Positions 1-64,000 of a stretch of DNA of 64,000 nt are shown here, piece after piece. The stretch is from Gemmatimonadota bacterium (GTDB lineage Bacteria; Gemmatimonadota; Gemmatimonadetes; Longimicrobiales; Gaopeijiaceae). The notes beneath the pieces were generated by a model that saw only the letters and a program-made list of their open reading frames with translations, did not search any database and had not been told where the DNA came from. The DNA is taken from positions 1 to 64,000 of the forward strand of contig SKKN01000006.1 of assembly GCA_007121455.1 (NCBI GenBank), in the 5' to 3' direction. The position numbers were made by a program, and so were the translations under genes. How positions within the stretch are numbered: position 1 is the first letter of the stretch; each line of letters begins with the position of its first letter.

Positions 1-59
1 GCTTCGCGGGCGACGCTTCCCTCGCCAGGAGCTGGAGGGACGGAAGAGCAAGCGAAGTC

Positions 60-115
60 GTGAGCCAGGGGGGACATTTCTATTTCACTCAACCCCCGGA
101 CTTTTCTAAATCAAC
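60..115. other. possible remnant of an insertion-sequence end
   Basis: Two imperfect tandem copies of a short motif, GGACATTTCTATTT then GGACTTTTCTAAAT, lie about 25 bases apart just downstream of argH and stand out from the GC-rich surroundings. Tandem copies of this kind resemble the ends of some transposable elements as I remember them. No transposase is visible inside the window, so an element, if present, lies to the left of base 1. The first 157 bases hold no gene that I can support. Confidence 0.2.
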
Positions 116-157
116 CGAACACGCTCCTCGTGCCCTGGAAGTCGGGGCCCCGCTCGG

Positions 158-1471
158 TCACTCCAGGCCGCCGCCCCTGCCGAGCTCGTGCAGCCTTTCC
201 CAGAGGCGGTCCAGGCACAGGTTCCCGGCTGCCCCCGTCGAGACACGGGCCGCGAGACTCTCCTCCGGCTCGAGTCCGGTCAGCTCGTCGAGGTTGTCGG
301 CCACCGCCCGATACGCCGCCCGGAAGGATTCGCCCCCTGCCACCCGTTCGTTCGCGCGATCCGTGGCATGCAGGTCCCCGGTCACTCCGCTCCGAAGCCG
401 TTCCTCGTCCCACCGAAGGGAGCGGAGGAGGTCCGGTACGAGGTCGAGACCTTCGAGGGCCACGCCGAACGCGTTCAGGACGGGCCCCTTGGTCCCCTGC
501 AGGTCCCGGTGATAGCCGGAGGGAAGGGCGAGCATCGCATCGAGCTCCGTGCGCGCTCCCACGACGGTGCTGTGCACGGAACGCAGGAGCTCGACCGTGT
601 CCGGATTCGTCTTGTTCGGCATGATCGACGACCCCGTGCAGAATTCCTCACCGACCCGCACATACCCGAATTCCTGGCTCGCATAGAGGCTCAGGTCCCA
701 GGCGAGTCGGCGCAGGTCGCCGGTCGCAGCGCCGAGGACGTCCAGTGCCCTCAATTCCGCCTTTCCGCGGCTGTTCTGGGCGCACTGCGGGTTCAGCACG
801 AGGCGGCGAAAGCCCAGCTCCTCGGCGACGCCTTCCCGGTCGAGAGGCAGGTTGACCCCGAATCCCGAGGCGGTTCCAAGCGGAGAGGCGTTGAGCCAGG
901 TGCGGACGACGTAGGCCAGCTCTGCCGTGTCCAGAAAGCTCTCGGCGTGCCCTGCCGACCAGAGCCCGAGCGAGGAGGGCATCGCCCGCTGCAGGTGGGT
1001 GTGCCCCGGCATCGGCACGTTCACCTGCGACTCCGCGCTCTCGAGGCACGTCCGAGCGATTCGCGTGCATACGTCCGAGAGCAGGTCGAGGCGGTCTCGG
1101 AGGTACAGACGCATCGCCACCGCAATCTGGTCGTTTCGACTCCGGCCGGCGTGAATTCGCTTTCCCCTCTCTCCCACCCGGTCCGTAAGCCAAGTCTCGA
1201 TCGCCGAGTGGCTGTCCTCGTACCGTTCGTCGAGGGTGAACTCTCCGGCACGGACAGCCGCAGCGAGCTCGTCGAGGCTGGACCGGATCGCCTCCGCGTC
1301 TTCCGGTTCCAGGATGCCGATCCGCTCGAGGCCGGCCGCGTGCGCCTTCGTGGCTCGGATGTCGAACGGCAGGATCTCCCGGTCGAGGATCACGTCGCGC
1401 CCCGCCAGAAATCGCATCGCCCGGGGGTTCAGGTCCGGCTCGGAACCCTTCTTCCACAAGAAATCGGTCAC
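158..1471 (-). CDS. argH: argininosuccinate lyase
   Basis: Last enzyme of arginine synthesis: it cleaves argininosuccinate to arginine and fumarate in the cytoplasm. The 437-residue product matches the family length. It carries the fumarase/ASL superfamily signature GSSIMPNKTNPD, the N-terminal GRSRNDQ motif and the GHTHLQRA motif, all expected active-site segments. The GTG start at 1471 is chosen because it overlaps the argC stop (GTGA), implying translational coupling; the open frame runs further upstream but that extension is unlike the family. It is the third structural gene of the argB-argC-argH unit and probably shares its attenuator. No odd residues were seen. Confidence 0.95.
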   Translation of the reverse strand: MTDFLWKKGSEPDLNPRAMRFLAGRDVILDREILPFDIRATKAHAAGLERIGILEPEDAEAIRSSLDELAAAVRAGEFTLDERYEDSHSAIETWLTDRVGERGKRIHAGRSRNDQIAVAMRLYLRDRLDLLSDVCTRIARTCLESAESQVNVPMPGHTHLQRAMPSSLGLWSAGHAESFLDTAELAYVVRTWLNASPLGTASGFGVNLPLDREGVAEELGFRRLVLNPQCAQNSRGKAELRALDVLGAATGDLRRLAWDLSLYASQEFGYVRVGEEFCTGSSIMPNKTNPDTVELLRSVHSTVVGARTELDAMLALPSGYHRDLQGTKGPVLNAFGVALEGLDLVPDLLRSLRWDEERLRSGVTGDLHATDRANERVAGGESFRAAYRAVADNLDELTGLEPEESLAARVSTGAAGNLCLDRLWERLHELGRGGGLE

Positions 1472-2418
1472 GGCTCGATCCCCTGGGACTCGTCGAGTCC
1501 CAGTGAGAGGTTCAGATTCTGGATCGCCTGGCTCGAGGCGCCTTTGAGCAGGTTGTCGAGCACCACCACGAGGACTGCGCGGCGGGGGTCCCGGACGTCC
1601 ACGGTGAAGCCGCCCACGAGGGTGTGCACCGACTGCCGCACCTGCCGGATCTCCGGAATCTCCGCCTGCACACCCACAAAGGGCTCCGATTCGAAAAAAG
1701 CCCGGTATCGGTCGAGGAGGGACCCCTCGGTGGCCGCCTCCTTCAACTCGAGGGCAAGGGTGAGCGAGATCCCGCGGAAGAAAGCGGCGACGTGCGGGTG
1801 GAAGCGAACGGGCTGGCCGAGGTGGTGCCCGATCTCCCGTTCGTGGAGGTGGTCGCTCAGGGCATAGGGGATCAAGTTTTCCTCGAGGCGCGTCGGGTCG
1901 TTCCGCTCGGAGGGGGTCCGTCCGGCGCCGCTGTGTCCCGAGATGCCGAAGATCACCGGAGGGCCCGCAAACTCTCCCGCGAGGGGGGCGAGGCCGAGTT
2001 GAGCGGCGGTCGCGTAGCAACCAGGATTGCTGATCCGGTCGGCCGCTCGAAGCGCCTCCCGGTTCAGCTCCGGGAGTCCGTACGTCCACGCCGGGTCGAA
2101 CCGATAATCGGCCCCGACGTCGAGAATCACCGCATCGGGATGTGCACGCTGAATGGCCTCGACCCAGGGTCGAGCGGCACCGTTCGGCACCGCCAGAACC
2201 CAGACCTCCGCCTCCACTCGGCCGACCTCCTCGGGCTTCAGCGAACGGAAGGTCTCGGGGCGACCTTCCCACTTCTCCGCGACCTCGGCAATCGGTGCTC
2301 CCGCTCGGGTGGAGGAGCTCGCCATCCTCAGCTCGAGCACGGGATGCTCGGCCATGAGGTTCAGGAACTGAGCGCCCACGTACCCGCGACCTCCAATCAG
2401 TGCGACAGATCGCCTCAT
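1468..2418 (-). CDS. argC: N-acetyl-gamma-glutamyl-phosphate reductase
   Basis: NADPH-dependent reductase of the acetylated arginine pathway, converting N-acetylglutamyl phosphate to the semialdehyde. The 316-residue protein opens with a nucleotide-binding segment (GGRGYVG) and has the catalytic cysteine context NPGCYAT and the GISGHSGAG motif. The ATG at 2418 overlaps the argB stop as ATGA, and its own stop overlaps the argH start as GTGA, so the three genes form a tightly coupled operon. A longer open frame exists upstream, but it lies inside argB and lacks family similarity. Confidence 0.95.
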   Translation of the reverse strand: MRRSVALIGGRGYVGAQFLNLMAEHPVLELRMASSSTRAGAPIAEVAEKWEGRPETFRSLKPEEVGRVEAEVWVLAVPNGAARPWVEAIQRAHPDAVILDVGADYRFDPAWTYGLPELNREALRAADRISNPGCYATAAQLGLAPLAGEFAGPPVIFGISGHSGAGRTPSERNDPTRLEENLIPYALSDHLHEREIGHHLGQPVRFHPHVAAFFRGISLTLALELKEAATEGSLLDRYRAFFESEPFVGVQAEIPEIRQVRQSVHTLVGGFTVDVRDPRRAVLVVVLDNLLKGASSQAIQNLNLSLGLDESQGIEP

Positions 2419-3740
2419 GTCTCCTCCGGTTCCGCAACCCACCCCGATTCGCGTGCGAGCGCATCCGAGGCCACCCGCTCGGCCTGGGAGGGATCTGCGA
2501 TGCCGCGCGTGAACGCCACCCAGCCGTCCCGCTTGAGGGTCCGGTCGGCTTTCTGGAAATACCATCCGTTCACGGGGTTCGTTACCCGCGCGCGCCAGTA
2601 GAGCGCCGGGAAGGAGGATACGACGGAGCGCCAGAGTGCCCCCGCGAGTCCCTCACCCCGCCCCTCCGGCGTGACGGCGAATTTGTCGAGGTACGCAACG
2701 TCTTCGATCCCGTGGACGATCACGGCAGCAGCCCTGCCGGATTCGGCGACGAAGATCGAGCGGGTCGCTCCCGCTCCCGGCCAGTCGGACCGAAGCCGCC
2801 GTCCGAACGCTTCCTCGATCACGTCTCGGACTCGTACCTCGAGGTCGCCGTCGAGGGTGTGTTCCACCGCGATCCGTTCTCCGTGCCGGATGAGGGTGCC
2901 GGCTCCGGTGTGGGTGAAGAGCTCGCGCGTGAGGTTTCTCGCGGAGGTGATCGAGACCGAAGCTTCGGGTGGCAGCCGTTCGAAGAGGTACCGGATCTCC
3001 TCCAGCTTGAGTCGCATTCCCGAGTGGATCCAGGGCTGGGAGAGGAGGCGGTCGTAGTCCTCCCTGAGGGTGATCGCGGAGATGACCCGCCCCTCTTCAT
3101 CGAGCAGGCCCCCGGTGGAGGTCAGAAAGATGACCTTGTGCGGTCGGATCGCCCATACGAGCTCCCGAGCCGCGACGTCTGCGTTGATGTTCATCATCTG
3201 TCCTGAAGAGGACTCCCCCAGGCAGGCCACCACGGGCATGGCACCCGTGCGGATCGCCGCCTTCAGGGACCCCAGCTCCACCTCCTCCACGTCGCCGACC
3301 AAGCCGAGTCGATCCTGGTCGGCGAGACGGGACCGGAATACACCATGGATCAGACTCCGGGCCCGGACTCCATGGGCTTCGAGAGCCTCGACGAGTCGCA
3401 GGTTTTCGCGGTAGATCACCGGTCGCGCGACGGCCATCACCTCTGCAGTGGTGACGCGAAGACCATCGTGCTTCTGATTTTTGATCCCTGCCGACTCCAG
3501 CGCCTCGTCGAGCTGAGGGCCTGCGCCGTGGAGGATGATCGGGTGCAGGCCGAGCCGATGGAGGAAGGCGAGTGCGGTCGCGAGAGGCTGAAGCTGATCT
3601 CGAAGGACGGCTCCGCCCACCTTCACCACTGCGAAGCGGGACTCCTCGACGCGTGAGAACTGCTGAACGTACTGCTGAGCTTCCCGGTTCGACCCGAGTT
3701 GTCCGAGAAGCTCGATCACGATCTCACGGACCTCAGTCAT
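2415..3740 (-). CDS. argB: bifunctional acetylglutamate kinase / acetyltransferase fusion
   Basis: A 441-residue fusion. Residues about 35-285 form an amino-acid kinase domain (VVKVGGAVL, the LHGAGPQLD glycine loop, NINADVAARELV). Residues about 300-430 form the vertebrate-like NAT domain (DUF619 type) with YLDKFAVTPEGRGEG and YWRARVTNPVNGWYF. Such fusions are known as NAGS/K in Xanthomonas and some Alphaproteobacteria, where one polypeptide both makes N-acetylglutamate and phosphorylates it. The argB-argC-argH order matches the Xanthomonas cluster as I recall it. A separate argA or argJ may then be unnecessary; this is inference. The ATG at 3740 follows a leader and terminator. Confidence 0.9.
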   Translation of the reverse strand: MTEVREIVIELLGQLGSNREAQQYVQQFSRVEESRFAVVKVGGAVLRDQLQPLATALAFLHRLGLHPIILHGAGPQLDEALESAGIKNQKHDGLRVTTAEVMAVARPVIYRENLRLVEALEAHGVRARSLIHGVFRSRLADQDRLGLVGDVEEVELGSLKAAIRTGAMPVVACLGESSSGQMMNINADVAARELVWAIRPHKVIFLTSTGGLLDEEGRVISAITLREDYDRLLSQPWIHSGMRLKLEEIRYLFERLPPEASVSITSARNLTRELFTHTGAGTLIRHGERIAVEHTLDGDLEVRVRDVIEEAFGRRLRSDWPGAGATRSIFVAESGRAAAVIVHGIEDVAYLDKFAVTPEGRGEGLAGALWRSVVSSFPALYWRARVTNPVNGWYFQKADRTLKRDGWVAFTRGIADPSQAERVASDALARESGWVAEPEET

Positions 3741-3802
3741 GGCGATTCACCAAACGGTCTCTGGGGTTGCCGCATCGGCCTTTCCAAGAAAGTCGAAGGG
3801 AA

Positions 3803-3830
3803 CAAAAAAACCCAGCCGCGCGGCTGGGTT
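3803..3830 (-). terminator. intrinsic terminator of the arg leader (attenuator)
   Basis: The perfect palindrome 3809-3830 gives a 9-bp GC-rich stem with a GCGC loop on the minus-strand RNA. The A run at 3804-3810 becomes a run of seven U residues. It points towards argB and lies 63 bases upstream of its start, so it can only stop transcripts coming from the leader. This placement, together with an alternative pairing partner upstream, is the arrangement of an attenuator. Confidence 0.85.
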
Positions 3831-3893
3831 TCGGGTGCGAATGGCTTCGTGACAGCGAGCTAACGCATTACCCAGCCGGGAGATGGGGCTGGA
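3821..3893 (-). promoter_or_regulatory. antiterminator / anti-antiterminator segments of the arg attenuator
   Basis: On the minus-strand RNA, segment A (CCAGCC, 3892-3887) can pair with segment B (GGCUGG, 3877-3872). B as CGGCUGGGU (3878-3870) is also perfectly complementary over 9 bases to C (ACCCAGCCG, 3829-3821), which forms the 5' arm of the terminator. A:B permits the terminator; B:C prevents it. The arginine codon run ends at 3893, immediately before A, and the leader stop codon (3862-3860) lies just after B. This is the geometry needed for ribosome-position control. Folding energies were not computed. Confidence 0.7.
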
Positions 3894-4057
3894 CGTCGGC
3901 GTCGCAGACGAAGCGCTGCCGTGAGGGCTGCCGGGCGCCGGCTCGAAGGGGGCTCGATTCCATTCATGCGATCAACGTGGGGGAGGCCGCCGGAAGGCGC
4001 AACCCTGCCCACGCCGGCGCCCCGGCCCGAGGGTCGAAGGGCCCCGGTCTGGGCCAT
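3860..4057 (-). CDS. putative arginine leader peptide (attenuator)
   Basis: A 65-codon reading frame starts with ATG at 4057. A strong ribosome-binding site, GGGAGGTG (4074-4067), lies nine bases upstream. Codons at 3910-3893 read Arg-Leu-Arg-Arg-Arg-Arg and use CGT, CGA and CGC; twelve of 65 residues are arginine. The frame ends in TAG at 3862-3860, inside the attenuator region. If a ribosome stalls on the arginine run it would cover segment A and free B to form the antiterminator; finishing translation would cover B and favour termination. The peptide itself probably has no other function. An internal ATG at 3967 lacks a ribosome-binding site. Arginine is common in shadow frames of GC-rich DNA, so the case rests on the combination of signals. 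Confidence 0.65.
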   Translation of the reverse strand: MAQTGALRPSGRGAGVGRVAPSGGLPHVDRMNGIEPPSSRRPAALTAALRLRRRRPAPSPGWVMR

Positions 4058-4112
4058 TCTGACCCGCACCTCCCGGATCGATCCCGGGCGATCCCTTGTC
4101 TTCCATGACCTG

Positions 4113-4144
4113 GGGTGGGGCATGGCTCTTGCTCAGCCCCACCC
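4113..4144. other. inverted repeat between arg leader and oxidase operon
   Basis: GGGTGGGGC (4113-4121) and GCCCCACCC (4136-4144) form a perfect 9-bp stem around a 14-base loop. It lies between the divergent arginine and oxidase units. No T run follows on either strand, so it is not an obvious terminator; it could be a protein site or a 5' untranslated structure. The rest of 4058-4218 shows no clear promoter consensus. Confidence 0.4.
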
Positions 4145-4218
4145 GCGATGTCCTCAGCGGATCCGCCTGATCGCGGGCCGGCAGGAGAGGGATCGGTCCC
4201 CGTCCAGAGGAACGTGGA

Positions 4219-4464
4219 ATGTCCGAAGAAGAATATTCGACGGTCAAGCTCACCGCCGTGTTGGCCGGGTTTCTGGGAGCGGGGTCGCTCACGACCTTCG
4301 TCGTCTGGCATACGCTGAGCGAATTCGTCGCGGGGCGACCGGTCGAAGGGGGGCAGTATCTCCTGGCGCTCGCACTCCTCGGCGTCTTCGCAGCGCTTGC
4401 CTGGCTCCTCGGCCGGTATGTGCAGGGAGCCATCGGGGACACGCTGGACGGAGAGGAACGATGA
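4219..4464 (+). CDS. small two-helix membrane protein of the oxidase operon
   Basis: An 81-residue protein with two hydrophobic stretches (about residues 9-30 and 46-66) and a charged tail. The ATG at 4219 has AGAGGA upstream, and its stop overlaps the next start as ATGA. I do not recognise a named family. Its position as first gene of a ba3-type cytochrome oxidase operon suggests a small accessory or structural subunit, or an assembly helper, in the inner membrane. That role is inferred from context only. Confidence 0.7.
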   Translation: MSEEEYSTVKLTAVLAGFLGAGSLTTFVVWHTLSEFVAGRPVEGGQYLLALALLGVFAALAWLLGRYVQGAIGDTLDGEER

Positions 4465-4685
4465 CGGAGACGACCGGCCGCGATGGTGCCGGAACCGAAG
4501 CTGACCGGCGCGACCCCGGCCCCGTCGGCGGCGAACTGGAGGGGGGGCACGGCTCTGCAGGCAATCCTCCTCCCGAAGAGGAGGATGTGCCGCCCCCGGT
4601 TGGCACGCTCTTCGTCATGATGATCTTCCTGATGGTGCTGGGTGGGATGTGGGCGGCGATCTACTTCGAATTCCTGGGGAGGTAG
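4461..4685 (+). CDS. cytochrome c oxidase subunit IIa-like protein
   Basis: A 74-residue protein: a hydrophilic, Pro/Glu/Gly-rich N-terminus of about 45 residues followed by one transmembrane helix (about 48-70) ending in FEFLGR. A single-helix small subunit encoded directly before subunit II is typical of ba3-type oxidases (subunit IIa). The ATG is fixed by the ATGA overlap with the previous gene; the next gene begins five bases after the stop. Assignment is from topology and neighbours rather than a strong sequence motif. Confidence 0.65.
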   Translation: MTETTGRDGAGTEADRRDPGPVGGELEGGHGSAGNPPPEEEDVPPPVGTLFVMMIFLMVLGGMWAAIYFEFLGR

Positions 4686-4689
4686 GGCC

Positions 4690-5166
4690 ATGACCGTCGA
4701 ACGCATCGAGAAGGCCTTTCTCATCCTCTCCGCCGCCATGCTCATCGCCTTTCTGGGCGCCCTCTTCTACTCGTCGGTCGCGATGGGCATGCACCTGCCG
4801 GGGCGCGAAGGGGAGATCGTCCCGACCGACGTGCGGAACACTCCCCCATTCGATCAACCAGGGGTGCACGAGGTGGGCGCCGGGGAGTACGAGGTGGTCG
4901 TCCTCGGAAGGGCGTGGGGGTTCGAGCCGAGCGAGATCCGCATCCCCGCCGGCTCGCGGGTCACCTTCATCTCGACGGCCACGGACGTGATCCACGGCTT
5001 CCACGTCGAGGGCACTCGAATGAACGCGATGCTGATTCCCGGACAGATCACGAGGCTCACCTACGAGTTCGACGAACCCGGAGAACATCTGATCATCTGC
5101 CATGAGTACTGTGGAATCGGGCACCACCTGATGTACGGGCGCCTGATCGTGGAGGAGGGGTCGTGA
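4690..5166 (+). CDS. cbaB: ba3-type cytochrome c oxidase subunit II
   Basis: A 158-residue electron-entry subunit with one N-terminal transmembrane helix (about residues 9-30) and a cupredoxin domain outside the membrane. The dinuclear copper A ligands are all present: H102, C137, C141, H145 and M148 in the CHEYCGIGHHLM motif. It accepts electrons from cytochrome c and passes them to subunit I. The one-helix layout and 158-residue length fit B-family (ba3) oxidases rather than the longer aa3 type. The ATG at 4690 is preferred over an in-frame ATG at 4642 inside the previous gene. Its stop overlaps the subunit I start (GTGA). Confidence 0.93.
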   Translation: MTVERIEKAFLILSAAMLIAFLGALFYSSVAMGMHLPGREGEIVPTDVRNTPPFDQPGVHEVGAGEYEVVVLGRAWGFEPSEIRIPAGSRVTFISTATDVIHGFHVEGTRMNAMLIPGQITRLTYEFDEPGEHLIICHEYCGIGHHLMYGRLIVEEGS

Positions 5167-6830
5167 GCGGTCATGTAGTCGCGAGTCCCGAGGGCTTCCA
5201 GCTCCCCGACTCGCAGCTCCGGGTGATCCGCTGGATGATCTACCTCGCCTTTTTCGCGTTGGCCATCGGGATCCTGAACGGATTGGGGCAGGCGCTGAAC
5301 TACTCGAGGGTGGACATCCTCCAGTACTTCCCGGGGATGAGGAACTACTATCAGGGCCTCACGGTCCACGGTGTCGTCAACGCGATCGTGTTCACCTTCG
5401 CCTTCGCGAACGGTTTCCTTTCCCTGACTACCTCTCGGGCGTTGGCCCGTCCCCTCCGCTCCAGCCTCCTGTGGGCATCCTTCGGCTGCATGGTGGTGGG
5501 CTTCCTCCTCGCAGCGTACGCGATGGGGTCCGGTCAGGCGAGCGTTCTCTACACTTTCTATCCGCCGCTCCAGGCTCACTGGACGTTCTATCTCGGGCTG
5601 GCGCTGCTCGTCGTCAGCACCTGGGTCATCGCCGCGGCACTCGGGCTCGGCCTCCGCGCCTGGCGAAAGGAGCATCCGGGGGAGCGGATCCCCCTCATGG
5701 CCTTCATCTCCGTCGCCACGTACGCGATGTGGGTCCTCGCCTCGCTCGGGATCGTCGTCGAGGTGGTCGGACTTCTCCTCCCCTGGTCCCTCGGGCTGAT
5801 CGAGCACTCGGACCCGTTGCTGAGTCGGACGCTGTTCTGGTACTCCGGACACCCGGTCGTCTACTTCTGGCTCCTTCCTGCCTACGTGTCGTGGTACCTG
5901 ATGGTCCCCCGGCACGCGGGAGGGAACCTGTTCAGCGACAGCCTCACCCGGGTCGTTTTCCTGATGTTCCTCGCCCTCTCCATCCCCACCGGGTTCCACC
6001 ATCAGTACACGGACCCGGGCATCGGAACGGGGATGAAAGCGCTCCACGCCGTGCTCACCTTCGGCGTCTTCTTTCCGAGCCTGCTGACGGCTTTTTCGGT
6101 CGTGTACGCGCTCGAGATCGGGGGGCGGCGGCGGGGGGGGACCGGCCTGATCAGTTGGTTCTTCAAGCTCGATTGGAGGAACCCGGCGCTGGTCGCCCAG
6201 GTTCTCGCCATGCTGACGTTCACGCTCGGAGGCATCACCGGCCTCATCAACGCCAGCTACAACCTCAACCAGATCGTCCACAACACCGCCTGGATGCCGG
6301 GACATTTCCACATGACGGTGGGCTCGGCGGTCACCCTCTCCTTCATGGGGATCGCCTACTGGCTCATTCCGTACCTCACCCGGAAGGAACTCGTGGGCGG
6401 CGGCATGGCGCTGATCTCCTCCTGGCTCTACACCGCTGGAGTCCTGATCATGGCCCGAGGACTCATCAGCGGGGGGCTGGACGGGATGCCCCGCCGCACA
6501 TTGGTGATGGAGGCCCCGTACGAGAAGCCGAGTTGGGAGCTCGCCGGGATGCTCACGGGGCTTGGAGGAACGTTGATGTTCATCGGCGGCGTGCTCTTCT
6601 TCACCGTGCTCGCGGCGACGGTCCTCTCCGGGAAGAAGGCGAAGGAGCCACAGGATCTCCCCTTCACGAAGACGATTCAGGGACCTGCGGAGACGGGGTG
6701 GGAGCTCCGGTTGGACCGGTTCCGCTACTGGATCATCGCCACGGTGATCCTGATCGTCGTGGCGTACGGTCCCTTCCTCGTGGAGTACCTCCCCGGCAAC
6801 TTCACCTCTCCCCCATACCGCTTCTATTAG
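5163..6830 (+). CDS. cbaA: ba3-type cytochrome c oxidase subunit I
   Basis: A 555-residue catalytic subunit, the proton-pumping haem-copper oxygen reductase core in the inner membrane. Expected metal ligands are visible: H69 and H383 for the low-spin haem, H381 for the high-spin haem (PGHFHMTVG), and the copper B set H230 with Y234 in GHPVVYFWLLPAY plus H279/H280. The distribution of hydrophobic segments fits twelve or more helices. The GTG start is coupled to the subunit II stop. With the two small genes before it this is a four-gene operon; no subunit III or haem A synthesis gene is in the window. Confidence 0.95.
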   Translation: MSGHVVASPEGFQLPDSQLRVIRWMIYLAFFALAIGILNGLGQALNYSRVDILQYFPGMRNYYQGLTVHGVVNAIVFTFAFANGFLSLTTSRALARPLRSSLLWASFGCMVVGFLLAAYAMGSGQASVLYTFYPPLQAHWTFYLGLALLVVSTWVIAAALGLGLRAWRKEHPGERIPLMAFISVATYAMWVLASLGIVVEVVGLLLPWSLGLIEHSDPLLSRTLFWYSGHPVVYFWLLPAYVSWYLMVPRHAGGNLFSDSLTRVVFLMFLALSIPTGFHHQYTDPGIGTGMKALHAVLTFGVFFPSLLTAFSVVYALEIGGRRRGGTGLISWFFKLDWRNPALVAQVLAMLTFTLGGITGLINASYNLNQIVHNTAWMPGHFHMTVGSAVTLSFMGIAYWLIPYLTRKELVGGGMALISSWLYTAGVLIMARGLISGGLDGMPRRTLVMEAPYEKPSWELAGMLTGLGGTLMFIGGVLFFTVLAATVLSGKKAKEPQDLPFTKTIQGPAETGWELRLDRFRYWIIATVILIVVAYGPFLVEYLPGNFTSPPYRFY

Positions 6831-6892
6831 CGGGGGGACGATCCCGGAACGAAACTTACGACCGGGCCTCGTCGTAGAATACCGCAGCACCC

Positions 6893-6911
6893 CCGCGGGA
6901 GCGTCCCGCGG
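6893..6911 (+). terminator. GC-rich hairpin after the oxidase operon
   Basis: CCGCGGGA and TCCCGCGG form an 8-bp perfect stem with a three-base loop, 62 bases after the subunit I stop. There is no U tract, so if it terminates it does so weakly or with Rho; it may simply protect the 3' end. Confidence 0.35.
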
Positions 6912-6971
6912 AACCATCTGTCCGAAACGGTCGCGGGCCCGCGACTCCTTCGGTGGATCGAGGCGAGAGGG

Positions 6972-7721
6972 ATGGAATCAAGAGAGTCGGATGTCACCGA
7001 CGGGCGGGATCTTCCTTCCCCTGCCGAATCCTGGCCCCGGATGTCCAACCGGGATCGGCGGACGCGGGAGAGCAGGGTCTGGCGACGCTCGTTCATCGTC
7101 GCCGTGGTGCTCCACGTCGTTCTCGTGCTCTTCTGGACCTCCGACCCTCTCCCCGAGTCGCCCTTCGCCGCCGAAGGTCTCCGCGAGGCGGACGCGCGGG
7201 CAGCCGAAGGCTCCATGCAGGCAGTCTCGATGCGTCCATCCGTGCCCGATCCGATCGTCCCGCCCCAGGTGCCGGTGCCCGAGGTGGACGTCGTGGAGCC
7301 GCCCGAGCCGGACGAGGATCCGGAGCTCGACCTCTCCGAACTCGAGGAGCTTCTCGTCGGCCAGGCCGACTCGGAGGGGCAGGACGATGTGGGAGACGAG
7401 TTGCCGGGCCGGGAAGGCGGGGAAGGGAGGGGAGACGCCGGCGTGGGGGGAGAGGGATTGAGGCGGATGATCCCGCCCAGCCCACGCGGCCTGATCATGC
7501 CCCCCTCCAATCAAGACCTGCGGGGCACCGAGGTCGAGGTGTGGGTCTTCGTGGACCAGGCCGGGCAAGTGGTCGCCGACTCCACCCGGCTGAATCCGCC
7601 CACCCGGGACCGAAGGTTCAACGAGCGGATCCAGAGCGAAGCGGCCGAGTGGGTCTTCGAGCCGGCCCGTCGGGACGGCGAGCCCATCGCCGCATGGTTC
7701 CCCTATAAGATCACCATGTAG
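6972..7721 (+). CDS. TonB family energy-transducing protein
   Basis: A 249-residue TonB-like protein. A short cytoplasmic N-terminus is followed by one hydrophobic anchor (about residues 40-56), a Pro/Glu/Asp-rich linker with the PxVPxPEVDVVEPPEP pattern, and a C-terminal domain with the TonB-type sequence EVEVWVFVDQAGQVVADS and a final FPYKITM strand. It would couple the proton motive force to outer-membrane receptors of the SusC type found at the right end of the window. ATG 6972 is used; ATG 7041 (just before the basic stretch ahead of the anchor) is a good alternative. No exbB/exbD genes are adjacent. Confidence 0.8.
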   Translation: MESRESDVTDGRDLPSPAESWPRMSNRDRRTRESRVWRRSFIVAVVLHVVLVLFWTSDPLPESPFAAEGLREADARAAEGSMQAVSMRPSVPDPIVPPQVPVPEVDVVEPPEPDEDPELDLSELEELLVGQADSEGQDDVGDELPGREGGEGRGDAGVGGEGLRRMIPPSPRGLIMPPSNQDLRGTEVEVWVFVDQAGQVVADSTRLNPPTRDRRFNERIQSEAAEWVFEPARRDGEPIAAWFPYKITM

Positions 7722-8080
7722 GGGAAGCGGGCTCTTCCGCGCCGACGGCCCTACGTCGTCCCCACTCCCTTTCGCTTCCCCGCGTTCCCTCCGGAGTTCC
7801 GCGCAGCCGGGATAAATCTCGACCGGGACGCATCGACCAAGGTCGCTTCCGAGATCCAGCTCGGAAATCGAGCCAAATCACGACGCTGTCACGTCGGCAT
7901 GCCATCGATGTCGAGATCGAGCTCGAATTCCGAGACGAAACTCGATACCGTCCCGACGAGGCCGGTCGATACCGCGATGTGTCTCGGTTCTGCCCCAACT
8001 CTGGCCGGCGGTGTGTCCACGACCTCCGGACTACCCCGATCCACGACCTGTAGGACTCGTTTCACGCGGACCCCGAACCG
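7722..8080. other. intergenic stretch without a supported gene
   Basis: About 360 bases lie between tonB and the convergent lipoprotein terminator. Open frames on both strands here are short, lack ribosome-binding sites and match nothing I recognise. A cluster of GAGATCGAGCTCGAATTC-like sequence near 7910-7935 is partly palindromic. I see no further structure. Confidence 0.5.
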
Positions 8081-8081
8081 A

Positions 8082-8115
8082 AACGGGCGAAGTGGCATCG
8101 ACCACTTCGCCCGTT
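8082..8115 (-). terminator. terminator hairpin after the Ig-like lipoprotein gene
   Basis: A perfect 14-bp inverted repeat (arms 8082-8095 and 8102-8115, including CGGGCGAAGTGG) encloses a six-base loop, 34 bases beyond the lipoprotein stop. On the minus strand it is followed only by TTCGG, so the U tract is weak. Position and stem strength support a transcription stop for the minus-strand gene. Confidence 0.65.
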
Positions 8116-8148
8116 CCGTTCACCCTCCGCCGATGCGACACAATCGCG

Positions 8149-8514
8149 TCAGCCGTCCAGCTCCACGATGACCTCCGAGGAACCGGTCACATCGCCGCTC
8201 TCTGCGGAAATGGTGGCGTGTCCGTTGCCGGTTGCGGTGACGATTCCGTCCTCATCGACCGTGGCCACGTCCTCATCCGAAGAGCTCCAGGTGACATCCG
8301 GATTGGAGATCTCCTCCTCGTCCTCATCATACACCGTGACGACGAGCTCCTCTGTCTCGCCGATGTCGACGAAGGTCACTGTTTCGGGAGCGACCACCAC
8401 CTCCGCCGGGACCGGAGCTGCCGGAGGCTCCGTGGGGGAGTCGTCGCACCCCGCCAGCAGAAGCACGGCTCCGAGGCCGAGGATGGTGATCCGTGTGACG
8501 TGCGTGCCGATCAT
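8149..8514 (-). CDS. lipoprotein with bacterial Ig-like (Big2) domain
   Basis: A 121-residue secreted lipoprotein. A signal peptide ends in the lipobox LLLAGC at about residue 23, then a Pro-rich spacer, then one Ig-like domain of the Big2 type (EVVVAPETVTFVDIGE, VTWSSSDEDVATVDEDG, GHATISAESG). Such domains act as surface adhesion or structural modules; the actual partner is unknown. The ATG at 8514 is chosen because AAAGGAG lies eight bases upstream and the signal peptide starts there, although the open frame runs on to 9054. It is acidic and expressed alone. Confidence 0.8.
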   Translation of the reverse strand: MIGTHVTRITILGLGAVLLLAGCDDSPTEPPAAPVPAEVVVAPETVTFVDIGETEELVVTVYDEDEEEISNPDVTWSSSDEDVATVDEDGIVTATGNGHATISAESGDVTGSSEVIVELDG

Positions 8515-8751
8515 GTGTTCTCCTTTCGTGGGTTTCCGGAGGCTTCCCTCCAGAGGGATGAAGATCGAAGTGGGGCGCCGGTCCGCCCGCTGCAGAACTC
8601 CGGCATCTACAGCCATTGAAACGATCGAGGGGAGCCGGATGTGGCGGTCTGCCGGCACGGGCCGGTCGCCGGCCCACGCGCTTCTGGAGTGGTACGTCCC
8701 TTGCAAGCAGGGAAGCGGTCGCCCATCCCCCTTCACGTCCAGGAGCTTTGC

Positions 8752-9055
8752 TTGAGCGAACGGAGGAGCCCTCACCTCTTCGACCTGCTCTCGGCTTGAG
8801 CGCGCGACTACGCGCTCTTCCTTCTTGCGGAGGACGGGGGCGTGTCCAAATGGGGAGAGAGCGCGGCGCGTATGCTGGGCTGGGCGGGGGAGGAAGCCGA
8901 GGCACTGCACCTGAGGGAACTCTACCCGGAGGACGGCGCAGAGGAAGGGAAGCCCGACGCCCACCTGGAGCGGGCCGACCTGCTCGATGCCGCGCGTCGG
9001 GCGCACGCGGCGGCTGAAGATGTCGTTCGATCGAAGAACGAGTTCTCGCACCATA
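8752..9055 (+). pseudogene. decayed PAS-domain sensor (histidine kinase remnant)
   Basis: An AGGAG six bases before a TTG at 8752 opens a frame that meets TGA at 8797. The same frame then continues with a recognisable PAS half-domain (ARDYALFLL, then SKWGESAARMLGW, ELYPEDGAEEGKP). It jumps directly to a helical linker resembling the one before a histidine-kinase dimerisation domain (AARRAHAAAEDVVRSKNEF) and loses similarity just before porX. The C-terminal half of the PAS domain and the whole catalytic part are absent. I read this as a nonsense mutation plus deletion in a former PAS-kinase gene upstream of the response regulator. The interval 8515-8751 holds nothing I can name. Confidence 0.55.
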
Positions 9056-9091
9056 GTGGCCCCGCGTCGGTCCGGTCCTTAGCTTGGGCGG

Positions 9092-10660
9092 ATGAACCGA
9101 GCCGTGCGGAGAATCCTCTGGGTGGACGACGAGATCGAGCTCCTCCGCCCCCACCTCCTCTTTCTCGAGCAGAAGGGGTATCACGTCGATGCCATCTCGA
9201 ATGGCGACGACGCGTTGGCGCTGCTTCGGGACCAGCCGTACGACCTTCTCCTTCTCGATGAGCAAATGCCGGGTCGTCGCGGACTCGAGGTTCTGGAGGC
9301 GCTTCGAAGGGAAGATCCGCATGCTCGGGTGGTGATGGTCACGAAGTCGGAAGACGATGGGACGATGACGGAAGCGATCGGCCGACGAGTGGACGGTTAC
9401 CTGGTCAAGCCGACGAGTCCGCGGCAGGTTCTGTCCGTCGTGACACGCATCCTGGACGGGGCCTCGATCCGGCAGCAGCAGGTCGCGCAGGATTTTGCGG
9501 GCCGCTTCGGGCGGCTGACCCGACTCCGCAGCGAGGCGACCACCGCGGAAGATTTCGCCGGGCTCTACAGCGAACTGGTCGATTGGCACACCCGTCTCAC
9601 GGCATCCGGAGAGATGGGGCTACTGGACTCCGTCACCTCGCTCCTCGAAGAGGTGAGGCACGACTTCGGCCCCTGGATGCGGAGAGAGTATCCCCGGTGG
9701 ATGCGGGGAAAAGGCGAGGCACCGGAGCTCTCCGTGGACCTGGTTCGCAATCACCTCCTGCCGCTCGTCGGAGACGATCCGGTGCTCTTCGTGGTACTGG
9801 ACTGCATGCGCCTGGATCAGTGGAGGACTCTCGCTCCTCTCCTTACCGAGGAGTTCGAGATCGAGGAGTCCCTGCATTTCAGCATTCTGCCGAGTGCCAC
9901 CCCGTATTCGAGGAATGCGATATTCTCGGGTCTCTATCCCGACGACATTGCTCGAAAGCGGCCGGAATGGTGGGGGGCCATCCGGGACGAGGGAAGCTTG
10001 AACGCCTTCGAGGACGAACTCCTCCGGGAACAGCTCGCCGAACTCTGCGGACGTCCGGTTCCGGTCCACTACGAAAAGGTGTTCTCCGATCGTGACGGCG
10101 ATCAGCTTCGAGGTCGGGTGAACTCGGCGCTTCGGACGCGAGGAGGGGTGCTCGCGCTCGTCTTCAACTTCATGGACATCCTCATCCACACCCGGAGCGA
10201 ATCGGCGGTCTTCATGGAGGTGGCGCGCGACGAGATCTCGCTCCGCGATCTCACCCGATCATGGTTCGAGCGTTCGACGGTGCGGACGCTCTTGGCCGAC
10301 GCTGCCCGGGAGGGGCACCGTGTGGTGGTCACGACCGACCACGGCTCGATCCACTGTAACCGTCCGACCACGGTATTTGCCCGCAAGGACGCGACGAGCA
10401 ACCTCCGGTACAAGTTCGGCTCCGATGTGCGCGCCGAACACGGGTCCACCGTGTTCACGACGAAGGACCCCGGTGATCTGCGCCTTCCCGAAGAGGGACG
10501 AGTCCAGAGCTACGTTCTCGCCATGGAGGACTTCTTCCTGGTCTATCCCACGAAGCTCAGGGAATACCAGGCCCGCTACCGCGGTGCCTTCCTCCACGGA
10601 GGCGTCTCACCGGAAGAGGTGATCGTTCCGGTGGCGACCCTCACTCCGCGAGCGGGCTGA
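9092..10660 (+). CDS. porX: PorX-like response regulator with PglZ domain
   Basis: A 522-residue two-domain protein. Residues 1-125 are a receiver domain with D12/D13, phospho-acceptor D56 and K106. Residues about 200-515 are a PglZ/alkaline-phosphatase-superfamily domain with a metal-site aspartate D237 (VVLDCMRLDQW), a candidate nucleophile T270 (SATPYSRN) and D416/H417 plus H421 (TTDHGSIH). This architecture is that of PorX, the regulator of type IX secretion in Bacteroidota, whose output domain hydrolyses nucleotides. No type IX genes are in the window, so the target here is open. The decayed sensor lies just upstream and msbA-like starts 35 bases downstream. Confidence 0.88.
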   Translation: MNRAVRRILWVDDEIELLRPHLLFLEQKGYHVDAISNGDDALALLRDQPYDLLLLDEQMPGRRGLEVLEALRREDPHARVVMVTKSEDDGTMTEAIGRRVDGYLVKPTSPRQVLSVVTRILDGASIRQQQVAQDFAGRFGRLTRLRSEATTAEDFAGLYSELVDWHTRLTASGEMGLLDSVTSLLEEVRHDFGPWMRREYPRWMRGKGEAPELSVDLVRNHLLPLVGDDPVLFVVLDCMRLDQWRTLAPLLTEEFEIEESLHFSILPSATPYSRNAIFSGLYPDDIARKRPEWWGAIRDEGSLNAFEDELLREQLAELCGRPVPVHYEKVFSDRDGDQLRGRVNSALRTRGGVLALVFNFMDILIHTRSESAVFMEVARDEISLRDLTRSWFERSTVRTLLADAAREGHRVVVTTDHGSIHCNRPTTVFARKDATSNLRYKFGSDVRAEHGSTVFTTKDPGDLRLPEEGRVQSYVLAMEDFFLVYPTKLREYQARYRGAFLHGGVSPEEVIVPVATLTPRAG

Positions 10661-10695
10661 CCGAACCCGTCCCTCGAGCCGGTGGTCTCGACGCC

Positions 10696-12597
10696 GTGAA
10701 GCTCTACCTTCGGATCCTCTCCTACCTCCGGCCATACCGCTGGGTCTTTTCCGCGGCCGTTGCGGCGACCTTCGTGTTCGCCGCCCTCGACGCATTCTCT
10801 CTCTGGCTCCTCATTCCCTTCCTCCGAACGTTGTTCGGCACGGGGGAGACCGGAGCCGACGAGCCCAATGAGCTTCTCGAGTGGGTAGTCGATCACACGG
10901 TAGGCCTCTTCGTGGATATGACCGGTGACCCGCTTCAGGCGATTCAGGGCATCATCCTCTTCATCCTGGTCGTATTCCTCGTCAAGAACGTCTTCGACTG
11001 GGTGCGCCAGTACCTGGTTGCCTGGGTCGAGCAGGGGGTGACCCGCGATCTCAGAAACGAGGTCTACCGGCACCTGGTGGATCTGGATCTGGCCTTCTTC
11101 GGGCGGACCCGGGTGGGCCAGATCGTCTCCAGGCTCACGCACGATGTGGAGCAGCTTCGCACTCTGGTGACGAAGGAGGTGGCGAAGATCATCTCCTCCG
11201 TGTTCGAGTTCCTGGCCGCCGTCACCTTGATGCTCATCATCTCCTGGAAGCTCACGCTGGCCGCGTTCGTCGTGCTGCCCGGCGTGTTCCTCCTTTGGGG
11301 CCCATTTCTCAAGAAGCTGCGGAGAGGGGACCGGAAGATCCTTAACCTGGCCGGGGACGTGCACTCCCACATTCAGGAGACGCTCTCCGGGATCCGGCTC
11401 GTGAAATCGTCCTCCGCGGAGGAATTCGAGAAGCGGAGATTCTCCGAGTTGACCGGCCGGTATTTCAGACGGTTCATCCGAACGGAGCGGCTGCGCGCCC
11501 TTTCGTCCCCCCTGACGGAGATGGTGGGTGCGCTCGGCACCGTCCTGCTTCTCTGGTACGGAGCGCATCTGGTCCTCGTGGGGGGAGAGCTGGGGGGAGA
11601 GGACTTCATCGGGTTTCTCGCGCTTTCGATGAAGTTGTACTCACCAGCGAAATATCTCGGGAAGCTGCCCGCGATCCTTCAGCCGGGACTCGTCGCAGGG
11701 GAGCGCGTCTTCGAGTTCCTCGATGCGCCGATCGAGATCGGAGACCGGGAGGGAGCTCGAACGTTCACCGGAGTGGAGCGGGAGATCGCATACGAAAACG
11801 TCTGGTTCTCCTATCGTGAAGGGGCCCCGGTTCTTCGGGACATCTCCTTCCGGGTGCCCAAGGGGTCGGTAGTGGCGCTCGTGGGCCCGAGCGGGGCCGG
11901 AAAGACGACCGTGGTGGATCTGCTCGGGCGCTTCTACGAACCGTCCGCCGGTCGGATTGCCATCGATGGCACCGACATCCGGGACTTCGAGTTGCGCACG
12001 TTGAGGGACGAGCTCGGGGTCGTCTCCCAGGAGACGGTCCTCTTCCACGACACGGTCCGGGCGAACATCTGCTACGGGATGCATGATGTGACCGACGAGG
12101 AGGTGGAGAGGGCGGCACGGGCGGCCTTCGCACACGAGTTCGTGCTCGAGCTCGAGGCAGGCTACGAAACCGTGGTCGGGGAGCGCGGCACACAGCTCTC
12201 AGGAGGGCAGCGGCAGCGGATCGCGATCGCCCGTGCGGTGCTTCGCGACCCGCCGATCCTCATCCTGGACGAGGCGACGAGCGCGTTGGATACGGAATCC
12301 GAGCGCCTGGTGCAGCGGGCGATGGAGGGACTCCTGGAAGGGCGGACCGTCTTCGTGATCGCGCACCGGCTCTCCACCGTCCAGCGGGCGGACCTGATTC
12401 TCGTCCTGCGAGAGGGGCGGATCCAGGAGGAGGGGACACACGGGGACCTGCTCGAGAAGGGTGGATTGTACCGGCGGCTCTACGAGCTCCAGTTCGCCGG
12501 TTCCGAATTGGAGTCACCGGAGCCGGAAGGCGTGTTCCCCTCCGGTGCGGGACGTGCCGGCACCACGTCTCCGGGAGGGCGCGACCCCCGTGGGTGA
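10696..12597 (+). CDS. MsbA-like ABC exporter (lipid/LPS flippase type)
   Basis: A 633-residue half-transporter. An N-terminal membrane domain of about six helices (residues 15-310) is fused to an ATPase domain (about 355-590) with Walker A GPSGAGKTT, signature LSGGQRQRIAIARA, Walker B ILILDEATSALD and the H-loop VIAHRLSTV. This is the architecture of MsbA and other type IV exporters, which work as homodimers. An acyltransferase of the LpxL type follows with an 8-bp overlap and further lipid/LPS genes come next, supporting export of lipid A or a related lipid. The GTG start at 10696 follows porX closely, so the two may be co-transcribed. Confidence 0.88.
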   Translation: MKLYLRILSYLRPYRWVFSAAVAATFVFAALDAFSLWLLIPFLRTLFGTGETGADEPNELLEWVVDHTVGLFVDMTGDPLQAIQGIILFILVVFLVKNVFDWVRQYLVAWVEQGVTRDLRNEVYRHLVDLDLAFFGRTRVGQIVSRLTHDVEQLRTLVTKEVAKIISSVFEFLAAVTLMLIISWKLTLAAFVVLPGVFLLWGPFLKKLRRGDRKILNLAGDVHSHIQETLSGIRLVKSSSAEEFEKRRFSELTGRYFRRFIRTERLRALSSPLTEMVGALGTVLLLWYGAHLVLVGGELGGEDFIGFLALSMKLYSPAKYLGKLPAILQPGLVAGERVFEFLDAPIEIGDREGARTFTGVEREIAYENVWFSYREGAPVLRDISFRVPKGSVVALVGPSGAGKTTVVDLLGRFYEPSAGRIAIDGTDIRDFELRTLRDELGVVSQETVLFHDTVRANICYGMHDVTDEEVERAARAAFAHEFVLELEAGYETVVGERGTQLSGGQRQRIAIARAVLRDPPILILDEATSALDTESERLVQRAMEGLLEGRTVFVIAHRLSTVQRADLILVLREGRIQEEGTHGDLLEKGGLYRRLYELQFAGSELESPEPEGVFPSGAGRAGTTSPGGRDPRG

Positions 12598-13618
12598 CGG
12601 GAGGGGCGGAGCGGGCGAAGAGGGTGGCTCCAGGTTCGGTGGCGGTCGAGAGGGGAGCGTCCTGCGGGCGGATCCGCTGCCCGAGCCTGAACGAATTCAC
12701 CGATTCGAGCATTTCGTGGTCGGGGCGTTGGGACTCGGCGCCCGGATCCTCCCCGAGCCGGTCGCCTTGTTCCTCGGCGGCGTCCTGGGATGGATGGCGG
12801 GCACCGTGGTACGTCTCCGGAGACGTGTCGTCGACGAGAACCTGAAGCGTGCGTTCCCGCTCCAGTCCGCGGGGTGGCGGGCCGCGGTTGCCCGCGGCTC
12901 CTACTTCCACCTGGGCCGGGAGGCGGTGACGCTCCTCCGTTTCGGAGCGATGGGCGTGAGGGAGGTGAGAGAGCGCACGCGGACCGAAGGGTTCGAGACG
13001 GTGCGGAGCCTGCTCGAGCGAGGCGAAGGGTTGATCATGGTGAGTGGCCACTTCGGGAACTGGGAGATCGGAGGAGCCGCCGTTGCAGTCCGGAACATCC
13101 CTCTCGATGTGGTGGCCGTGCGCCAGACGAACCCCCTCTTCGACCGGCGGGTTGTTCGCACGCGGGAGCGGCTGGGAATGCGGGTGATCGAGAAGAAGCG
13201 GGCTCCCGCGGAGGTGCTGCGCACCCTCCGGCGCGGTGGGGCGGTCGCCCTCGTCGCGGACCAGAATGTGCGGCGGGGTGGCATTTTCGTCGACTTCTTC
13301 GGGGTCCCCGCTTCGACCGCTCGCGGGCCGGCGCTCTTCGCGCTCCGAACCGGCGCGCCCATTGTCGTAGCCTTCGCTTTCCGCCTCCCGGGCGCCCGGG
13401 CTCGGTACCGCCTGCGCTTCGAGCCTCTCGAGATCGAGAGAACGGGCGAGCAGGAAGTGGACGCCGGGCGGCTGACCCGTGCATTCCTCCAAGCCCTCGA
13501 AGAAGCCATTCGGGAGGCGCCGGAACAGTACTTCTGGCTCCACCGCCGGTGGAAGACGCGGCCCGATCCACCTGCCCACGAGTCCCCCGCTCGGGGAATC
13601 CCCCAGGAACCGCGTTGA
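12590..13618 (+). CDS. LpxL/HtrB-family lipid A acyltransferase
   Basis: A 342-residue inner-membrane acyltransferase of the late lipid A acylation family. The catalytic motif HFGNWE (H-x4-E) is present in the context MVSGHFGNWEIGG, followed by typical segments VVAVRQTNP, VADQNVRRGGIFVDFFG and the C-terminal YFWLHRRWK. A hydrophobic stretch near residue 50-65 would anchor it. The GTG at 12590 is selected because it follows GGGAGGG and overlaps the exporter gene by eight bases; the open frame begins further upstream inside that gene. The next gene is a glycosyltransferase, so a lipid A/LPS assembly cluster is likely. Confidence 0.85.
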   Translation: MGDGRGGAGEEGGSRFGGGREGSVLRADPLPEPERIHRFEHFVVGALGLGARILPEPVALFLGGVLGWMAGTVVRLRRRVVDENLKRAFPLQSAGWRAAVARGSYFHLGREAVTLLRFGAMGVREVRERTRTEGFETVRSLLERGEGLIMVSGHFGNWEIGGAAVAVRNIPLDVVAVRQTNPLFDRRVVRTRERLGMRVIEKKRAPAEVLRTLRRGGAVALVADQNVRRGGIFVDFFGVPASTARGPALFALRTGAPIVVAFAFRLPGARARYRLRFEPLEIERTGEQEVDAGRLTRAFLQALEEAIREAPEQYFWLHRRWKTRPDPPAHESPARGIPQEPR

Positions 13619-13646
13619 GCTTGGACTGTATTACGAGCCCGGTGGA

Positions 13647-14447
13647 ATGCGGCTCGAGTCGGCCGATTCCGTTCTCAGCCTCCCGATCCCCCGGAAGCCT
13701 ACCGTGATCCACTTCGCGATCCCCGTGCACGATGAGGAACGAACCGTCGGGGTCATCCTCTGGAAGATCCGAAAGGTGATGACGGAGTTCGGCCGCGACT
13801 TCCGGGTCGTCGTGCTGGACGATGCGTCGACCGATGGGACGCCGGACGTGCTGGCGCGGTACGCTCCGTACCTGCCGCTCGAAGTCATCCGGTCGGAGCG
13901 AAGGTTGGGCACGAACGAGGCGCTCGATCGTCTCTTTCGGCGGATCGTGGAGGATACCTCGTACCCGAAGCGGGACATCGTGGTGACGCTTCAGGCCGAT
14001 CTCACCGATGATCCCACAGATGTCGTCGATCTGGTGAAAACCGTGGAAGGGGGGGCCGACATCGTGGTGGGCCGTCCGCAGGACCCATCGACTCCACTCC
14101 CGCTTGGCGAGCGGATCGCAGCCTGGCTGGTCCCGGCCCTGCTCGGACCGGCGTACCGGGATGCCCCGGTCGAGGATCCGATGAGCGGGTTCCGTGCGTA
14201 TCGGGTCGTCGTCCTCAAGAAGGCACTGCGGGAGCGAAGCGATGGGGCGCTCGTGGCGTCGTCCGGTCGCGCGGGCCACCTGGAGATTCTGGGGAATACG
14301 GCACCCCACGCCCGACGCATCGAGGAGTGCCCGGTCACGACCCGCCCCCACCTGAGGGTGCGGCCCTCTCGGGCAAAGCCCTTTTCGGGACTCGGCGACC
14401 TTCTGGGTGTTCGCCGACGGTTGCACTGGGAGGGAGGGACCGCTTGA
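13647..14447 (+). CDS. family 2 glycosyltransferase
   Basis: A 266-residue GT-A fold enzyme. It starts with the nucleotide-sugar binding segment IHFAIPVHDEERTV, has the DDASTDGT acidic motif, a second acidic site in VTLQADLTDDP, and the EDPMSGFRAYR segment common in GT2 polyprenyl-linked sugar transferases. There is no transmembrane helix. It lies between the lipid A acyltransferase and a DUF3108 protein, so it probably modifies a cell-envelope glycan; donor and acceptor are unknown. ATG 13647 fits the domain start; the frame is open further upstream. Its stop lies just ahead of the next start. Confidence 0.8.
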   Translation: MRLESADSVLSLPIPRKPTVIHFAIPVHDEERTVGVILWKIRKVMTEFGRDFRVVVLDDASTDGTPDVLARYAPYLPLEVIRSERRLGTNEALDRLFRRIVEDTSYPKRDIVVTLQADLTDDPTDVVDLVKTVEGGADIVVGRPQDPSTPLPLGERIAAWLVPALLGPAYRDAPVEDPMSGFRAYRVVVLKKALRERSDGALVASSGRAGHLEILGNTAPHARRIEECPVTTRPHLRVRPSRAKPFSGLGDLLGVRRRLHWEGGTA

Positions 14448-14452
14448 GGATC

Positions 14453-15274
14453 ATGTCCCGGACGAGGTTTCGGATGGTCGGGGTCGTGATCGCCTGCGCG
14501 TTGATGTGGGCGGTTCCCCGGGGGCACGTCGCGGCCCAGGATGCTACCGGGAAACCGGGGCCGCTCACCGAGCGGATCGAAAGCGCGATCGCCACCGTCC
14601 CCTTCGGACCCGGGGAGCGGATGGACTACGATGTGAAGCTCGGGCCGGTCTCGGTCGGCGATGGGTACCTGCAGGTGGCGGGCGTGGGACCGGTCCGGGG
14701 GAAGCGCTCCTACCACGTCGCCCTCGGGCTGAGCGGCGGCATTCCCCTCGCGCGGGTCAACGACCGTCAGGAATCCTGGTTCGACGTGCGTACCCTCGCC
14801 AGCCGGAGATTCATCCAGGACCTTCACCAGGTGCGCTACAAGAGCTATCGCCACTGGGAGATCTACCCCGAGGAGAAGCGCTGGGACAGGGAGGACGACG
14901 AGGAAATGAACGGGGAGTCCGTGGATCTGCCGTTGGACGAGATCGCCTTCCTCTACTACGTACGAACGCTGCCGCTGGAAGTCGGCGAGACCTACACCCT
15001 CAACAACTACTTCCGCAAGGATCGCAATCCGGTGATTCTCCGGGTTCTCAGGCGAGAGCGAGTGGAGGTGCCGGCCGGAACGTACGAGACAATCGTGATC
15101 CAACCGGTGATTCCCGAAGCCAGGGGGCTGTTCAGCGAAGGGGGACGGGCGGAAGTCTACTTCACCGACGACGAGGATCGGATTCCCGTCCGGATCGAGT
15201 CGAGGGTCCCGGTGGTCGGGTCAATCTCCCTCCACCTGAAGAACTTTACGCGAGGTCGTCCCTTGAGGCGCTGA
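14453..15274 (+). CDS. DUF3108-family exported protein
   Basis: A 273-residue protein with a signal peptide (residues 1-30, ending VAAQD) and a DUF3108-like body: GERMDYDVKLGPVSVGDGYL, DRQESWFDVRTLASRRF, and later EVPAGTYETIVIQPVI and EVYFTDDEDRIPVRIES. The family is periplasmic or outer-membrane associated and of unknown function, often near envelope genes, as here. ATG 14453 is used with GAGGA just upstream; a TTG at 14444 overlapping the previous stop is an alternative. Its last 29 bases overlap the 3' end of the convergent kinase gene. Confidence 0.75.
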   Translation: MSRTRFRMVGVVIACALMWAVPRGHVAAQDATGKPGPLTERIESAIATVPFGPGERMDYDVKLGPVSVGDGYLQVAGVGPVRGKRSYHVALGLSGGIPLARVNDRQESWFDVRTLASRRFIQDLHQVRYKSYRHWEIYPEEKRWDREDDEEMNGESVDLPLDEIAFLYYVRTLPLEVGETYTLNNYFRKDRNPVILRVLRRERVEVPAGTYETIVIQPVIPEARGLFSEGGRAEVYFTDDEDRIPVRIESRVPVVGSISLHLKNFTRGRPLRR

Positions 15275-16049
15275 TTCGAGATTGCAGACCCTCGATCAGC
15301 GCCTCCCACTCCTCCTTCTCCACCCTCCGCCCGGTGCGCCCCTCCCACTTGAGGAGCGAGCGTCTGAGGCGGAGAAACATTCGTTTGGCCGTCCGCGACG
15401 GGACTCGGGCTGCGATCGAGCAGCGGTCGAGGTCGAGAAGATGGAGCTCTGGCTCCTCCTGTCTGCCTCCGATCAGAAGGTTCTTTGCGTTCAGGTCCCG
15501 GTGGAAGGCTCCGGCGCGCGCAATGCGCCCGATCAGCTCGCCGGTCCTGCGGAGCACCGTTGCCCGGGAGGCGGAGGGCGACGCCGCTGGGGTGAAGAGA
15601 AGGTGGGCCAGATCATGGGTGCCGGGAAGGTACTTCGTGACCAGATCTGCCCGGTAGACGGTTCCGGTCGGATAGATTGCAGCAGCGATCACGGGCGGGG
15701 TGGGAACGCCATGCCTTCGAAGGAACTCGCTCGCCTCGGCTTCCCGGAACGGGCGCGGCTTTCCGAGCCGGGGATAACGGTCTCTCCAGAGGGGTCCCAT
15801 GATCCCCCCGCGCACGTAGTGCCGCACGGCCCACCGCTCTCCGGGTGCCCCCGCGACGAGGTGGACGGGGGCCCGGCCGATCAGAGCCTCTCCACCACTC
15901 GCGCTCCGTGCCGCCGCGTCGTAGAGGGTCTCACCGCGATCCAGCACCGACTCCACCCACGAGCGGGCTTCGGGCCGGTATCGTACCCGTGCGTGCCGCC
16001 AGCGGGATTCGAGGAAGGGTTCGGAGGTGCCCGGGAGGTCTGTCGTCAC
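15246..16049 (-). CDS. 3-deoxy-D-manno-octulosonate (Kdo) kinase-like protein
   Basis: A 267-residue protein-kinase-fold enzyme of the lipopolysaccharide kinase group (KdkA/WaaP). It has a lysine-containing N-lobe, the catalytic loop FHRDLNAKNLLI and the metal-binding LLDLDRC in place of DFG. Members phosphorylate Kdo or heptose of the LPS inner core at the cytoplasmic face of the membrane. Its location beside lipid A and glycosyltransferase genes agrees, although it is on the opposite strand. The GTG start at 16049 lies 14 bases after the small upstream gene. Which sugar is phosphorylated cannot be told from sequence. Confidence 0.75.
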   Translation of the reverse strand: MTTDLPGTSEPFLESRWRHARVRYRPEARSWVESVLDRGETLYDAAARSASGGEALIGRAPVHLVAGAPGERWAVRHYVRGGIMGPLWRDRYPRLGKPRPFREAEASEFLRRHGVPTPPVIAAAIYPTGTVYRADLVTKYLPGTHDLAHLLFTPAASPSASRATVLRRTGELIGRIARAGAFHRDLNAKNLLIGGRQEEPELHLLDLDRCSIAARVPSRTAKRMFLRLRRSLLKWEGRTGRRVEKEEWEALIEGLQSRISASRDDLA

Positions 16050-16063
16050 GGCGCGAGGCTCAG

Positions 16064-16480
16064 TCAGCCGGGCTCGTCGACCGGCTCTTTTGCTTCTACG
16101 ACGTGGAGCGAGGGTCCGGGCAGGCGCTGGCCTTTGACCTGGACCTGGAAGCGGTACCGACCAGGCTCCGGGAACACCACTTCCTCCATGGGCAAGATGA
16201 GTTGGGTTCGGGCTGGCGGCCGATCAGGAGCTCGGAGGTCCACGTCGGAGTGACCGTCGACCGTCAAGGTAGGACGACCGGAGGGGCCGAGGAGGTCGAC
16301 CTTGAACTTGTGCCGGCCTTCGTCCTTGCGGTCCCACTCGAGGACGAGGACGAGCACCATTCGGGCCTGTTTCGCGGGGAAGCCAGGCGCGAAGAGGTCG
16401 TTGAAGATCCCGTGGACATCGAGCTTCCCTTCGGGGGTGGGCCTGGCGTCGTCGCAGACCAGAGCGACCTGTAGATTCAT
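16064..16480 (-). CDS. conserved protein of unknown function (DUF6941-like)
   Basis: A 138-residue soluble protein beginning MNLQVALVCDDARPTPEGKL, a pattern I associate with DUF6941 proteins, which start with a hydrophobic strand, a CDDAR-type motif and GKL..G. The remainder looks like an all-beta domain (LVLVLEWDRKDEGRHKF, FPEPGRYRFQVQVKG). No catalytic motif is evident. It starts inside the hyuB stop (ATGA), so the two are translated together, but no functional link is known. The family name is from memory and should be treated as tentative. Confidence 0.65.
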   Translation of the reverse strand: MNLQVALVCDDARPTPEGKLDVHGIFNDLFAPGFPAKQARMVLVLVLEWDRKDEGRHKFKVDLLGPSGRPTLTVDGHSDVDLRAPDRPPARTQLILPMEEVVFPEPGRYRFQVQVKGQRLPGPSLHVVEAKEPVDEPG

Positions 16481-18162
16481 GGACTTTTTGTTCCTGGCTC
16501 AGATTCATGGGAACCACCTGGCGTCGTACCAAGACCTTCCCGCGATGGCGCGGGCCCCCAGCCTCCCCCTCCGGGGGTGCGGACCCCGAGGACATCCCCG
16601 GCCTTTACCCGCAAGGAGCCCTTCCCGGGAAGCGATCGGGTCTCTCCATGGGAGGTGAGGACGTCTTCACCCGGCGCCCCGGCACCCCCACCGGCCATTC
16701 CCGGCGGCCCCTCCTTCCTCCGTTCCGAGAGGAGCGTCACCTCGGCATCGCAGAGAAAGAGGAGGTCGCGCGCGATCCCGTCGCCTCCAGCGTGCCTGCC
16801 GGACCCGCCGGATCCGGTACGAAGGCTGTGCCGAAGCACCCTCAGGGGATAGGCATGTTCCAGCGCTTCGATCGGTGTGTTCAAAGAGTTCGTCATGTGG
16901 CTGTGTACGCCGGACAGACCTGCGCGATCAGGGCCCGCACCGATCCCGCCGCCGATCGTCTCATAGTAGGTGAAGGGGTGCCCGGTTCGCTCGTCCCGCC
17001 CTCCCACGGTGATGTTGTTCATCGTGCCCTGAGAAAGGGCCGGCACGCGGTCCGGGAGCGCCTGTGCGAAGGCGAGGAGGAGAACATCGGTGATCCGCTG
17101 GCTCGTCTCCACATTGCCCGCCGCCACGGACGCCGGAGGAGCGGCATTCACGACGGAAGCCTCCGGAAGCTCGAGCGAGAGGGCCTCCATCGCTCCCCCG
17201 CCTGCCGGGAGCGGTGTTCCGAGGAGGTCTTCCGCCACGCAGCGGACCACGTACCGCGTCGCGGCCGTGGTGATCGCTTCCACGGCATTGATGCCGCCTC
17301 GGGTCTGCGCAGCGGAACCCGAAAAGTCCGCGAGCACCTCCCCCCCGGCGATCTCGAGGGAGAGCCGGATGGGCACCGGACCGCTTCCGAAGCCGTCGTC
17401 CTCCATCGCTGACTCCGCCTCGTACCGCCCGTCGGGGACGAGGGCGAGCCCTGCGCGCAGAAGCCGGTCCCCGTAGGTGAGGAGCGCTTCCATCGCCTGC
17501 AGCATCGCATCCTCCCCTCGCCGGTCGGCGATCTCGCGCAGCCGTTTGGCGCCAGAATACAGAGCGGCCTGCTGGGCATCGAGATCTCCCTCACGTTCCT
17601 CCGGGGTCCGAACGTTCGCCAGAATGAGGCGGAGCACGGCCCGGTTTCTGCTTCCTCCTTCGGAGAGGAGGAGAGGTGGAATTCGGAGCCCCTCCTGATA
17701 GATTTCGTTCGCGAGAGGCATCGACCCGGGGGAGCTGCCACCCACGTCCGAATGATGCGCCCTGGCGGCGACGTATCCGAGCAGGCGAGCATGGTGGTCG
17801 GCATGCACCGGGGCCATGAGCGTGATGTCCGGGAGATGCGTCCCGCCGGCATAGGGATCGTTGAGGATGGCGATGTCCCCCGGCGAAAGCGGGCCGAGCT
17901 CGCGGAGCGTTGTTGCGACGCTGAGAGGCATCGCGCCGAGGTGTACGGGCATGTGGTCTCCCTGGGCGACCGGAGCACCGTCCGGAGAGAACACCGCACA
18001 GGAGTAATCACGCCGCTCCTTTATATTGGGAGAGAACGCCGAGCGACGGAGGGTGGCGCCCATTTCCTCCGCGACCGCGGTGAAGAGGTTCCGGTAGATC
18101 TCGAGAGAGATCGGGTCGGCGGAGTGAGAAGGCCCGGATTGGGCTCGGTCCGATGTTTGCAT
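16477..18162 (-). CDS. hyuB: hydantoinase B / oxoprolinase-family protein
   Basis: A 561-residue protein matching the HyuB family over its whole length: DPISLEIYRNLFTAVAEEMG, RRSAFSPNIKERRDYSCAVF, NDPYAGGTHLPDITLMAPV and GGGIGAGPDRAGLSGVHSHM, followed by a Gly-rich TPGGGGWG end. The family carries out ATP-dependent opening of hydantoins, 5-oxoproline or related cyclic amides, or acetophenone carboxylation, normally with a separate or fused HyuA subunit. No HyuA is present here, so it must be elsewhere or the protein acts alone. The ATG at 18162 begins an operon with the small gene and perhaps the kinase downstream. Confidence 0.88.
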   Translation of the reverse strand: MQTSDRAQSGPSHSADPISLEIYRNLFTAVAEEMGATLRRSAFSPNIKERRDYSCAVFSPDGAPVAQGDHMPVHLGAMPLSVATTLRELGPLSPGDIAILNDPYAGGTHLPDITLMAPVHADHHARLLGYVAARAHHSDVGGSSPGSMPLANEIYQEGLRIPPLLLSEGGSRNRAVLRLILANVRTPEEREGDLDAQQAALYSGAKRLREIADRRGEDAMLQAMEALLTYGDRLLRAGLALVPDGRYEAESAMEDDGFGSGPVPIRLSLEIAGGEVLADFSGSAAQTRGGINAVEAITTAATRYVVRCVAEDLLGTPLPAGGGAMEALSLELPEASVVNAAPPASVAAGNVETSQRITDVLLLAFAQALPDRVPALSQGTMNNITVGGRDERTGHPFTYYETIGGGIGAGPDRAGLSGVHSHMTNSLNTPIEALEHAYPLRVLRHSLRTGSGGSGRHAGGDGIARDLLFLCDAEVTLLSERRKEGPPGMAGGGAGAPGEDVLTSHGETRSLPGKGSLRVKAGDVLGVRTPGGGGWGPAPSREGLGTTPGGSHESEPGTKSP

Positions 18163-18276
18163 CGAGTTGGCACTTGGGGTTAACTTGTAATGCTGCAGGC
18201 GAAAATAGCCCCGCTTCCATTTCCCACTGATTCGGCTGCGTGGCCGTCGTTTTGAAACCTATAAATGGAGGAGATG

Positions 18277-18594
18277 ATGTCGAATAAGAAAGAGCTGATG
18301 GATCGTGCAAGAGATGAGCTCTTCAGCCACATCAACCGGTGTGGGGTTCTCCAGGCAGCGGAGGAGGACCAGAAGCAGTGGATGACCGAGACCATGGACT
18401 ATCTGGCGGAGCGGTATCCGCAGTTGGGGGATTCCGAGCTCCGTGAGCTGCATACCCTGGGGCTTCGCTTCTGCCGACCGGTGATTGCCCACGGTCGCGA
18501 CGCTGAAACGGATTCCGAGGAGGAGGCCCCGGCCGCCGCCGAGGAAGCCGAGGACCGGTCCGAGACGCCCGAGGACGCGACTACGGCTGCTTGA
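18277..18594 (+). CDS. small acidic protein of unknown function
   Basis: A 105-residue protein. Residues 1-70 are predicted helical (ARDELFSHINRCGVLQ, WMTETMDYLAERYP, LGDSELRELHTLGLRFC) and the last 35 are a low-complexity Glu/Ala tail. I do not recognise a family. Three ATGs (18265, 18274, 18277) are possible; 18277 is chosen because GGAGG lies five bases before it. The gene is monocistronic, ending in a very strong terminator, which suggests real and possibly high expression. Confidence 0.65.
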   Translation: MSNKKELMDRARDELFSHINRCGVLQAAEEDQKQWMTETMDYLAERYPQLGDSELRELHTLGLRFCRPVIAHGRDAETDSEEEAPAAAEEAEDRSETPEDATTAA

Positions 18595-18629
18595 GCGGAT
18601 GGAAGGATCCCGGTCGCAGACCGGGCATC

Positions 18630-18676
18630 GGGACCGGGGGTGATGCAGAAACGCATCACCCCCGGTCCCGTTTTTC
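18630..18676 (+). terminator. strong intrinsic terminator
   Basis: A perfect 17-bp stem (18630-18646 with 18653-18669), loop AGAAAC, is followed by GTTTTTC. It lies 35 bases after the small acidic protein gene and is the cleanest terminator in the window. Confidence 0.93.
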
Positions 18677-18754
18677 TTTGCGAGCCGGCCTGCTGGTCGG
18701 TCGCTCTTCGTCCCCTGATCTCACCGCGATTTGCAAGCCCACTCCTCCCCGCTG

Positions 18755-18784
18755 TTGGCGAACACATTTCGTCTTTTTTATACT
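18755..18784 (+). promoter_or_regulatory. candidate sigma-70-type promoter
   Basis: TTGGCG (18755-18760) and TATACT (18779-18784) are separated by 18 bases in a locally AT-rich stretch, about 90 bases upstream of the gene at 18874 and beyond the preceding terminator. The -10 box is one base from consensus. Confidence 0.5.
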
Positions 18785-18873
18785 GATCAGAACGGCACCA
18801 GTCTTGCTGCTGGCGAGCACGCCCGACGCACCGAGCGTACGGCGACACGAACCACGGCGGACGGAGGATACAC

Positions 18874-19227
18874 ATGACGATCACTGCACTCGAGGTGATG
18901 TCTCTCGCAGAGGAGACGGAAATCCGGACACGGTACTACAGCGGCGAGAGGATTCCCTCGCCCGCGGGGGGCGAACTCGAGGCTCTGCGGGTTCGCGACC
19001 AGGAGGATGGAAGCGGGCTGGTCATCTTCGAATGCTCCGCTTCATCGATTCGGTACAAGATCCGGATCCCCGGAGCAACCGCCGAGGAGGAGCGTGCGGT
19101 GAAGGCGGCGGTTGAGGAGGGAGGTGACCTCTACTGTCCACGACATGCGCGGCCGCACCGATTGAAGCGCGTTCGTGACGCCTTGGGATGCGCACGCTGC
19201 GGAGTCGTCTTCGGCACGCTGGGCTGA
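18874..19227 (+). CDS. small protein with C-terminal zinc-ribbon-like motif
   Basis: A 117-residue soluble protein of no family I recognise. The first 80 residues look like a mixed alpha/beta domain. The C-terminus has two cysteine clusters, LYCPRH and LGCARCGVVFG, spaced like a treble-clef or zinc-ribbon site though with only three clear cysteines plus histidines. The ATG at 18874 follows ACGGAGGATACAC, a good ribosome-binding site. It has its own candidate promoter and is followed by the TPR gene after 136 bases. Confidence 0.65.
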   Translation: MTITALEVMSLAEETEIRTRYYSGERIPSPAGGELEALRVRDQEDGSGLVIFECSASSIRYKIRIPGATAEEERAVKAAVEEGGDLYCPRHARPHRLKRVRDALGCARCGVVFGTLG

Positions 19228-19363
19228 CCGATTTCGGCATCGTTTTCGCGCATGGGACCGACCTGCAGGGAAGGGGTGGCCGCCTCCGCTGCCGCCCATT
19301 ACATTCCTCCCCGGCTGCCCAGGCCAGCTCGATCCCTCCATGTATCCCTGCGGAGCGTCGGCG

Positions 19364-20461
19364 ATGCCCGAACGGTTCCTCAGCTCGGAAGAATACGACG
19401 AGCGAGCACACCACCTCTACAACGAAGGTGACTACGACGGCGCCCTCGAGATGTTGAAGGAGGGCCTCGCCCTCTACCCCAACTCGGTCGAACTCTACGT
19501 GGGCCTCGGCTACGCGCGCCTGGCGCGGGAGGAATATGCCTGGGCGCGGCAGGCGTTCGAGCACGCGATGGTGCTCGACGCGGGGCACGAGGACGCGATG
19601 GTGGGGATGGGAGAGGTCCTGCTGCGGTTGGGGAAGGCAGAGGAGGCACTCCACCTCTTCGGTGAGGTGAAGGCGATGGGCTACGAGGACGACCTCGAGC
19701 TCATGCTGACCATGGGTCGCGCTCTGTACCGCGAGGGGCTCTACCGGGAAGCTCGGGACGTCTTCGCGAAGATTGCCACGGCTCGTCCTGAAAGTGCCGA
19801 GGCGATCGCCGCCGTCGGGTATGTGCTCCTCCGGCTCGGGGACGAAGTGGGCGCCTGCCGCCAGATTCGGCGCGCGCTGCGGCTCGATCCCGACCTCCAC
19901 GATGCCCGGGTGTACCTCGGGCACATCCTGTACGACCGGGGTGACTGGGATGGCGCGCTCCGGGAGTTCGAGCAGGTGCCTCCGCAGGATCACTGGGACG
20001 CGCTCGCGGTGTGGCGTCTCGTCGAGTTGAAGAGGGCGATCTGGCGCCTCGCCGAGGACGATTCGCGCCTCCTGCCCTGGTCGAAGCGGCTGGCCGACCT
20101 CGAGGCGCTGGAGGACCCGATCGACCGCCTCCTGGCAGAGGTGGAGGCGCGTGCTGCCGGAGAGGGCGTGCGGACCTTCGCGGACAAAAACCAGCTCGAG
20201 CTGTTCGGCCTGGGAAGCGAGGGAGAGACCGTCCGTCAGGTCCGATTGCTGGACGGGCATTCCCTTCGAGGGACCGCACAGGAGATCGTCTGCCAGATGC
20301 GCGACCAGGCGGGCTTCTCTCATGAGACGATGTCCCAGTACATGCGGCGTCTCGCCGAGCGGTGGCATGAGCAGTTCGGCGTCGAAGTTCCCTTCTCCGA
20401 CCCGGAAGCATTCTTGCGCGGGGCGGTGTTGCAGGGACTCGTCAGGTTGGAGGAGTCATGA
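19364..20461 (+). CDS. tetratricopeptide-repeat protein
   Basis: A 365-residue cytoplasmic protein. Residues about 8-230 contain at least six TPR-like helical pairs, for example AHHLYNEGDYDGALEMLKEG, WARQAFEHAMVLDAGHEDAM and VYLGHILYDRGDWDGALREF. The last 130 residues form a separate, less repetitive domain ending GAVLQGLVRLEES. TPR proteins act as scaffolds; no partner is evident. ATG 19364 is preferred (GGAG eight bases upstream); ATG 19340 is also in frame. It is followed after 73 bases by a zinc-ribbon protein, and the pair may belong together. Confidence 0.8.
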   Translation: MPERFLSSEEYDERAHHLYNEGDYDGALEMLKEGLALYPNSVELYVGLGYARLAREEYAWARQAFEHAMVLDAGHEDAMVGMGEVLLRLGKAEEALHLFGEVKAMGYEDDLELMLTMGRALYREGLYREARDVFAKIATARPESAEAIAAVGYVLLRLGDEVGACRQIRRALRLDPDLHDARVYLGHILYDRGDWDGALREFEQVPPQDHWDALAVWRLVELKRAIWRLAEDDSRLLPWSKRLADLEALEDPIDRLLAEVEARAAGEGVRTFADKNQLELFGLGSEGETVRQVRLLDGHSLRGTAQEIVCQMRDQAGFSHETMSQYMRRLAERWHEQFGVEVPFSDPEAFLRGAVLQGLVRLEES

Positions 20462-20534
20462 AACACATGCTGCAGCCGTCTCGGCTTTCCTCCGGGAGTC
20501 CAGGGACGAGCGCAACGACGACGAGGGATAGGCG

Positions 20535-21353
20535 ATGGTGAGTCGAGCTGCGGTCGAGCGGTTCTTCGCGGCGCTCGTGAACGAAATTCGGGACGAACAC
20601 TCCGAGTACCTCGAGCATTCGTTCACCGTGGCGGAGATCTACCAGAAACTCGTCCCCTATCGGACGCATCGGGATGCGGTCGGGGTCGAGATCAACGCCG
20701 ACTACGAGGATGTGTTGCTCCGACTGCTTGCGGGAGAGGGGGATTTCCTCGTGCTCGAATCCGAGCCGGCTCGACGGAGGATTCGGGAAGAGTTGGCTGC
20801 GCGAAACCCAAACACAGGCATCTACCGCGAGTACGCTGCCGTCGGTGTTCGCCTGAACTCGGACCTCGTGCCGGCCGTGACCGGAGATGATGCCCGGAAG
20901 GCCACGAACGGCAAGCAAAGCTCTTCGTCCTCTGCTCAATCGAGCTTCGAGGAGCTCGAGCTCGCTCCACCGTCAAGGGAAGCTCAGCACGGTGGTGGCG
21001 TGCACTTGGAGGCCTCCGCCGCTGATCCGGAAGAGCCGGTGGGGCCCTCGGGAGCCCCAAGCTCCCCATCCGCGCGTCAGAGGGCGGGTGGCGACCACGG
21101 GCAGGGACCGGCACCGGCGGACGCCGGAGCCAATCGAGATGCGGGGCCGGGGGCAGATCGGGGAACTGGAGAGCCGGAAATCGAACTTCAACAGTGCCCT
21201 GACTGCAAGGCGGATCTTCCCGACCGTGACTCGCTCCGCTTCTGCCCGTTCTGCGGGACGAACGTGTACACCGCTCCGTGCGGCCACTGCGGAGAAGAGC
21301 TCGAGCGCTCCTGGAGGTTCTGCCTGGCCTGCGGCATCGATTCCCGCACCTGA
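20535..21353 (+). CDS. protein with C-terminal double zinc ribbon
   Basis: A 272-residue protein. Residues 1-120 are a folded domain of unknown type (FFAALVNEIRDEHSEYLEHSF, YEDVLLRLLAGEGDFL). Residues about 125-215 are a disordered Ser/Pro/Gly/Ala linker. The C-terminus is a double zinc ribbon with CPDC, CPFC, CGHC and CLAC knuckles (eight cysteines). It probably binds nucleic acid or protein; nothing more can be said. It follows the TPR gene on the same strand and precedes a lipoprotein gene by 20 bases. Confidence 0.75.
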   Translation: MVSRAAVERFFAALVNEIRDEHSEYLEHSFTVAEIYQKLVPYRTHRDAVGVEINADYEDVLLRLLAGEGDFLVLESEPARRRIREELAARNPNTGIYREYAAVGVRLNSDLVPAVTGDDARKATNGKQSSSSSAQSSFEELELAPPSREAQHGGGVHLEASAADPEEPVGPSGAPSSPSARQRAGGDHGQGPAPADAGANRDAGPGADRGTGEPEIELQQCPDCKADLPDRDSLRFCPFCGTNVYTAPCGHCGEELERSWRFCLACGIDSRT

Positions 21354-21373
21354 ACCCTCGGTCCCCTCGGCCG

Positions 21374-21823
21374 GTGTGCCGCTGCATCCTCTACTCGGCC
21401 CTGCTGATGCTCGTCGCCGGTTCGGGGTGTGGAAACGGTACGGACCTGCCCCCGTCGGACCCGGACTTGAGAGAGGCGCTCGGCCTCGACGATCAAGTGC
21501 GGATCCATCGGATCGACCTGAGCGGCCGCGGGGCGGAGAGCCGGGTCTTGCCGGCCACTCTCGAGATCCAGGAAGGGGAGGTCGTCCAGTTCGTGACGCT
21601 GGACCGGAGGATCCACCACATTCGCTTCGTCACGGATTCGCTCTCCCCTGCGGCCGCACGCTTTCTCGAGCAGACCGGACAGAGTTCGAGTCCCCCCCTG
21701 GTCCGGCGAGGAAGCCGTTTCGTGCTCTCCTTCGAAGGAGCTCCGGCCGGCCTGTTCCCTTATGTCGTGGAGGGATACGGGGATCCGGTGGTGGGTCGGA
21801 TCCGGGTGCGACCCCCTCCGTAA
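21374..21823 (+). CDS. cupredoxin-like lipoprotein
   Basis: A 149-residue predicted lipoprotein: a short signal ending LMLVAGSGC, then a single beta-rich domain with the cupredoxin-like pattern PATLEIQEGEVVQFVTLDRRIHHIRF and a closing LFPYVVEGYGDPVVGRIRV. The copper ligands of plastocyanins (Cys and Met near the C-terminus) are not present, so it may not bind copper. The GTG at 21374 is chosen to fit the signal peptide and the preceding gene; the start is uncertain. It lies in the cell envelope or periplasm. Confidence 0.6.
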   Translation: MCRCILYSALLMLVAGSGCGNGTDLPPSDPDLREALGLDDQVRIHRIDLSGRGAESRVLPATLEIQEGEVVQFVTLDRRIHHIRFVTDSLSPAAARFLEQTGQSSSPPLVRRGSRFVLSFEGAPAGLFPYVVEGYGDPVVGRIRVRPPP

Positions 21824-21977
21824 GACGGGTGGTGCCTCGTTCGACCCCCAGGCCGCAGCTCGCGTTGGTTTCGCCCCCCTTTCCTGGCATGGGTTCCGGT
21901 TCCTCCCGTATACTGCGCACGCAGAGGGAGGTCCGGGGACTTCCCTCTGGCCGATCTTTTTCAGAGTCGTGGAGACG

Positions 21978-23036
21978 ATGACACGGATTGCAGTGATTCC
22001 GGGAGACGGAGTGGGTGGGGAGGTGGTCGATGAAGCGGTGCGTGTACTGGAGTTGCTATCCGACCGGGATGCGATCGACCTCCAGCTCACCGATTGGGCG
22101 TTGGGTGCCGAGCGCTACCTGCGAGATGGGGTCACGATCACCGAAGAAGAATTCGAGTCGCTCGCCCACGACTTTGATGCGATCCTGCTGGGAGCGCTCG
22201 GCGACCCACGGGTACCGGACAACCGTCACGCCCGCGACATCCTCCTCGGCCTTCGGTTTCGGCTCGATCTCTTCGTCAATTATCGGCCGTGCGTACTACT
22301 GGATCCGGAGGTTAGTCCGCTCCGCAACGTACAGGGAAGGGAGGTCCGGATCGAGATCTTCCGGGAGAATACGGAGGGGATCTACGGGGACCTCGGCGGC
22401 CGATTCAAGGCCGGCACCCGTGATGAGATCGCGATCCAGGAGGACCTGAATACGTGGAAGGGGGTGGAGCGGATCACCCGCGCGGCCTTCGAGCACGCGC
22501 GGGGCCGGGGCCGGGGCCGGGTGACGCTCGTCGACAAAGCGAACGCAATGCCCGCAGCAGGCTCACTTTGGCGGAGGGTGTTCGCAGAAGTCGGCGCGGG
22601 GTTCTCCGAGCTGGAGCAGGACGCGGTGTATGTGGATGCCGCGGCGATGGACTTCGTCCGTCGGCCCGAGCGTTATGAGGTGGTCGTCGCTTCAAATCTC
22701 TTCGGCGACATCCTGAGCGACCTCGCGGCGGAGCTGACCGGGGGGATCGGGCTCGCTCCTTCCGCGAACTTCCATCCAGGTCGTCACGCCCTCTTCGAGC
22801 CGGTACACGGATCCGCCCCGGACATTGCCGGCGCCGGATCCGTGAATCCCATGGCGGCGATCCGGTGCGCCGGGCTGCTGCTGGAGCACCTGGGTCATGC
22901 CGCCCTCGCGCAGGAGGTAGAGGTCGCCGTGGCAGCCGCCATATCCGCCGGCGTCACCACTCCGGACCTTGGTGGGGACGCCAATACGAAAGGTGTAGGA
23001 GATTGGATTTGTGAGCGCCTGAGCAAGGGCGCTTGA
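21978..23036 (+). CDS. isocitrate/isopropylmalate-family dehydrogenase
   Basis: A 352-residue NAD(P)-dependent beta-decarboxylating dehydrogenase. Motifs: GDGVGGEV, IEIFRENTEGIYGDLGG, LVDKANAM, SNLFGDILSDLAAELTGG and EPVHGSAPDIAGAG. LeuB normally reads REL-T-GGIY at the substrate loop. Here RENTEGIY is closer to isocitrate, homoisocitrate or tartrate dehydrogenases, so substrate should be left open. No leuC, leuD or citrate-cycle gene is adjacent. The ATG at 21978 matches the family N-terminus. Residues near 174-180 include an Arg-Gly repeat coded by a GGGGCC tract. The stop overlaps a TTG that may start the next gene. Confidence 0.85.
   Translation: MTRIAVIPGDGVGGEVVDEAVRVLELLSDRDAIDLQLTDWALGAERYLRDGVTITEEEFESLAHDFDAILLGALGDPRVPDNRHARDILLGLRFRLDLFVNYRPCVLLDPEVSPLRNVQGREVRIEIFRENTEGIYGDLGGRFKAGTRDEIAIQEDLNTWKGVERITRAAFEHARGRGRGRVTLVDKANAMPAAGSLWRRVFAEVGAGFSELEQDAVYVDAAAMDFVRRPERYEVVVASNLFGDILSDLAAELTGGIGLAPSANFHPGRHALFEPVHGSAPDIAGAGSVNPMAAIRCAGLLLEHLGHAALAQEVEVAVAAAISAGVTTPDLGGDANTKGVGDWICERLSKGA
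22501..22521. repeat. GGGGCC hexanucleotide tract inside the dehydrogenase gene
   Basis: Three tandem GGGGCC units followed by GGG encode an Arg-Gly-Arg-Gly run in a surface region of the dehydrogenase. The G runs could form a quadruplex and such tracts are prone to slippage in 6-base, frame-preserving steps. Confidence 0.8.
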
Positions 23037-23065
23037 TCAACAGCACAGAAACCGGACGCGCGGAT

Positions 23066-24373
23066 ATGGCGGAGCGACGCACCATCGGACAGGTCCTCAA
23101 GGAGTTTGGGCGGATCTCGGAAGAGGATGTGCAACGAGCGCTCGCGCATCAGCAGGAGGAGGGGGGCTACTTCGGAGAGGCGCTCCTTGCGCTGAAGCTC
23201 GTGACCCAGGAGGAACTGGAGTGGGGGGTCGCGTCCCAGTTCGACCTTCCGTATGTCTTCCCCGACGTCGACTCGATCGATCCGGAGGCGGTAGGACTGG
23301 TCAATCCGGAGTGGGCATTGGCTCACCTCGCGCTCCCGATCATGCGGGCGGAGGACACGCTTACCGTCATCGTCGATTCGCCCTTCAACACCGAGGCGAT
23401 CGAGGAGTTGCGGCTTCGCACCGGGCTCGAGGTGGAGCGCGCGCTGGCTTCCGCCGGGAAGATCCGGGAGCTCATCCGTCAGGTCTACTCACGCAATGTC
23501 GCGAGCGAGGACCGCGAATTGCACGCTCCGGTCCGACTGCCGGAGCTCGTCGGAATCGCTCTCGACCTCGGTGCGGCTCGGTTCGGGGTTTCGGTCCGGG
23601 GAGCGCGAGCGATCGGCTGGTATGCAGCGGAAGACGGGAGCGTGCATCGACGTCCCCTCGGCGGAGCGTGGAGAGCTGAACTCGGTGGGATGCTCGAGCC
23701 TCCTCCGGGAGAGCAGGGCGAACATGGTGGAGGGGGGGAGCTCACCCGGTGGATTGGCGATGTAGAGCGCGAAGAGTGGTACGCCCGACTTGACCGTGAC
23801 GGGGTCTCGTTTCCCGTTCTGGTCCGACATCTTTCCTCCTCGGCAGGAGCGGAGTACCTCCTCGAGCCGGTCCGGGAGGGCCCTTCCGCGTATCGCTCCC
23901 GCTTTCCACTCCCTCCCCAGGGGCTGGTTGCCGAAACCCGGCTCCTGGCCCGTTCCGGCTCCGCTCGGTTCCTCGTCGCCGCGGAGCCCGAGGAGCTCGG
24001 TCGAGAGATCGTGCCCTACCTGAGCTCGCTCCTCCTGGGCCCGGAGTGGCGCTCCGTGCACCTCACGGAGCTGGGCACCGCGGCGGAACGAGGGGAATTC
24101 TCCTTTGCTCTCCCGGAGGCTCGGGAGACGTGGCAGGGGCTTCTGAGGGAGCTCGAGGAATTCCACTTCGATGCGGCTTGCACCAGCATCGACGCGCCCC
24201 CCGAGGCGTGGCTGGCCCAGACCCTCGAGATGGCACCGGCGGCCTTCATCCTCTCCGGCCCACGAGTGGGCCGGAGGGCGGCACTCGACGCGGGCATACG
24301 ATGGGAGCTCTCGATTGCCCGGGAGGAAGGCGACCGGCTGGACTGGCAGCTCTCTCCTCTACAAGCGACCTGA
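23066..24373 (+). CDS. MshEN-domain protein near pilT
   Basis: A 435-residue protein. Residues about 5-145 match the N-terminal domain of type II secretion/type IV pilus ATPases (GQVLKEFGRISEEDVQRAL, ASQFDLPYVFPD, NPEWALAHLALPIMRAEDTL), which in MshE binds cyclic di-GMP. The remaining 290 residues lack Walker motifs, so this is not an ATPase but a regulator or adaptor. It directly precedes pilT (one base between stop and ATG). ATG 23066 is used; TTG 23033, overlapping the previous stop, is an alternative. Residue-level c-di-GMP contacts were not checked. Confidence 0.7.
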   Translation: MAERRTIGQVLKEFGRISEEDVQRALAHQQEEGGYFGEALLALKLVTQEELEWGVASQFDLPYVFPDVDSIDPEAVGLVNPEWALAHLALPIMRAEDTLTVIVDSPFNTEAIEELRLRTGLEVERALASAGKIRELIRQVYSRNVASEDRELHAPVRLPELVGIALDLGAARFGVSVRGARAIGWYAAEDGSVHRRPLGGAWRAELGGMLEPPPGEQGEHGGGGELTRWIGDVEREEWYARLDRDGVSFPVLVRHLSSSAGAEYLLEPVREGPSAYRSRFPLPPQGLVAETRLLARSGSARFLVAAEPEELGREIVPYLSSLLLGPEWRSVHLTELGTAAERGEFSFALPEARETWQGLLRELEEFHFDAACTSIDAPPEAWLAQTLEMAPAAFILSGPRVGRRAALDAGIRWELSIAREEGDRLDWQLSPLQAT

Positions 24374-24374
24374 T

Positions 24375-25454
24375 ATGGCCCAGATCGACCAGTTCCTCAA
24401 GATTCTCGTAGAGAAGGGGGGCTCGGACCTCCACCTCACGACCGGCTCCTCCCCCGTGATGCGCGTGGATGGGCATATGCAGCGGTTCAAATTTCGGGAG
24501 CTCACGCCGAAGGACATGGAAACCCTTCTCTACGAGATCATGGAGGAGGACTGGCGAATGCGGTTCCTGGACACGCTGGACTTCGATTTCGCATACGAGG
24601 TCGAAGGCCTCGCACGTTTCCGTGTGAACGTCTTCTGGCAGCGGAAGGGCCTCGGGGCAGTGATGCGGACGATTCCGTCGAAGATCCTCACCGCAGACGA
24701 TCTCGGGCTGCCGGACGTCATCCGAAGGTTCTGCATGCTTTCGAAGGGTCTCGTGCTGGTGACGGGGCCTACGGGGTCCGGGAAGAGCACGACCCTCGCG
24801 GCGATGGTCGACCTCATCAACGAGCAGCGGCAGGACCACATCCTCACGATCGAGGATCCCATCGAGTTCACCCACCCGAACAAGAAGTCGCTGGTCAACC
24901 AGCGAGAGATCGGCACGAACACGAAGAGTTTCGCGAGCGCACTTCGGGCGGCGCTCCGGGAGGACCCCGACGTGATTCTCGTCGGCGAGATGCGTGACCG
25001 GGAGACGATCGAGCTCGGGATCACGGCCGCGGAGACGGGGCACCTCGTCTTCGGAACGCTCCATACGAACTCCGCTCCCAAGACCGTCGACCGCATCATC
25101 GACGTCTTCCCGGCGGATCAGCAGGAGCAGATCCGGTCGATGCTCGCGGAGTCTTTGAAAGGAGTGGTCTCGCAGGTGCTGATGCGAAAGAAAGGAGGAG
25201 GCAGGGTCGCTGCCCTGGAGGTCCTGGTTGGAACCTCTGCCGTCTCGAACCTCATCCGGGAGAACAAGATCTTCCAGATTCCCTCGATCATCCAGACGGG
25301 GAAGAAGGATGGAATGCAGTTGCTCGATCAGCACATCCTCGAGCACCTGATGTCCGGCAGGGTCTCGCCGAGGGAAGCCTATATGAAGGCCAACAACAAG
25401 CAGCCATTCCTCAAGTACCTCGAGGAAGAGGTCGAAGAGGAAGAGTTCGTGTGA
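24375..25454 (+). CDS. pilT: type IV pilus retraction ATPase PilT
   Basis: A 359-residue hexameric ATPase that drives pilus disassembly for twitching motility. It shows the PilT N-terminal segment GSDLHLTTGSSPVMRVDG, Walker A GPTGSGKST, the Asp box TIEDPIEF, Walker B ALREDPDVILVGEMRD and the His box TGHLVFGTLHTNSA. The C-terminal tail is acidic (EEEVEEEEF). The ATG at 24375 lies at the end of the preceding gene, implying co-translation. No pilB, pilC or pilin genes are in this window. Confidence 0.95.
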   Translation: MAQIDQFLKILVEKGGSDLHLTTGSSPVMRVDGHMQRFKFRELTPKDMETLLYEIMEEDWRMRFLDTLDFDFAYEVEGLARFRVNVFWQRKGLGAVMRTIPSKILTADDLGLPDVIRRFCMLSKGLVLVTGPTGSGKSTTLAAMVDLINEQRQDHILTIEDPIEFTHPNKKSLVNQREIGTNTKSFASALRAALREDPDVILVGEMRDRETIELGITAAETGHLVFGTLHTNSAPKTVDRIIDVFPADQQEQIRSMLAESLKGVVSQVLMRKKGGGRVAALEVLVGTSAVSNLIRENKIFQIPSIIQTGKKDGMQLLDQHILEHLMSGRVSPREAYMKANNKQPFLKYLEEEVEEEEFV

Positions 25455-25587
25455 CACCTGACGTGCCGGGGCCGAACACCTCGCACCCCCGAGGGTAGTT
25501 GGGTCGACTTCCGGGTGAGGCTCCGTCCGGTCATTCGTTCGGTCAGCGTCGCCTTTCCACCCTGCCCATCAACCACGAGCTGAATCG

Positions 25588-26793
25588 ATGACGGATCACA
25601 ACCGAGGCCAGGACGTCGTTTTCCTCTCAGGGAAGAGAACCGCATTCGGAGCCTTCGGAGGAACTCTCAAGGGGTTTTCCGCCACGGAGCTCGCCGCATT
25701 CTCCGCGTCGGGCGCACTCGAGGCGGCGGGCGTCGATCCCGCGGACGTCGGACATGTGATCTATGGGAACGCGCTTCAGACTTCGTCCGACGCGATCTAC
25801 CTGGCGCGGCACGTCGGGCTGGAAGCCGGGGTTCCCGAGACGGTCCCGGCAGTGACGGTGAACCGCCTCTGCGGCTCCGGCTTCCAGGCGATCACGCAGG
25901 CTGCCCAGGAGGTCCTGCTGGGAGACTCGCAGGTGGTGCTCTGCGGCGGAACCGAGTCCATGAGTCAGGCGCCTCATGTGGTTCGAGGTGCGAGGTGGGG
26001 TAATCTGCGGCTGGGCGCCGCAGGCGACTTCTTCGATGACCTCCTCTGGGAGGCCCTGCTCGATACTCGGTGTGAACTCACCATGGCCGAGACTGCCGAG
26101 GAGCTCGCCGGGGAGTATGGGGTGAGCCGTGAGGAGGCGGACGCCGTCGCGCTCCGGAGCCAGAAGAGGGCACAGGCTGCATGGGAGGAGGGTCGGTTCA
26201 CGGAGGAGGTGGTGCCGATTGCGATCCGGTCGCGGAAAGGGGAGAAGACGTTCGCATACGACGAGCACATTCGGCCGGAGACGACGCCCGAGAGCCTCGC
26301 GAAGCTTCGTCCCATCTTCCGGAAGGACGGACTCGTGACCGCAGGCAACGCATCCGGCATCGGAGATGGCTCCGCCTCCACGGTGGTCGCTTCCGGCGAG
26401 TGGGCCGAGCGGCACGGCGTGCAGCCGATCGGACGGCTGGTATCGTGGGCATATGTGGGCGTCGAACCTCGTATCATGGGGATCGGTCCTGCTCCCGCCG
26501 CACGAAAAGCCCTCGAGCGTGCGGGGCTCACCCTGGAAGACATCGATCTGGTGGAGGTGAATGAGGCGTTCGCACCGCAGTTCGCGGCGGTGGAAAAGGA
26601 CCTGGGCCTCGACCCCGAGCGCACCAATGTGGATGGTGGAGCGATCGCGATGACCCACCCGCTGGCCGCGTCGGGTGCCCGTATCACCGTCCATCTCCTC
26701 CACGAGCTCCGGCGGCGTGGAGCGCGGTACGGGCTCGGGTCGGCGTGCATCGGTGGGGGACAGGGAGGAGCGGTGGTCGTGGAAGCGCTTTGA
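25588..26793 (+). CDS. acetyl-CoA C-acyltransferase (thiolase)
   Basis: A 401-residue thiolase. The acyl-accepting cysteine lies in VNRLCGSGFQA, the second cysteine in SACIGGGQGGA, and NEAFAPQFA is present. The histidine motif, usually GGAIALGHPLGASG, reads GGAIAMTHPLAASG: the histidine is kept but the flanking Gly is Thr. The enzyme cleaves or forms 3-ketoacyl-CoA in fatty-acid or branched-chain catabolism or in acetoacetyl-CoA synthesis. A 3-hydroxyacyl-CoA dehydrogenase gene follows 75 bases later, supporting a beta-oxidation or hydroxybutyrate role. Confidence 0.92.
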   Translation: MTDHNRGQDVVFLSGKRTAFGAFGGTLKGFSATELAAFSASGALEAAGVDPADVGHVIYGNALQTSSDAIYLARHVGLEAGVPETVPAVTVNRLCGSGFQAITQAAQEVLLGDSQVVLCGGTESMSQAPHVVRGARWGNLRLGAAGDFFDDLLWEALLDTRCELTMAETAEELAGEYGVSREEADAVALRSQKRAQAAWEEGRFTEEVVPIAIRSRKGEKTFAYDEHIRPETTPESLAKLRPIFRKDGLVTAGNASGIGDGSASTVVASGEWAERHGVQPIGRLVSWAYVGVEPRIMGIGPAPAARKALERAGLTLEDIDLVEVNEAFAPQFAAVEKDLGLDPERTNVDGGAIAMTHPLAASGARITVHLLHELRRRGARYGLGSACIGGGQGGAVVVEAL

Positions 26794-26868
26794 CGCCGGC
26801 GGGGTGAGCCGGTCGCCCGCCGATGGGCCGGCGGGATCGAAACCATTCGGACGAGACGGAGGTTCCAG

Positions 26869-27747
26869 GTGAAGATCGAGAAGGTGGGAGTAGTAGGATG
26901 CGGATTGATGGGCAGCGGGATCGCGGAGGTGGCGGCGAAGGGTGGCTTCGACGTCGTCGTTCGGGAGGTGAATGAAGAGGCGCTCGAGGCGGGCCGGAGT
27001 CGGATCCGGAAGTCGATGGATCGCGCCGTCGACAAGGGGAAGGCGAAAGCCGAGGACCGGGATGCTGCCTGGGAGCGGATCCGGTTCACCACGAAGGTCG
27101 AGGACCTTGCGGACCTTGACCTCGTGGTCGAGGCGATCGTGGAGGAACTGGAGGTGAAGAACGAGCTTTTTCAGGCCCTCGACGAGCTCTGCGGGCCGGA
27201 GACCGTGTTCGCGTCGAACACGAGCTCGCTGACGATCACGGACATGGCGGCAGCGACGAGTCGGCCGGAACGGGTGGTTGGGCTTCACTTCTTCAACCCG
27301 GTTCCCGTCATGAAGCTGGTGGAAGTCGTGCGCACGATCGTGACTTCGGATGCGGTCTTCGACGACGTGTTCGCGTTCGCCCGTCAGCTCGGAAAGGAGC
27401 CGATCGCCGCGAAGGACAACTCCGGATTCGTGGTGAATCTCCTCCTCGTGCCGTACATGCTCGACGCGATCCGCCAACTCGAGCGAGGGGTCGCGACCGT
27501 GGAGGACATCGACACCGGGATGGTGCTCGGATGCGGATACCCAATGGGCCCATTCACGCTGTGCGACTTCGTGGGGATCGACACGCTCTACCGCATCTCG
27601 GAGATCATGTTCGAGGAGTACAGAGAGGAGCGGTATGCTCCGCCACCGCTCCTCAGGCGCATCGTCGCGATGGGTCGGTACGGCAGGAAGTCGGGGAAGG
27701 GCTTCTACGACTGGTCCGGGGAGAAACCGGTCGCGCTCCCGGTCTGA
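26869..27747 (+). CDS. 3-hydroxybutyryl-CoA dehydrogenase
   Basis: A 292-residue NAD-dependent short-form 3-hydroxyacyl-CoA dehydrogenase. It has the Rossmann motif GVVGCGLMGSGIAEV, the NTSSLTITDMA segment, the catalytic GLHFFNPVPVMKLVEVV signature and the C-terminal MGPFTLCDFVGIDT and GRKSGKGFYDW motifs. It oxidises 3-hydroxyacyl-CoA to the 3-keto form used by the thiolase upstream. The GTG start at 26869 has GGAGGTTCCAG before it. A bidirectional terminator follows. Confidence 0.94.
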   Translation: MKIEKVGVVGCGLMGSGIAEVAAKGGFDVVVREVNEEALEAGRSRIRKSMDRAVDKGKAKAEDRDAAWERIRFTTKVEDLADLDLVVEAIVEELEVKNELFQALDELCGPETVFASNTSSLTITDMAAATSRPERVVGLHFFNPVPVMKLVEVVRTIVTSDAVFDDVFAFARQLGKEPIAAKDNSGFVVNLLLVPYMLDAIRQLERGVATVEDIDTGMVLGCGYPMGPFTLCDFVGIDTLYRISEIMFEEYREERYAPPPLLRRIVAMGRYGRKSGKGFYDWSGEKPVALPV

Positions 27748-27822
27748 GGCGAGCGGTGGGAAGTGCGCGCACGGGCTGGCGCAGCGCGTGTCCCGTCGCC
27801 GAGTCCGGATTTTGCGCGCGAA

Positions 27823-27861
27823 AGAAGAAGGGCTCCTCGATCGGAGGAGCCCTTCTTCTCT
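27823..27861. terminator. bidirectional terminator between hbd and rpsU
   Basis: A 16-bp perfect stem (27823-27838 with 27844-27859) with a five-base loop lies between two convergent genes. On both strands the outer arm is rich in AGAAG/CTTCT, giving modest pyrimidine tails (CTTCTTCTCT on plus, CTTCTTTCGC on minus). Confidence 0.8.
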
Positions 27862-27893
27862 GTGCCAGATCGTGCCCGGACTATCGGGTGGGC

Positions 27894-28097
27894 TCAGTGC
27901 TTTGGGCGCTCGTCCCGTCGCTGGCGGCGGCGTTCACGCCGGATCGCGGCTTCCCGCTTCCGCTTTCGCTGAGCGCTCGGCTTCTCGTAGAAACGCCGCT
28001 TTCTGAGCTCGGAGTAGAGGCCGGAACGCTGAACCTTCCTCTTGAACTTCCGAAGGGCTCGATCAAGACTCTCTCCATCGTGTACGATCACTTCCAA
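27894..28097 (-). CDS. rpsU: 30S ribosomal protein S21
   Basis: A 67-residue basic protein matching S21: [20 protein letters not shown], then the conserved [17 protein letters not shown] and a very basic tail. S21 sits on the 30S platform and helps initiation. The frame has no ATG at the expected place; the best start is TTG at 28097, with AGAGGAG eleven bases upstream, or GTG at 28109. A non-ATG start and long spacing could keep translation low or regulated. It is alone on the minus strand and converges with hbd. Confidence 0.92.
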
Positions 28098-28200
28098 GGT
28101 GCACCACACTCCTCTTGAACCTGCACAACCTGCAATCAACGCGAGATAGAAAAAGTAGCATCCTGGGGGTGGTCGAGCCAAGAGGGTAGCTTCTCGGCGC

Positions 28201-28875
28201 TCACGGAAGCCGGCCGGCGCGGTGCAGGGTGTGGGCGTAGAGGCGGTATTCCTCCGGGTGCGCGAGGTAATCCTCTACCCAGGCCTCGTACGGGGGCAGA
28301 GGCAGGTGCTCCTCGATGTAGGCGACGACCATCATCGCGAACTGAAGCCGATCCTTTCCGGCGAAATCCATCGAGCGGCCATCGAGTATCCGGTCCACGG
28401 CCTCCTGGAAGTGCTCTGGCCTGATCAGGGCGATGAAGTGCGCGACCTGGTCCAGCCGGTAGGACGAGTAGAGTGAGTGGAGGTCCGGGAGCTTTTCCTC
28501 CTCCTCCACCTCCTCCCACTCCCCCGTGAGCTCTCTCGAGTTCTCGGAAAGGATCGTCCGGAACCACCGGCGAAGCCGGGGTGGAGCGCCGTCCTCGTCT
28601 CGTTCGCGCGAGTGGAGGGCGGAAGCCAGGAGGCCGGAAAGCAAGGGTCGTCCGAGGCCCCTCGCCTTGTGGTCGATCTCCGCTTCGGATGCCTCGAGGA
28701 AGATGTCCGCCGTCCGGATTTCCTCGTCTTCTTCCTCCGCGTCCGGAGGCCGAAAGGAAAAGTACCCCCTCCATCGATGATCGTCGCTGGAAAACGTCAC
28801 CAGATAGCACGCCCACTCCTCGCCATCCCGCTCCAGAAACCCAACGGAACGTCGGCGGGTTCGATCCAAGTTCAC
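28201..28875 (-). CDS. unknown protein, module order beta-helical (family A)
   Basis: A 224-residue soluble, acidic protein with no family I recognise. Residues 19-87 form a beta-type module ([28 protein letters not shown]). Residues 132-210 form a helical module ending [14 protein letters not shown]. Both modules recur in the gene at 30073 but in reversed order, and the helical module recurs alone in the gene at 31562. The start may be GTG 28875 or TTG 28869 (AGGAGG seven to nine bases upstream of the latter). It is transcribed divergently from the 29153 operon across 277 bases. Confidence 0.7.
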
Positions 28876-29152
28876 TCTCCTCCTGGCAGGGTGGCCCGTA
28901 GGTGGTCGGGCGCGGCGTGCGAATGTCGATGCGCGTCACGTGGGGAGGCTCGATGTGCTCCCCGCGCACGAGCCCTTCGAAGATGCTGTGCTGAACGGAG
29001 GTCGGCAACAGTTTCGGAGCCGTATCCATTCTCCGCCTGTGCGGCCGAGAAGGGGGGATCGCTCCCTCCGGATAACGATCTTGCGGCCCCGGGAAAAGCC
29101 GGGTTATGGTGGATCTCTTCTCGTTTGGGTGCACTGGTGGAAGGAAGGGAAG

Positions 29153-30076
29153 ATGTCGATAGGGGGGAGTTTGGGTCCGGGTTCGTTCGAGGTCCTTCGA
29201 CCCAGCGGTGCCATGCCGGGTCTGTCCTTGACCGGCGCGGTCGTCCGAACGCCCGAGCTCCGGGCCTGGACAGCGGGCAGGAATGCATCCGAACTGGGCA
29301 TCGGCGTGGTTCTCGACGGGCGGATCCCGTCTGCCGCGGACGTGATCGATCTCGGGAGCGGTGCCGTACGGCCCACGGACGTGAGCCAACGGGTCGTGGT
29401 GCTCGATTGGATCCCCATCCGGACGCTTTCGGGGCTCCGGCGGTTGGTGGATTCAGGAGATGCCGGAGGCGCGGATGAGGGGGCGGCCGTGCGGGAGGTG
29501 ACGTTTGCCATCGCGCTTCGGATCCTGCGGAGCGTAGGATTTCATCCGCTCACCCGGCCGACGCTGATCCGGGTCGGGTTTCGCGACCTCTGTCGGGATC
29601 TCGACCCTCACGAGGGACAGGCGATTCGGGTACGGATGCGAGAGGGGCGTGTCGTACGAATCCATCTGGACTGCGAGAACGTCTCCCTTATCCTGCGAAC
29701 CGGATCGAGTCGACCGGATCCGCAGCTCGAAGAATCACTCCTCGAGGCCTTCCCCTCGACTACGGCGCGGCGGTTCATCCCCTTCGCTCCAGCCGGATCC
29801 ATCGCCTACCGGGTCTCGCTCCCCTCCCCCGCGTCCCTGGTGGAGGTTCAGGAGACCCTCGATTCGATCCGGAGCGGGATTCTCGAGATTCTTGCGCGCT
29901 TCGAGCCGGAGAGGTGGGAGACCGTGAACAAGCTCCTCGAGACCTTTGGTCACCGGGCCACGTTGGCGCAACTCCTGGGGCGGGATCGGGAGGCACGGTC
30001 GGGATCGCTCGGTGTTCCCTCTGGAGACGAGAGCGCGAGCGTGGACATGCTCCCCGCTGGGGAACGCGTCCATTGA
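29153..30076 (+). CDS. unknown protein, first gene of the island operon
   Basis: A 307-residue soluble protein that I cannot assign. It appears to have an N-terminal beta-rich part (VLDGRIPSAADVIDLG, QRVVVLDWIPIRTLSGL), a middle helical part and a C-terminal alpha/beta domain (VVRIHLDCENVSLILRTGS, IAYRVSLPSPASLVEVQETL) faintly like YbjN-type folds. ATG 29153 is chosen because AAGGAAGGGAAG immediately precedes it and the coding pattern starts there. Its stop overlaps the TTG start of the next gene (TTGA), so the two are translationally coupled. Confidence 0.65.
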   Translation: MSIGGSLGPGSFEVLRPSGAMPGLSLTGAVVRTPELRAWTAGRNASELGIGVVLDGRIPSAADVIDLGSGAVRPTDVSQRVVVLDWIPIRTLSGLRRLVDSGDAGGADEGAAVREVTFAIALRILRSVGFHPLTRPTLIRVGFRDLCRDLDPHEGQAIRVRMREGRVVRIHLDCENVSLILRTGSSRPDPQLEESLLEAFPSTTARRFIPFAPAGSIAYRVSLPSPASLVEVQETLDSIRSGILEILARFEPERWETVNKLLETFGHRATLAQLLGRDREARSGSLGVPSGDESASVDMLPAGERVH

Positions 30077-30711
30077 GTGGCGGGGCGGTCGGTTCAGGCT
30101 GGCCCAAGTCCCAACCGTCCTCGGGTGCCGGCCATGATCTGCCTTTTCTGCCGGCATCGTCCCTCGAGCCGCTCGATGCATCTTTTCGCAGGAGCCTTCT
30201 GAAGGAGTACGGTGCGTACTGCCGAAGGGAGGCGACGGCGTTGCTGGCCATGCTTCCCCGGGGTGAGGTCCGGGGGTTCTACCGGGCCGCCCGAAAGTGG
30301 GCGGAAAGGAATGGGTCTGGGTGCGGTAAGGACCCTATGGCGACTGCGGTCGCGTACTGTCGGCATCTCCTCCCTCTGCCGCCCTTCGCCGTGTGGAGGC
30401 AGGACTTCCTCCGTCACCGCTTCGAGCATCTGGATGTGCCGGTGACACGAGCGGGGGCAGGCAAGGAGGGGCCCTTTCCCCTCGGCGAGCGAACGATGGC
30501 CTCGGTGGCTGGTGGCGGCTGGATCGCCTCCGTGCATGCTACGAGAGAGGCGGGGAGTTGGAGTGGGTACATCGACTTCCGGTCGGAGGATGGACGGGAA
30601 GCCCGGACGGCCGAGATCTTCCGGGAGGAGAGCTCCGTTGCGGTCCTGGAGCGCTTCGATTCGTTTCGGGACGAGACGCTCGCGGCCTTCCTGCGCTCGG
30701 CTCTTCCCTGA
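30073..30711 (+). CDS. unknown protein, module order helical-beta (family A permuted)
   Basis: A 212-residue protein. Residues 42-118 align with the helical module of the 28201 gene (LLKEYGAYC, GKDPMATAVAYC, LPLPPFAVWRQDFL). Residues 148-212 align with its beta module (GGWIASVHA, WSGYIDF, ARTAEIFREES, LAAFLRSAL). The order is the reverse of the 28201 protein. The TTG at 30073 overlapping the preceding stop is the only start that fits the operon; it follows a GGGGAA stretch weakly. Function is unknown; the shared pieces suggest interacting or functionally related proteins. Confidence 0.65.
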   Translation: MSGGAVGSGWPKSQPSSGAGHDLPFLPASSLEPLDASFRRSLLKEYGAYCRREATALLAMLPRGEVRGFYRAARKWAERNGSGCGKDPMATAVAYCRHLLPLPPFAVWRQDFLRHRFEHLDVPVTRAGAGKEGPFPLGERTMASVAGGGWIASVHATREAGSWSGYIDFRSEDGREARTAEIFREESSVAVLERFDSFRDETLAAFLRSALP

Positions 30712-31044
30712 CTTCCTGACGGCATCGCTCGCCCGAGGCCTGTTTTTGCAAAAAATCGCTGATCTCGGCTCCTTCCTCTTTCCGGAAAGTGCCTCCCGAA
30801 ATCGCTTCTCACACTTGAGGTTTTCATAAAAAAGTTGAAAAAAAACGGGACTGTGGCATTGAAGGAACAGCTGAATATGGTGTCGGCGCCATACAGGTAA
30901 GTCGTTTGCTGACAACGACTTGCGGGTATGGTGTGTTCTGCCAACGACTTACGGGAGGGATCTTGCGCCACGAGAAATCCTCTCCTATCATCTCGGGCAT
31001 CGCAAGCACCGAGGCAAGACGAACGACTCATGTGGAGGTCGCAG
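30712..31044. promoter_or_regulatory. AT-rich control region with repeated sites
   Basis: This 333-base gap contains the palindrome TTTTTGCAAAAA (about 30743-30754), a long A-rich stretch near 30825-30848, the inverted repeat TATGG-N8-CCATA near 30875-30892 and the AACGACTT array listed separately. Such low GC is unusual for the window. It holds no gene. It is likely the control region of the small gene at 31045 and possibly of the following ones; A-tracts may also bend DNA or bind a nucleoid protein. Confidence 0.5.
30899..30955. repeat. AACGACTT repeat array (candidate operator)
   Basis: AAGTCGTT (30899-30906) and AACGACTT (30914-30921) form an inverted repeat with a seven-base spacer. A further copy, extended to AACGACTTACGGG (30943-30955), repeats AACGACTTGCGGG (30914-30926) at a 29-base period, close to three helical turns, so sites would lie on the same DNA face. 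The array lies 90 bases upstream of a possible ribbon-helix-helix protein gene. Confidence 0.6.
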
Positions 31045-31311
31045 ATGGGGGACCGAGAGGCGCTCTCCGCGGACACGGTAAACCCTTCCAACCCACCGGG
31101 ACCATTCATGCCGGAGACCTGCTCCGTACATCTCGAGATTCAGCTTCCACGAGAGATCGCTGCGCAGGCGGAGAAGGTCCAGCAGTCGGATCCGGAATTC
31201 CTCAGCCGCGTGATCCTCTACGGGCTCACCCGCCGCTCCGTCTATCGGCAGCTCCGGGACGGGGACGAGGGAAAGCAGGGGAAGGCGGTAACCCCTCCCC
31301 TGATCTCCTGA
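31045..31311 (+). CDS. small protein, possible ribbon-helix-helix fold
   Basis: An 88-residue protein. After a disordered Pro-rich start, residues about 26-72 read as one short strand (SVHLEIQLP) followed by two helices (REIAAQAEKVQQSD, EFLSRVILYGLTRRSVYRQL). This is the secondary-structure order of Arc/MetJ ribbon-helix-helix DNA-binding proteins. If so, it could bind the AACGACTT array upstream; that is inference. ATG 31045 has GGAGG seven bases before it. The C-terminus is short and unstructured. Confidence 0.5.
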   Translation: MGDREALSADTVNPSNPPGPFMPETCSVHLEIQLPREIAAQAEKVQQSDPEFLSRVILYGLTRRSVYRQLRDGDEGKQGKAVTPPLIS

Positions 31312-31401
31312 CCTGATCGCGAGCTCGGTGTCATTGGCGATCCTGCCGACGCCGAGTGCTCCGGCTCCCCTCCAGGAAATATCCGCAGGACCTCTGGCGC
31401 C

Positions 31402-31445
31402 AGGGCCGTTCAAGCACCACTGTTGAAGGTGGACTTGGCGGCCCT
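31402..31445 (+). other. imperfect long stem-loop
   Basis: AGGGCCG pairs with CGGCCCT, and inner CAAG/CTTG and CACC/GGTG pairs extend the stem with two small bulges. TTTCG follows. It lies 90 bases after the small gene at 31045 and could be a weak terminator or an RNA structure in the leader of the next gene. Confidence 0.35.
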
Positions 31446-31561
31446 TTCGTCATGGGGACGACCCGGTGGCGATCGGACCGTCCTTGTGTGTTGGGGGGGG
31501 GCCGAGAGGCGAGGTGGGAGTCCGTCGGATCTCCTGCCCTCGGTCTGGAGGAGGGGTCACG

Positions 31562-31948
31562 GTGACTGAACGAGGAGAAATCGCGCCGCAGGGTAAGCCG
31601 GGGCCACCCCCCGGTGTGCCCGAACGGGAGGTGCGCGATCCCGTCCTCGAGGCGAAGTACTTGGACTTCTGTTCCGCCCGGGTCGCGGAAGTCCTCCTGG
31701 CTCTATCGGCGGACGAGATGTACGTGCTCGCTCAGAATGCACTTGCGGAGGCTTCCAGGAGTCGCGACGAATCCCTCACCTACGACGAGATCGTCCAACT
31801 CGCGACCCGCAGCATGTCCCAGAGGCTCTCCTTGCCGAAGTACCGCGTATGGGTCGAGGAGTATCGGAGCGACCCCGAAAAGTTCGAGCAGGAATTGCTC
31901 GGCCTCTGGAGATCCGAGGTCCGGGAGGAGCCCTCCTCGGATGAGTAG
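31562..31948 (+). CDS. unknown protein with stand-alone helical module
   Basis: A 128-residue protein. Residues 34-112 align with the helical module of the genes at 28201 and 30073: DFCSARVAEVLLALSADEM, then YDEIVQLATRSM and the shared end LSLPKYRVWVEEYRSDPEKF. The beta module is missing. The GTG start follows GGAGGAGGGG. The last codons overlap the ATG of the next gene by eight bases. No catalytic residues stand out, and the function is unknown. Confidence 0.65.
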   Translation: MTERGEIAPQGKPGPPPGVPEREVRDPVLEAKYLDFCSARVAEVLLALSADEMYVLAQNALAEASRSRDESLTYDEIVQLATRSMSQRLSLPKYRVWVEEYRSDPEKFEQELLGLWRSEVREEPSSDE

Positions 31949-32168
31949 CCGGCCGGCTCGCTATCTTGCGGCTGCTGCGGTTCTCCTCCTCGTCATCATC
32001 GGAGTCCTCGAGGCGGGGGCGAGCCAGGCTTCCGTCACACCCGCCCGCGCGATGCGCGACTTCTGGTACGTGTTCGCGCTCTTCGCGGTGGCGTGGCTCG
32101 TGCTCCTCGGTTGGATCTTCTCGATCATTCGGCGAATCGTACGACTGGAGCGCCGCTCGGGCCGCTGA
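31941..32168 (+). CDS. CcmD-like small membrane protein
   Basis: A 75-residue protein with two hydrophobic helices (about residues 8-28 and 40-62) and a basic tail, IIRRIVRLERRSG. The second helix and tail resemble CcmD-family proteins, which stabilise haem-handover complexes in cytochrome c maturation (FWYVFALFAVAWLVLLGWIF). No other ccm gene is present, so the role is unsure. It overlaps the preceding gene by eight bases and converges on ssb with a nine-base gap. Confidence 0.55.
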   Translation: MSSRPARYLAAAAVLLLVIIGVLEAGASQASVTPARAMRDFWYVFALFAVAWLVLLGWIFSIIRRIVRLERRSGR

Positions 32169-32177
32169 GCTCCGGGC

Positions 32178-32627
32178 TCAGAACGGGAGGTCGTCGTCCG
32201 GCTCGGACAGGTCCGGCGCCGGAGGCCCACCGCGCCCGCCTCCGCCTCCGCTGCTGGCTCCGCCGCCACCGCCGCCGAAGCCCGGCGCTCCGGTGCCGGA
32301 GCCGAGCATGACCATTTCCGTGACCACGATGTCGGTCCAGTACCGCACATTCCCCTGGTCGTCCTGGGTCTGGGAGTACTCGAGGCGGCCCTCCGTATAG
32401 AGTCGGTCTCCTTTCTTCACATACTGCTCCACGATGTCCGCCAGCTTCCCGAAGAAAGTGAGACGATGCCATTCCGTCTTCTCCTGCTGCTGGCCCGTGC
32501 GATCCTGGAAGGTGCGGTTCGTCGCGACGGAAACCTTGGCCAACTTGGTTCCGGATGGAGTGGTGCGGATCTCGGGATCGGATCCCAGGTTTCCGATCAA
32601 CATCACCTTGTTCAGGGACCGGCTCAT
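32178..32627 (-). CDS. ssb: single-stranded DNA-binding protein
   Basis: A 149-residue SSB. Residues 1-108 are the OB fold (NKVMLIGNLGSDPEIRTTPSG, TEWHRLTFFGKLADIVEQY, YTEGRLEYSQTQDDQGN). A Gly-rich flexible linker follows and the protein ends with the acidic tip PDDDLPF that recruits repair and replication partners. It acts as a tetramer on single-stranded DNA. The ATG at 32627 follows AAGAGGAGCTGTCTTCG. It lies near recF and gyrB but on the other strand. Confidence 0.96.
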   Translation of the reverse strand: MSRSLNKVMLIGNLGSDPEIRTTPSGTKLAKVSVATNRTFQDRTGQQQEKTEWHRLTFFGKLADIVEQYVKKGDRLYTEGRLEYSQTQDDQGNVRYWTDIVVTEMVMLGSGTGAPGFGGGGGGASSGGGGGRGGPPAPDLSEPDDDLPF

Positions 32628-32849
32628 CGAAGACAGCTCCTCTTGAGGTCGGGGGTTTCGCCCACGGGCAGATCGTCCGGACCCGCCACGACCGCAAGGT
32701 ACAAGGGCGCCGGGGGCGGGGCCATGCCTGTTTGCCGTGCTGCTGGCGTTGGCTCCGGGTCTCGTCTAGTGTGGTGTACCGGAAGCGAGAGGACATCAGG
32801 AGGGCCGGACCGGAAGGGGTTCGCCTCCGCCAGAACCGACAGGAGAACG

Positions 32850-33635
32850 ATGAACGACTGGGAGCATGTACGCACGGACACGGAGGAAGGAATCGCCACG
32901 GTGACGATCGACCGGGAGGCGAAGCTGAACGCCCTCAACCCGGACGTAATCCGCGAGCTGGGTGAGGCATTCGAGAGCCTCCGGGACGACGGCGACGTGC
33001 GCGGGGTGATCCTCACAGGTGCGGGTCGGAAGGCGTTCGTCGCCGGTGCGGACATCGGCGTGCTCGCCAAGATGACGCCCACCGCCGGTGTCGACGTGAG
33101 CCGGCAGGGCCAGGAGGTCTTTCGCGCGATCGAGAGGTACCCCAAGCCGGTGCTCGCCGCGGTGGGCGGGTATGCCCTCGGGGGCGGCTGCGAGCTCGCG
33201 CTGGCATGTCATCTCCGGATCGCGTCCGAGAACGCCCGATTCGGGCTTCCGGAAGTGGGCCTGGGAATCATTCCGGGGTATGGCGGCACGATTCGACTCG
33301 CTCGCCTCGTCGGGCTCGGGCGCGCGATCGAGCTCACCTTGACGGGGGAGATGGTGGAGGCGGAACGTGCTCGGGACATCGGGCTCGTCAGTGACGTGGT
33401 ACCCGCGGACGATCTCGGCGCTCAAGCCCGGACTCTGATGAAGAAGATCACGAAGAATGCTCCCGTGGCGGTTCAGATGGCGCTCGAGTCCGTCTATCAC
33501 GCCATGGATTCCAGCACCGCGGAAGCCCTGCACCATGAATCATCCCTTTTCGGCCTCCTCGCCTCCACCGATGACATGAAGGAGGGAATGAGCGCCTTCC
33601 TGGAGAAGAGGAAGCCGTCTTTCAAGGGGAGTTGA
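32850..33635 (+). CDS. enoyl-CoA hydratase
   Basis: A 261-residue crotonase-fold enzyme that hydrates 2-enoyl-CoA to 3-hydroxyacyl-CoA. Oxyanion-hole segments are clear (AFVAGADIGVL and ALGGGCELALACHLRIA), and the two catalytic glutamates fit GGCELA and LPEVGLGIIPGYGGT. The ATG at 32850 has AGGAG four bases upstream. With the thiolase and dehydrogenase at 25588-27747 it would complete a beta-oxidation set, although they are not adjacent. RecF begins 88 bases downstream. Confidence 0.93.
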   Translation: MNDWEHVRTDTEEGIATVTIDREAKLNALNPDVIRELGEAFESLRDDGDVRGVILTGAGRKAFVAGADIGVLAKMTPTAGVDVSRQGQEVFRAIERYPKPVLAAVGGYALGGGCELALACHLRIASENARFGLPEVGLGIIPGYGGTIRLARLVGLGRAIELTLTGEMVEAERARDIGLVSDVVPADDLGAQARTLMKKITKNAPVAVQMALESVYHAMDSSTAEALHHESSLFGLLASTDDMKEGMSAFLEKRKPSFKGS

Positions 33636-33723
33636 TCGCCGTGCTCGTGGCGGGGGAGGTCCGGGTCCGCCCCGCACCCGAGGCGAGCGCCGCGCGGGAA
33701 GTCGCCCGGTTCGGACACCGATC

Positions 33724-34902
33724 GTGCGCCTGAGCCACCTCTCCCTTCGAAGCTTTCGAAACCTCGGCGACCAGGCTTTCGCGGTGCCATCCGAGGGGTT
33801 CGCCCTCGTGGGAGACAACGCCCACGGAAAGTCGAACCTGCTGGAAGCCGTCTATTACCTCGAGACGTTCCGCTCCTTCAGGGGGGCTCGTGACCGGCAG
33901 CTCATCGCGTTCGGTTATCCCTTCTTCCGAATTGAGGGAGAGCTCACCTCGCCGGAACCGGATCGTGGCGGGACGCGTGTGGCGGCGGCGTACGAAAGGA
34001 GCACGGCTCGGAAGAAGGTCGTGGTGGACGGGGTGGAGGTCGAGCGGCTCGGAGACGGGATCGGCCACGTCGGCGCCGTCATCTTCTCTCCTGCCGACAT
34101 CACGCTCGTCAGCTCCGGGCCGTCCGAGCGGCGCCGCTTTCTCGACATCCTCCTCTCGCTGAATGCCCGGGGCTACCTCGACCACCTTCAGCGCTACCGA
34201 CAGGCGTTGGAGAGGAGAAACGTGGCGCTCCGGAGAGGGGAGCCCCCTGCGGCCGTCTCTCCATGGAACGCCCCCCTCCTGCGCCATGGATCGGCGGTCA
34301 CGGAGCTTCGCCTCGATTGGGTGCGGACGTATGAACGGAGCTTCCGCGCTACGTATGAAGCGGTCTCGGGAGGAGCTTCCGCCTGGATGGAGTACCGGTG
34401 CAGCTTCGAGCTTCCGAATTCACCTCCGTCGGCGGGGATGGCGGAGGAGTCTCCCGGGGTGTTTGTCGCCGCCGGGCCTGGACGGGGTGAGGTTGCAGAG
34501 GCGTTCGAGGACGCTCTGCTGCGATCTGCGGAGAGAGAGCGCCGAAGGGGCTGGACGGTGGTGGGGCCGCATCGCGACGACGTGTTCATCGGCCTCGGAA
34601 GCCCGGAGGAGGGGCTGGATCTCCGACAGTTCGGGTCGGGCGGGCAGCGTCGGACGGCGGCTCTGGCCCTGCGGCTGGTAGAGGGCGAGACGATCCGACA
34701 GGTTCGCAAGCGAGCACCGATCATCTTGATGGACGATGTGTTCGCGGAACTCGACGAGGGACGCTCCGAGAGGCTCCTGTCCTTGCTGGACGAGCAGGCG
34801 ATCGGCCAGGTCCTGCTCACCGCTCCGAAGGACGCGGACATCCGCCTGAGGGCGGATACCCTTCCGAGGTGGCGGATCCGGTCGGGGGAGGTGTCGACGT
34901 GA
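33724..34902 (+). CDS. recF: DNA replication and repair protein RecF
   Basis: A 392-residue SMC-like ATPase that loads RecA at single-strand gaps with RecO and RecR. Walker A is GDNAHGKSN, the ABC-type signature FGSGGQRR, Walker B IILMDDVFAELD. The N-terminal HLSLRSFRNL and the central ERRRFLD segment also match. The GTG start at 33724 lies at the domain edge. It is followed by dciA with a GTGA overlap and then gyrB, a grouping often found near the replication origin; dnaA and dnaN are not in the window. Confidence 0.95.
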   Translation: MRLSHLSLRSFRNLGDQAFAVPSEGFALVGDNAHGKSNLLEAVYYLETFRSFRGARDRQLIAFGYPFFRIEGELTSPEPDRGGTRVAAAYERSTARKKVVVDGVEVERLGDGIGHVGAVIFSPADITLVSSGPSERRRFLDILLSLNARGYLDHLQRYRQALERRNVALRRGEPPAAVSPWNAPLLRHGSAVTELRLDWVRTYERSFRATYEAVSGGASAWMEYRCSFELPNSPPSAGMAEESPGVFVAAGPGRGEVAEAFEDALLRSAERERRRGWTVVGPHRDDVFIGLGSPEEGLDLRQFGSGGQRRTAALALRLVEGETIRQVRKRAPIILMDDVFAELDEGRSERLLSLLDEQAIGQVLLTAPKDADIRLRADTLPRWRIRSGEVST

Positions 34903-35213
34903 CGCCGCCTGACGGAGAAGGGCCGGACCGCGTTGGGCGAGTCCTCGAGAAGGTGCTCGATCGCCTCGGGATCCGGCAGGAGATCGCCGACCAGGAGGTC
35001 CTCCACCGATGGGATGAGCTGGTCGGCGACCGGATCGCAGAGGTGGCGCGGCCACGTGCGCTGGCCAGGGGCGTCCTGTTCGTCGAGGTGCGTTCCAGCG
35101 CATGGCTGAATGAGCTGAACCTGATGAAGCCCCAACTCCTTTCCAGGGTACGCGCCGACACCGACTCGACGCCGGTCGAGAAGATCGTATTCACCCTGGA
35201 AGAGCGGAGGTGA
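34899..35213 (+). CDS. DciA-like (DUF721) protein
   Basis: A 104-residue protein of the DUF721/DciA family: RVGRVLEKVLDRLGI, then VLHRWDELVGDRIAEVARPRAL and LFVEVRSSAWLNELNLMKPQLL. DciA is the ancestral loader of the DnaB helicase in bacteria that lack DnaC. The GTG at 34899 overlaps the recF stop and is preferred to an in-frame GTG 30 bases earlier. Context between recF and gyrB supports a replication role. Confidence 0.85.
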   Translation: MTPPDGEGPDRVGRVLEKVLDRLGIRQEIADQEVLHRWDELVGDRIAEVARPRALARGVLFVEVRSSAWLNELNLMKPQLLSRVRADTDSTPVEKIVFTLEERR

Positions 35214-35306
35214 TCGATAGGAGCGAACGTGGCTGAATAGCTACGAATCTGTTAAATTTACCCGGCTGCGTACCGAACCCCCGAAATTCGAAAAAAGGGA
35301 CTCTCG

Positions 35307-37250
35307 ATGACGGACAAGAGTATCGAGATGAAATCCGGCGAGTACATGGCCGGCCAGATCCAGGTCCTGAAAGGGCTGGAGGCCGTCCGCAAACGACCCG
35401 GCATGTACATCGGATCGACCTCGGCTCGAGGGCTGCACCACCTCGTCTACGAAGTGGTGGACAACTCGATCGACGAGGCGATGGCCGGGTTCTGCACCCA
35501 CATCGAAGTCGCGGTGCATGCTGACGACTCGGTCACCGTCATCGACGATGGACGGGGCATTCCCGTGGACATCCACCCGACGGAGAAGGTCCCCGGGGTG
35601 GAGCTTGCCATGACCGCCCTACACGCAGGGGGAAAGTTCGACAAGAACAGCTACAAGGTTTCGGGCGGCCTCCACGGCGTCGGCGTGAGTGTGGTCAACG
35701 CCCTTTCGGAGTCTCTCGAGGTCGAGGTACGCCGGGACGGGCGCCTCTACCGGCAGCAGTACGAGAAAGGAATCAAGACGACGGGAGTGGAGAACCTCGG
35801 CGAGGCTGAAGGAAGAGGCACTCGAGTCTGGTTCAAGCCGGACCCCGAGATCTTCACCGAGCTGGTCTATAAATTCGAGACCCTCTCGAGTCGCCTTCGA
35901 GAGCTTGCGTTCCTGAACAAGGGGCTCAAGATCACGATCCGGGACGAGCGTCCCGATGACCCCGTCGAGGAGACGTACGTGTACGAAGGGGGCCTCGCGT
36001 CCTTCGTGGAGTACCTCCGGGGACCTCGCCAGCCTCTACACGAGAAGCCCGGTTACTTCGAGGCGAAGAGACCGGAGGCGGAGATCGAGCTCGCGTTCCA
36101 GTACGATGAGGGTTTCTCCGAAAACACCCACACCTTCGTGAACAACATCAACACGCACGAAGGGGGTACCCATGTGACCGGCCTGAAGGCCGCCCTCACC
36201 CGGACGATCAACGACTACGCCCGAAAGAACAATCTGCTGAAGAAGGCGGACGAGACCCTTTCCGGGGACGATGTTCGGGAAGGCCTGACCCTGGTCCTGT
36301 CCGTGCGCGTCATGGAGCCGCAGTTCGAGGGGCAGACAAAGACGAAGCTGGGGAACTCCGAGGTGCGTGGGGCCGTCGAGGCGGCAGTCAACGAGCAGTT
36401 GGCGATCTTTCTCGACGAGCACCCGAAGGCCGCGCGTGCGATCGTGGAGAAGTCTCTCCAGGCTGCGCGCGCTCGGGACGCGGCTCGCAAGGCGAGAGAC
36501 CTTGCCAGGAAGAAGAATGCGCTGGAGGGTGGGGTTCTTCCGGGTAAGCTGGCGGATTGCTCCCTGAGCGATCCCTCGATGACCGAGATCTACATCGTGG
36601 AGGGGGACTCCGCAGGGGGGTCGGCGAAGCAGGGGCGCGATCGTTCGTACCAAGCGATCCTTCCCATCAAGGGGAAGATCCTGAACGTCGAGCGGGCCCG
36701 GATCGACAAGGTCCTGTCCAATACCGAAATCCGGGCCATGATCACCGCGATCGGCACCGGCATCAAGGACGACTTCGAGCTCGACTCCGCTCGATACCAC
36801 AAGGTCATCATCATGACGGACGCAGACGTCGATGGAGCGCATATCCGGACGCTTCTGTTGACCTTCTTCTTCCGGCAGATGCGGGAGCTGATCGAGGCCG
36901 GCTACATCTACATTGCCCAGCCCCCCTTGTACCGGGTTCAGAAGGGTCGGGACGAACACTATGCGTATTCCGAGGCACAGCGGCAGGAGATCATCAAGCG
37001 CCTCACCAACGGAAAGGGCGAGGACGCAAGAGGCCTCAACGTCCAGCGATACAAGGGACTCGGAGAGATGAACCCCGACCAGCTCTGGAAGACGACCATG
37101 GATCCGGAGACCCGCACCGTCTTCCAGGTGACCATGGAGAGTGCCGCGTCGGCGGACTCGATCTTTGCCCGCCTCATGGGCGACGATGTGGAGCCGAGGC
37201 GCCAGTTCATCGAGAAGAACGCGAAGTACGTGAAAAACCTGGACGTCTGA
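35307..37250 (+). CDS. gyrB: DNA gyrase subunit B
   Basis: A 647-residue type IIA topoisomerase ATPase subunit that introduces negative supercoils with GyrA. Features: GHKL ATPase motifs ([33 protein letters not shown]), the transducer, the TOPRIM motifs ([32 protein letters not shown]) and the C-terminal [11 protein letters not shown] motif. The length is that of the short gyrases lacking the 170-residue enterobacterial insertion. The start ATG has AAAAAAGGGA before it. It is 93 bases after dciA. Confidence 0.97.
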
Positions 37251-37359
37251 AGGCGTCGAGTCGGACATGTCGAGCGGGTATCGCGGTGGCCAGGCACCGT
37301 CCTTGCACTGACTCACCAGTTCCACCGGCGAACCAGCGGTCCCGAATGGAGATCGAGTG

Positions 37360-38106
37360 ATGCATCACCCCGGGACCCACCGCGCGCGTTCGTCCAGGCA
37401 TCCCAAACCCGTCGGCGGCCGTCTGTCTCCGCTTCCCTTCCTCATCCTGGCGGCGATCGCGCTTGGCTTGACCGCGGCCCCTTCGCTCGAAGCGCAGGTC
37501 GCCGAGCCCCTCACGGTTCGGGTGATCCCTCAGGTGGGGCTCTACGCTCCGATGGCCGACCTCGGCGAGATCCGGGACGACGATCAGACCGTGGTCGAGG
37601 CCGGCCGTCGCAGCTCGAGCCTCGCGTGGGGTCTTGGCCTCGAGTTCGCCGTGCGACCTGAAGGGACCGCTCTCAGGGTTCAAGGCCTGTATGCAACGAA
37701 CGCGGACGTGCCGATCGGAGGCTTCGATTGTCCCGAGTGCGTCGGCCGGAGCACGGTGCTGGCCGGGACGGTCGCGGCCGTGATCCGGCCGGTGCCGCGC
37801 CTTCTCGTGGTCCAACCCCACTTCATCGTCGGGCTGGGGGGGAAACAGTACAACTTCGAACCGGACTTCGTGGAAGGGGAGACGTGGCGCGCCGTCCTGA
37901 GGGACCAGTTGCGGCCCACCTTCCAGACCGGCGTCGGCGCGGAGGTCCATTTCCTCGGTCTCCCTACGCAATGGGAGCTGATCGGCCTGGTCTCGACCTT
38001 CCGGACCGGCGAGACGGATGAAATCGGCCTGGATCCCGGCCTCGAAGGAGATCGAACCGTCCAGACGGACCTCTTCCTCACGCTCGCGATCCCGTTCGGA
38101 GGTTGA
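37360..38106 (+). CDS. outer-membrane beta-barrel-like protein
   Basis: A 248-residue exported protein with a long signal peptide (cleavage probably after LEAQ, near residue 46) and alternating amphipathic strands typical of an eight-stranded OmpA/OmpW-like barrel: RVIPQVGLYAPM, SLAWGLGLEFAVRP, ALRVQGLYA, FIVGLGGKQYNF, WELIGLVSTFR and a final LFLTLAIPFGG. No named family is recognised. ATG 37360 is preferred over GTG 37357, with GGAGATC upstream. It stands alone between gyrB and the damaged mgtE. Confidence 0.7.
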   Translation: MHHPGTHRARSSRHPKPVGGRLSPLPFLILAAIALGLTAAPSLEAQVAEPLTVRVIPQVGLYAPMADLGEIRDDDQTVVEAGRRSSSLAWGLGLEFAVRPEGTALRVQGLYATNADVPIGGFDCPECVGRSTVLAGTVAAVIRPVPRLLVVQPHFIVGLGGKQYNFEPDFVEGETWRAVLRDQLRPTFQTGVGAEVHFLGLPTQWELIGLVSTFRTGETDEIGLDPGLEGDRTVQTDLFLTLAIPFGG

Positions 38107-38352
38107 GCCTGGGGGACAACGCCGGCCGGGCCCTCACTTCACTCCCGTGAGCTCCGGACGGGGGGCGACCTCGGACGGCTTGACCTCGGTTCCACCCCCG
38201 CCCAAGTTCGTCCCGCCCGTCGAATTCCCTCCCCGAGTCGTCCAGGTAGAACGGTTCCGGGACGGGAGACCTGATCCCTGACTTCAGTTCCGGAGCGCCC
38301 CGCTCGTGCTTCTCGTCGCGATGCACGGGAGTGTCCGGCGGAGACCTGTGGT

Positions 38353-39415
38353 ATGCTCCTCCTCCCCGATGCCATAAGTGGACATGCCGAGGCGATGCGC
38401 GACGCCCTCGAGGAGGGACGGGTCGCGGACGCCGTTGCGGTCGCACCCCGGCTTTCGACGGTTCGGGTGGCGGAGATCCTCGCCAACGCCCCCGCCGAAG
38501 CGACCCATACTGCGATTCGCGCGCTCCCCGAAGGCCAGATCGGAGAGATCCTCGCACGGATGCCTCCCGAGGTTGCCGCCGACATTCTCGATTCGTTCGA
38601 GATCGAGGAGGCGGGGGACCTCTTCCGACGGATCCGGCCGGACTATGCGGCGGACATCTATCATGTCTGGTCCGGTCGTGACGGAGCCCGGGGCGCAGAA
38701 CTGCTGGAAGGGCTAAGAGCCGAACCAGTCCCTCGTTCGTCGTCTCGGGCGGTACCCTCCCGGGAGCGCAGGGTCTCTCATGGTCCTCCGGTATCTCGGC
38801 ATTCACACCGATGCTACGGTCGGGGATGCGTTGACTGCGATCCGCTCGGCGCCGGACGAGGTCGAGCGGACTGCCTATGTCTACGTGCTCGACGATGAGG
38901 ACCGGCCGGTCGGGGTGCTGTCGGTGAGGGATCTCCTCAGCGCACCGCGTGAAGAGCCCGTGCAGCGGATCACGGGTCCCGATGTGGTGGCCGTAGAGGC
39001 TGACGACGAGGCGGTGAAGGCAGCGCAGCTCCTGCGGAACCGTGGCCTCAAGCTGCTTCCCGTCGCCATACGGAGCATCGCCCTGGGTGAGGTCCGCATT
39101 CGGGACTTCTGGCAGGCGGTCCGGAAGGAGGTGGCCGTCGGACTCGTCAATGGCGCCTTCCTGGGGCTCCTCTTCGCGGGCGTCGCAACCCTTCTCGAAG
39201 GGAACCCCTGGCTCGGCCTCGTCGCAGGTGTCGCCCTCGGGATGAACGTTCTCGTCGCGGGTGTGGTGGGCGGAGGGCTCCCGTCCATCATCAAGCGGCT
39301 GGGCAAGGATCCGGCGATGATGACGGGGCCCTTTCTCACTACCGTGACGGACATCACCGGGGTTTCGATCTACCTCGGGCTCAGCACGGTTTTTCTCACG
39401 CAGATCATGGGCTGA
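38353..39415 (+). pseudogene. mgtE: magnesium transporter MgtE, frameshifted and deleted
   Basis: The first frame (38353 on) encodes the MgtE N-terminal helical domain (ALEEGRVADAVAVAP, AEILARMPPEVAADILDSFE). Homology then moves to the +1 frame between about 38714 and 38728, continuing RRLGRYPPGSAGSLM and the first CBS domain to the stop at 39413-39415. A second lesion is seen near 39058-39070: the second CBS domain stops at KLLPV and continues at once with AIRSIALGEVRIRDF, which belongs to the region after the third membrane helix of the pore. About 100-150 residues, including the first pore helices and the GNxGxQS ion-selectivity segment, are missing. The remaining three helices cannot form the normal channel. 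Confidence 0.8.
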
Positions 39416-39535
39416 GATCGGATGCTTCGGGCGCACGGGGCCCCTTTCCCAGCGGTGGTCGACGCGGAGGGCCGGCTCCGGTATAGTGACTCCTCCGCGG
39501 ATGTTCTGGGGGGGATACTCGAAGGGGGAGCGATG

Positions 39536-39886
39536 ATGGCCGAGACCGAGAACGTCGCGAGGCAGCGGGAATGGCCGGGCACGGTGGTGGTGGGGATCCT
39601 CCTGGCAGGCAGCGGGGTGCTCCACCTGCTCGTGGACGCGGCCCTTCCGGGGAGTCGCGCCGTAGGCGCGGGGTATCCACCCTATCTCCTCCTGGCCGCC
39701 GCGGTCGAAGGTGCGTGCGTGTTGGGTCTCTTCCTTCGGAAGCGTTGGTGCATCGTGGCCTACGGGAGCTTCTTCCCTTTTCATCAGCTCGCGGTGCTCA
39801 CGGCGAGCACGTGGAACCCGCTTTCCCTCGGCATCCGCCTCGGAGCGCTCGTGGCGATGATCGGGTCCCGTCGGCACCTCGATTGA
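39536..39886 (+). CDS. small membrane protein, about four helices
   Basis: A 116-residue membrane protein with hydrophobic stretches at roughly residues 15-35, 46-66, 68-85 and 90-110. No conserved motif or family is recognised. ATG 39536 (or 39533) lies behind GGGGGAG. The frame is open back to ATG 39422, whose product MLRAHGAPFPAVVDAEGRL would add a soluble N-terminus; this upstream part may be chance or a remnant of the mgtE region. It precedes the pyrophosphatase gene by 25 bases. Confidence 0.6.
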   Translation: MAETENVARQREWPGTVVVGILLAGSGVLHLLVDAALPGSRAVGAGYPPYLLLAAAVEGACVLGLFLRKRWCIVAYGSFFPFHQLAVLTASTWNPLSLGIRLGALVAMIGSRRHLD

Positions 39887-39911
39887 GGATTCGGTGGAGG
39901 TCTCCGCAGTG

Positions 39912-41606
39912 ATGAGGGCTGCTCGGGCGCCGATCCTCGTATTCGGCCATCGCAATCCCGATGCGGACGCGATCTGCTCCGCGCTCGGGTATGCGGACTT
40001 CAAGCGTCGGGTCACCGGCGAGCGATACCAGGCCGCGCGCTGCGGAAACTCGAACGTCCGGATCGACGCCATCCTCCAGAGGTTTGGCGTCTCCCTGCCG
40101 CCCTTCATCGCCGACGTCACCCCCCGCCTCGGCGACCAGATGGCCCGCGAGCTCGTCACCGCCTCTCCGGAGACCACGTGCGCGGAGGCTCTGCGACTCA
40201 TCGAGCACCACGACATTCAGGCGCTCCCCGTGGTCGTCGATGGAAACCGACTCCAGGGAGTGGTGACGATCTTTCATCTGGGTCAGTACTTCCTCCCTCC
40301 GGTCGGAGAGCCGCGCCAGATGAGGAGGGTTCGCACCTCGATGCGGGCGATCGTCAGCTCCCTCGGTGCCCGGGTCCTCCATCTCGTCGACGAGATGGAG
40401 GTGGAGGACCTCTACGTTCGTGTGGGTGCCATGGACATCCGGACCTTCGAAGGCTTCACGGAACGGGAGGAGATCAGCCCCGAGCGGAGCGTGATCGTCG
40501 TCGGAGACCGCCGCGACATTCAGGAGAGCTCGATACGGATGGGTGTGCGGCTCCTGGTGGTCACGGGAGGTCTTTCGGTCGCCCCGGACGTCGTGGAGGC
40601 CGCCCGAGAAGCAGGCGTCGGCCTGGTCGTCAGTCCATACGATTCCGCGACCACGGCTTGGACCGTTCGGTCAGCGACCACGATCGAAAGCCTGATGTCG
40701 CGGGATTTCGTCGAGTTCCGGCCGGAGGACAGAGTGAGGGAGGTCGTCCGCAGGACGGCGACGATGGGGCCGGCCGTCTTCATGGTCACCACCGACGAGG
40801 GCAGGCTCGCGGGGGTCTTCACACGTCGGGACATCCTCCGGCCGAGCGAGACCCGGATCATCCTCGTGGACCACAACGAGTTGACGCAGGCAGTGCCCGG
40901 AGCGGGGGAGGTCGATATCGTCGAGGTGGTGGACCACCATCGCCTGGGTGATCTGCGGACCCGCAATCCGATCCTCTTCCTGAATCGCCCCGTGGGCTCC
41001 ACCAGCACGATCGTGGCCGACCTCTACCGTCAGGAGTCGCTCGAACCCCCGCGGGAGATCGCCGGTGTGCTCCTGGGCGGGCTCGTGGCCGACACCTTGA
41101 ACCTGAGGAGCCCGACGACCACACCGGTGGATCGTGAGGTGGTGACCTGGCTCGAAGGAAGGGCTGGGATCACGGGAAGCGAGCTTGCGGAGATCGTCTT
41201 CTCCTCCGGTTCCGTCATCCTTCAGAATATCCCGGGCGAGGTCGTGCGGCAGGACCGGAAGGTGTACGAAGAAAGCGGGTGGCGGTTCTCCATCTCCCAG
41301 GTGGAGGAGGTCGGGTTCGAGGACTTCTGGAGTCGCAAGCTCGGGCTGGTCGCTGCGCTCGAGGAGGTGCGGGACGGGGAGTCACTCGATTTTGCCGTGC
41401 TGCTCGTCACCGACGTGAAGAGTCAGGACTCGCTTCTCGTGTATCGAGGGCGACCGGATCTGCTCGAGCGGATCACCTACCCGGTCATCGAGGACGGTGA
41501 GGTATTCGAGTTGGAAGGAGTAGTCAGCCGGAAAAAACAGTTACTTCCCTTCCTCGCGGGAGTGATCTCCGGCGAGCACGCCCGCCAGGATGGGGGCGGG
41601 GCCTGA
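39912..41606 (+). CDS. CBS-domain-containing manganese-dependent inorganic pyrophosphatase (DHH family)
   Basis: A 564-residue family II pyrophosphatase. The DHH core motifs are present: FGHRNPDADAICSA (H13, D17, D19), LVDHNELTQAV and VVDHHRLGD, and a C-terminal DHHA2 domain with the substrate-binding SRKKQ. Between them lies a regulatory insert of about 250 residues with two CBS repeats (CAEALRLIEHHDIQALPVVV, VREVVRRTATMGPAVFMVT) and a DRTGG-like part. Such inserts bind adenine nucleotides or diadenosine polyphosphates and set activity. ATG 39912 has GGAGGT nine bases upstream; GTG 39894 is an alternative. It pulls biosynthesis forward by removing pyrophosphate. Confidence 0.9.
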   Translation: MRAARAPILVFGHRNPDADAICSALGYADFKRRVTGERYQAARCGNSNVRIDAILQRFGVSLPPFIADVTPRLGDQMARELVTASPETTCAEALRLIEHHDIQALPVVVDGNRLQGVVTIFHLGQYFLPPVGEPRQMRRVRTSMRAIVSSLGARVLHLVDEMEVEDLYVRVGAMDIRTFEGFTEREEISPERSVIVVGDRRDIQESSIRMGVRLLVVTGGLSVAPDVVEAAREAGVGLVVSPYDSATTAWTVRSATTIESLMSRDFVEFRPEDRVREVVRRTATMGPAVFMVTTDEGRLAGVFTRRDILRPSETRIILVDHNELTQAVPGAGEVDIVEVVDHHRLGDLRTRNPILFLNRPVGSTSTIVADLYRQESLEPPREIAGVLLGGLVADTLNLRSPTTTPVDREVVTWLEGRAGITGSELAEIVFSSGSVILQNIPGEVVRQDRKVYEESGWRFSISQVEEVGFEDFWSRKLGLVAALEEVRDGESLDFAVLLVTDVKSQDSLLVYRGRPDLLERITYPVIEDGEVFELEGVVSRKKQLLPFLAGVISGEHARQDGGGA

Positions 41607-41621
41607 CTCCCCCGCCCGGCT

Positions 41622-43199
41622 CTACCGACCGGCCCCCGTCATCTGCCGAACCTCCTCCAACCCCTCCGGATACCACTCCGGCCGCTCATCCCTGTTGGCG
41701 ATCTCTACCACGGTATGCGCGATGAGTCGCGCGATCCGCGCGGCTTTGTCGGGATCGACGAAGTCCGGTGTGTCACAAGGCTGGTGGTAGCATTCGTGGA
41801 GCCCGGTGAAGAAAAACAGGGAGGGAATCTCTTTCCGCATGAAGTTGTACTGGTCCGAGCGGTAGAATAGCCGCTGCTCCGGCCACAGGTCGGGAGAAGC
41901 CACCAGTCCCAGCTCGGGCAGCCCTGAATTCACCTCCTCGACGAGCTCTCCGAGAGTCGAGTACTCCTTCCCGATGATCACCACCGTGTCGGCATGGGTG
42001 TCACTTCCCACCATGTCCGCATTGATGTTCGCCACCACGTTCTCGATCGGAATCGTCGGATTGTCCACGAACCATTCGGAACCGAGGAGGCCCTTCTCCT
42101 CCGCGCTCACGTGCGCGAAAACGACGGTACGCCTCGGTGCCTCCGGAAGCGAGCGGAGCGCTCGGGCGACCTCGAGCAGGGCAGTCGTTCCGGATGCGTT
42201 GTCGTCCGCCCCGTTGTAGATGGAGTCTCCCTCCATCGGCTGACCCACGCCCACATGGTCGAAGTGCGCGCTCAGGACGATGTACTCGTCCCGGAGCTCG
42301 GGGTCGCTCCCCGGAATCTTGGCGATCACGTTCGGTGGATAGGCCGTCTGGACCGTGTTGAGCGGAAGCTCCGCGTCGAGGGTCAGCTCCGCGACCGCGG
42401 ATTGGAACGGAGCGCCTTCCGGATGCCGCGCAAGAAAGTCCTCCAACGTCCCGGCCGAGTTGGCGAGCGCCCGCTCCGCCGCATCTCGCGTCAGAAAGAT
42501 CTGTGGGAAAGGCGGGTCGTCACCGAGCATCCATCTCGGCTGAGCGAGCGCTTCGGCCGCCTGTGCCACGCCCTGCTCGGGGAATGCGCCGTCCAGAACG
42601 TGCACCGCCGCCTTTACTCCCGCTTGCTCGGCAAGGCCTGCCTGCTGGTCCGCGCGGACCATGAGCTCCTGACCCCACGGCCCCTGGAGGGGGAAGACGG
42701 CCGCCGCCGAACCGTTCAAGTTCGGTGTCTCATCGGTCGGGTACTCTCCCGCCAGCAGTGCGACGGACCCGCGGATCGGTTCGGCTGAGCCTCCCGAGAG
42801 AAAGAAGTCCTCCCCGAGCCGAAGTCTCTCTTCACCCAGCGTCACCTCCACGTCGCCCGCACCCACGCCCTGGAGCTGAAAAGGGAACCGCTGATAGAAC
42901 GTGTCATCCTCTCCGGCAGGCTCGAGCCCCATCCTTCGGTGCTCGCTCACCAGGTAGGCCGCCGCGGCCTCCAGGCCGGCGCTGGGTGTGTCCCTCCCCC
43001 TCAGGGCGTCGGAGGCGAGGAAATAGATGTGGTTGAAGACGTCTTCCGGCGTGATGATTGCCGAGAAGTCGTCCTCGCTTCGCTCCTGGAGTGCAGCGTC
43101 CTGCGCGGGAGATGCGGGGCTCTGGGCGACCACCGGGACGCTCCACGACAGGCTCACCGCGAGGAGGATCCCCGCAGACACACACGATTTCAAGGTCAT
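41622..43199 (-). CDS. M28-family zinc aminopeptidase, secreted
   Basis: A 525-residue exported peptidase. A signal peptide (residues 1-25, ending VVAQS) is followed by a protease-associated-like insert and the M28 domain with both zinc sites: SAHFDHVG, NGADDNASGTTALLEVA, the catalytic SAEEKGLLGSEWF, NADMVGSDT and the final FTGLHECYHQPCDTPD. Such enzymes release N-terminal residues from peptides in the periplasm or outside. ATG 43199 is set by the signal peptide and GGAAGACGGAA upstream. It is divergent from the sorbosone dehydrogenase-like gene. Confidence 0.9.
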   Translation of the reverse strand: MTLKSCVSAGILLAVSLSWSVPVVAQSPASPAQDAALQERSEDDFSAIITPEDVFNHIYFLASDALRGRDTPSAGLEAAAAYLVSEHRRMGLEPAGEDDTFYQRFPFQLQGVGAGDVEVTLGEERLRLGEDFFLSGGSAEPIRGSVALLAGEYPTDETPNLNGSAAAVFPLQGPWGQELMVRADQQAGLAEQAGVKAAVHVLDGAFPEQGVAQAAEALAQPRWMLGDDPPFPQIFLTRDAAERALANSAGTLEDFLARHPEGAPFQSAVAELTLDAELPLNTVQTAYPPNVIAKIPGSDPELRDEYIVLSAHFDHVGVGQPMEGDSIYNGADDNASGTTALLEVARALRSLPEAPRRTVVFAHVSAEEKGLLGSEWFVDNPTIPIENVVANINADMVGSDTHADTVVIIGKEYSTLGELVEEVNSGLPELGLVASPDLWPEQRLFYRSDQYNFMRKEIPSLFFFTGLHECYHQPCDTPDFVDPDKAARIARLIAHTVVEIANRDERPEWYPEGLEEVRQMTGAGR

Positions 43200-43395
43200 T
43201 TCCGTCTTCCTCCCGTTCAGGCTCTGCCGCCCCGCGGTGGGCCGACACGACGATCGCTGGCGCTGGGGCCGGGCCAGTCGAGTTCTGGCCGCAGAGCTCT
43301 CGCGCCCCGGTGATCCGGAAATGCTACACCGGTTCCTACGAAGGGATTCCCCGCAGGCCACTTGCGGGAAGGACCCCGGGTTCATCGATTCGAAG

Positions 43396-44628
43396 ATGCG
43401 ACGATTCTTTCCTCTTCTGCTCGTTCTCATCTCGGCTGCGGTCGTCTTCGTGCTCGTGCGGGGTCCGGCCGGGAGTGGGCTGCCGGCATTGGGGGACGAC
43501 CTCCCGATGCCGCCCGAAACCTTTCACCCCACACCATCCGGAGTCGAGACTTCCGTCGTGGCGGAAGGGCTCGAGATCGTCTGGGGAATGGAGTTTGCAC
43601 CGGACGGCCGTCTCTTTCTCACGGAGCGACCGGGGAGAGTCCGCGTGGTCCGTGCGGGAGGAGGCCTCGATCCCACGCCGTGGGCCGAGCTCGAAGTCCA
43701 TGACGAAGGGGAAGGGGGGCTGATGGGTATCGCCCTCCATCCCGGGTTTCCGGAGGAGCCCTGGGTGTATGTCATGTACACCGCGGTCCACGATGAACGG
43801 CGGGTGAATCGGATCGCCCGGATTCGGGACGTCGACGGAAGAGGCGAGGAGGAGGAGGTCCTGATCGACGACCTTCCTGCCGGGACGAACCACAATGGAG
43901 GCCGCATCCGATTCGGTCCGGACGGCTACCTGTATGTCGCGCTGGGCGAGCTGTGGGAGCGTGACCGGGCCCAGGACCTCACGGATCCGGCGGGGAGCAT
44001 CCTCCGGCTCGACGCCGAGGGGGAGGTGCCGGTGGACAACCCCTGGGAGGGGAGCCCGATCTGGGCTTACGGACTCAGGAACGTCCAGGGACTCGCATTC
44101 CACCCGGAAACGGACGCCCTTTTCGCTGCAGACCACGGCCCATCGGGCGAGTGGCGGGTTCCCCTCATCCGCCACCGCGACGAGATCAACATCATCGAGC
44201 GGGGCGGGAACTATGGTTGGCCGCTCGCGGTGGGTGCGCCCGGCGTGGACGGCCTCGAGGACCCGATCCTTCTCTTCACCCCGGCCGCCCCACCCGGCGA
44301 CCTCCTCTTCTATCCGGCTGAAGCAGCCGAGCGCAATGGGGAGCCGGATGCCTCAGGGGCCGCGCCCGAATGGCGGGGCGACCTCTTCTTCAGCACGCTT
44401 CGTTCCGAAGCCCTGTTTCGGATCCGCTTCGAAGACCGGGGGGCGCCTCATGTGCCCACGTCGATCCAGCGCTGGTTCGCCGATGAGGACGGCAATTCCC
44501 GACATGGACGCCTCCGGGCGCTCGCCATTGGCCCCGACGGCGCACTCTATGTCGGTACGAGCAACCGGGATGGCCGGGGGAGCGTGAGGGAAGGCGATGA
44601 CCGGATCCTCCGGCTGCTGCCTCGATGA
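43396..44628 (+). CDS. glucose/sorbosone dehydrogenase-like beta-propeller protein
   Basis: A 410-residue exported or membrane-anchored protein; an N-terminal hydrophobic helix (residues 5-22) is followed by a six-bladed propeller of the GSDH type. Family segments: LEIVWGMEFAPDGRLFLTERPGRV, GLMGIALHPGFPE, GTNHNGGRIRFGPDGYLYVALGE, YGLRNVQGLAFHPET and ERGGNYGWPLAV. Members with PQQ oxidise aldoses to lactones in the periplasm; cofactor use here is assumed only. Four bases after a GAAG sequence, ATG 43396 matches the signal peptide. Its operon partners are not evident. Confidence 0.85.
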   Translation: MRRFFPLLLVLISAAVVFVLVRGPAGSGLPALGDDLPMPPETFHPTPSGVETSVVAEGLEIVWGMEFAPDGRLFLTERPGRVRVVRAGGGLDPTPWAELEVHDEGEGGLMGIALHPGFPEEPWVYVMYTAVHDERRVNRIARIRDVDGRGEEEEVLIDDLPAGTNHNGGRIRFGPDGYLYVALGELWERDRAQDLTDPAGSILRLDAEGEVPVDNPWEGSPIWAYGLRNVQGLAFHPETDALFAADHGPSGEWRVPLIRHRDEINIIERGGNYGWPLAVGAPGVDGLEDPILLFTPAAPPGDLLFYPAEAAERNGEPDASGAAPEWRGDLFFSTLRSEALFRIRFEDRGAPHVPTSIQRWFADEDGNSRHGRLRALAIGPDGALYVGTSNRDGRGSVREGDDRILRLLPR

Positions 44629-44714
44629 GGCTCGGTGAGGGGGTGGATGCGGAAGTTGTTGTTCGGACAAGTTTTGCGTCCGAGCGAGGAGGGCCTTAGA
44701 CTACAGGACTGACT

Positions 44715-46493
44715 GTGACCGGACCCTCGAAGCATCAGGAGGGCCAGGCGGTCGATCTCATCAGTCCGCCGGTCGCGTCTCTCCGCAATCCATCTGCAGT
44801 GAAACGGGGTTCATTTACCTTGAAGACAATCGTGAAACAAAAAGAAAAGAGCCAGGACTTCGGAAGCGATCCGACAGGAGTCCGGAACACCGATCATTAC
44901 CAGCGTGAGTACATCGAACGATTCGTCGAGAAGTGGGACGAGCTCATCGACTGGGAGGGGCGTGCGGAAGCGGAGGGCGATTTCTTCATCCGGGAGTTGA
45001 AGAAGCGAGGTGCGCGTCGCATCCTGGACGTGGCGACCGGAACCGGCTTCCATTCGGTTCGACTCATCGACGCGGGGTTCGATGTCGTGAGCGTGGACGG
45101 CAGCCCGAACATGCTCGCGCGAGCCTTCACGAACGCCCGGGAGCGGGGAATCATCCTCCGCACGGTGCAAGCCGACTGGCGCTGGCTCAACCGGGACCTC
45201 CACCACTCCTTCGACGCGATCATCTGTCTCGGGAACTCCTTCACCCACCTCCACACCGAGCACGACCGCCGGAAGGCCCTGGCCGAGTTCTACGCGCTGC
45301 TGAAGCATGACGGAATCCTGATCCTGGATCAGCGCAACTACGACTCGATGCTCGACCACGGCTACTCGTCGAAGCATGAGTTCTATTATTGCGGCAGGGA
45401 CGTGAAGGTCGCTCCCGACCATCTCGACCCGGGACTCGCGCGTTTCCGCTACGAGTTCGCGGACGAAGAGGTCTACTACCTGAACATGTTTCCGCTCCGG
45501 AGGAACTATGTGCGGAAGCTGATGCGGGATGTCGGTTTCCAACAGATCTTCACCTACGGGGACTTCAAGGAGACCTATGATCAGGACGAGCCGGACTTCT
45601 TCATCCATGTGGCCGAGAAGAAGTACACCGATCCCGAGAAGCTGAATCCGGTGGAGCTCGGTCCGGAGTCGTCCGAGGTCGTGAACGTGAGCCGGGAGTA
45701 CTACAACAGCACGCCAGCCGACCGGTTCTATGCGACGATCTGGGGAGGAGAGGACATCCATGTCGGCCTCTACGAGGGAGAGAACGATACCGTTCACGAC
45801 GCGAGTCGGAGGACGGTGGAGAAGATGGTCTCCCTGCTGCCCGAGCTGACGCCGGAGACCGAGGTCGTGGATCTCGGAGCCGGGTACGGGGGCGCGGCCC
45901 GGCACCTCGCCGACCGGTTCGGGTGCCGAGTGACCTGCCTGAACCTGAGTGAGGTCCAGAACCGCCGGAACCGTGAGCTCACTCGCGAGCAGCGGCTCCA
46001 CGATCGGGTGGAGGTCGTCGATGGCAACTTCGAGGACGTGCCGTTCCCCGATGCCCGCTTCGATCTGGTCTGGTCCCAGGACTCCTTCCTGCACAGCGGC
46101 AATCGCGCGGGCGCGATCGAGGAGGCAGCCCGCATCCTGAAGCCGGGAGGCAAGCTGATCTTCACGGATCCGATGCAGGCGGAGGACGCGGACCCGGAAG
46201 CGCTCGAACCGGTGCTCGAGCGGATCCATCTGGATTCGCTCGGAAGCATTCCGTTCTACCGCGAAACGGCGGCGCGCTTCGGGCTCCGTGAGGTTCAGGT
46301 CGTGGAATTGACGGAGCAGCTCGTCTCCCACTACTCGCGCGTGCTCGCCGAAATCGAGCGGAGGAGCGAGGAGATGGAGGAGCTCTGCGGTGAGGACTAC
46401 ATTTCCAGGATGAAGACCGGACTTCGACACTGGATCGAGAACGGCCAGAAGGGCAACTTGCGTTGGGGTATCCTGGTCTTCGAAAAGCCGTGA
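44715..46493 (+). CDS. fused glycine/sarcosine and sarcosine/dimethylglycine N-methyltransferase
   Basis: A 592-residue fusion of two SAM-dependent methyltransferases. Together they convert glycine through sarcosine and dimethylglycine to glycine betaine. The first half matches glycine sarcosine methyltransferase (DHYQREYIERFVEKWDELID, ILDVATGTGFHSVRLIDAG, CLGNSFTHL). The second matches the dimethylglycine enzyme (YYNSTPADRFYATIWGGEDI, VVDLGAGYGGAARHLADRFG, WSQDSFLHSGNR). Fused forms are known from extreme halophiles such as Actinopolyspora. The GTG at 44715 gives the longest frame; GTG 44799 or TTG 44820 would give a more typical N-terminus. Its stop overlaps the transporter start. Confidence 0.92.
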   Translation: MTGPSKHQEGQAVDLISPPVASLRNPSAVKRGSFTLKTIVKQKEKSQDFGSDPTGVRNTDHYQREYIERFVEKWDELIDWEGRAEAEGDFFIRELKKRGARRILDVATGTGFHSVRLIDAGFDVVSVDGSPNMLARAFTNARERGIILRTVQADWRWLNRDLHHSFDAIICLGNSFTHLHTEHDRRKALAEFYALLKHDGILILDQRNYDSMLDHGYSSKHEFYYCGRDVKVAPDHLDPGLARFRYEFADEEVYYLNMFPLRRNYVRKLMRDVGFQQIFTYGDFKETYDQDEPDFFIHVAEKKYTDPEKLNPVELGPESSEVVNVSREYYNSTPADRFYATIWGGEDIHVGLYEGENDTVHDASRRTVEKMVSLLPELTPETEVVDLGAGYGGAARHLADRFGCRVTCLNLSEVQNRRNRELTREQRLHDRVEVVDGNFEDVPFPDARFDLVWSQDSFLHSGNRAGAIEEAARILKPGGKLIFTDPMQAEDADPEALEPVLERIHLDSLGSIPFYRETAARFGLREVQVVELTEQLVSHYSRVLAEIERRSEEMEELCGEDYISRMKTGLRHWIENGQKGNLRWGILVFEKP

Positions 46494-48055
46494 CCCCCAG
46501 CCGGTCGGGGTGGAAGAACGCCCTGGAGCTGAATGCCTGGGTGTTCTTCCCCTCGGTCGGGGTGATCCTGATCTTTCTCTTCTTCGGGGTCTTCTTCCCG
46601 ACGAGAACTGGACAGGCGTTCGATGAGCTCCAGAGCTTCATCGTCACCACCTTCGGGTGGTTCTACATTGGATCCGTAGCGGTCTTCCTCTTCTTCGTCA
46701 TCTTTCTCTTCTTCAGCCGCTACGGGTCCATCCGCCTCGGGCCGGACGGGTCGAGGCCGACGTATTCGTACGCCTCCTGGTTCGCGATGCTGTTCAGCGC
46801 GGGGATGGGGATCGGGCTCGTCTTCTTCGGCGTCGCGGAGCCGATGATGCACTTCGAGTCGCCGCCCACGGGAGAGGGCGGGACCCCGGCGGCAGCGGGG
46901 AACGCGATGCGGTACGCGTTCTTCCACTGGGGAGTCCACGCTTGGGCGATCTACATCGTGGTGGGTCTGTCCCTGGCGTTCTTTGCCTTCCGCCAGGGGC
47001 TGCCCCTCGCGATCCGTTCCGCCTTCCATCCCCTGATCGGCGACCGAATCCACGGTCCGATCGGACATACCGTCGACATTCTCGCGGTCGTGGGAACACT
47101 TTTCGGCGTCGCCACCTCCCTCGGACTCGGGGTGATGCAGGTGAACGCAGGCCTGAACCACCTCGTCGGCATCGAGATCGGGACCGGCGTCCAGGTGGCC
47201 CTCATCGCGGCGATCACGCTCGTGGCGACGGTGTCGGTGGTGATCGGACTCGACAAGGGAATCCGGAGGCTGTCGAACCTGAACATGGTGATGGCGATCA
47301 CGCTCCTGCTCGCCGTCTTCCTGATGGGCCCGACGGTCCTACTTCTGGACGCCTGGATGGCGAACACGGGAGCGTATCTCCGGTCGATCGCGGAAATGAC
47401 CTTCTGGATCGATGTGTGGGGGGATGGAGGCTGGCAGGGCGACTGGACCCTCTTCTACTGGGGGTGGTGGATCGCCTGGTCGCCCTTTGTCGGTCTCTTC
47501 ATTGCCCGTATCTCCCGCGGGCGCACCGTGCGCGAGTTCATCGGGGGAACGCTTCTGGTACCGATGGCATTCACGGCCTTCTGGCTCACGGTCTTCGGGA
47601 ACACCGCCCTCGACCGCGAGTTGACCGACGTGGGCGGGGTAGCCGGAGCATCCACGGAGACGATGCTCTTCGTTCTCCTCCAGGGGCTGCCCTTCTCGGC
47701 CATCACCTCCACGTTGGCCGTGCTGGTGATCGTCGGGTTCTTCGTCACCTCCTCCGATTCGGGCTCGTTCGTGATCGACATGATCTCGTCGGGGGGGAAC
47801 CCCGACCCGCCTCGGGTGCAGCGGGTCTTCTGGGCGCTGATGGAAGGAGCCGTCGCCGCGGTACTGCTGCTTGCAGGTGGGCTCGCCGCGCTGCAGACCG
47901 CAGCGATCACGACGGGGCTGCCCTTTGCGGTGGTGTTGCTCCTGATGTGCTGGAGTCTGCTGGTCGCTCTCCGGCGCGAGCGAAAGCGTACAGCCAAGGC
48001 CGATGCCCTACCGGTCCGCAAGGAGCCGGAGAGAATGGCGGAGCCGGCCATCTGA
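46490..48055 (+). CDS. BCCT-family betaine/choline/carnitine transporter
   Basis: A 521-residue secondary transporter with twelve helices. BCCT signatures are present: SAGMGIGLVFFGVAEPMMHF with its glycine-rich stretch, and the tryptophan-rich FYWGWWIAWSPFVGLFIARI used in substrate binding. These transporters take up betaine with sodium or protons under osmotic stress. The GTG at 46490 overlaps the methyltransferase stop (GTGA), so synthesis and uptake of betaine are translated together. A second open frame of 489 aa in another reading frame is only a shadow. A strong terminator follows. Confidence 0.93.
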   Translation: MTPSRSGWKNALELNAWVFFPSVGVILIFLFFGVFFPTRTGQAFDELQSFIVTTFGWFYIGSVAVFLFFVIFLFFSRYGSIRLGPDGSRPTYSYASWFAMLFSAGMGIGLVFFGVAEPMMHFESPPTGEGGTPAAAGNAMRYAFFHWGVHAWAIYIVVGLSLAFFAFRQGLPLAIRSAFHPLIGDRIHGPIGHTVDILAVVGTLFGVATSLGLGVMQVNAGLNHLVGIEIGTGVQVALIAAITLVATVSVVIGLDKGIRRLSNLNMVMAITLLLAVFLMGPTVLLLDAWMANTGAYLRSIAEMTFWIDVWGDGGWQGDWTLFYWGWWIAWSPFVGLFIARISRGRTVREFIGGTLLVPMAFTAFWLTVFGNTALDRELTDVGGVAGASTETMLFVLLQGLPFSAITSTLAVLVIVGFFVTSSDSGSFVIDMISSGGNPDPPRVQRVFWALMEGAVAAVLLLAGGLAALQTAAITTGLPFAVVLLLMCWSLLVALRRERKRTAKADALPVRKEPERMAEPAI

Positions 48056-48096
48056 GACAGGGGCCGGCTCCGCTGCGTCTGGAGCCGGCCCCTGTC
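48056..48096. terminator. bidirectional hairpin between convergent genes
   Basis: A perfect 16-bp stem (48056-48071 with 48081-48096), loop of nine bases, lies between the BCCT gene and the convergent P5C dehydrogenase gene. There is no U tract on either side, so termination may depend on the stem alone or on Rho. Confidence 0.65.
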
Positions 48097-48127
48097 GTCC
48101 CGGGTCACGTGCTGGAACCGGCCTGAC

Positions 48128-49750
48128 TCACCCCATGTGGGGGTACCGCCAGTCGAGCGCCGGCTCGTGGGTCTCCTTGATGGCGCGCGGGCTGATCCAC
48201 CGAACGAGGTTCATGAACGAGCCGGCCTTGTCGTTCGTGCCCGAGCCGCGTGCTCCCCCGAACGGTTGCTGGCCTACGATCGCTCCCGTCGGTTTGTCGT
48301 TCACATAGAAGTTTCCAGCCGCATACCGGAGCCTTCGGTCCGCCTCCCGGACGGCACGACGATCGCGGGAGAACACGGCGCCGGTCAGGCCGTAGGGGCT
48401 CGTCGAATCCACGAGCTCCAGCGTCTCCGACCACTTCGCATCGTCATAGACGAAGACCGTGAGGATGGGTCCGAAGAGCTCGCGCTCCATCAGGTCGTGT
48501 CGTGGGTCGTCCGTTCGCAGGACCGTGGGCTCGACGAACCAACCCTCGGAATCGTCCGTCCCTCCGCCCGCGATCAGTTCGAGTCCGTCCGCGCGGGCCT
48601 GCTCGATCGCGTCCCGGTGCCGGCCGAACGCGCCCCCGTCGATCACCGCTCCCATGAACGAGGAGAGGTCCTCCACGTCCCCCATGGTGATCTCGGAGGC
48701 GAGGTCCCGGATCCCCTCCTCGACCCGGGGCCAGAAAGACCGTGGAATGTATGCCCGGGAGGCGGCCGAACACTTCTGTCCCTGGTACTCGAAGGCACCA
48801 CGTCCCAGCGCCACGATGAGCGACTCCACCTCCGCGGAGGGGTGGGCGACGATGAAGTCCTTGCCACCACTCTCCGCGACGATCCGTGGGTAGTTCCGAT
48901 ACGTTCCGATGTTGGATCCCACCTTCTTCCACAGATCCTGGAGCACGGACGCCGAGCCGGTGAAGTGGAGGCCGGCGAACTCGGGATGAGTCGTCGCCAC
49001 GCCCGCGGCGATCGCTCCATCTCCATGGACGAGGTTGATCACCCCGTCGGGGAGCCCACAGGCGCGGAGGACCTCCATGAAGTAATGAGCCGACAGCGCC
49101 TGCTTTTCGGACGGCTTCCAGACCACGACGTTTCCGAGCATTGCCGGGGCGGTCGGAAGATTCGCCGCGATCGCGGTGAAGTTGAAGGGCGTGACCGCGA
49201 GGACGAAGCCCTCGAGGGGGCGGTAGTCGAGCCGGTTCCAGATCCCGTCCGACGAGATGGGCTGATCCCTGTAGATCTGCTCTGCGAAGTGCGCGTTGAA
49301 ACGAAGAAAATCACACAGTTCGCATGCGGCTTCGATCTCCGCCTGGTGGACCGACTTGGACTGACCGGCGATGGTGGCCGCGTTCATCGTGTCCCGCCAA
49401 CGTCCGGCGACCATGTCCGCCGCGCGCAGGAAGATCGCGATTCGGTCCTCCCACGGGAACGAGGCCCATTCCTCCCGGACCGCGAGCGCCGCTTCGATCG
49501 CCTGGGAGACGTGCTCGGCTTCCGCTCCGTGGACGATCGCGGCCGCCTCGCGATGCCGGTGAGGGCGCGGTTGTTCGAACGTCTTCCCGCTTCGAACCTC
49601 GCGACCCCCGATGAACATGGGAGCTTCGGTGGGTTCACGCGCGAGCTCCTGGATTCGGCGCTCGAGGCTCTCGCGCTCCGGGCTTCCCGGCGCGTACCCG
49701 CGGACCGGCTCGTTGATGGGAGGAGGGACTTCGAAAAGGCCTGTGCTCAT
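48128..49750 (-). CDS. L-glutamate gamma-semialdehyde (P5C) dehydrogenase
   Basis: A 540-residue aldehyde dehydrogenase of the P5CDH group, which oxidises glutamate semialdehyde to glutamate in proline or arginine breakdown. Family marks: VLAVTPFNFTAIAANLP, GNVVVWKPSEKQ, FTGSASVLQDLWKKVG, the catalytic EYQGQKCSAASRAYIP and QQPFGGARGSGTNDKAG. The length is that of the single-domain enzyme; the proline dehydrogenase is elsewhere. ATG 49750 is used with GAGAGGCG upstream; ATG 49780 is an in-frame alternative. It is next to osmolyte genes but not co-transcribed with them. Confidence 0.93.
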   Translation of the reverse strand: MSTGLFEVPPPINEPVRGYAPGSPERESLERRIQELAREPTEAPMFIGGREVRSGKTFEQPRPHRHREAAAIVHGAEAEHVSQAIEAALAVREEWASFPWEDRIAIFLRAADMVAGRWRDTMNAATIAGQSKSVHQAEIEAACELCDFLRFNAHFAEQIYRDQPISSDGIWNRLDYRPLEGFVLAVTPFNFTAIAANLPTAPAMLGNVVVWKPSEKQALSAHYFMEVLRACGLPDGVINLVHGDGAIAAGVATTHPEFAGLHFTGSASVLQDLWKKVGSNIGTYRNYPRIVAESGGKDFIVAHPSAEVESLIVALGRGAFEYQGQKCSAASRAYIPRSFWPRVEEGIRDLASEITMGDVEDLSSFMGAVIDGGAFGRHRDAIEQARADGLELIAGGGTDDSEGWFVEPTVLRTDDPRHDLMERELFGPILTVFVYDDAKWSETLELVDSTSPYGLTGAVFSRDRRAVREADRRLRYAAGNFYVNDKPTGAIVGQQPFGGARGSGTNDKAGSFMNLVRWISPRAIKETHEPALDWRYPHMG

Positions 49751-49994
49751 AGGCGATTCGCCTCTCGTGTCATGGCTCATGGATGTCCGGAGATGCCGGG
49801 ACATCCTGGACTGGCCGGTACCCGGCCGTAGAAAGGCAGGTTCCGGGGTCCGGACGGCATCCAACCCCGGACATCGAACTGTGCCGAGACCCTTTTCCGG
49901 GAGCGTCTCGACTTGTGGACGATCGTCGTCCGCCCTACGCTGAGGTTTCCATTTTTCGAGCGTCCTCCTTCCGGAGACCGTCGTCCTGCCTTCC

Positions 49995-52877
49995 GTGCGC
50001 GAAGAGCGTTCGTCGCTCTGCCAGCTCCACTTCCTCGACTGGGAGGATGCGATCCTGCCGGCGGCCGCTCGTCTGCTGGCGGACCTCCACCTCGCGGACC
50101 GCCGGATCGAGTTGGGAGCTTGGGTTCTGGCCGTTCCGGGGGAGCGAGCGGGTCGCCGGCTGATGGAGCTTCTCCTGGAGGAGGCGGAGATGCGCGGACG
50201 GGGGTTGGATCCCCCTCGCGTCACCACGGCAGGGAGCCTCTCACGGATCCTTCACGATCCCTCTCTCCCTCTGGCCGACCGGATCCTGGAGCAGTGGAGC
50301 TGGGCCGATGTCCTTCGTTCCGCCCCACGGGAGGTCCTGGATGCCGTGCTTCCCGGCGAGCGGCCCAGCGATGTGCCGGGATGGTTCGATCTGGCGGGCG
50401 TATTCGCGGAGTTGCATCGAGAGGTGGGTGGGGAGGGCATCGCCTTCGGCGAGGTCGCCGAAAGGGTCCGGGCCGATTTCCCCGATGCCGACGAAGGAAG
50501 ATGGCGGGCGCTCGCCGACTTGCAGCGAACGTTCCTTGCTCGCCTCCGCGAGATGGGCTTTGCCGACCCGCAGGAAAGCCGACGCAGCGCGCTCATGGCG
50601 GGTGATGTCCATCTGAGCTCCCCTCTCTGGCTCATCGGTATCGTCGAGCTGCCATCGCTCATCCGGAGGGCACTGGTCCAGGCCGCGGAGAACGGAACGG
50701 AGCTGCGGGCGATCGTGCACGCTCCCGAATGCCGCCGGGAGGACTTCGACGGCTTCGGCTGCGTGAGAACGGAGGCATGGGCGGAAGCAACGGTACCGAT
50801 CTCGGACGCGTCCATTCGCATCACCGGCGGACCGGCGGCTCAGGCGGACGAAGTCCTTCGGTTCCTGGGCGGCCTCGACGAGGTGGTTCGGGCGGACGAC
50901 CTGGTGTTGGGCGTGCCGGACCCGGAAGTGGTGCCGCTGGTGGAGGAGAGGCTGGCGGGATTCGGGGTCCCGTCCCGGCATGCGGCGGGGCACCCGCTCG
51001 ACCGGAGCGGTCCTTTCCGGCTTCTGTCCGCGGTCGCCGATCATATTGATGCGGGTGACTTCTCGAGCTTCGCCGCGCTTGTCCGACATCCCGAGATGGA
51101 GGAGCCGATCGGTCGAGATGCCCGGGACCTGCTCCGTGCGGCAGATCGGTATGCGTCGCAGCATCTGCCCGGGGATCTGGCGGCGGGGCTCGCCGGGGAC
51201 GACCCTCTCCGCAAGAAGGTGGACGCGGCTCGGGGGCGCCTCGACGCCCCCGAGCTGCTGGGGCGGTTCAGGGGAGTTCGGTCGATCGGGGAGTGGATCC
51301 CGGAGATCCTCGGCTTCCTCACCCGGGTGTATGGAAAAACCCCCCTGGACCGGAATCATCCCCGGGAGCGGATGCTTCTCGACGTCTTCGAGAAGCTCGC
51401 GGAGATCGGATCCAGCTTGCATGACCTCCCGGTCGACGATGGCTCCAGGATTCCCGCGGCCGGAGCGATCCGGATCCTCCTCTCCATGGCGCACGAAAGC
51501 TCCAGCCCGTACCCTGCGGAGCAGGAGGCGGTGGAGCTCCTGGGGTGGCTCGAACTCCACCTCGATGACGCTCCTTGTCTGGCAGTCACCGGGATGAACG
51601 AGGGGTTCGTACCCGAAACGCGGAGTGGGGACCCGTTCCTCCCGGACGCTCTCCGGAGCAAGCTCGGGCTTCCAAACGCCGCCCGCCGCGGAGCCCGCGA
51701 TCGTTACCTTCTCCACGCGATCCTTTCCTCCAGGGATCAGGTGAGGCTCATTGCCGGCCGTAGGGATGGGGAGGGAAACCCGCTCCGGCCGAGTCGCCTT
51801 CTCCTCATGGCGGAAGGGGTCGATCTTGCCCGCCGTGTGCGTGTTGCGTTCGGAGAGGGAGAATCCGAGGGCGCCGCTGCGGCGATCCCGTCCCGTCTGG
51901 AGCCCGGCGTCCGGTCGGGCTTCGTGCTTCCTCCGGAGCCCGAGATCGAGCTCTCCTCCGAGCTGCATCGCCGCCCGATTCCCGTCACCGCCTTCCGGAC
52001 GCTTCTCGCTGATCCCTACCGTTTTGCGCTGAGCCGTGTGAGAAGGCTGGTGGCGGTGGACGACGAGGGGCGCGAGATGGACGCGGCACTCTTCGGCCAT
52101 GTGGCTCACCGGGTCCTCGAACGGTTCGGCCGGGAGGTCGAGGCACCCGAGGATCCGGAAGCGGCCGGCCGGACGATCGAGGACCTCCTGTGGACGGAGG
52201 CGAAGCACAGGTTCGGTGCCCGGCCCCTCCCCGCCGTGCGCCTGCAGCTCGAACATCTCCGAGTTCGGCTCGATGCGTTCGCGAAACGAAACGCGGAGTG
52301 GGTCCAGGACGGATGGAGGATGGGCCCGGTGGAGCAGCAGCCCGATGAGCCAGGTGTGCCCTTCGACGTGGACGGCGTCACGGTTCGCCTCACGGGGCGG
52401 ATCGACCGGATCGATCATCACCCCCGGGACGGTCTCTGGGCCGTCCTCGACTACAAGACGGGGGAGACTGGCGCCCACCCGGAGAAGACCCACCGCCGCC
52501 GGAGAGCGGGGGATCTCGAATGGCTGGATCTTCAGCTCCCTCTGTACCTCGAGCTCCTGAAGGGAATGAAGGCTGCCGACGGGACCCCCCTCGTGCCGAC
52601 CTCCGACCCGGACCGGGTGAAGTTGGGGTATGTGAACCTCCCGCGCCGGATCGAGGATACCGGCTTCCTCTTCGCGGACTGGGGACGGGTCGACCTCGCC
52701 TCCGCAGAGGAAGCGGCACGGCAGGCGGTCCGCGCTCTCCTCTCGGAGCCCGCTCGCTTCGATGCGGAGAGATGGAGGTCCTGGTGGGACGATCCGCTGG
52801 ACCCCGTGGTCGGGCTCGGCCGGATGGCCGGTGCCACGCCCGGGAGTCCAGACGAGGAGGCTTCGGGTGCGGCCTGA
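49995..52877 (+). CDS. AddB-like PD-(D/E)XK exonuclease subunit
   Basis: A 960-residue protein with a divergent, inactive-helicase-like N-terminal two-thirds and a C-terminal PD-(D/E)XK nuclease domain: FRTLLADPYRFAL, ALFGHVAHRVLERFG, RIDRIDHH and the catalytic WAVLDYKTGE. It pairs with the helicase gene downstream, overlapping it by 11 bases, as in AddAB helicase-nucleases that process double-strand breaks. The GTG start at 49995 is used. There is no clear Walker A motif, so ATP-driven unwinding must come from the partner. Cysteines of an iron-sulphur cluster, seen in some AddB proteins, are not obvious. Confidence 0.85.
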   Translation: MREERSSLCQLHFLDWEDAILPAAARLLADLHLADRRIELGAWVLAVPGERAGRRLMELLLEEAEMRGRGLDPPRVTTAGSLSRILHDPSLPLADRILEQWSWADVLRSAPREVLDAVLPGERPSDVPGWFDLAGVFAELHREVGGEGIAFGEVAERVRADFPDADEGRWRALADLQRTFLARLREMGFADPQESRRSALMAGDVHLSSPLWLIGIVELPSLIRRALVQAAENGTELRAIVHAPECRREDFDGFGCVRTEAWAEATVPISDASIRITGGPAAQADEVLRFLGGLDEVVRADDLVLGVPDPEVVPLVEERLAGFGVPSRHAAGHPLDRSGPFRLLSAVADHIDAGDFSSFAALVRHPEMEEPIGRDARDLLRAADRYASQHLPGDLAAGLAGDDPLRKKVDAARGRLDAPELLGRFRGVRSIGEWIPEILGFLTRVYGKTPLDRNHPRERMLLDVFEKLAEIGSSLHDLPVDDGSRIPAAGAIRILLSMAHESSSPYPAEQEAVELLGWLELHLDDAPCLAVTGMNEGFVPETRSGDPFLPDALRSKLGLPNAARRGARDRYLLHAILSSRDQVRLIAGRRDGEGNPLRPSRLLLMAEGVDLARRVRVAFGEGESEGAAAAIPSRLEPGVRSGFVLPPEPEIELSSELHRRPIPVTAFRTLLADPYRFALSRVRRLVAVDDEGREMDAALFGHVAHRVLERFGREVEAPEDPEAAGRTIEDLLWTEAKHRFGARPLPAVRLQLEHLRVRLDAFAKRNAEWVQDGWRMGPVEQQPDEPGVPFDVDGVTVRLTGRIDRIDHHPRDGLWAVLDYKTGETGAHPEKTHRRRRAGDLEWLDLQLPLYLELLKGMKAADGTPLVPTSDPDRVKLGYVNLPRRIEDTGFLFADWGRVDLASAEEAARQAVRALLSEPARFDAERWRSWWDDPLDPVVGLGRMAGATPGSPDEEASGAA

Positions 52878-55800
52878 GACGGAGCCGCTCCCCAGGGAGC
52901 TCGTCCTCGCCTCGGCAGGATCCGGAAAGACGTTCCGCATCTCGTCGCGGTTCATCGGGCTCCTGGCCCGCGAGATCCCGCCGGAGGAGATCCTCGCCGC
53001 CACCTTCACCCGGAAGGCCGCGGGTGAGATTCTGGACCGTGTGCTCTTGCGCCTCGCCGACGCGGCGCTCGATCCCTCTCAGGCGACCGCGCTCGCAGAG
53101 GACGCCCTTCCCGGATCGGACCCGGCACTTCTCGGGAGCAGTCAATGCCTCCAGCTCCTCCGCTCTCTCGTCCGGCGCCTCGATCGTGTGAACGTCGACA
53201 CGCTGGACGCCTTTTTCATCCGCACCGCGAGAACCTTTTTCCTGGAGCTGGAGCTTCCTCCGGACTGGCGGATCGCGGATGTAGAGGACTCGGAGGCGCT
53301 CGAGGAGGAGGCGGTCCATCAGCTCATGGCCGACGCCGAGCGTGGAACGCTCGTCGAGCTGCTCCGGATGATGAACCGCGGGGAGGTGATTCGGTCCGTG
53401 CGGGGATCCCTCCTCCGGAGCGTCTCCGATCTTCACCGCACGATCCAGGAGGTCGCGCCCACCGCTCGGGGTGCATGGCGCCTCGGGCCCGGGAATGACC
53501 GCGAGGAGCCGAACTCCCCCCGAAGACCTGGTCGCGGTCCCTCGCTCTCGGAGCGCATGCGTTCGGTGGAGCTGCCGACGACTGCGAGCGGGGCGCCGCA
53601 CAAACTCTTCGGAAAGGCGGTGGAGTCTGCGATCGCCGCCGTGGAGGAGGGCCAGTGGTTGGATGCGCTCCAGAAGGGAGCCGGAAGGGCCGTTCTCGAG
53701 GGAAGCACGAGTTACTGCAGGCGGGAGATCCCGTCGGAGCTCGTGGAGATCTTCGGGGAGGTGATCGCGGAGGCGCGAAAGACGGAGGGCTTCCGCCTGG
53801 ATCTTCAGCTGCAGGCGCTCGAGCGGATCGCAGCCCTCTACGACGCGAAGTTCCGTGCGGTGCAGCGACGGGCCGGCGTGTACCGCTTCGAGGACGTGAC
53901 CCGGCTTCTCGGCGGGGAAGCACCCATGCTTTCCCGGATGGATCTCTTCTACCGCCTCGACGCTCGGATCCAACACCTCCTCCTCGATGAGTTCCAGGAC
54001 ACCTCCCTTGCGCAGTGGCGGGCTCTCGAGCCACTCGCTGACGAGCTCCTGTCCGGGGGAGAGGGCGAGCGTGCCGCCGTCGTGGTCGCCGATCCCAAAC
54101 AGTCGATCTACGGGTGGAGGGGCGCGGTCCCGGATCTCGTCCGGCACGTCGGGTCGCGTTACGCTCTCGACGAGGTGGGACTCACCCGAAGTTACCGGTC
54201 GGGTTCCGTCGTTCTGAACGCGGTGAACCAGGTGTTTTCCGCGCTCGACGAGAATTCCGTCCTGGAGGATGAAGACCCGGCCGTGATCCGGGAGTGGATG
54301 TCTTCCTTCGAGGAACATCGCCCTGCGCCTCCGCTCGAGGAGGAGCCAGGGTTCGTACGACTCGCGGTGGGTCCCCACGACGAGGGCAGAGGCTCGCTGC
54401 GCCCCTGCCTTCTCGCACGAGCCGCGGAAATGGCGGCCGAAATCGCGCAAGCGTCCCCGAACAGGACTCTGGGCATTCTGACTCGGACGAATGATGCGGT
54501 CGCATTTCTCATCCACGAGCTCGCGATTCGCGGGCTGGCGGCGAGCGAAGAGGGCGGAAGGCCCCTCGACGACGCCGCGCCCGTTGCCGCGCTCCTCGCG
54601 CTCCTTCGCATCGCCGACCACCCCGCGGATCGGGTCGCGCGGTATCACGTCGCGCGCACCCCGGTGGGGCCGGTCGTGGGCTACCTGGACGAGGAGGACG
54701 ATGGAGCGACGGACCGGCTTTCGGGCGAGATCAGGATGGAGCTCCTTCGCCGCGGCTACGGCCCGACCATCGGAAAGTGGGTGGAGGCGTTGGCTCCGGA
54801 CGTCGATGCGCGGGAGCTTCGCCGGCTCGAGCAGCTCATGGAAATGGCCCATCGCTACGACCGGGCGGCGGGCTTGCGGCCGGGGGCCTTCGTCGAAAGG
54901 GTGCGGCGAACCCGGGTCGAGGACCCCTCGTCTTCGTCGGTTCGGGTGATGACGATCCATCAGGCGAAGGGTCTCCAGTTCGATATCGTGCTCCTGCCTC
55001 AGCTCGATGCGTCACTGCTGCCGCGGGGAGGAGGCCCCCCCGTGCTTCCCGCGCGAGCGGACCGCGCCGGCCCGGTCACTCGGGTGTTCCCGCAGATGGA
55101 CGCGACCCTGAGGCGGCTCTTCCCCGAGGCCGAGGCGGCGTGGAACCAGTACCGGGCGCAATGCCTCCGCGACGGCCTGAGCACGCTGTACGTTGCATTG
55201 ACCCGGGCCCGCCACGCGCTCCACATGCTCGTGCCTCCGGATGGGCCGAACGGAGAAGGTTCAGCGCTCTCCTCCGCTCGGCTCATCCGCCGCGCGCTCG
55301 CACCGGACGTTGCGGCAGCGGAGAACGATGACCGGCTCTTCGAGTGCGGTGACCCCGAGTGGCACCTTCGCTGTCCGCACCGGAGTGGCGGGCAGGGTGT
55401 CGAGCCCGGGTCCGCACCGGTCGCCGAGCCCTTGCTCCCCAGGGTCGAGCTCCGGGGGGCGCGCATGCGGAACCTCGCTCGAGCACGGTCATCGGATCTC
55501 GAGGGGGGAGGCCGGGTCGAGCTGGCGCGGGTGCTGGACCTTTCCCGACGGGAGCGACGGTTGGACGGCACCGTGGTCCACGCCTGGTGCGAGATGATCG
55601 AATGGATCGAGGAGGAAAAGCTGGCGGACGACGAGCTTCTGCAGGCAGGGCGGAAGGTTGCGCCTGCACTGTCCGAAGCTCGCCTGTCCGACTTGCTTCT
55701 GCGATTCCGCGAATGGATCGAGGACCCTCGACTTCGGCGCTGCTTCAGCCGTGGAGCCTATCCTGAAGGTGCCCGGGTCCAGCGGGAAGTCCCCGTGCTC

Positions 55801-56091
55801 TATCGGGACCAGTCGATGGTTGTCGAAGGCATTGTCGACCGCGTGGTGTGGCTTCCGGAGGCCGATGGCAGAAGCGAACGGGCGCATGTCCTCGATTTCA
55901 AGGTCGAGGCTCCAGAAGGGTCTGCCGCTCATGACGAGCGGGCGATCCACTATCGCCCGCAGCTCGATGCGTACCGGAAGGGGGTCGCGGTCCTCCACTC
56001 CATCCCCGTCGAGCGGGTGACTGCAAGCCTCGTCTTCTTCGGTTCGAGAAGAGTGGTCGATCTCCGGTACCCGGAGCCCTCCGGGGGTTGA
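52867..56091 (+). CDS. AddA-like UvrD helicase with C-terminal nuclease
   Basis: A 1074-residue superfamily 1A helicase. Motifs in order: Walker A ASAGSGKTF, motif Ia ATFTRKAAGEI, Walker B LLLDEFQDTSLAQW, motif III VADPKQSIYGWRGA, motif IV SYRSG, motif V VMTIHQAKGLQFDIVLLP and motif VI LYVALTRARHAL. The C-terminus has a PD-(D/E)XK-type end (IVDRVVW, HVLDFKVE), with Phe-Lys-Val in place of the usual Tyr-Lys-Thr. It makes the AddAB-type DNA end-processing complex with the upstream gene. The GTG at 52867 lies 11 bases inside that gene; the frame is open further upstream. Confidence 0.9.
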   Translation: MRPETEPLPRELVLASAGSGKTFRISSRFIGLLAREIPPEEILAATFTRKAAGEILDRVLLRLADAALDPSQATALAEDALPGSDPALLGSSQCLQLLRSLVRRLDRVNVDTLDAFFIRTARTFFLELELPPDWRIADVEDSEALEEEAVHQLMADAERGTLVELLRMMNRGEVIRSVRGSLLRSVSDLHRTIQEVAPTARGAWRLGPGNDREEPNSPRRPGRGPSLSERMRSVELPTTASGAPHKLFGKAVESAIAAVEEGQWLDALQKGAGRAVLEGSTSYCRREIPSELVEIFGEVIAEARKTEGFRLDLQLQALERIAALYDAKFRAVQRRAGVYRFEDVTRLLGGEAPMLSRMDLFYRLDARIQHLLLDEFQDTSLAQWRALEPLADELLSGGEGERAAVVVADPKQSIYGWRGAVPDLVRHVGSRYALDEVGLTRSYRSGSVVLNAVNQVFSALDENSVLEDEDPAVIREWMSSFEEHRPAPPLEEEPGFVRLAVGPHDEGRGSLRPCLLARAAEMAAEIAQASPNRTLGILTRTNDAVAFLIHELAIRGLAASEEGGRPLDDAAPVAALLALLRIADHPADRVARYHVARTPVGPVVGYLDEEDDGATDRLSGEIRMELLRRGYGPTIGKWVEALAPDVDARELRRLEQLMEMAHRYDRAAGLRPGAFVERVRRTRVEDPSSSSVRVMTIHQAKGLQFDIVLLPQLDASLLPRGGGPPVLPARADRAGPVTRVFPQMDATLRRLFPEAEAAWNQYRAQCLRDGLSTLYVALTRARHALHMLVPPDGPNGEGSALSSARLIRRALAPDVAAAENDDRLFECGDPEWHLRCPHRSGGQGVEPGSAPVAEPLLPRVELRGARMRNLARARSSDLEGGGRVELARVLDLSRRERRLDGTVVHAWCEMIEWIEEEKLADDELLQAGRKVAPALSEARLSDLLLRFREWIEDPRLRRCFSRGAYPEGARVQREVPVLYRDQSMVVEGIVDRVVWLPEADGRSERAHVLDFKVEAPEGSAAHDERAIHYRPQLDAYRKGVAVLHSIPVERVTASLVFFGSRRVVDLRYPEPSGG

Positions 56092-56215
56092 ACCGTTCCG
56101 AGCGGCGGCAAAGGCCGGCCTTGTCGAAATCGCTCCGTGGTCGAAACTTTCCTGCGACCCGTACTTCGGACGGGGTGTGACGGTGCACGGTTTTCCCCTC
56201 GAGGAAGGATCATCG

Positions 56216-58516
56216 ATGAACAGGAGGTCGGCAGTGTTACGGACACGCGCGCGGTCGAATACGGTGCAGTGTTTCCTGGTGGGGCTGATGGCTGCTGTCC
56301 CGCTCCTCGCACCTGGAGGAGCGGCCGGGCAGGCGATCGACACGGCGGGGCCGGTCGATGGGAGCGGGGAGGGCTTTCCGGCGGTGAGCGCGACGCGGGT
56401 CGCGTCTCCTCCCTTGATCGACGGCGTCCTGGATGATCCGGCGTGGGCCGAGGCCCCGGTGCTCGCCGACTTCATCCAGAGGGTGCCGCGGGACGGGATG
56501 CCCCCGACCGAGCCGACCGAGGTACGGGTTCTCTACGACGACGATGCGATCTACGTCGGGGTCTGGCTCTGGGACTCCGATCCGGACCAGATCGTCGAGG
56601 GAGAATCGATCCGGAACGCACCTCTCGACGACTCCGATGCGGTTCTCCTCATCTTCGACACGTATGGAGACCGTCAAAACGGTTTCGTATTCGGGACGAA
56701 CCCGTCGGGGATCGAATACGATGGGCAGGTCTCGGACGAAGGGCGTGGGGGTGGGGGAATGGGCGGCATGGGGGGCCGCCAGCAGGCCGGAGCCGGGGGC
56801 GGCTTCAACCTGAACTGGGACGGCAGCTGGGACGTCGCCACGTCTCGCGACGGGGAGGGCTGGTACGCCGAGTTTCGAATCCCCTTCTCCACGCTCCGCT
56901 ACGGTGCCGAGGAGGTGCAGACGTGGGGGTTCAACGTGATGCGTCGCCTGCGCCGAGCCAACGAGGAGAGCTACTGGTCGCAGATCCCCCGCCAGTACTC
57001 CCTCTTCCGCCTGAGTCGAGCGGGCTTCCTCGAAGGGGTCGAGCCCCCCACGGTTCGCACGACCACGATCACTCCGTACGTGCTGGGCTCGGCGGAGAGG
57101 AACTACCAGGCGGGGGACGAGTCGTTCCGGTACCCCGGGGACGTTGGAGCCGACGCCAAGGTCCAGGTCACGCGCGGACTCACGCTCGACCTCACCTACA
57201 ACACGGACTTCGCCCAGGTGGAGGCGGACGAAGTGCAGATGGACCTCACTCGCTTTCGCCTCTTCTTTCCCGAGTTGAGGCCGTTCTTCCTCGAGAATGC
57301 CGGCTTCTTCAACGTCGGCACGGGGGGGACGGAGCTCTTCTTCTCCCGGAGGATCGGGATGGAGGAGGGTGCGGTCGTGCCGATCCGCGGCGGTGGCCGA
57401 CTGTCCGGTCGCGCCGCAGGCTTGAACGTCGGACTCCTCCATATCCGGACCGGGAGGGAGGGTGAGCTTCTGCCGGGCGCTCCTTCCGGTGAGGCGTTTT
57501 CGGTGGCGCGGGTCGCCCGGGAGTTCTCGAACCGGACCCGTGTGGGGAGCTTTTTCGGTGAACGGAAGGGGCTCGGAATCGACGGACAGCCGAACCGGAC
57601 GTATGCGGTGGATGGTCAGGTCGGGTTCGGAGACGGGCTCACCGTCAACTCCTTTCTCGCCCGCACGGACACCCCTGGATTGGAGGGTCGTGACCATGCG
57701 GCCCATCTCTCGGGTACCTACCTGACGCGTGAGCTCCGTGCCTCCCTCACCTACCGGGAGGTCGGAGAGGATTTCAACCCGGAGGTGGGATTCGTCAACC
57801 GGAGAAACTACCGCACGTACAATACCTTCGTGATGACGTACCTCCGCCCGGAGCGGTTCCCCGTACTCCGGGAACTCCGGCCTCACGTGTCGTACAACAC
57901 GTTCAGGAATCTGGAGACGGGCTTCGAGCAGTCCGCCAGGGTGCATGTGGACTCGCATGTCGAGTTCGAGAACGGGGCGTTTTTCAGCCCCGCCTTCAAC
58001 TGGGTACGGGAAGGGCTCGAAGTGCCGTTCCAGATCCACCCGGAAGTGGCCGTAGCGCCGGGTACGTACGATGGGTGGGAGGCAGCGTGGCGCTTCAACA
58101 CGAACGAGAGCGCGGCTCTCTCCTTGAACGGCGGTCTGGATGTCGGGAGCTTCCTCTCCGGCAACCGGAGGGGGTTTCAGGTGGCCGCGACTGCTCGAAG
58201 CGGATCCACTGCGACCGCATCCTTGCAAGTCGGGTACAATGATGTCCGGTTGGAAGAGGGCGATTTCACGGCCACGGTGATCGCAGGGCGGGTCGGGTAC
58301 TTCTTCACGCCCCGGATCGCTCTCCAGTCCCTGGTCCAGTACAGCGATCAGCTCGATCTGTGGTCCGCGAACGTTCGTCTCGGGTGGCTCGGGACGGCGG
58401 GCACCGGCTTGTTCGTCGTCTTCAACGACGCGCGCGGTGTCGGCAACCTCGATGGACCCTTGAACCGATCGTTCGTGGTGAAGTACAGCCGTCAGTTCAC
58501 GCTCGGGGCGTGGTGA
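56216..58516 (+). CDS. DUF5916 outer-membrane protein with CBM9-like N-terminus
   Basis: A 766-residue exported protein. After a signal peptide (about residues 1-40), residues 50-230 form a carbohydrate-binding-like domain (PLIDGVLDDPAWAEA, EVRVLYDDDAIYVGVWLWDS, WYAEFRIPFSTLRY). The rest is the DUF5916 barrel (YNTDFAQVEADEVQMDLTRF, PELRPFFLENAGFF, ELFFSRRIG, EVGFVNRRNYRTYN). The family is common in Gemmatimonadota and Bacteroidota, usually with TonB systems, and its substrate is unknown. A Gly/Met-rich loop (GRGGGGMGGMGG) sits near residue 190. ATG 56216 has GAGGAAGGA upstream. Confidence 0.88.
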   Translation: MNRRSAVLRTRARSNTVQCFLVGLMAAVPLLAPGGAAGQAIDTAGPVDGSGEGFPAVSATRVASPPLIDGVLDDPAWAEAPVLADFIQRVPRDGMPPTEPTEVRVLYDDDAIYVGVWLWDSDPDQIVEGESIRNAPLDDSDAVLLIFDTYGDRQNGFVFGTNPSGIEYDGQVSDEGRGGGGMGGMGGRQQAGAGGGFNLNWDGSWDVATSRDGEGWYAEFRIPFSTLRYGAEEVQTWGFNVMRRLRRANEESYWSQIPRQYSLFRLSRAGFLEGVEPPTVRTTTITPYVLGSAERNYQAGDESFRYPGDVGADAKVQVTRGLTLDLTYNTDFAQVEADEVQMDLTRFRLFFPELRPFFLENAGFFNVGTGGTELFFSRRIGMEEGAVVPIRGGGRLSGRAAGLNVGLLHIRTGREGELLPGAPSGEAFSVARVAREFSNRTRVGSFFGERKGLGIDGQPNRTYAVDGQVGFGDGLTVNSFLARTDTPGLEGRDHAAHLSGTYLTRELRASLTYREVGEDFNPEVGFVNRRNYRTYNTFVMTYLRPERFPVLRELRPHVSYNTFRNLETGFEQSARVHVDSHVEFENGAFFSPAFNWVREGLEVPFQIHPEVAVAPGTYDGWEAAWRFNTNESAALSLNGGLDVGSFLSGNRRGFQVAATARSGSTATASLQVGYNDVRLEEGDFTATVIAGRVGYFFTPRIALQSLVQYSDQLDLWSANVRLGWLGTAGTGLFVVFNDARGVGNLDGPLNRSFVVKYSRQFTLGAW

Positions 58517-58572
58517 GCCGTCGACGGCGGCTCCACTCGGCTCCGGGCTCTTCTCGAGCGCAGGAGTTCGAC

Positions 58573-59121
58573 ATGAGTGGCTCCCCCTCGCCCTCGGATC
58601 CAATCGCGAGGTCGGTGCGATCGTCCTCCGTGCTCGGTGCTGACGCCTCCGGGTGCGGACGCCCGGCCCGGCGTGGCTCGGGTGCCCGAGTCCTGCCCCT
58701 GTTTCTCGTGCTCGCGCTCATGGTCGGATGTCATACGTACCAGCCCTTGCTGGGGGATCCCCCAGCCCCCGGCGACGAGGTGCGCGTGCGCCTTTCGGCC
58801 GTCGCTGCCGACGAGTTGAGTCAGCGGAAGGGGTGGACGGTGAGAAGCGTCGAAGGGCGCGTGCTTCATGCGGTGCCGGACTCGATGGAGTTGGACGTCG
58901 GATGGGGGGCCGTCTACGCCGGCACCGTGTTCGAGGGCCGGAGGGATACCTTGAGCATCCGCCAGAATGAATTCGTGGAGCTCGACCGGAAGGAGTTCTC
59001 CCGCGGCCGGACCGTCCTCGTGGCTGCCGGGGTCGTAGCGGTCGCCGCCGCCCTGTTCGGGGCGGTGAGCGGTGGGGGAGGGGGCGAACGTGGTGGAGGC
59101 AACGGAAATGGTCTCTTCTGA
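58573..59121 (+). CDS. lipoprotein of unknown function
   Basis: A 182-residue protein with a long, basic N-terminus and a lipobox LVLALMVGC at about residue 52, then a small beta domain (DEVRVRLSAVAADELSQRKG, VEGRVLHAVPDSMELDV) and a hydrophobic Gly-rich tail (VLVAAGVVAVAAALFGAV, then GGGGGERGGGNG). The tail may be a second membrane contact. ATG 58573 is preceded by CAGGAG. It lies 56 bases after the DUF5916 gene and 15 before the next small exported protein, probably one operon. Confidence 0.65.
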   Translation: MSGSPSPSDPIARSVRSSSVLGADASGCGRPARRGSGARVLPLFLVLALMVGCHTYQPLLGDPPAPGDEVRVRLSAVAADELSQRKGWTVRSVEGRVLHAVPDSMELDVGWGAVYAGTVFEGRRDTLSIRQNEFVELDRKEFSRGRTVLVAAGVVAVAAALFGAVSGGGGGERGGGNGNGLF

Positions 59122-59136
59122 AGACTCCCGGCACGA

Positions 59137-59601
59137 ATGATGATTCTGAGAAGCGCCGCCAGCGGCACGGCCATCCTTCTGCTGACGCTTCACCTGTCCT
59201 TCCAGGCGGGTGACGGAGCGGCTCTCTCCTCCACCGCTCCTTCCACGCCTCCCGCCGCCCAGTCTATCGCGCACCTGTCCCTTGCCGGGTTGTCCTCCTG
59301 CGGACATGAGGAGCGAGAGCCGCTCGGGTTGGAGGAGGAGGTTCTCCTGTCGCTGGTGGGCCATTATGCTCACGCGACTCTCCCCCTGGAGCTCCATGTC
59401 GAGTTCATGGAGGGGGCCCTCCGGGTCGTCGTCCCGGCACAGGCCGCCGCCTACCCGCTCCACGCCGTGGAGCCGAAGCGGTTCTGCCTCGAAGGTTCGG
59501 CCACACCGGCGTCGTTGGAGTTCATCCTGGGGGAGGAGCGCGCGCGTGTGATTCTCACGCAGGGAACCGGTACGATCGAGCTGGTCCGCCATGGATGGTG
59601 A
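59137..59601 (+). CDS. small exported protein of unknown function
   Basis: A 154-residue protein with a signal peptide (residues 1-28) and an unrecognised domain with two cysteines (LSSCGHEE and RFCLEGS) that might form a disulphide in the periplasm. Two adjacent ATGs (59137, 59140) are possible starts. It follows the lipoprotein gene at 15 bases and converges on the symporter gene with six bases between stops. Confidence 0.6.
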   Translation: MMILRSAASGTAILLLTLHLSFQAGDGAALSSTAPSTPPAAQSIAHLSLAGLSSCGHEEREPLGLEEEVLLSLVGHYAHATLPLELHVEFMEGALRVVVPAQAAAYPLHAVEPKRFCLEGSATPASLEFILGEERARVILTQGTGTIELVRHGW

Positions 59602-59607
59602 GCGCCG

Positions 59608-61482
59608 TCAACGAGAGGTCGACCCGCGTCGGCCGGGCAGTGTCCGGTGCCACCAGGTGGGGACGAGGGCGAGACCGACGACCACCATCAGCCAGGGTGC
59701 GAAGGGGTGGTCTCCCGGTGCCGGGATCAAGAGCCGCCCGACTCCCGTCAGCAGGAGAAAGAGTGACGCTCCCGCGAGACCCGTGGAGGTGAGGTCCCGG
59801 AGGAGCCCCCGGAGCGGCAGGGAGCTCTCGATGCCGGCGTTGCCTGCGCTCCTGCTCCAGAATCCCACCGGTCGGACTCGCCGGTAGAATCGGACCAGCA
59901 CATCGTCCTGTGTGGGCGGTCCCCAGAGCGCGGCCAGCACTGCGGCGGTGGTCGAGATCAAGGCCATCGCACCCAGCCGGACCCACTCCTCCTCGGTCGC
60001 GAAGAGGAGGATCGGCGCGGCCACCAGGGACACGGCGATCGCGGCGATCTCCGAATACAGGTTGATTCGCTCCCATAGCCATCGAAGCACCAGGACCGAC
60101 CCCATCCCGGCGCCGAACAGGAGAGAGATGAACCAGGCGGTCTGGATCGCGCCGAGTTGCATCATGACGAGGAGCGCGATCACCAGGATGACGAGATTCG
60201 AGATGCGGGCGACGATCAGGAGCTCCCGGCGGCGGGGGGTTCGCTCGAGCCAGTATCCGCACATGAACCGTTCGTAGAGATCCCTGGTCCAATAGCTTGC
60301 GCCCCAGTTGAGGTGCGTGTCGATCGTGGAGGCGAGGGCGGCGAGCAGCCCGGTGAGCATCAGACCCCGGATCCCGATCGGCAGCAACTCGTCGATGCCG
60401 GTGACGAAGAGGATCTCCCGCTCGGCCGCGAACCCGGTCCCGGCCGCATCCGCCGGAGAGAACGGATAGAGTGCGAGAAGTCCGACGGCGATCAGCAGCC
60501 AGAGAAGGCTCCGCGCGAAGATCTGGAGCCACGCGAAGACCACTCCTGCCACGCGTGCGTCCCCATGGGTCCGACACGCCATCGAACGTTGAGCCAGGTA
60601 GCCGGTTCCGTCCGAGTTCATCTGGAAGAGCCACTGGAGCGAGAGAATCACCAGAAACCCACCCAGTAGCTCCCCCCCCGGAGGACCAAACGATAGAAGC
60701 CGTTCCGCCGTCTCCGACCCATAGAGGTCGACGACCCGGGAACCGAGCTCCCCGAGTCCCCCCACCTCCCGAACGACGAAGAATGCATACGCTGCCGTCC
60801 CGACCATCGCGAGCACGAACTGTCCGATGTCCGTGGCGATGACGCCCCGCAGCCCACCCGTGAGCGAGTAGACGGTCGTGAAGAGGACGATCGCAAGGAT
60901 GCTGACGAGGTTGTTCGTAGTCGCTACCGCCGGGTCGAGGGCGGTCGCTCCGGAATCGAGGGAGATCCCTGCGGTCGTGACGAGGCGGAGCAGCGGGTCG
61001 AACGCACCGGGAGGCAGCCAGAGGTGCCAGAGGAGGAAGACTTCCGCGATCCGCACCGCCGCGACGAGTACCATCGCCAGAACCACGCAGTTGATCACGG
61101 TCCCGTAGTAGACGGCTTTCAGGACCCGGAGGGCAAGGACTCCCCGGCCGCTGTACCGGATCTCCGTCAACTCGGCATCGGTCAGCACGCCGGCGCGGCG
61201 CCAGAGGCGGGAGAAGACATAGGCCATGAGGAGGAACGCAAGGCCGTAGACCCACAGGCGCCAGACGAGAAACACGCCCCCGGTTGCCACCAGCCCCGCG
61301 ACGAGGAGCGGAGTATCGGCGGCGAACTGGGTCGCGGCCATGCTGGTGCCGGCTTGCCACCCCTTCACGGAGCGCCCGGCGAGGAAGTACTCCTCCAGGC
61401 CTCGAGACGCTTTTTTCCGCGCTCGGAGGCCGAACGCTACCGCATAGGCGATGAAGGCGAGGACGATCGCGAGATCGAGCAT
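59608..61482 (-). CDS. sodium:solute symporter family protein
   Basis: A 624-residue transporter of the SSS family with about 14 helices. Segments typical of the group: EEYFLAGRSVKGWQAGTSMAA, VFTTVYSLTGGLRGVIATDI-like sequence at the family signature, and MLTGLLAALASTIDTHLNWG. It imports a solute with sodium; the substrate is unknown. The C-terminal 80 residues extend beyond the SSS core and include two further helices. The ATG at 61482 lies nine bases after the holin-like gene, on the same strand. Confidence 0.88.
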   Translation of the reverse strand: MLDLAIVLAFIAYAVAFGLRARKKASRGLEEYFLAGRSVKGWQAGTSMAATQFAADTPLLVAGLVATGGVFLVWRLWVYGLAFLLMAYVFSRLWRRAGVLTDAELTEIRYSGRGVLALRVLKAVYYGTVINCVVLAMVLVAAVRIAEVFLLWHLWLPPGAFDPLLRLVTTAGISLDSGATALDPAVATTNNLVSILAIVLFTTVYSLTGGLRGVIATDIGQFVLAMVGTAAYAFFVVREVGGLGELGSRVVDLYGSETAERLLSFGPPGGELLGGFLVILSLQWLFQMNSDGTGYLAQRSMACRTHGDARVAGVVFAWLQIFARSLLWLLIAVGLLALYPFSPADAAGTGFAAEREILFVTGIDELLPIGIRGLMLTGLLAALASTIDTHLNWGASYWTRDLYERFMCGYWLERTPRRRELLIVARISNLVILVIALLVMMQLGAIQTAWFISLLFGAGMGSVLVLRWLWERINLYSEIAAIAVSLVAAPILLFATEEEWVRLGAMALISTTAAVLAALWGPPTQDDVLVRFYRRVRPVGFWSRSAGNAGIESSLPLRGLLRDLTSTGLAGASLFLLLTGVGRLLIPAPGDHPFAPWLMVVVGLALVPTWWHRTLPGRRGSTSR

Positions 61483-61491
61483 CGCCGGGCG

Positions 61492-61857
61492 TCAGCGCCG
61501 CGGAGGACCGGACTCCCGAATGACGGCGCTCAGGACGAAGCTGACGAGGGAGATGAGGATGCTTCCCCACAGCGCCGGCCAGAACCCGGCGATGTTCAGG
61601 TTCCCCGTGAGTGCGGCGGTCAACATCAGCATCAGCGCATTGATCACGATGGTCAGGAGGCCCAGCGTGAGGATCAGCAGCGGAAGGGAGAGCAGCAGCA
61701 TGACGGGGCGGATGAGCGCGTTCACCAGGCCGAAAAGGAGCGCAACGAGGAGGACTCCCCAGAACTCGCCCGTGAGTTCGATTCCCCGCACCACCTCCGC
61801 CGCCGCCCACAGCGCCACCGCGTTGATGAAAAGCCGGATCACCACTTTTCCGAGCAC
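61492..61857 (-). CDS. phage-holin-family four-helix membrane protein
   Basis: A 121-residue membrane protein with four hydrophobic helices, matching the chromosomal phage-holin superfamily IV (LFINAVALWAAAEVVRGIEL, FGLVNALIRPVMLLLSLPL, LGLLTIVINALMLMLTAAL). These proteins are widespread and not tied to a prophage; function is uncertain. The GTG at 61857 follows GGGGAGGGGGAC and matches family starts; GTG 61878 is an alternative. It is upstream of the symporter in one unit. Confidence 0.8.
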   Translation of the reverse strand: MLGKVVIRLFINAVALWAAAEVVRGIELTGEFWGVLLVALLFGLVNALIRPVMLLLSLPLLILTLGLLTIVINALMLMLTAALTGNLNIAGFWPALWGSILISLVSFVLSAVIRESGPPRR

Positions 61858-61960
61858 GTCCCCCTCCCCTCGTTCCACTTCGACGGTAGGCCCCAGAGCA
61901 GCCGCAGGCTACCGGATGTTAGAAAGACCGGGAAGAGAGCGCCAGAACGAGAGTCGTGGT

Positions 61961-61990
61961 GGTGGCGAGAAAAACAGGTGGCGAGAAAAA
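61961..61990. repeat. direct repeat GGTGGCGAGAAAAA
   Basis: Two copies of GGTGGCGAGAAAAA (61961-61974 and 61977-61990) lie 16 bases apart in the 372-base gap between the divergent holin-like and receptor-like genes. Apart from this and the site at 62154 the gap contains no gene and a GC-rich stretch ending CGAGCGGGGGGGG near 62111-62123. Confidence 0.5.
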
Positions 61991-62153
61991 ACCCTTGCCG
62001 TCAGCGGTCCGCCCTCACCATTATGACGAGAACCCCATTCGGGGGACTCGGGTTCGGGAAAATTCGGGCCGGAGCGGGTTCGGTGAACGCGGTCCTTAAG
62101 CCTTCCCCGCCGAGCGGGGGGGGAACATCGTCTCCTGGGCAACGTACCTTTAT

Positions 62154-62182
62154 TTGACACGCGCTCACCTGACGAGCGCACA
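62154..62182 (+). promoter_or_regulatory. candidate -35 box overlapping an inverted repeat
   Basis: A perfect TTGACA (62154-62159) is followed by the inverted repeat GCGCTC-N7-GAGCGC (62161-62179). A -10 box at 17 bases is poor (CGCACA, 62177-62182). The arrangement resembles an operator over a weak promoter for the receptor-like gene at 62230. Confidence 0.35.
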
Positions 62183-62229
62183 CTTCTCCCTTCCCACGAG
62201 CGGTACTGTCACACGCCGCAGGGGGTACC

Positions 62230-63078
62230 GTGGTCACCCGGCAGACAGTGCTGACAGCTTGGGCCGCCCTGCTCGTCGCGCTGTTACTCCCGGCCGTCCT
62301 CTTCGGCCAGAATTCGGGTGATCGCGAGCAACAGGTGCGGGTCCACGGCACGGTCGTCGACCATGAGACGGGCGCTCCCCTCGATGGAGTGCTGGTACGG
62401 ATCCGGTCGGCCTCCATTCCCGACGATCTCGAGCGGTTCACGAATGCGGAGGGCGATTTCGGGTTCGAGCCTGTGCCCGTCGGTGTCTACCACATCCGCG
62501 TGATGCGGCTCGGTTATCAGACCGTGGACCACACGGTCCAACTCACGCAGCGCTCCAGACTCGATATCGAAGTGGAGCTCACGTCGCAGGCTGTGGCGCT
62601 CGAGCCGATCATCGTCGCGACGACCCGGCAGAGCTCTCTGGCGCTGACCGGTTTCTATGACCGGATGGACCGCGGGCTCGGACGGTTCGTGACCCGGGAC
62701 GACATCGAGACCCGGAACCCCTTCTACATCACCGATCTGCTCCGATCCATGCCGGGCGTGCACGTGGCGGGTCCGGGCCACACCGGGAACCGTGGGATCA
62801 TCAGCATGCGAGGGGGGTGCCGACCGGACGTCTACGTGGACGGAACCCGGATGATTCCGCCCGTGCCGATGGACGAGCTCTTCAGCGTGCACGATGTCGA
62901 GGCGATCGAGGTCTACAGCTCGGCCGAGTCCCCCGCTCAGTACTCCACATCGAGTGGATGCGGAACCGTGTTGGTCTGGACTCGGCGTCCCGAAAGGGGG
63001 GGCGGCCAGCCCTTCTCCTGGGCGCGACTCGCGGTGGGTGTGGGATTCCTCGCGGCCGGATTCCTCCTGACTCGCTGA
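62230..63078 (+). CDS. plug-only TonB-receptor-like protein
   Basis: A 282-residue exported protein. After a signal peptide come a carboxypeptidase-regulatory-like domain (VHGTVVDHETGAPLDGVLVRI, FEPVPVGVYHIRVMRLGYQT) and a TonB-receptor plug domain (YITDLLRSMPGVHVAG, ISMRGGCRPDVYVDGTRM, IEVYSSAESPAQYSTSSGCG). The beta barrel is absent. Instead the protein ends in one hydrophobic helix, AVGVGFLAAGFLL, as if anchored. Two cysteines (RGGC and SGCG) could pair. The GTG start at 62230 fits. It is not simply cut off by a mutation, because it ends cleanly. The function is unknown. Confidence 0.75.
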   Translation: MVTRQTVLTAWAALLVALLLPAVLFGQNSGDREQQVRVHGTVVDHETGAPLDGVLVRIRSASIPDDLERFTNAEGDFGFEPVPVGVYHIRVMRLGYQTVDHTVQLTQRSRLDIEVELTSQAVALEPIIVATTRQSSLALTGFYDRMDRGLGRFVTRDDIETRNPFYITDLLRSMPGVHVAGPGHTGNRGIISMRGGCRPDVYVDGTRMIPPVPMDELFSVHDVEAIEVYSSAESPAQYSTSSGCGTVLVWTRRPERGGGQPFSWARLAVGVGFLAAGFLLTR

Positions 63079-63319
63079 CGCCCGCAACAGCCGCACTTCG
63101 AAGTTTCCGGGCCGTCTCCTCGCCCTCTCCTGCCTCCGTGTTTCTGCTTGCGCGATGCACTCGCAACCCTTGCGCAATTCTTACAAGATCCCAATATGTT
63201 TGCCCTACTGAACTCGTCGCTCCGCGGGATCGGAAGCGACGAGTGGCGACCAGGGCCGTACCGTCGGACCCCGCGTCGTGCCAACGTACTTCCCAACGCC
63301 GTAGCGGCGGAGGCATATC

Positions 63320-64000
63320 ATGGATCCCTTTTCGCGTTCGATGGGGAGGTGGACAGTGCTCGGCCTGGCTGTCGCCCTCCTCTTTGCCGTAGCCGAGGCG
63401 GCTTCCGCCCAGGCGACGGGGACGGTCCAGGGCACGGTCGTCGATGGTCAGTCACAGCGGCCCCTTCAGGGGGTGCAAGTGACCGTTGTCGGCACGAACC
63501 GTGGAACCGTGGCGGGGAGCGACGGCCGATTCACGATCACTGCCGTGCCCGCGGGCGAGGTGACGGTGCGGGCGCAGATGATCGGGTACGGCACCAGCGA
63601 GAACACGGTCACGCTGTCGGAGGGCGAGACCGCGACGGTGGACTTCGAGTTGCGGGTGAGCGCACTTGCGATGGACGAGCTCGTCGTGACTGGCGTCGGT
63701 CAGGCGACGCAGCGTCGACAGCTCTCCACGTCCGTGTCGGTGATCGGTGCGGACGCAATCTCGGAGGCCCCGGTGCAGAGCCTCGACCAGCTTCTCCAGG
63801 GGCGCGTCGCCGGCGCCACGGTCAGTAACGTCTCGGCACAGCCGGGCACGGCGTCGCTGATGAACTTCCGGGGGGTCTCCAGCGTCTTCGGAGCCCAGAC
63901 CCCGGTCATCTACGTGGACGGTGTCCGGGTGGACAACACGATGTCCGCGTCGGCCGGAACGGGCGGAGAGCAGACCTCCGCCCTCGCTGAGCTCCTCACT
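63320..64000 (+). CDS. SusC/RagA-type TonB-dependent receptor, partial
   Basis: The first 227 residues of a large outer-membrane receptor running off the window. It starts with a signal peptide (MDPFSRSMGRWTVLGLAVAL and on, cleavage near AASAQA), then a carboxypeptidase-regulatory-like domain (GTVQGTVVDGQSQRPLQGVQ, GRFTITAVPAGEVTVRAQMI). The plug domain follows (MDELVVTGVGQATQRRQL, LDQLLQGRVAGATVS, FGAQTPVIYVDGVRVDNTM). These are family marks of SusC-like importers. ATG 63320 is used; ATG 63341 also fits the signal peptide. The upstream gap includes a low-GC stretch at 63170-63200 with weak promoter likeness (TTGCGC, then AATATG). Confidence 0.85.
   Translation, partial: MDPFSRSMGRWTVLGLAVALLFAVAEAASAQATGTVQGTVVDGQSQRPLQGVQVTVVGTNRGTVAGSDGRFTITAVPAGEVTVRAQMIGYGTSENTVTLSEGETATVDFELRVSALAMDELVVTGVGQATQRRQLSTSVSVIGADAISEAPVQSLDQLLQGRVAGATVSNVSAQPGTASLMNFRGVSSVFGAQTPVIYVDGVRVDNTMSASAGTGGEQTSALAELLT

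Follow-up and report, generated by a model that had tools for sequence, protein, structure and literature searches.

Organization of the argB upstream region

The window, the whole stretch of DNA that was analysed here, is 64,000 nt long and comes from a Gemmatimonadota bacterium. A leader ORF and a terminator occupy the gap between argB (3740-2415, minus strand) and a divergent cox cluster (plus strand from position 4219). The argB product is a bifunctional N-acetylglutamate synthase/kinase (NAGS/K) with AA_kinase and NAT domains (Pfam), and the gene is followed by argC and argH. A preliminary description of this DNA had proposed that the gap carries a leader-peptide attenuator assembled from a run of arginine (Arg) codons, four pairing segments (A to D) and seven U residues. 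All of these elements are present on the minus strand, where an ORF with an Arg run and a putative attenuator is placed ahead of its cognate biosynthetic operon. The features are as follows.

4074-4067, minus strand: GGGAGGTG, upstream of the 65-codon frame (sequence)
4057-3860, minus strand: 65-codon frame, from ATG at 4057 to the stop codon TAG at 3862-3860 (sequence)
4002-3974, minus strand: predicted promoter, -35 TTGCGC (4002-3997), 17-nt spacer, -10 CACGTT (3979-3974); layout like that of genome G001 and many relatives, prediction only
3967-3860, minus strand: leader peptide ORF, 35 codons plus stop, MNGIEPPSSRRPAALTAALRLRRRRPAPSPGWVMR, probably leaderless; ends like the leader of G001 (RARRRRPPSIPGWGVA before the stop) and Wenzhouxiangella leaders
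3910-3893, minus strand: putative regulatory Arg run, CGT CTG CGA CGC CGA CGT (sequence; Arg run conserved in relatives; CGA enrichment)
3892-3887, minus strand: segment A, CCAGCC, able to pair with B in the window copy (present in the ribosome-free fold; A:B not conserved in relatives)
3878-3870, minus strand: segment B, CGGCUGGGU, predicted free strand of the antiterminator, overlapping the end of the leader ORF (B:C covariation; position relative to Arg run and stop)
3862-3860, minus strand: leader stop codon UAG, adjoining B (sequence; geometry)
3832-3804, minus strand: intrinsic terminator hairpin C:D with a seven-U tract (terminator scan; folding)
3829-3821, minus strand: segment C, ACCCAGCCG, partner common to B and D (covariation)
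3818-3810, minus strand: segment D, CGGCUGGGU, 3' arm of the terminator (terminator call; covariation)
3810-3804, minus strand: seven U residues of the terminator
3740-2415, minus strand: argB, bifunctional NAGS/K, first gene of the putatively regulated operon in the window (Pfam; tree)
2451-1468, minus strand: argC, N-acetyl-gamma-glutamyl-phosphate reductase, start approximate (Pfam; orthologues in G001 and G015)
1480-158, minus strand: argH, argininosuccinate lyase, start approximate (orthologues in the arg loci of G001 and G015)

Hairpin C:D is premature relative to argB, as the upstream minus strand holds no gene that would need a terminator. The hairpin has a predicted energy of -18.3 kcal/mol (z -4.8). 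Segment B has the same letters as segment D (CGGCTGGGT), and the segment from B to C folds as a perfect 9-bp antiterminator (-24.0 kcal/mol, z -3.6), just as had been suggested. This arrangement is not easily expected by chance: six-codon windows with at least five Arg codons make up only 0.055% over all frames of the window, and the Markov chance of a 9-nt copy of D within 65 nt before the terminator is 0.0004. Among the 12 GC-rich terminators found by a scan of the 64 kb, only one has an Arg-run ORF, and that one also carries the B copy. The stretch TAATGCGTTAGCT, which we take to resemble antisense 16S rRNA, was treated as a chance likeness; in the window only the leader itself matched.

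Ancestry of argB and history of the operon

The argB product is 60-65% identical to enzymes of Wenzhouxiangella and allied gammaproteobacteria and 67-70% identical to enzymes from two further genera in the Gemmatimonadota family to which the window belongs. In a maximum-likelihood tree, three Gemmatimonadota NAGS/K cluster in a single clade (100/99), which joins Wenzhouxiangellaceae (99/97), while other Gemmatimonadota NAGS/K join Lysobacteraceae/Rhodanobacteraceae apart from the window clade. From these sequence relationships, argB is best read as a Xanthomonas-type NAGS/K that was gained by horizontal transfer from Wenzhouxiangella-like gammaproteobacteria. Bifunctional NAGS/K apparently entered the window's Gemmatimonadota family twice, once as the type that joins Wenzhouxiangellaceae and once, in other genera, as a 48%-identical type that joins Lysobacteraceae/Rhodanobacteraceae.

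G001, which represents a different Gemmatimonadota genus, shares the cox-divergent neighbourhood (CoxII 82%, CoxI 84%, small divergent ORF 63%), and for this reason the contig does not look chimeric at the arg/cox junction. At this syntenic locus in G001, the attenuator heads argF', with a leader ending in VTRARRRRPPSIPGWGVA before the stop codon compared with LRLRRRRPAPSPGWVMR in the window. In both G001 and G015 argB is found inside the operon, and in G001 only the region ahead of argF' carried the leader. The only counterparts in the window's genome, an ordinary OTC (34%) and an argG with distant similarity (28%), lie elsewhere, from which we infer that argF'-argG-argE were probably lost between the leader and argB in the window lineage. 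The best explanation for the window attenuator would be that it was inherited together with the Xanthomonas-type arg operon from Wenzhouxiangella-like gammaproteobacteria. Such an acquisition was invisible in the preliminary description, which was made from a single sequence.

The proposed attenuator in related genomes

In gammaproteobacterial NAGS/K loci, a terminator of the form ACCC(A/G)GC...GC(T/C)GGGT followed by a U tract lies approximately 3.3-3.9 kb upstream of the NAGS/K gene, at the operon head, and is preceded by a copy of its own 3' arm ~44 nt upstream and by an Arg-run ORF. An Arg-run leader with attenuator heads the arg operon in nearly all of the Lysobacterales/Wenzhouxiangella-type loci that were examined. 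In these relatives (Wenzhouxiangella-like bacteria, Lysobacteraceae and Rhodanobacteraceae) the operon is argF'-argG-argE-argB-argC-argH; in Lysobacter soli, for example, Pfam content gives AOTC (argF')-argG-argE-argB-argC-argH. The X. campestris arg operon has an arrangement close to that of Lysobacter soli, and the text of the paper describing it mentions no leader or attenuation (PMC1865377). The attenuator lies directly before argB in Wenzhouxiangella sediminis and directly before argG in Wenzhouxiangella sp. 15190. As judged from these gene orders, the putative switch keeps to a head position while the head gene changes. In W. sediminis (L062 / L176), argF'-argG-argE are kept upstream on the same strand with no attenuator at argF'; the position of the attenuator directly before argB is the end state also seen in the window.

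The attenuator seems to be single-copy and dedicated in the genomes compared: the carA upstream regions of the eight genomes checked contained no attenuator. Second matches to the leader peptide pattern (MTSRARR, see below) in two genomes had no terminator downstream and look like chance. A search for the leader in 58 relatives by direct DNA similarity returned only terminator-like matches. No attenuator was found in the upstream regions of NAGS/K relatives in Sorangium, Minicystis and planctomycetes, and no convincing Arg attenuator was found in the stretches examined from other Gemmatimonadota with the 48%-identical enzyme. A clear B is absent in a few relatives (for example L100, L117 and L121). 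Several leaders with the MTSRARR motif (L148-L153, L106, L117 and L121) have a weak or shifted B, and their antiterminator may be built differently.

Leader peptide, codon usage and start site

In Lysobacteraceae/Rhodanobacteraceae, the leader peptide takes the form (A/S)GMTSRARRP. A degenerate MTSRARR pattern was matched in 117 of 250 genomes of the order (Lysobacterales), with one match in the backward control, and each of the 30 cases that were fetched had a terminator 56-84 nt downstream. Across 55 leaders the MTSRARR codons show only synonymous variation; this holds by construction for the 30 loci found with the pattern, but not for the loci found via argB. M, T, S and A show no more amino-acid change than the Arg residues do, with synonymous sites varying freely, and the synonymous-only variation therefore indicates, at the level of sequence comparison, that the leader ORF is under coding constraint in these two families. 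For the window, this inference rests only on homology to G001; what the window and Wenzhouxiangella-type leaders have in common is limited to the Arg run and a loose PGW ending.

In 51 of the 55 leaders CGA, a rare codon, occupies the last Arg position, whereas it makes up 2% of the Arg codons of argB genes there; the third base at this position had been left open in the search pattern. Similarly, CGA accounts for 28% of leader Arg codons in Wenzhouxiangella-type leaders, including that of the window, compared with 6% in argB genes. The enrichment of CGA in leader Arg codons over argB genes is about fivefold to fourteenfold.

The preliminary description took the leader peptide to be a 65-codon frame with a ribosome-binding site. 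Both the frame and GGGAGGTG exist, but the layout in relatives points to a different start. Many relatives carry TTGCRN-17-N6-(6-8)-ATG ahead of the leader; specifically, G001 has TTGCGC-17-AAGATT-7-ATG and the window has TTGCGC-17-CACGTT-6-ATG (3967). Because the relatives' ATG lies 6-8 nt behind the -10 element, the real leader start is probably ATG 3967 (35 codons). The transcript is predicted to start at the leader AUG, which would probably make it leaderless and leave the upstream GGGAGGTG outside the transcribed region. Leaderless initiation is only a prediction without transcription start site data, as the window's -10 (CACGTT) is a weak match to a -10 element and the upstream layout differs in some Rhodanobacteraceae. 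A conserved GTTGCATGGCAGCGAAAATCCCGTCATG-like block lies upstream of the leader in some Rhodanobacteraceae (L158-L169) and is possibly another promoter or a regulator site.

Geometry, folding and covariation of the proposed switch

Among the leaders, the median distance from the start of the last Arg codon to the start of B is 21 nt (5-95%: 16-24; 19 nt in the window), and the stop codon follows the start of B by a median of 6 nt (14 nt in the window). A ribosome covers approximately 12 nt beyond its A site. With these spacings, a ribosome on the Arg run would therefore leave B free, while a ribosome at the stop codon would cover it. Folding of the RNA left exposed gave B:C with a ribosome on the Arg run and D not yet made, C:D with a ribosome at the stop codon, and A:B plus C:D without a ribosome. 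The antiterminators have a mean stability of -21.4 compared with -16.9 for the terminators. Equilibrium folding of the full downstream RNA is won by the terminator, and the switch must therefore be kinetic, as in other attenuators.

It had been suggested that relatives be compared for conserved Arg runs and for compensatory changes in all four segments. The Arg run is conserved, and the intrinsic terminator and the mutually exclusive antiterminator both covary. The centre base of B tracks C (A-T 31, G-C 15, G.T 4, mismatch 2), and in alignment A3 the paired cells amount to 94% for B:C and 93% for C:D, with paired cells and covariation score of both helices above all 500 shuffles and all slid controls. 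A tree-corrected test was underpowered: about 3-4 independent switches agree and 0-1 are against (p 0.25). For segment A the outcome was different. The proposed choice between A:B and B:C exists in the window, where the A:B helix can form, but in a set of 79 leaders A and B pair no better than in shuffled controls (4.41 vs 4.80). The proposed trigger, masking of A, is not general either, as B:C wins over A:B in folding even with A exposed. Segment A was consequently rejected as a general part, and with it a trp-type three-segment attenuator, since the conserved 1:2 (A:B) helix is absent outside the window copy. Simpler attenuators do not need a 1:2 helix, and the failure of A:B therefore lowers the case for the three-segment type and not that for an attenuator. 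Based on the alignments, the conserved core is B:C versus C:D.

Distribution of the proposed attenuator and ArgR

Arginine synthesis in bacteria is usually described as ArgR-controlled. We searched 250 Lysobacterales genomes for ArgR (PF02863) and for the attenuator, the latter with a covariance model (R1, 109 positions) built from 48 leaders. The search recovered ArgR from controls that included E. coli and B. subtilis, but from only 8 of the 250 Lysobacterales genomes. R1 matched 191 of the 250 at E ≤ 1e-3 and 151 at ≤ 1e-6. These E-values are rough, with gene-end terminators reaching down to 5e-7, and 191 should be taken as an upper-side count. Second R1 matches that were examined (L220-L223) were mostly gene-end terminators. 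None of the eight ArgR-bearing genomes had an R1 match (hypergeometric 7e-6, or 5e-4 with the strict count, uncorrected for phylogeny). In the window's family R1 matched 2 of 117 genomes at E ≤ 1e-3, and both were training sequences. ArgR is present in the window's own genome, G001 and G015, and no ARG box was matched in the window with up to 3 mismatches allowed. Given its own ArgR, arg control in the window's genome may be mixed.

Proposed mechanism and alternatives

The preliminary reading of an Arg-codon leader-peptide attenuator ahead of the arg genes is strongly supported by conservation, covariation, geometry and the loss of ArgR in relatives. We consider it very likely that the element attenuates transcription by way of a translating ribosome, with charged arginine tRNA as the signal, and was inherited with the acquired operon. 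The evidence is entirely comparative and includes no expression data: it covers anatomy, conservation, covariation, geometry, ancestry and ArgR distribution, while translation of the window leader, the transcription start and the arginine response are inferred.

In the proposed mechanism, RNA polymerase would start at or beside AUG 3967, and a ribosome would translate the 35-codon leader behind it. With plentiful Arg-tRNA, the ribosome would clear CGT-CTG-CGA-CGC-CGA-CGT, reach the UAG adjoining B and cover B; C would then pair with D, and transcription would end at the U tract near 3804. With scarce Arg-tRNA, the ribosome would stall on the Arg run about 19-21 nt short of B, and free B would pair with C, such that no terminator forms and argB-argC-argH are transcribed. 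Without translation, C:D would form by default, aided in the window copy by the A:B helix. The general trigger would thus be a ribosome that arrives at the stop codon and masks B, and not the masking of A.

Ornithine- or tryptophan-sensing leaders and the fungal arginine attenuator peptide are precedents for sensing through the nascent chain. GMTSRARRP could likewise be an arrest peptide that stalls the ribosome, perhaps with free arginine as the ligand; the RNA switch would be the same, but the signal would not simply be uncharged Arg-tRNA. The invariance of M, T, S and A in Lysobacteraceae/Rhodanobacteraceae speaks for this possibility, as codon sensing alone needs no T, S or A. We nevertheless find it quite unlikely as the explanation here: the window and Wenzhouxiangella-type leaders do not share these residues, the use of the rare CGA as the last Arg codon favours sensing at the level of codons, and arrest by excess arginine on the Arg run would free B and turn the genes on, which is the wrong sign for a biosynthetic operon.

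Another possibility is that the hairpin is only a constitutive terminator, for instance one that serves a small RNA or decoy ORF between the divergent cox and arg genes, with the Arg run as a by-product of 66% GC. Arg-rich frames are indeed common in GC-rich DNA, and translation cannot be proven from the window alone, but the operon-head position, Arg run, B copy, spacing and covariation are conserved across phyla and the combination occurs at just one of the 12 window terminators, which leaves this reading very improbable. Control of the terminator by a ligand- or tRNA-binding leader (riboswitch or T-box) or by a protein-bound antiterminator, with the ORF incidental, has hardly any credit: further structure is possible in the B-C loop, but this loop varies in length and sequence among leaders, the coding signature and stop-codon placement require a ribosome, and no Rfam family reached its gathering score in the window or in the leaders of 15 relatives' loci, where scores were far below threshold.

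Beyond attenuation by charged Arg-tRNA, a broader proposal is that a single transferable RNA attenuator replaced ArgR across a gammaproteobacterial order, that GMTSRARRP both reads Arg codons (through the rare CGA) and acts via the nascent peptide, and that the module crosses phyla with its operon, bringing its own arginine control. Taken as a whole, this is conceivable but doubtful.

Comparison with known systems

The suggestion that an arginine attenuator might be undescribed stands as far as our searches extend. Rfam, NCBIfam and Pfam had nothing for the leader, and a literature search, to which most subscription journals were out of reach, found no arginine attenuator and no paper stating how the arg operon of Lysobacterales (the order of Xanthomonas, Stenotrophomonas and Lysobacter) is controlled. 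A 2004 survey of proteobacterial attenuators reportedly does not list arginine. There was also no arginine attenuator in the accessible portions of an attenuator survey of Actinobacteria (PMC1262725), a premature-terminator survey (PMC2965389) and a structured-RNA survey of 26 genomes (PMC8632094).

The trp, his, leu, ilv, thr and pheA attenuators of Proteobacteria and Actinobacteria likewise combine a short ORF with regulatory codons, an intrinsic terminator, a competing antiterminator and a cognate operon. Unlike the trp/his type, the arg element is putatively arginine-specific, for which no report was found, has a two-hairpin core without a conserved 1:2 helix, is predicted to be leaderless, and heads a long operon of the acetylated-citrulline route in mostly ArgR-free bacteria. 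Arginine T-box leaders of Firmicutes also read Arg-tRNA charging by premature termination, but they do so by direct tRNA binding and without a leader ORF, and an Rfam T-box match is absent at the arg leader.

Mycobacterial polycysteine attenuators (Canestrari 2020, cited in PMC9031893) similarly have a leaderless short ORF with tandem cognate codons; they differ in amino acid (cysteine) and phylum, and the arg element has a conserved intrinsic terminator/antiterminator pair. The Rhodobacterales uORFC-8-2 cysS motif (PMC8632094) is also a leader ORF in which comparative genomics recognized tandem cognate codons together with features of attenuation, but it controls a tRNA synthetase with Cys codons, and its gene, codon and order differ from those of the arg element. 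ArgR repression in E. coli and Bacillus (regulons in PMC5343134) serves the same physiological task, but ArgR is a DNA-binding repressor and not an RNA attenuator, and it is absent from 242 of the 250 Lysobacterales genomes.

The mechanism class is known; what appears to be new is its specificity for arginine, its use across an order in the absence of ArgR, its probable leaderless start and its inter-phylum transfer. A conserved arginine attenuator would provide a direct, testable answer for arg control in the mostly ArgR-free Lysobacterales, would extend leader-peptide attenuation to arginine, and would be a case of an attenuator seen travelling with its operon between phyla. The 109-position model also represents a candidate new RNA family with a conserved small ORF, both missing from the annotation libraries searched.

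Macrolides stall ribosomes at Arg-x-Arg-like motifs. The GMTSRARRP leaders (L107-L175), which are invariant in amino acids beyond Arg, contain an Arg-x-Arg motif, and macrolides might therefore induce the arg operon in these bacteria.
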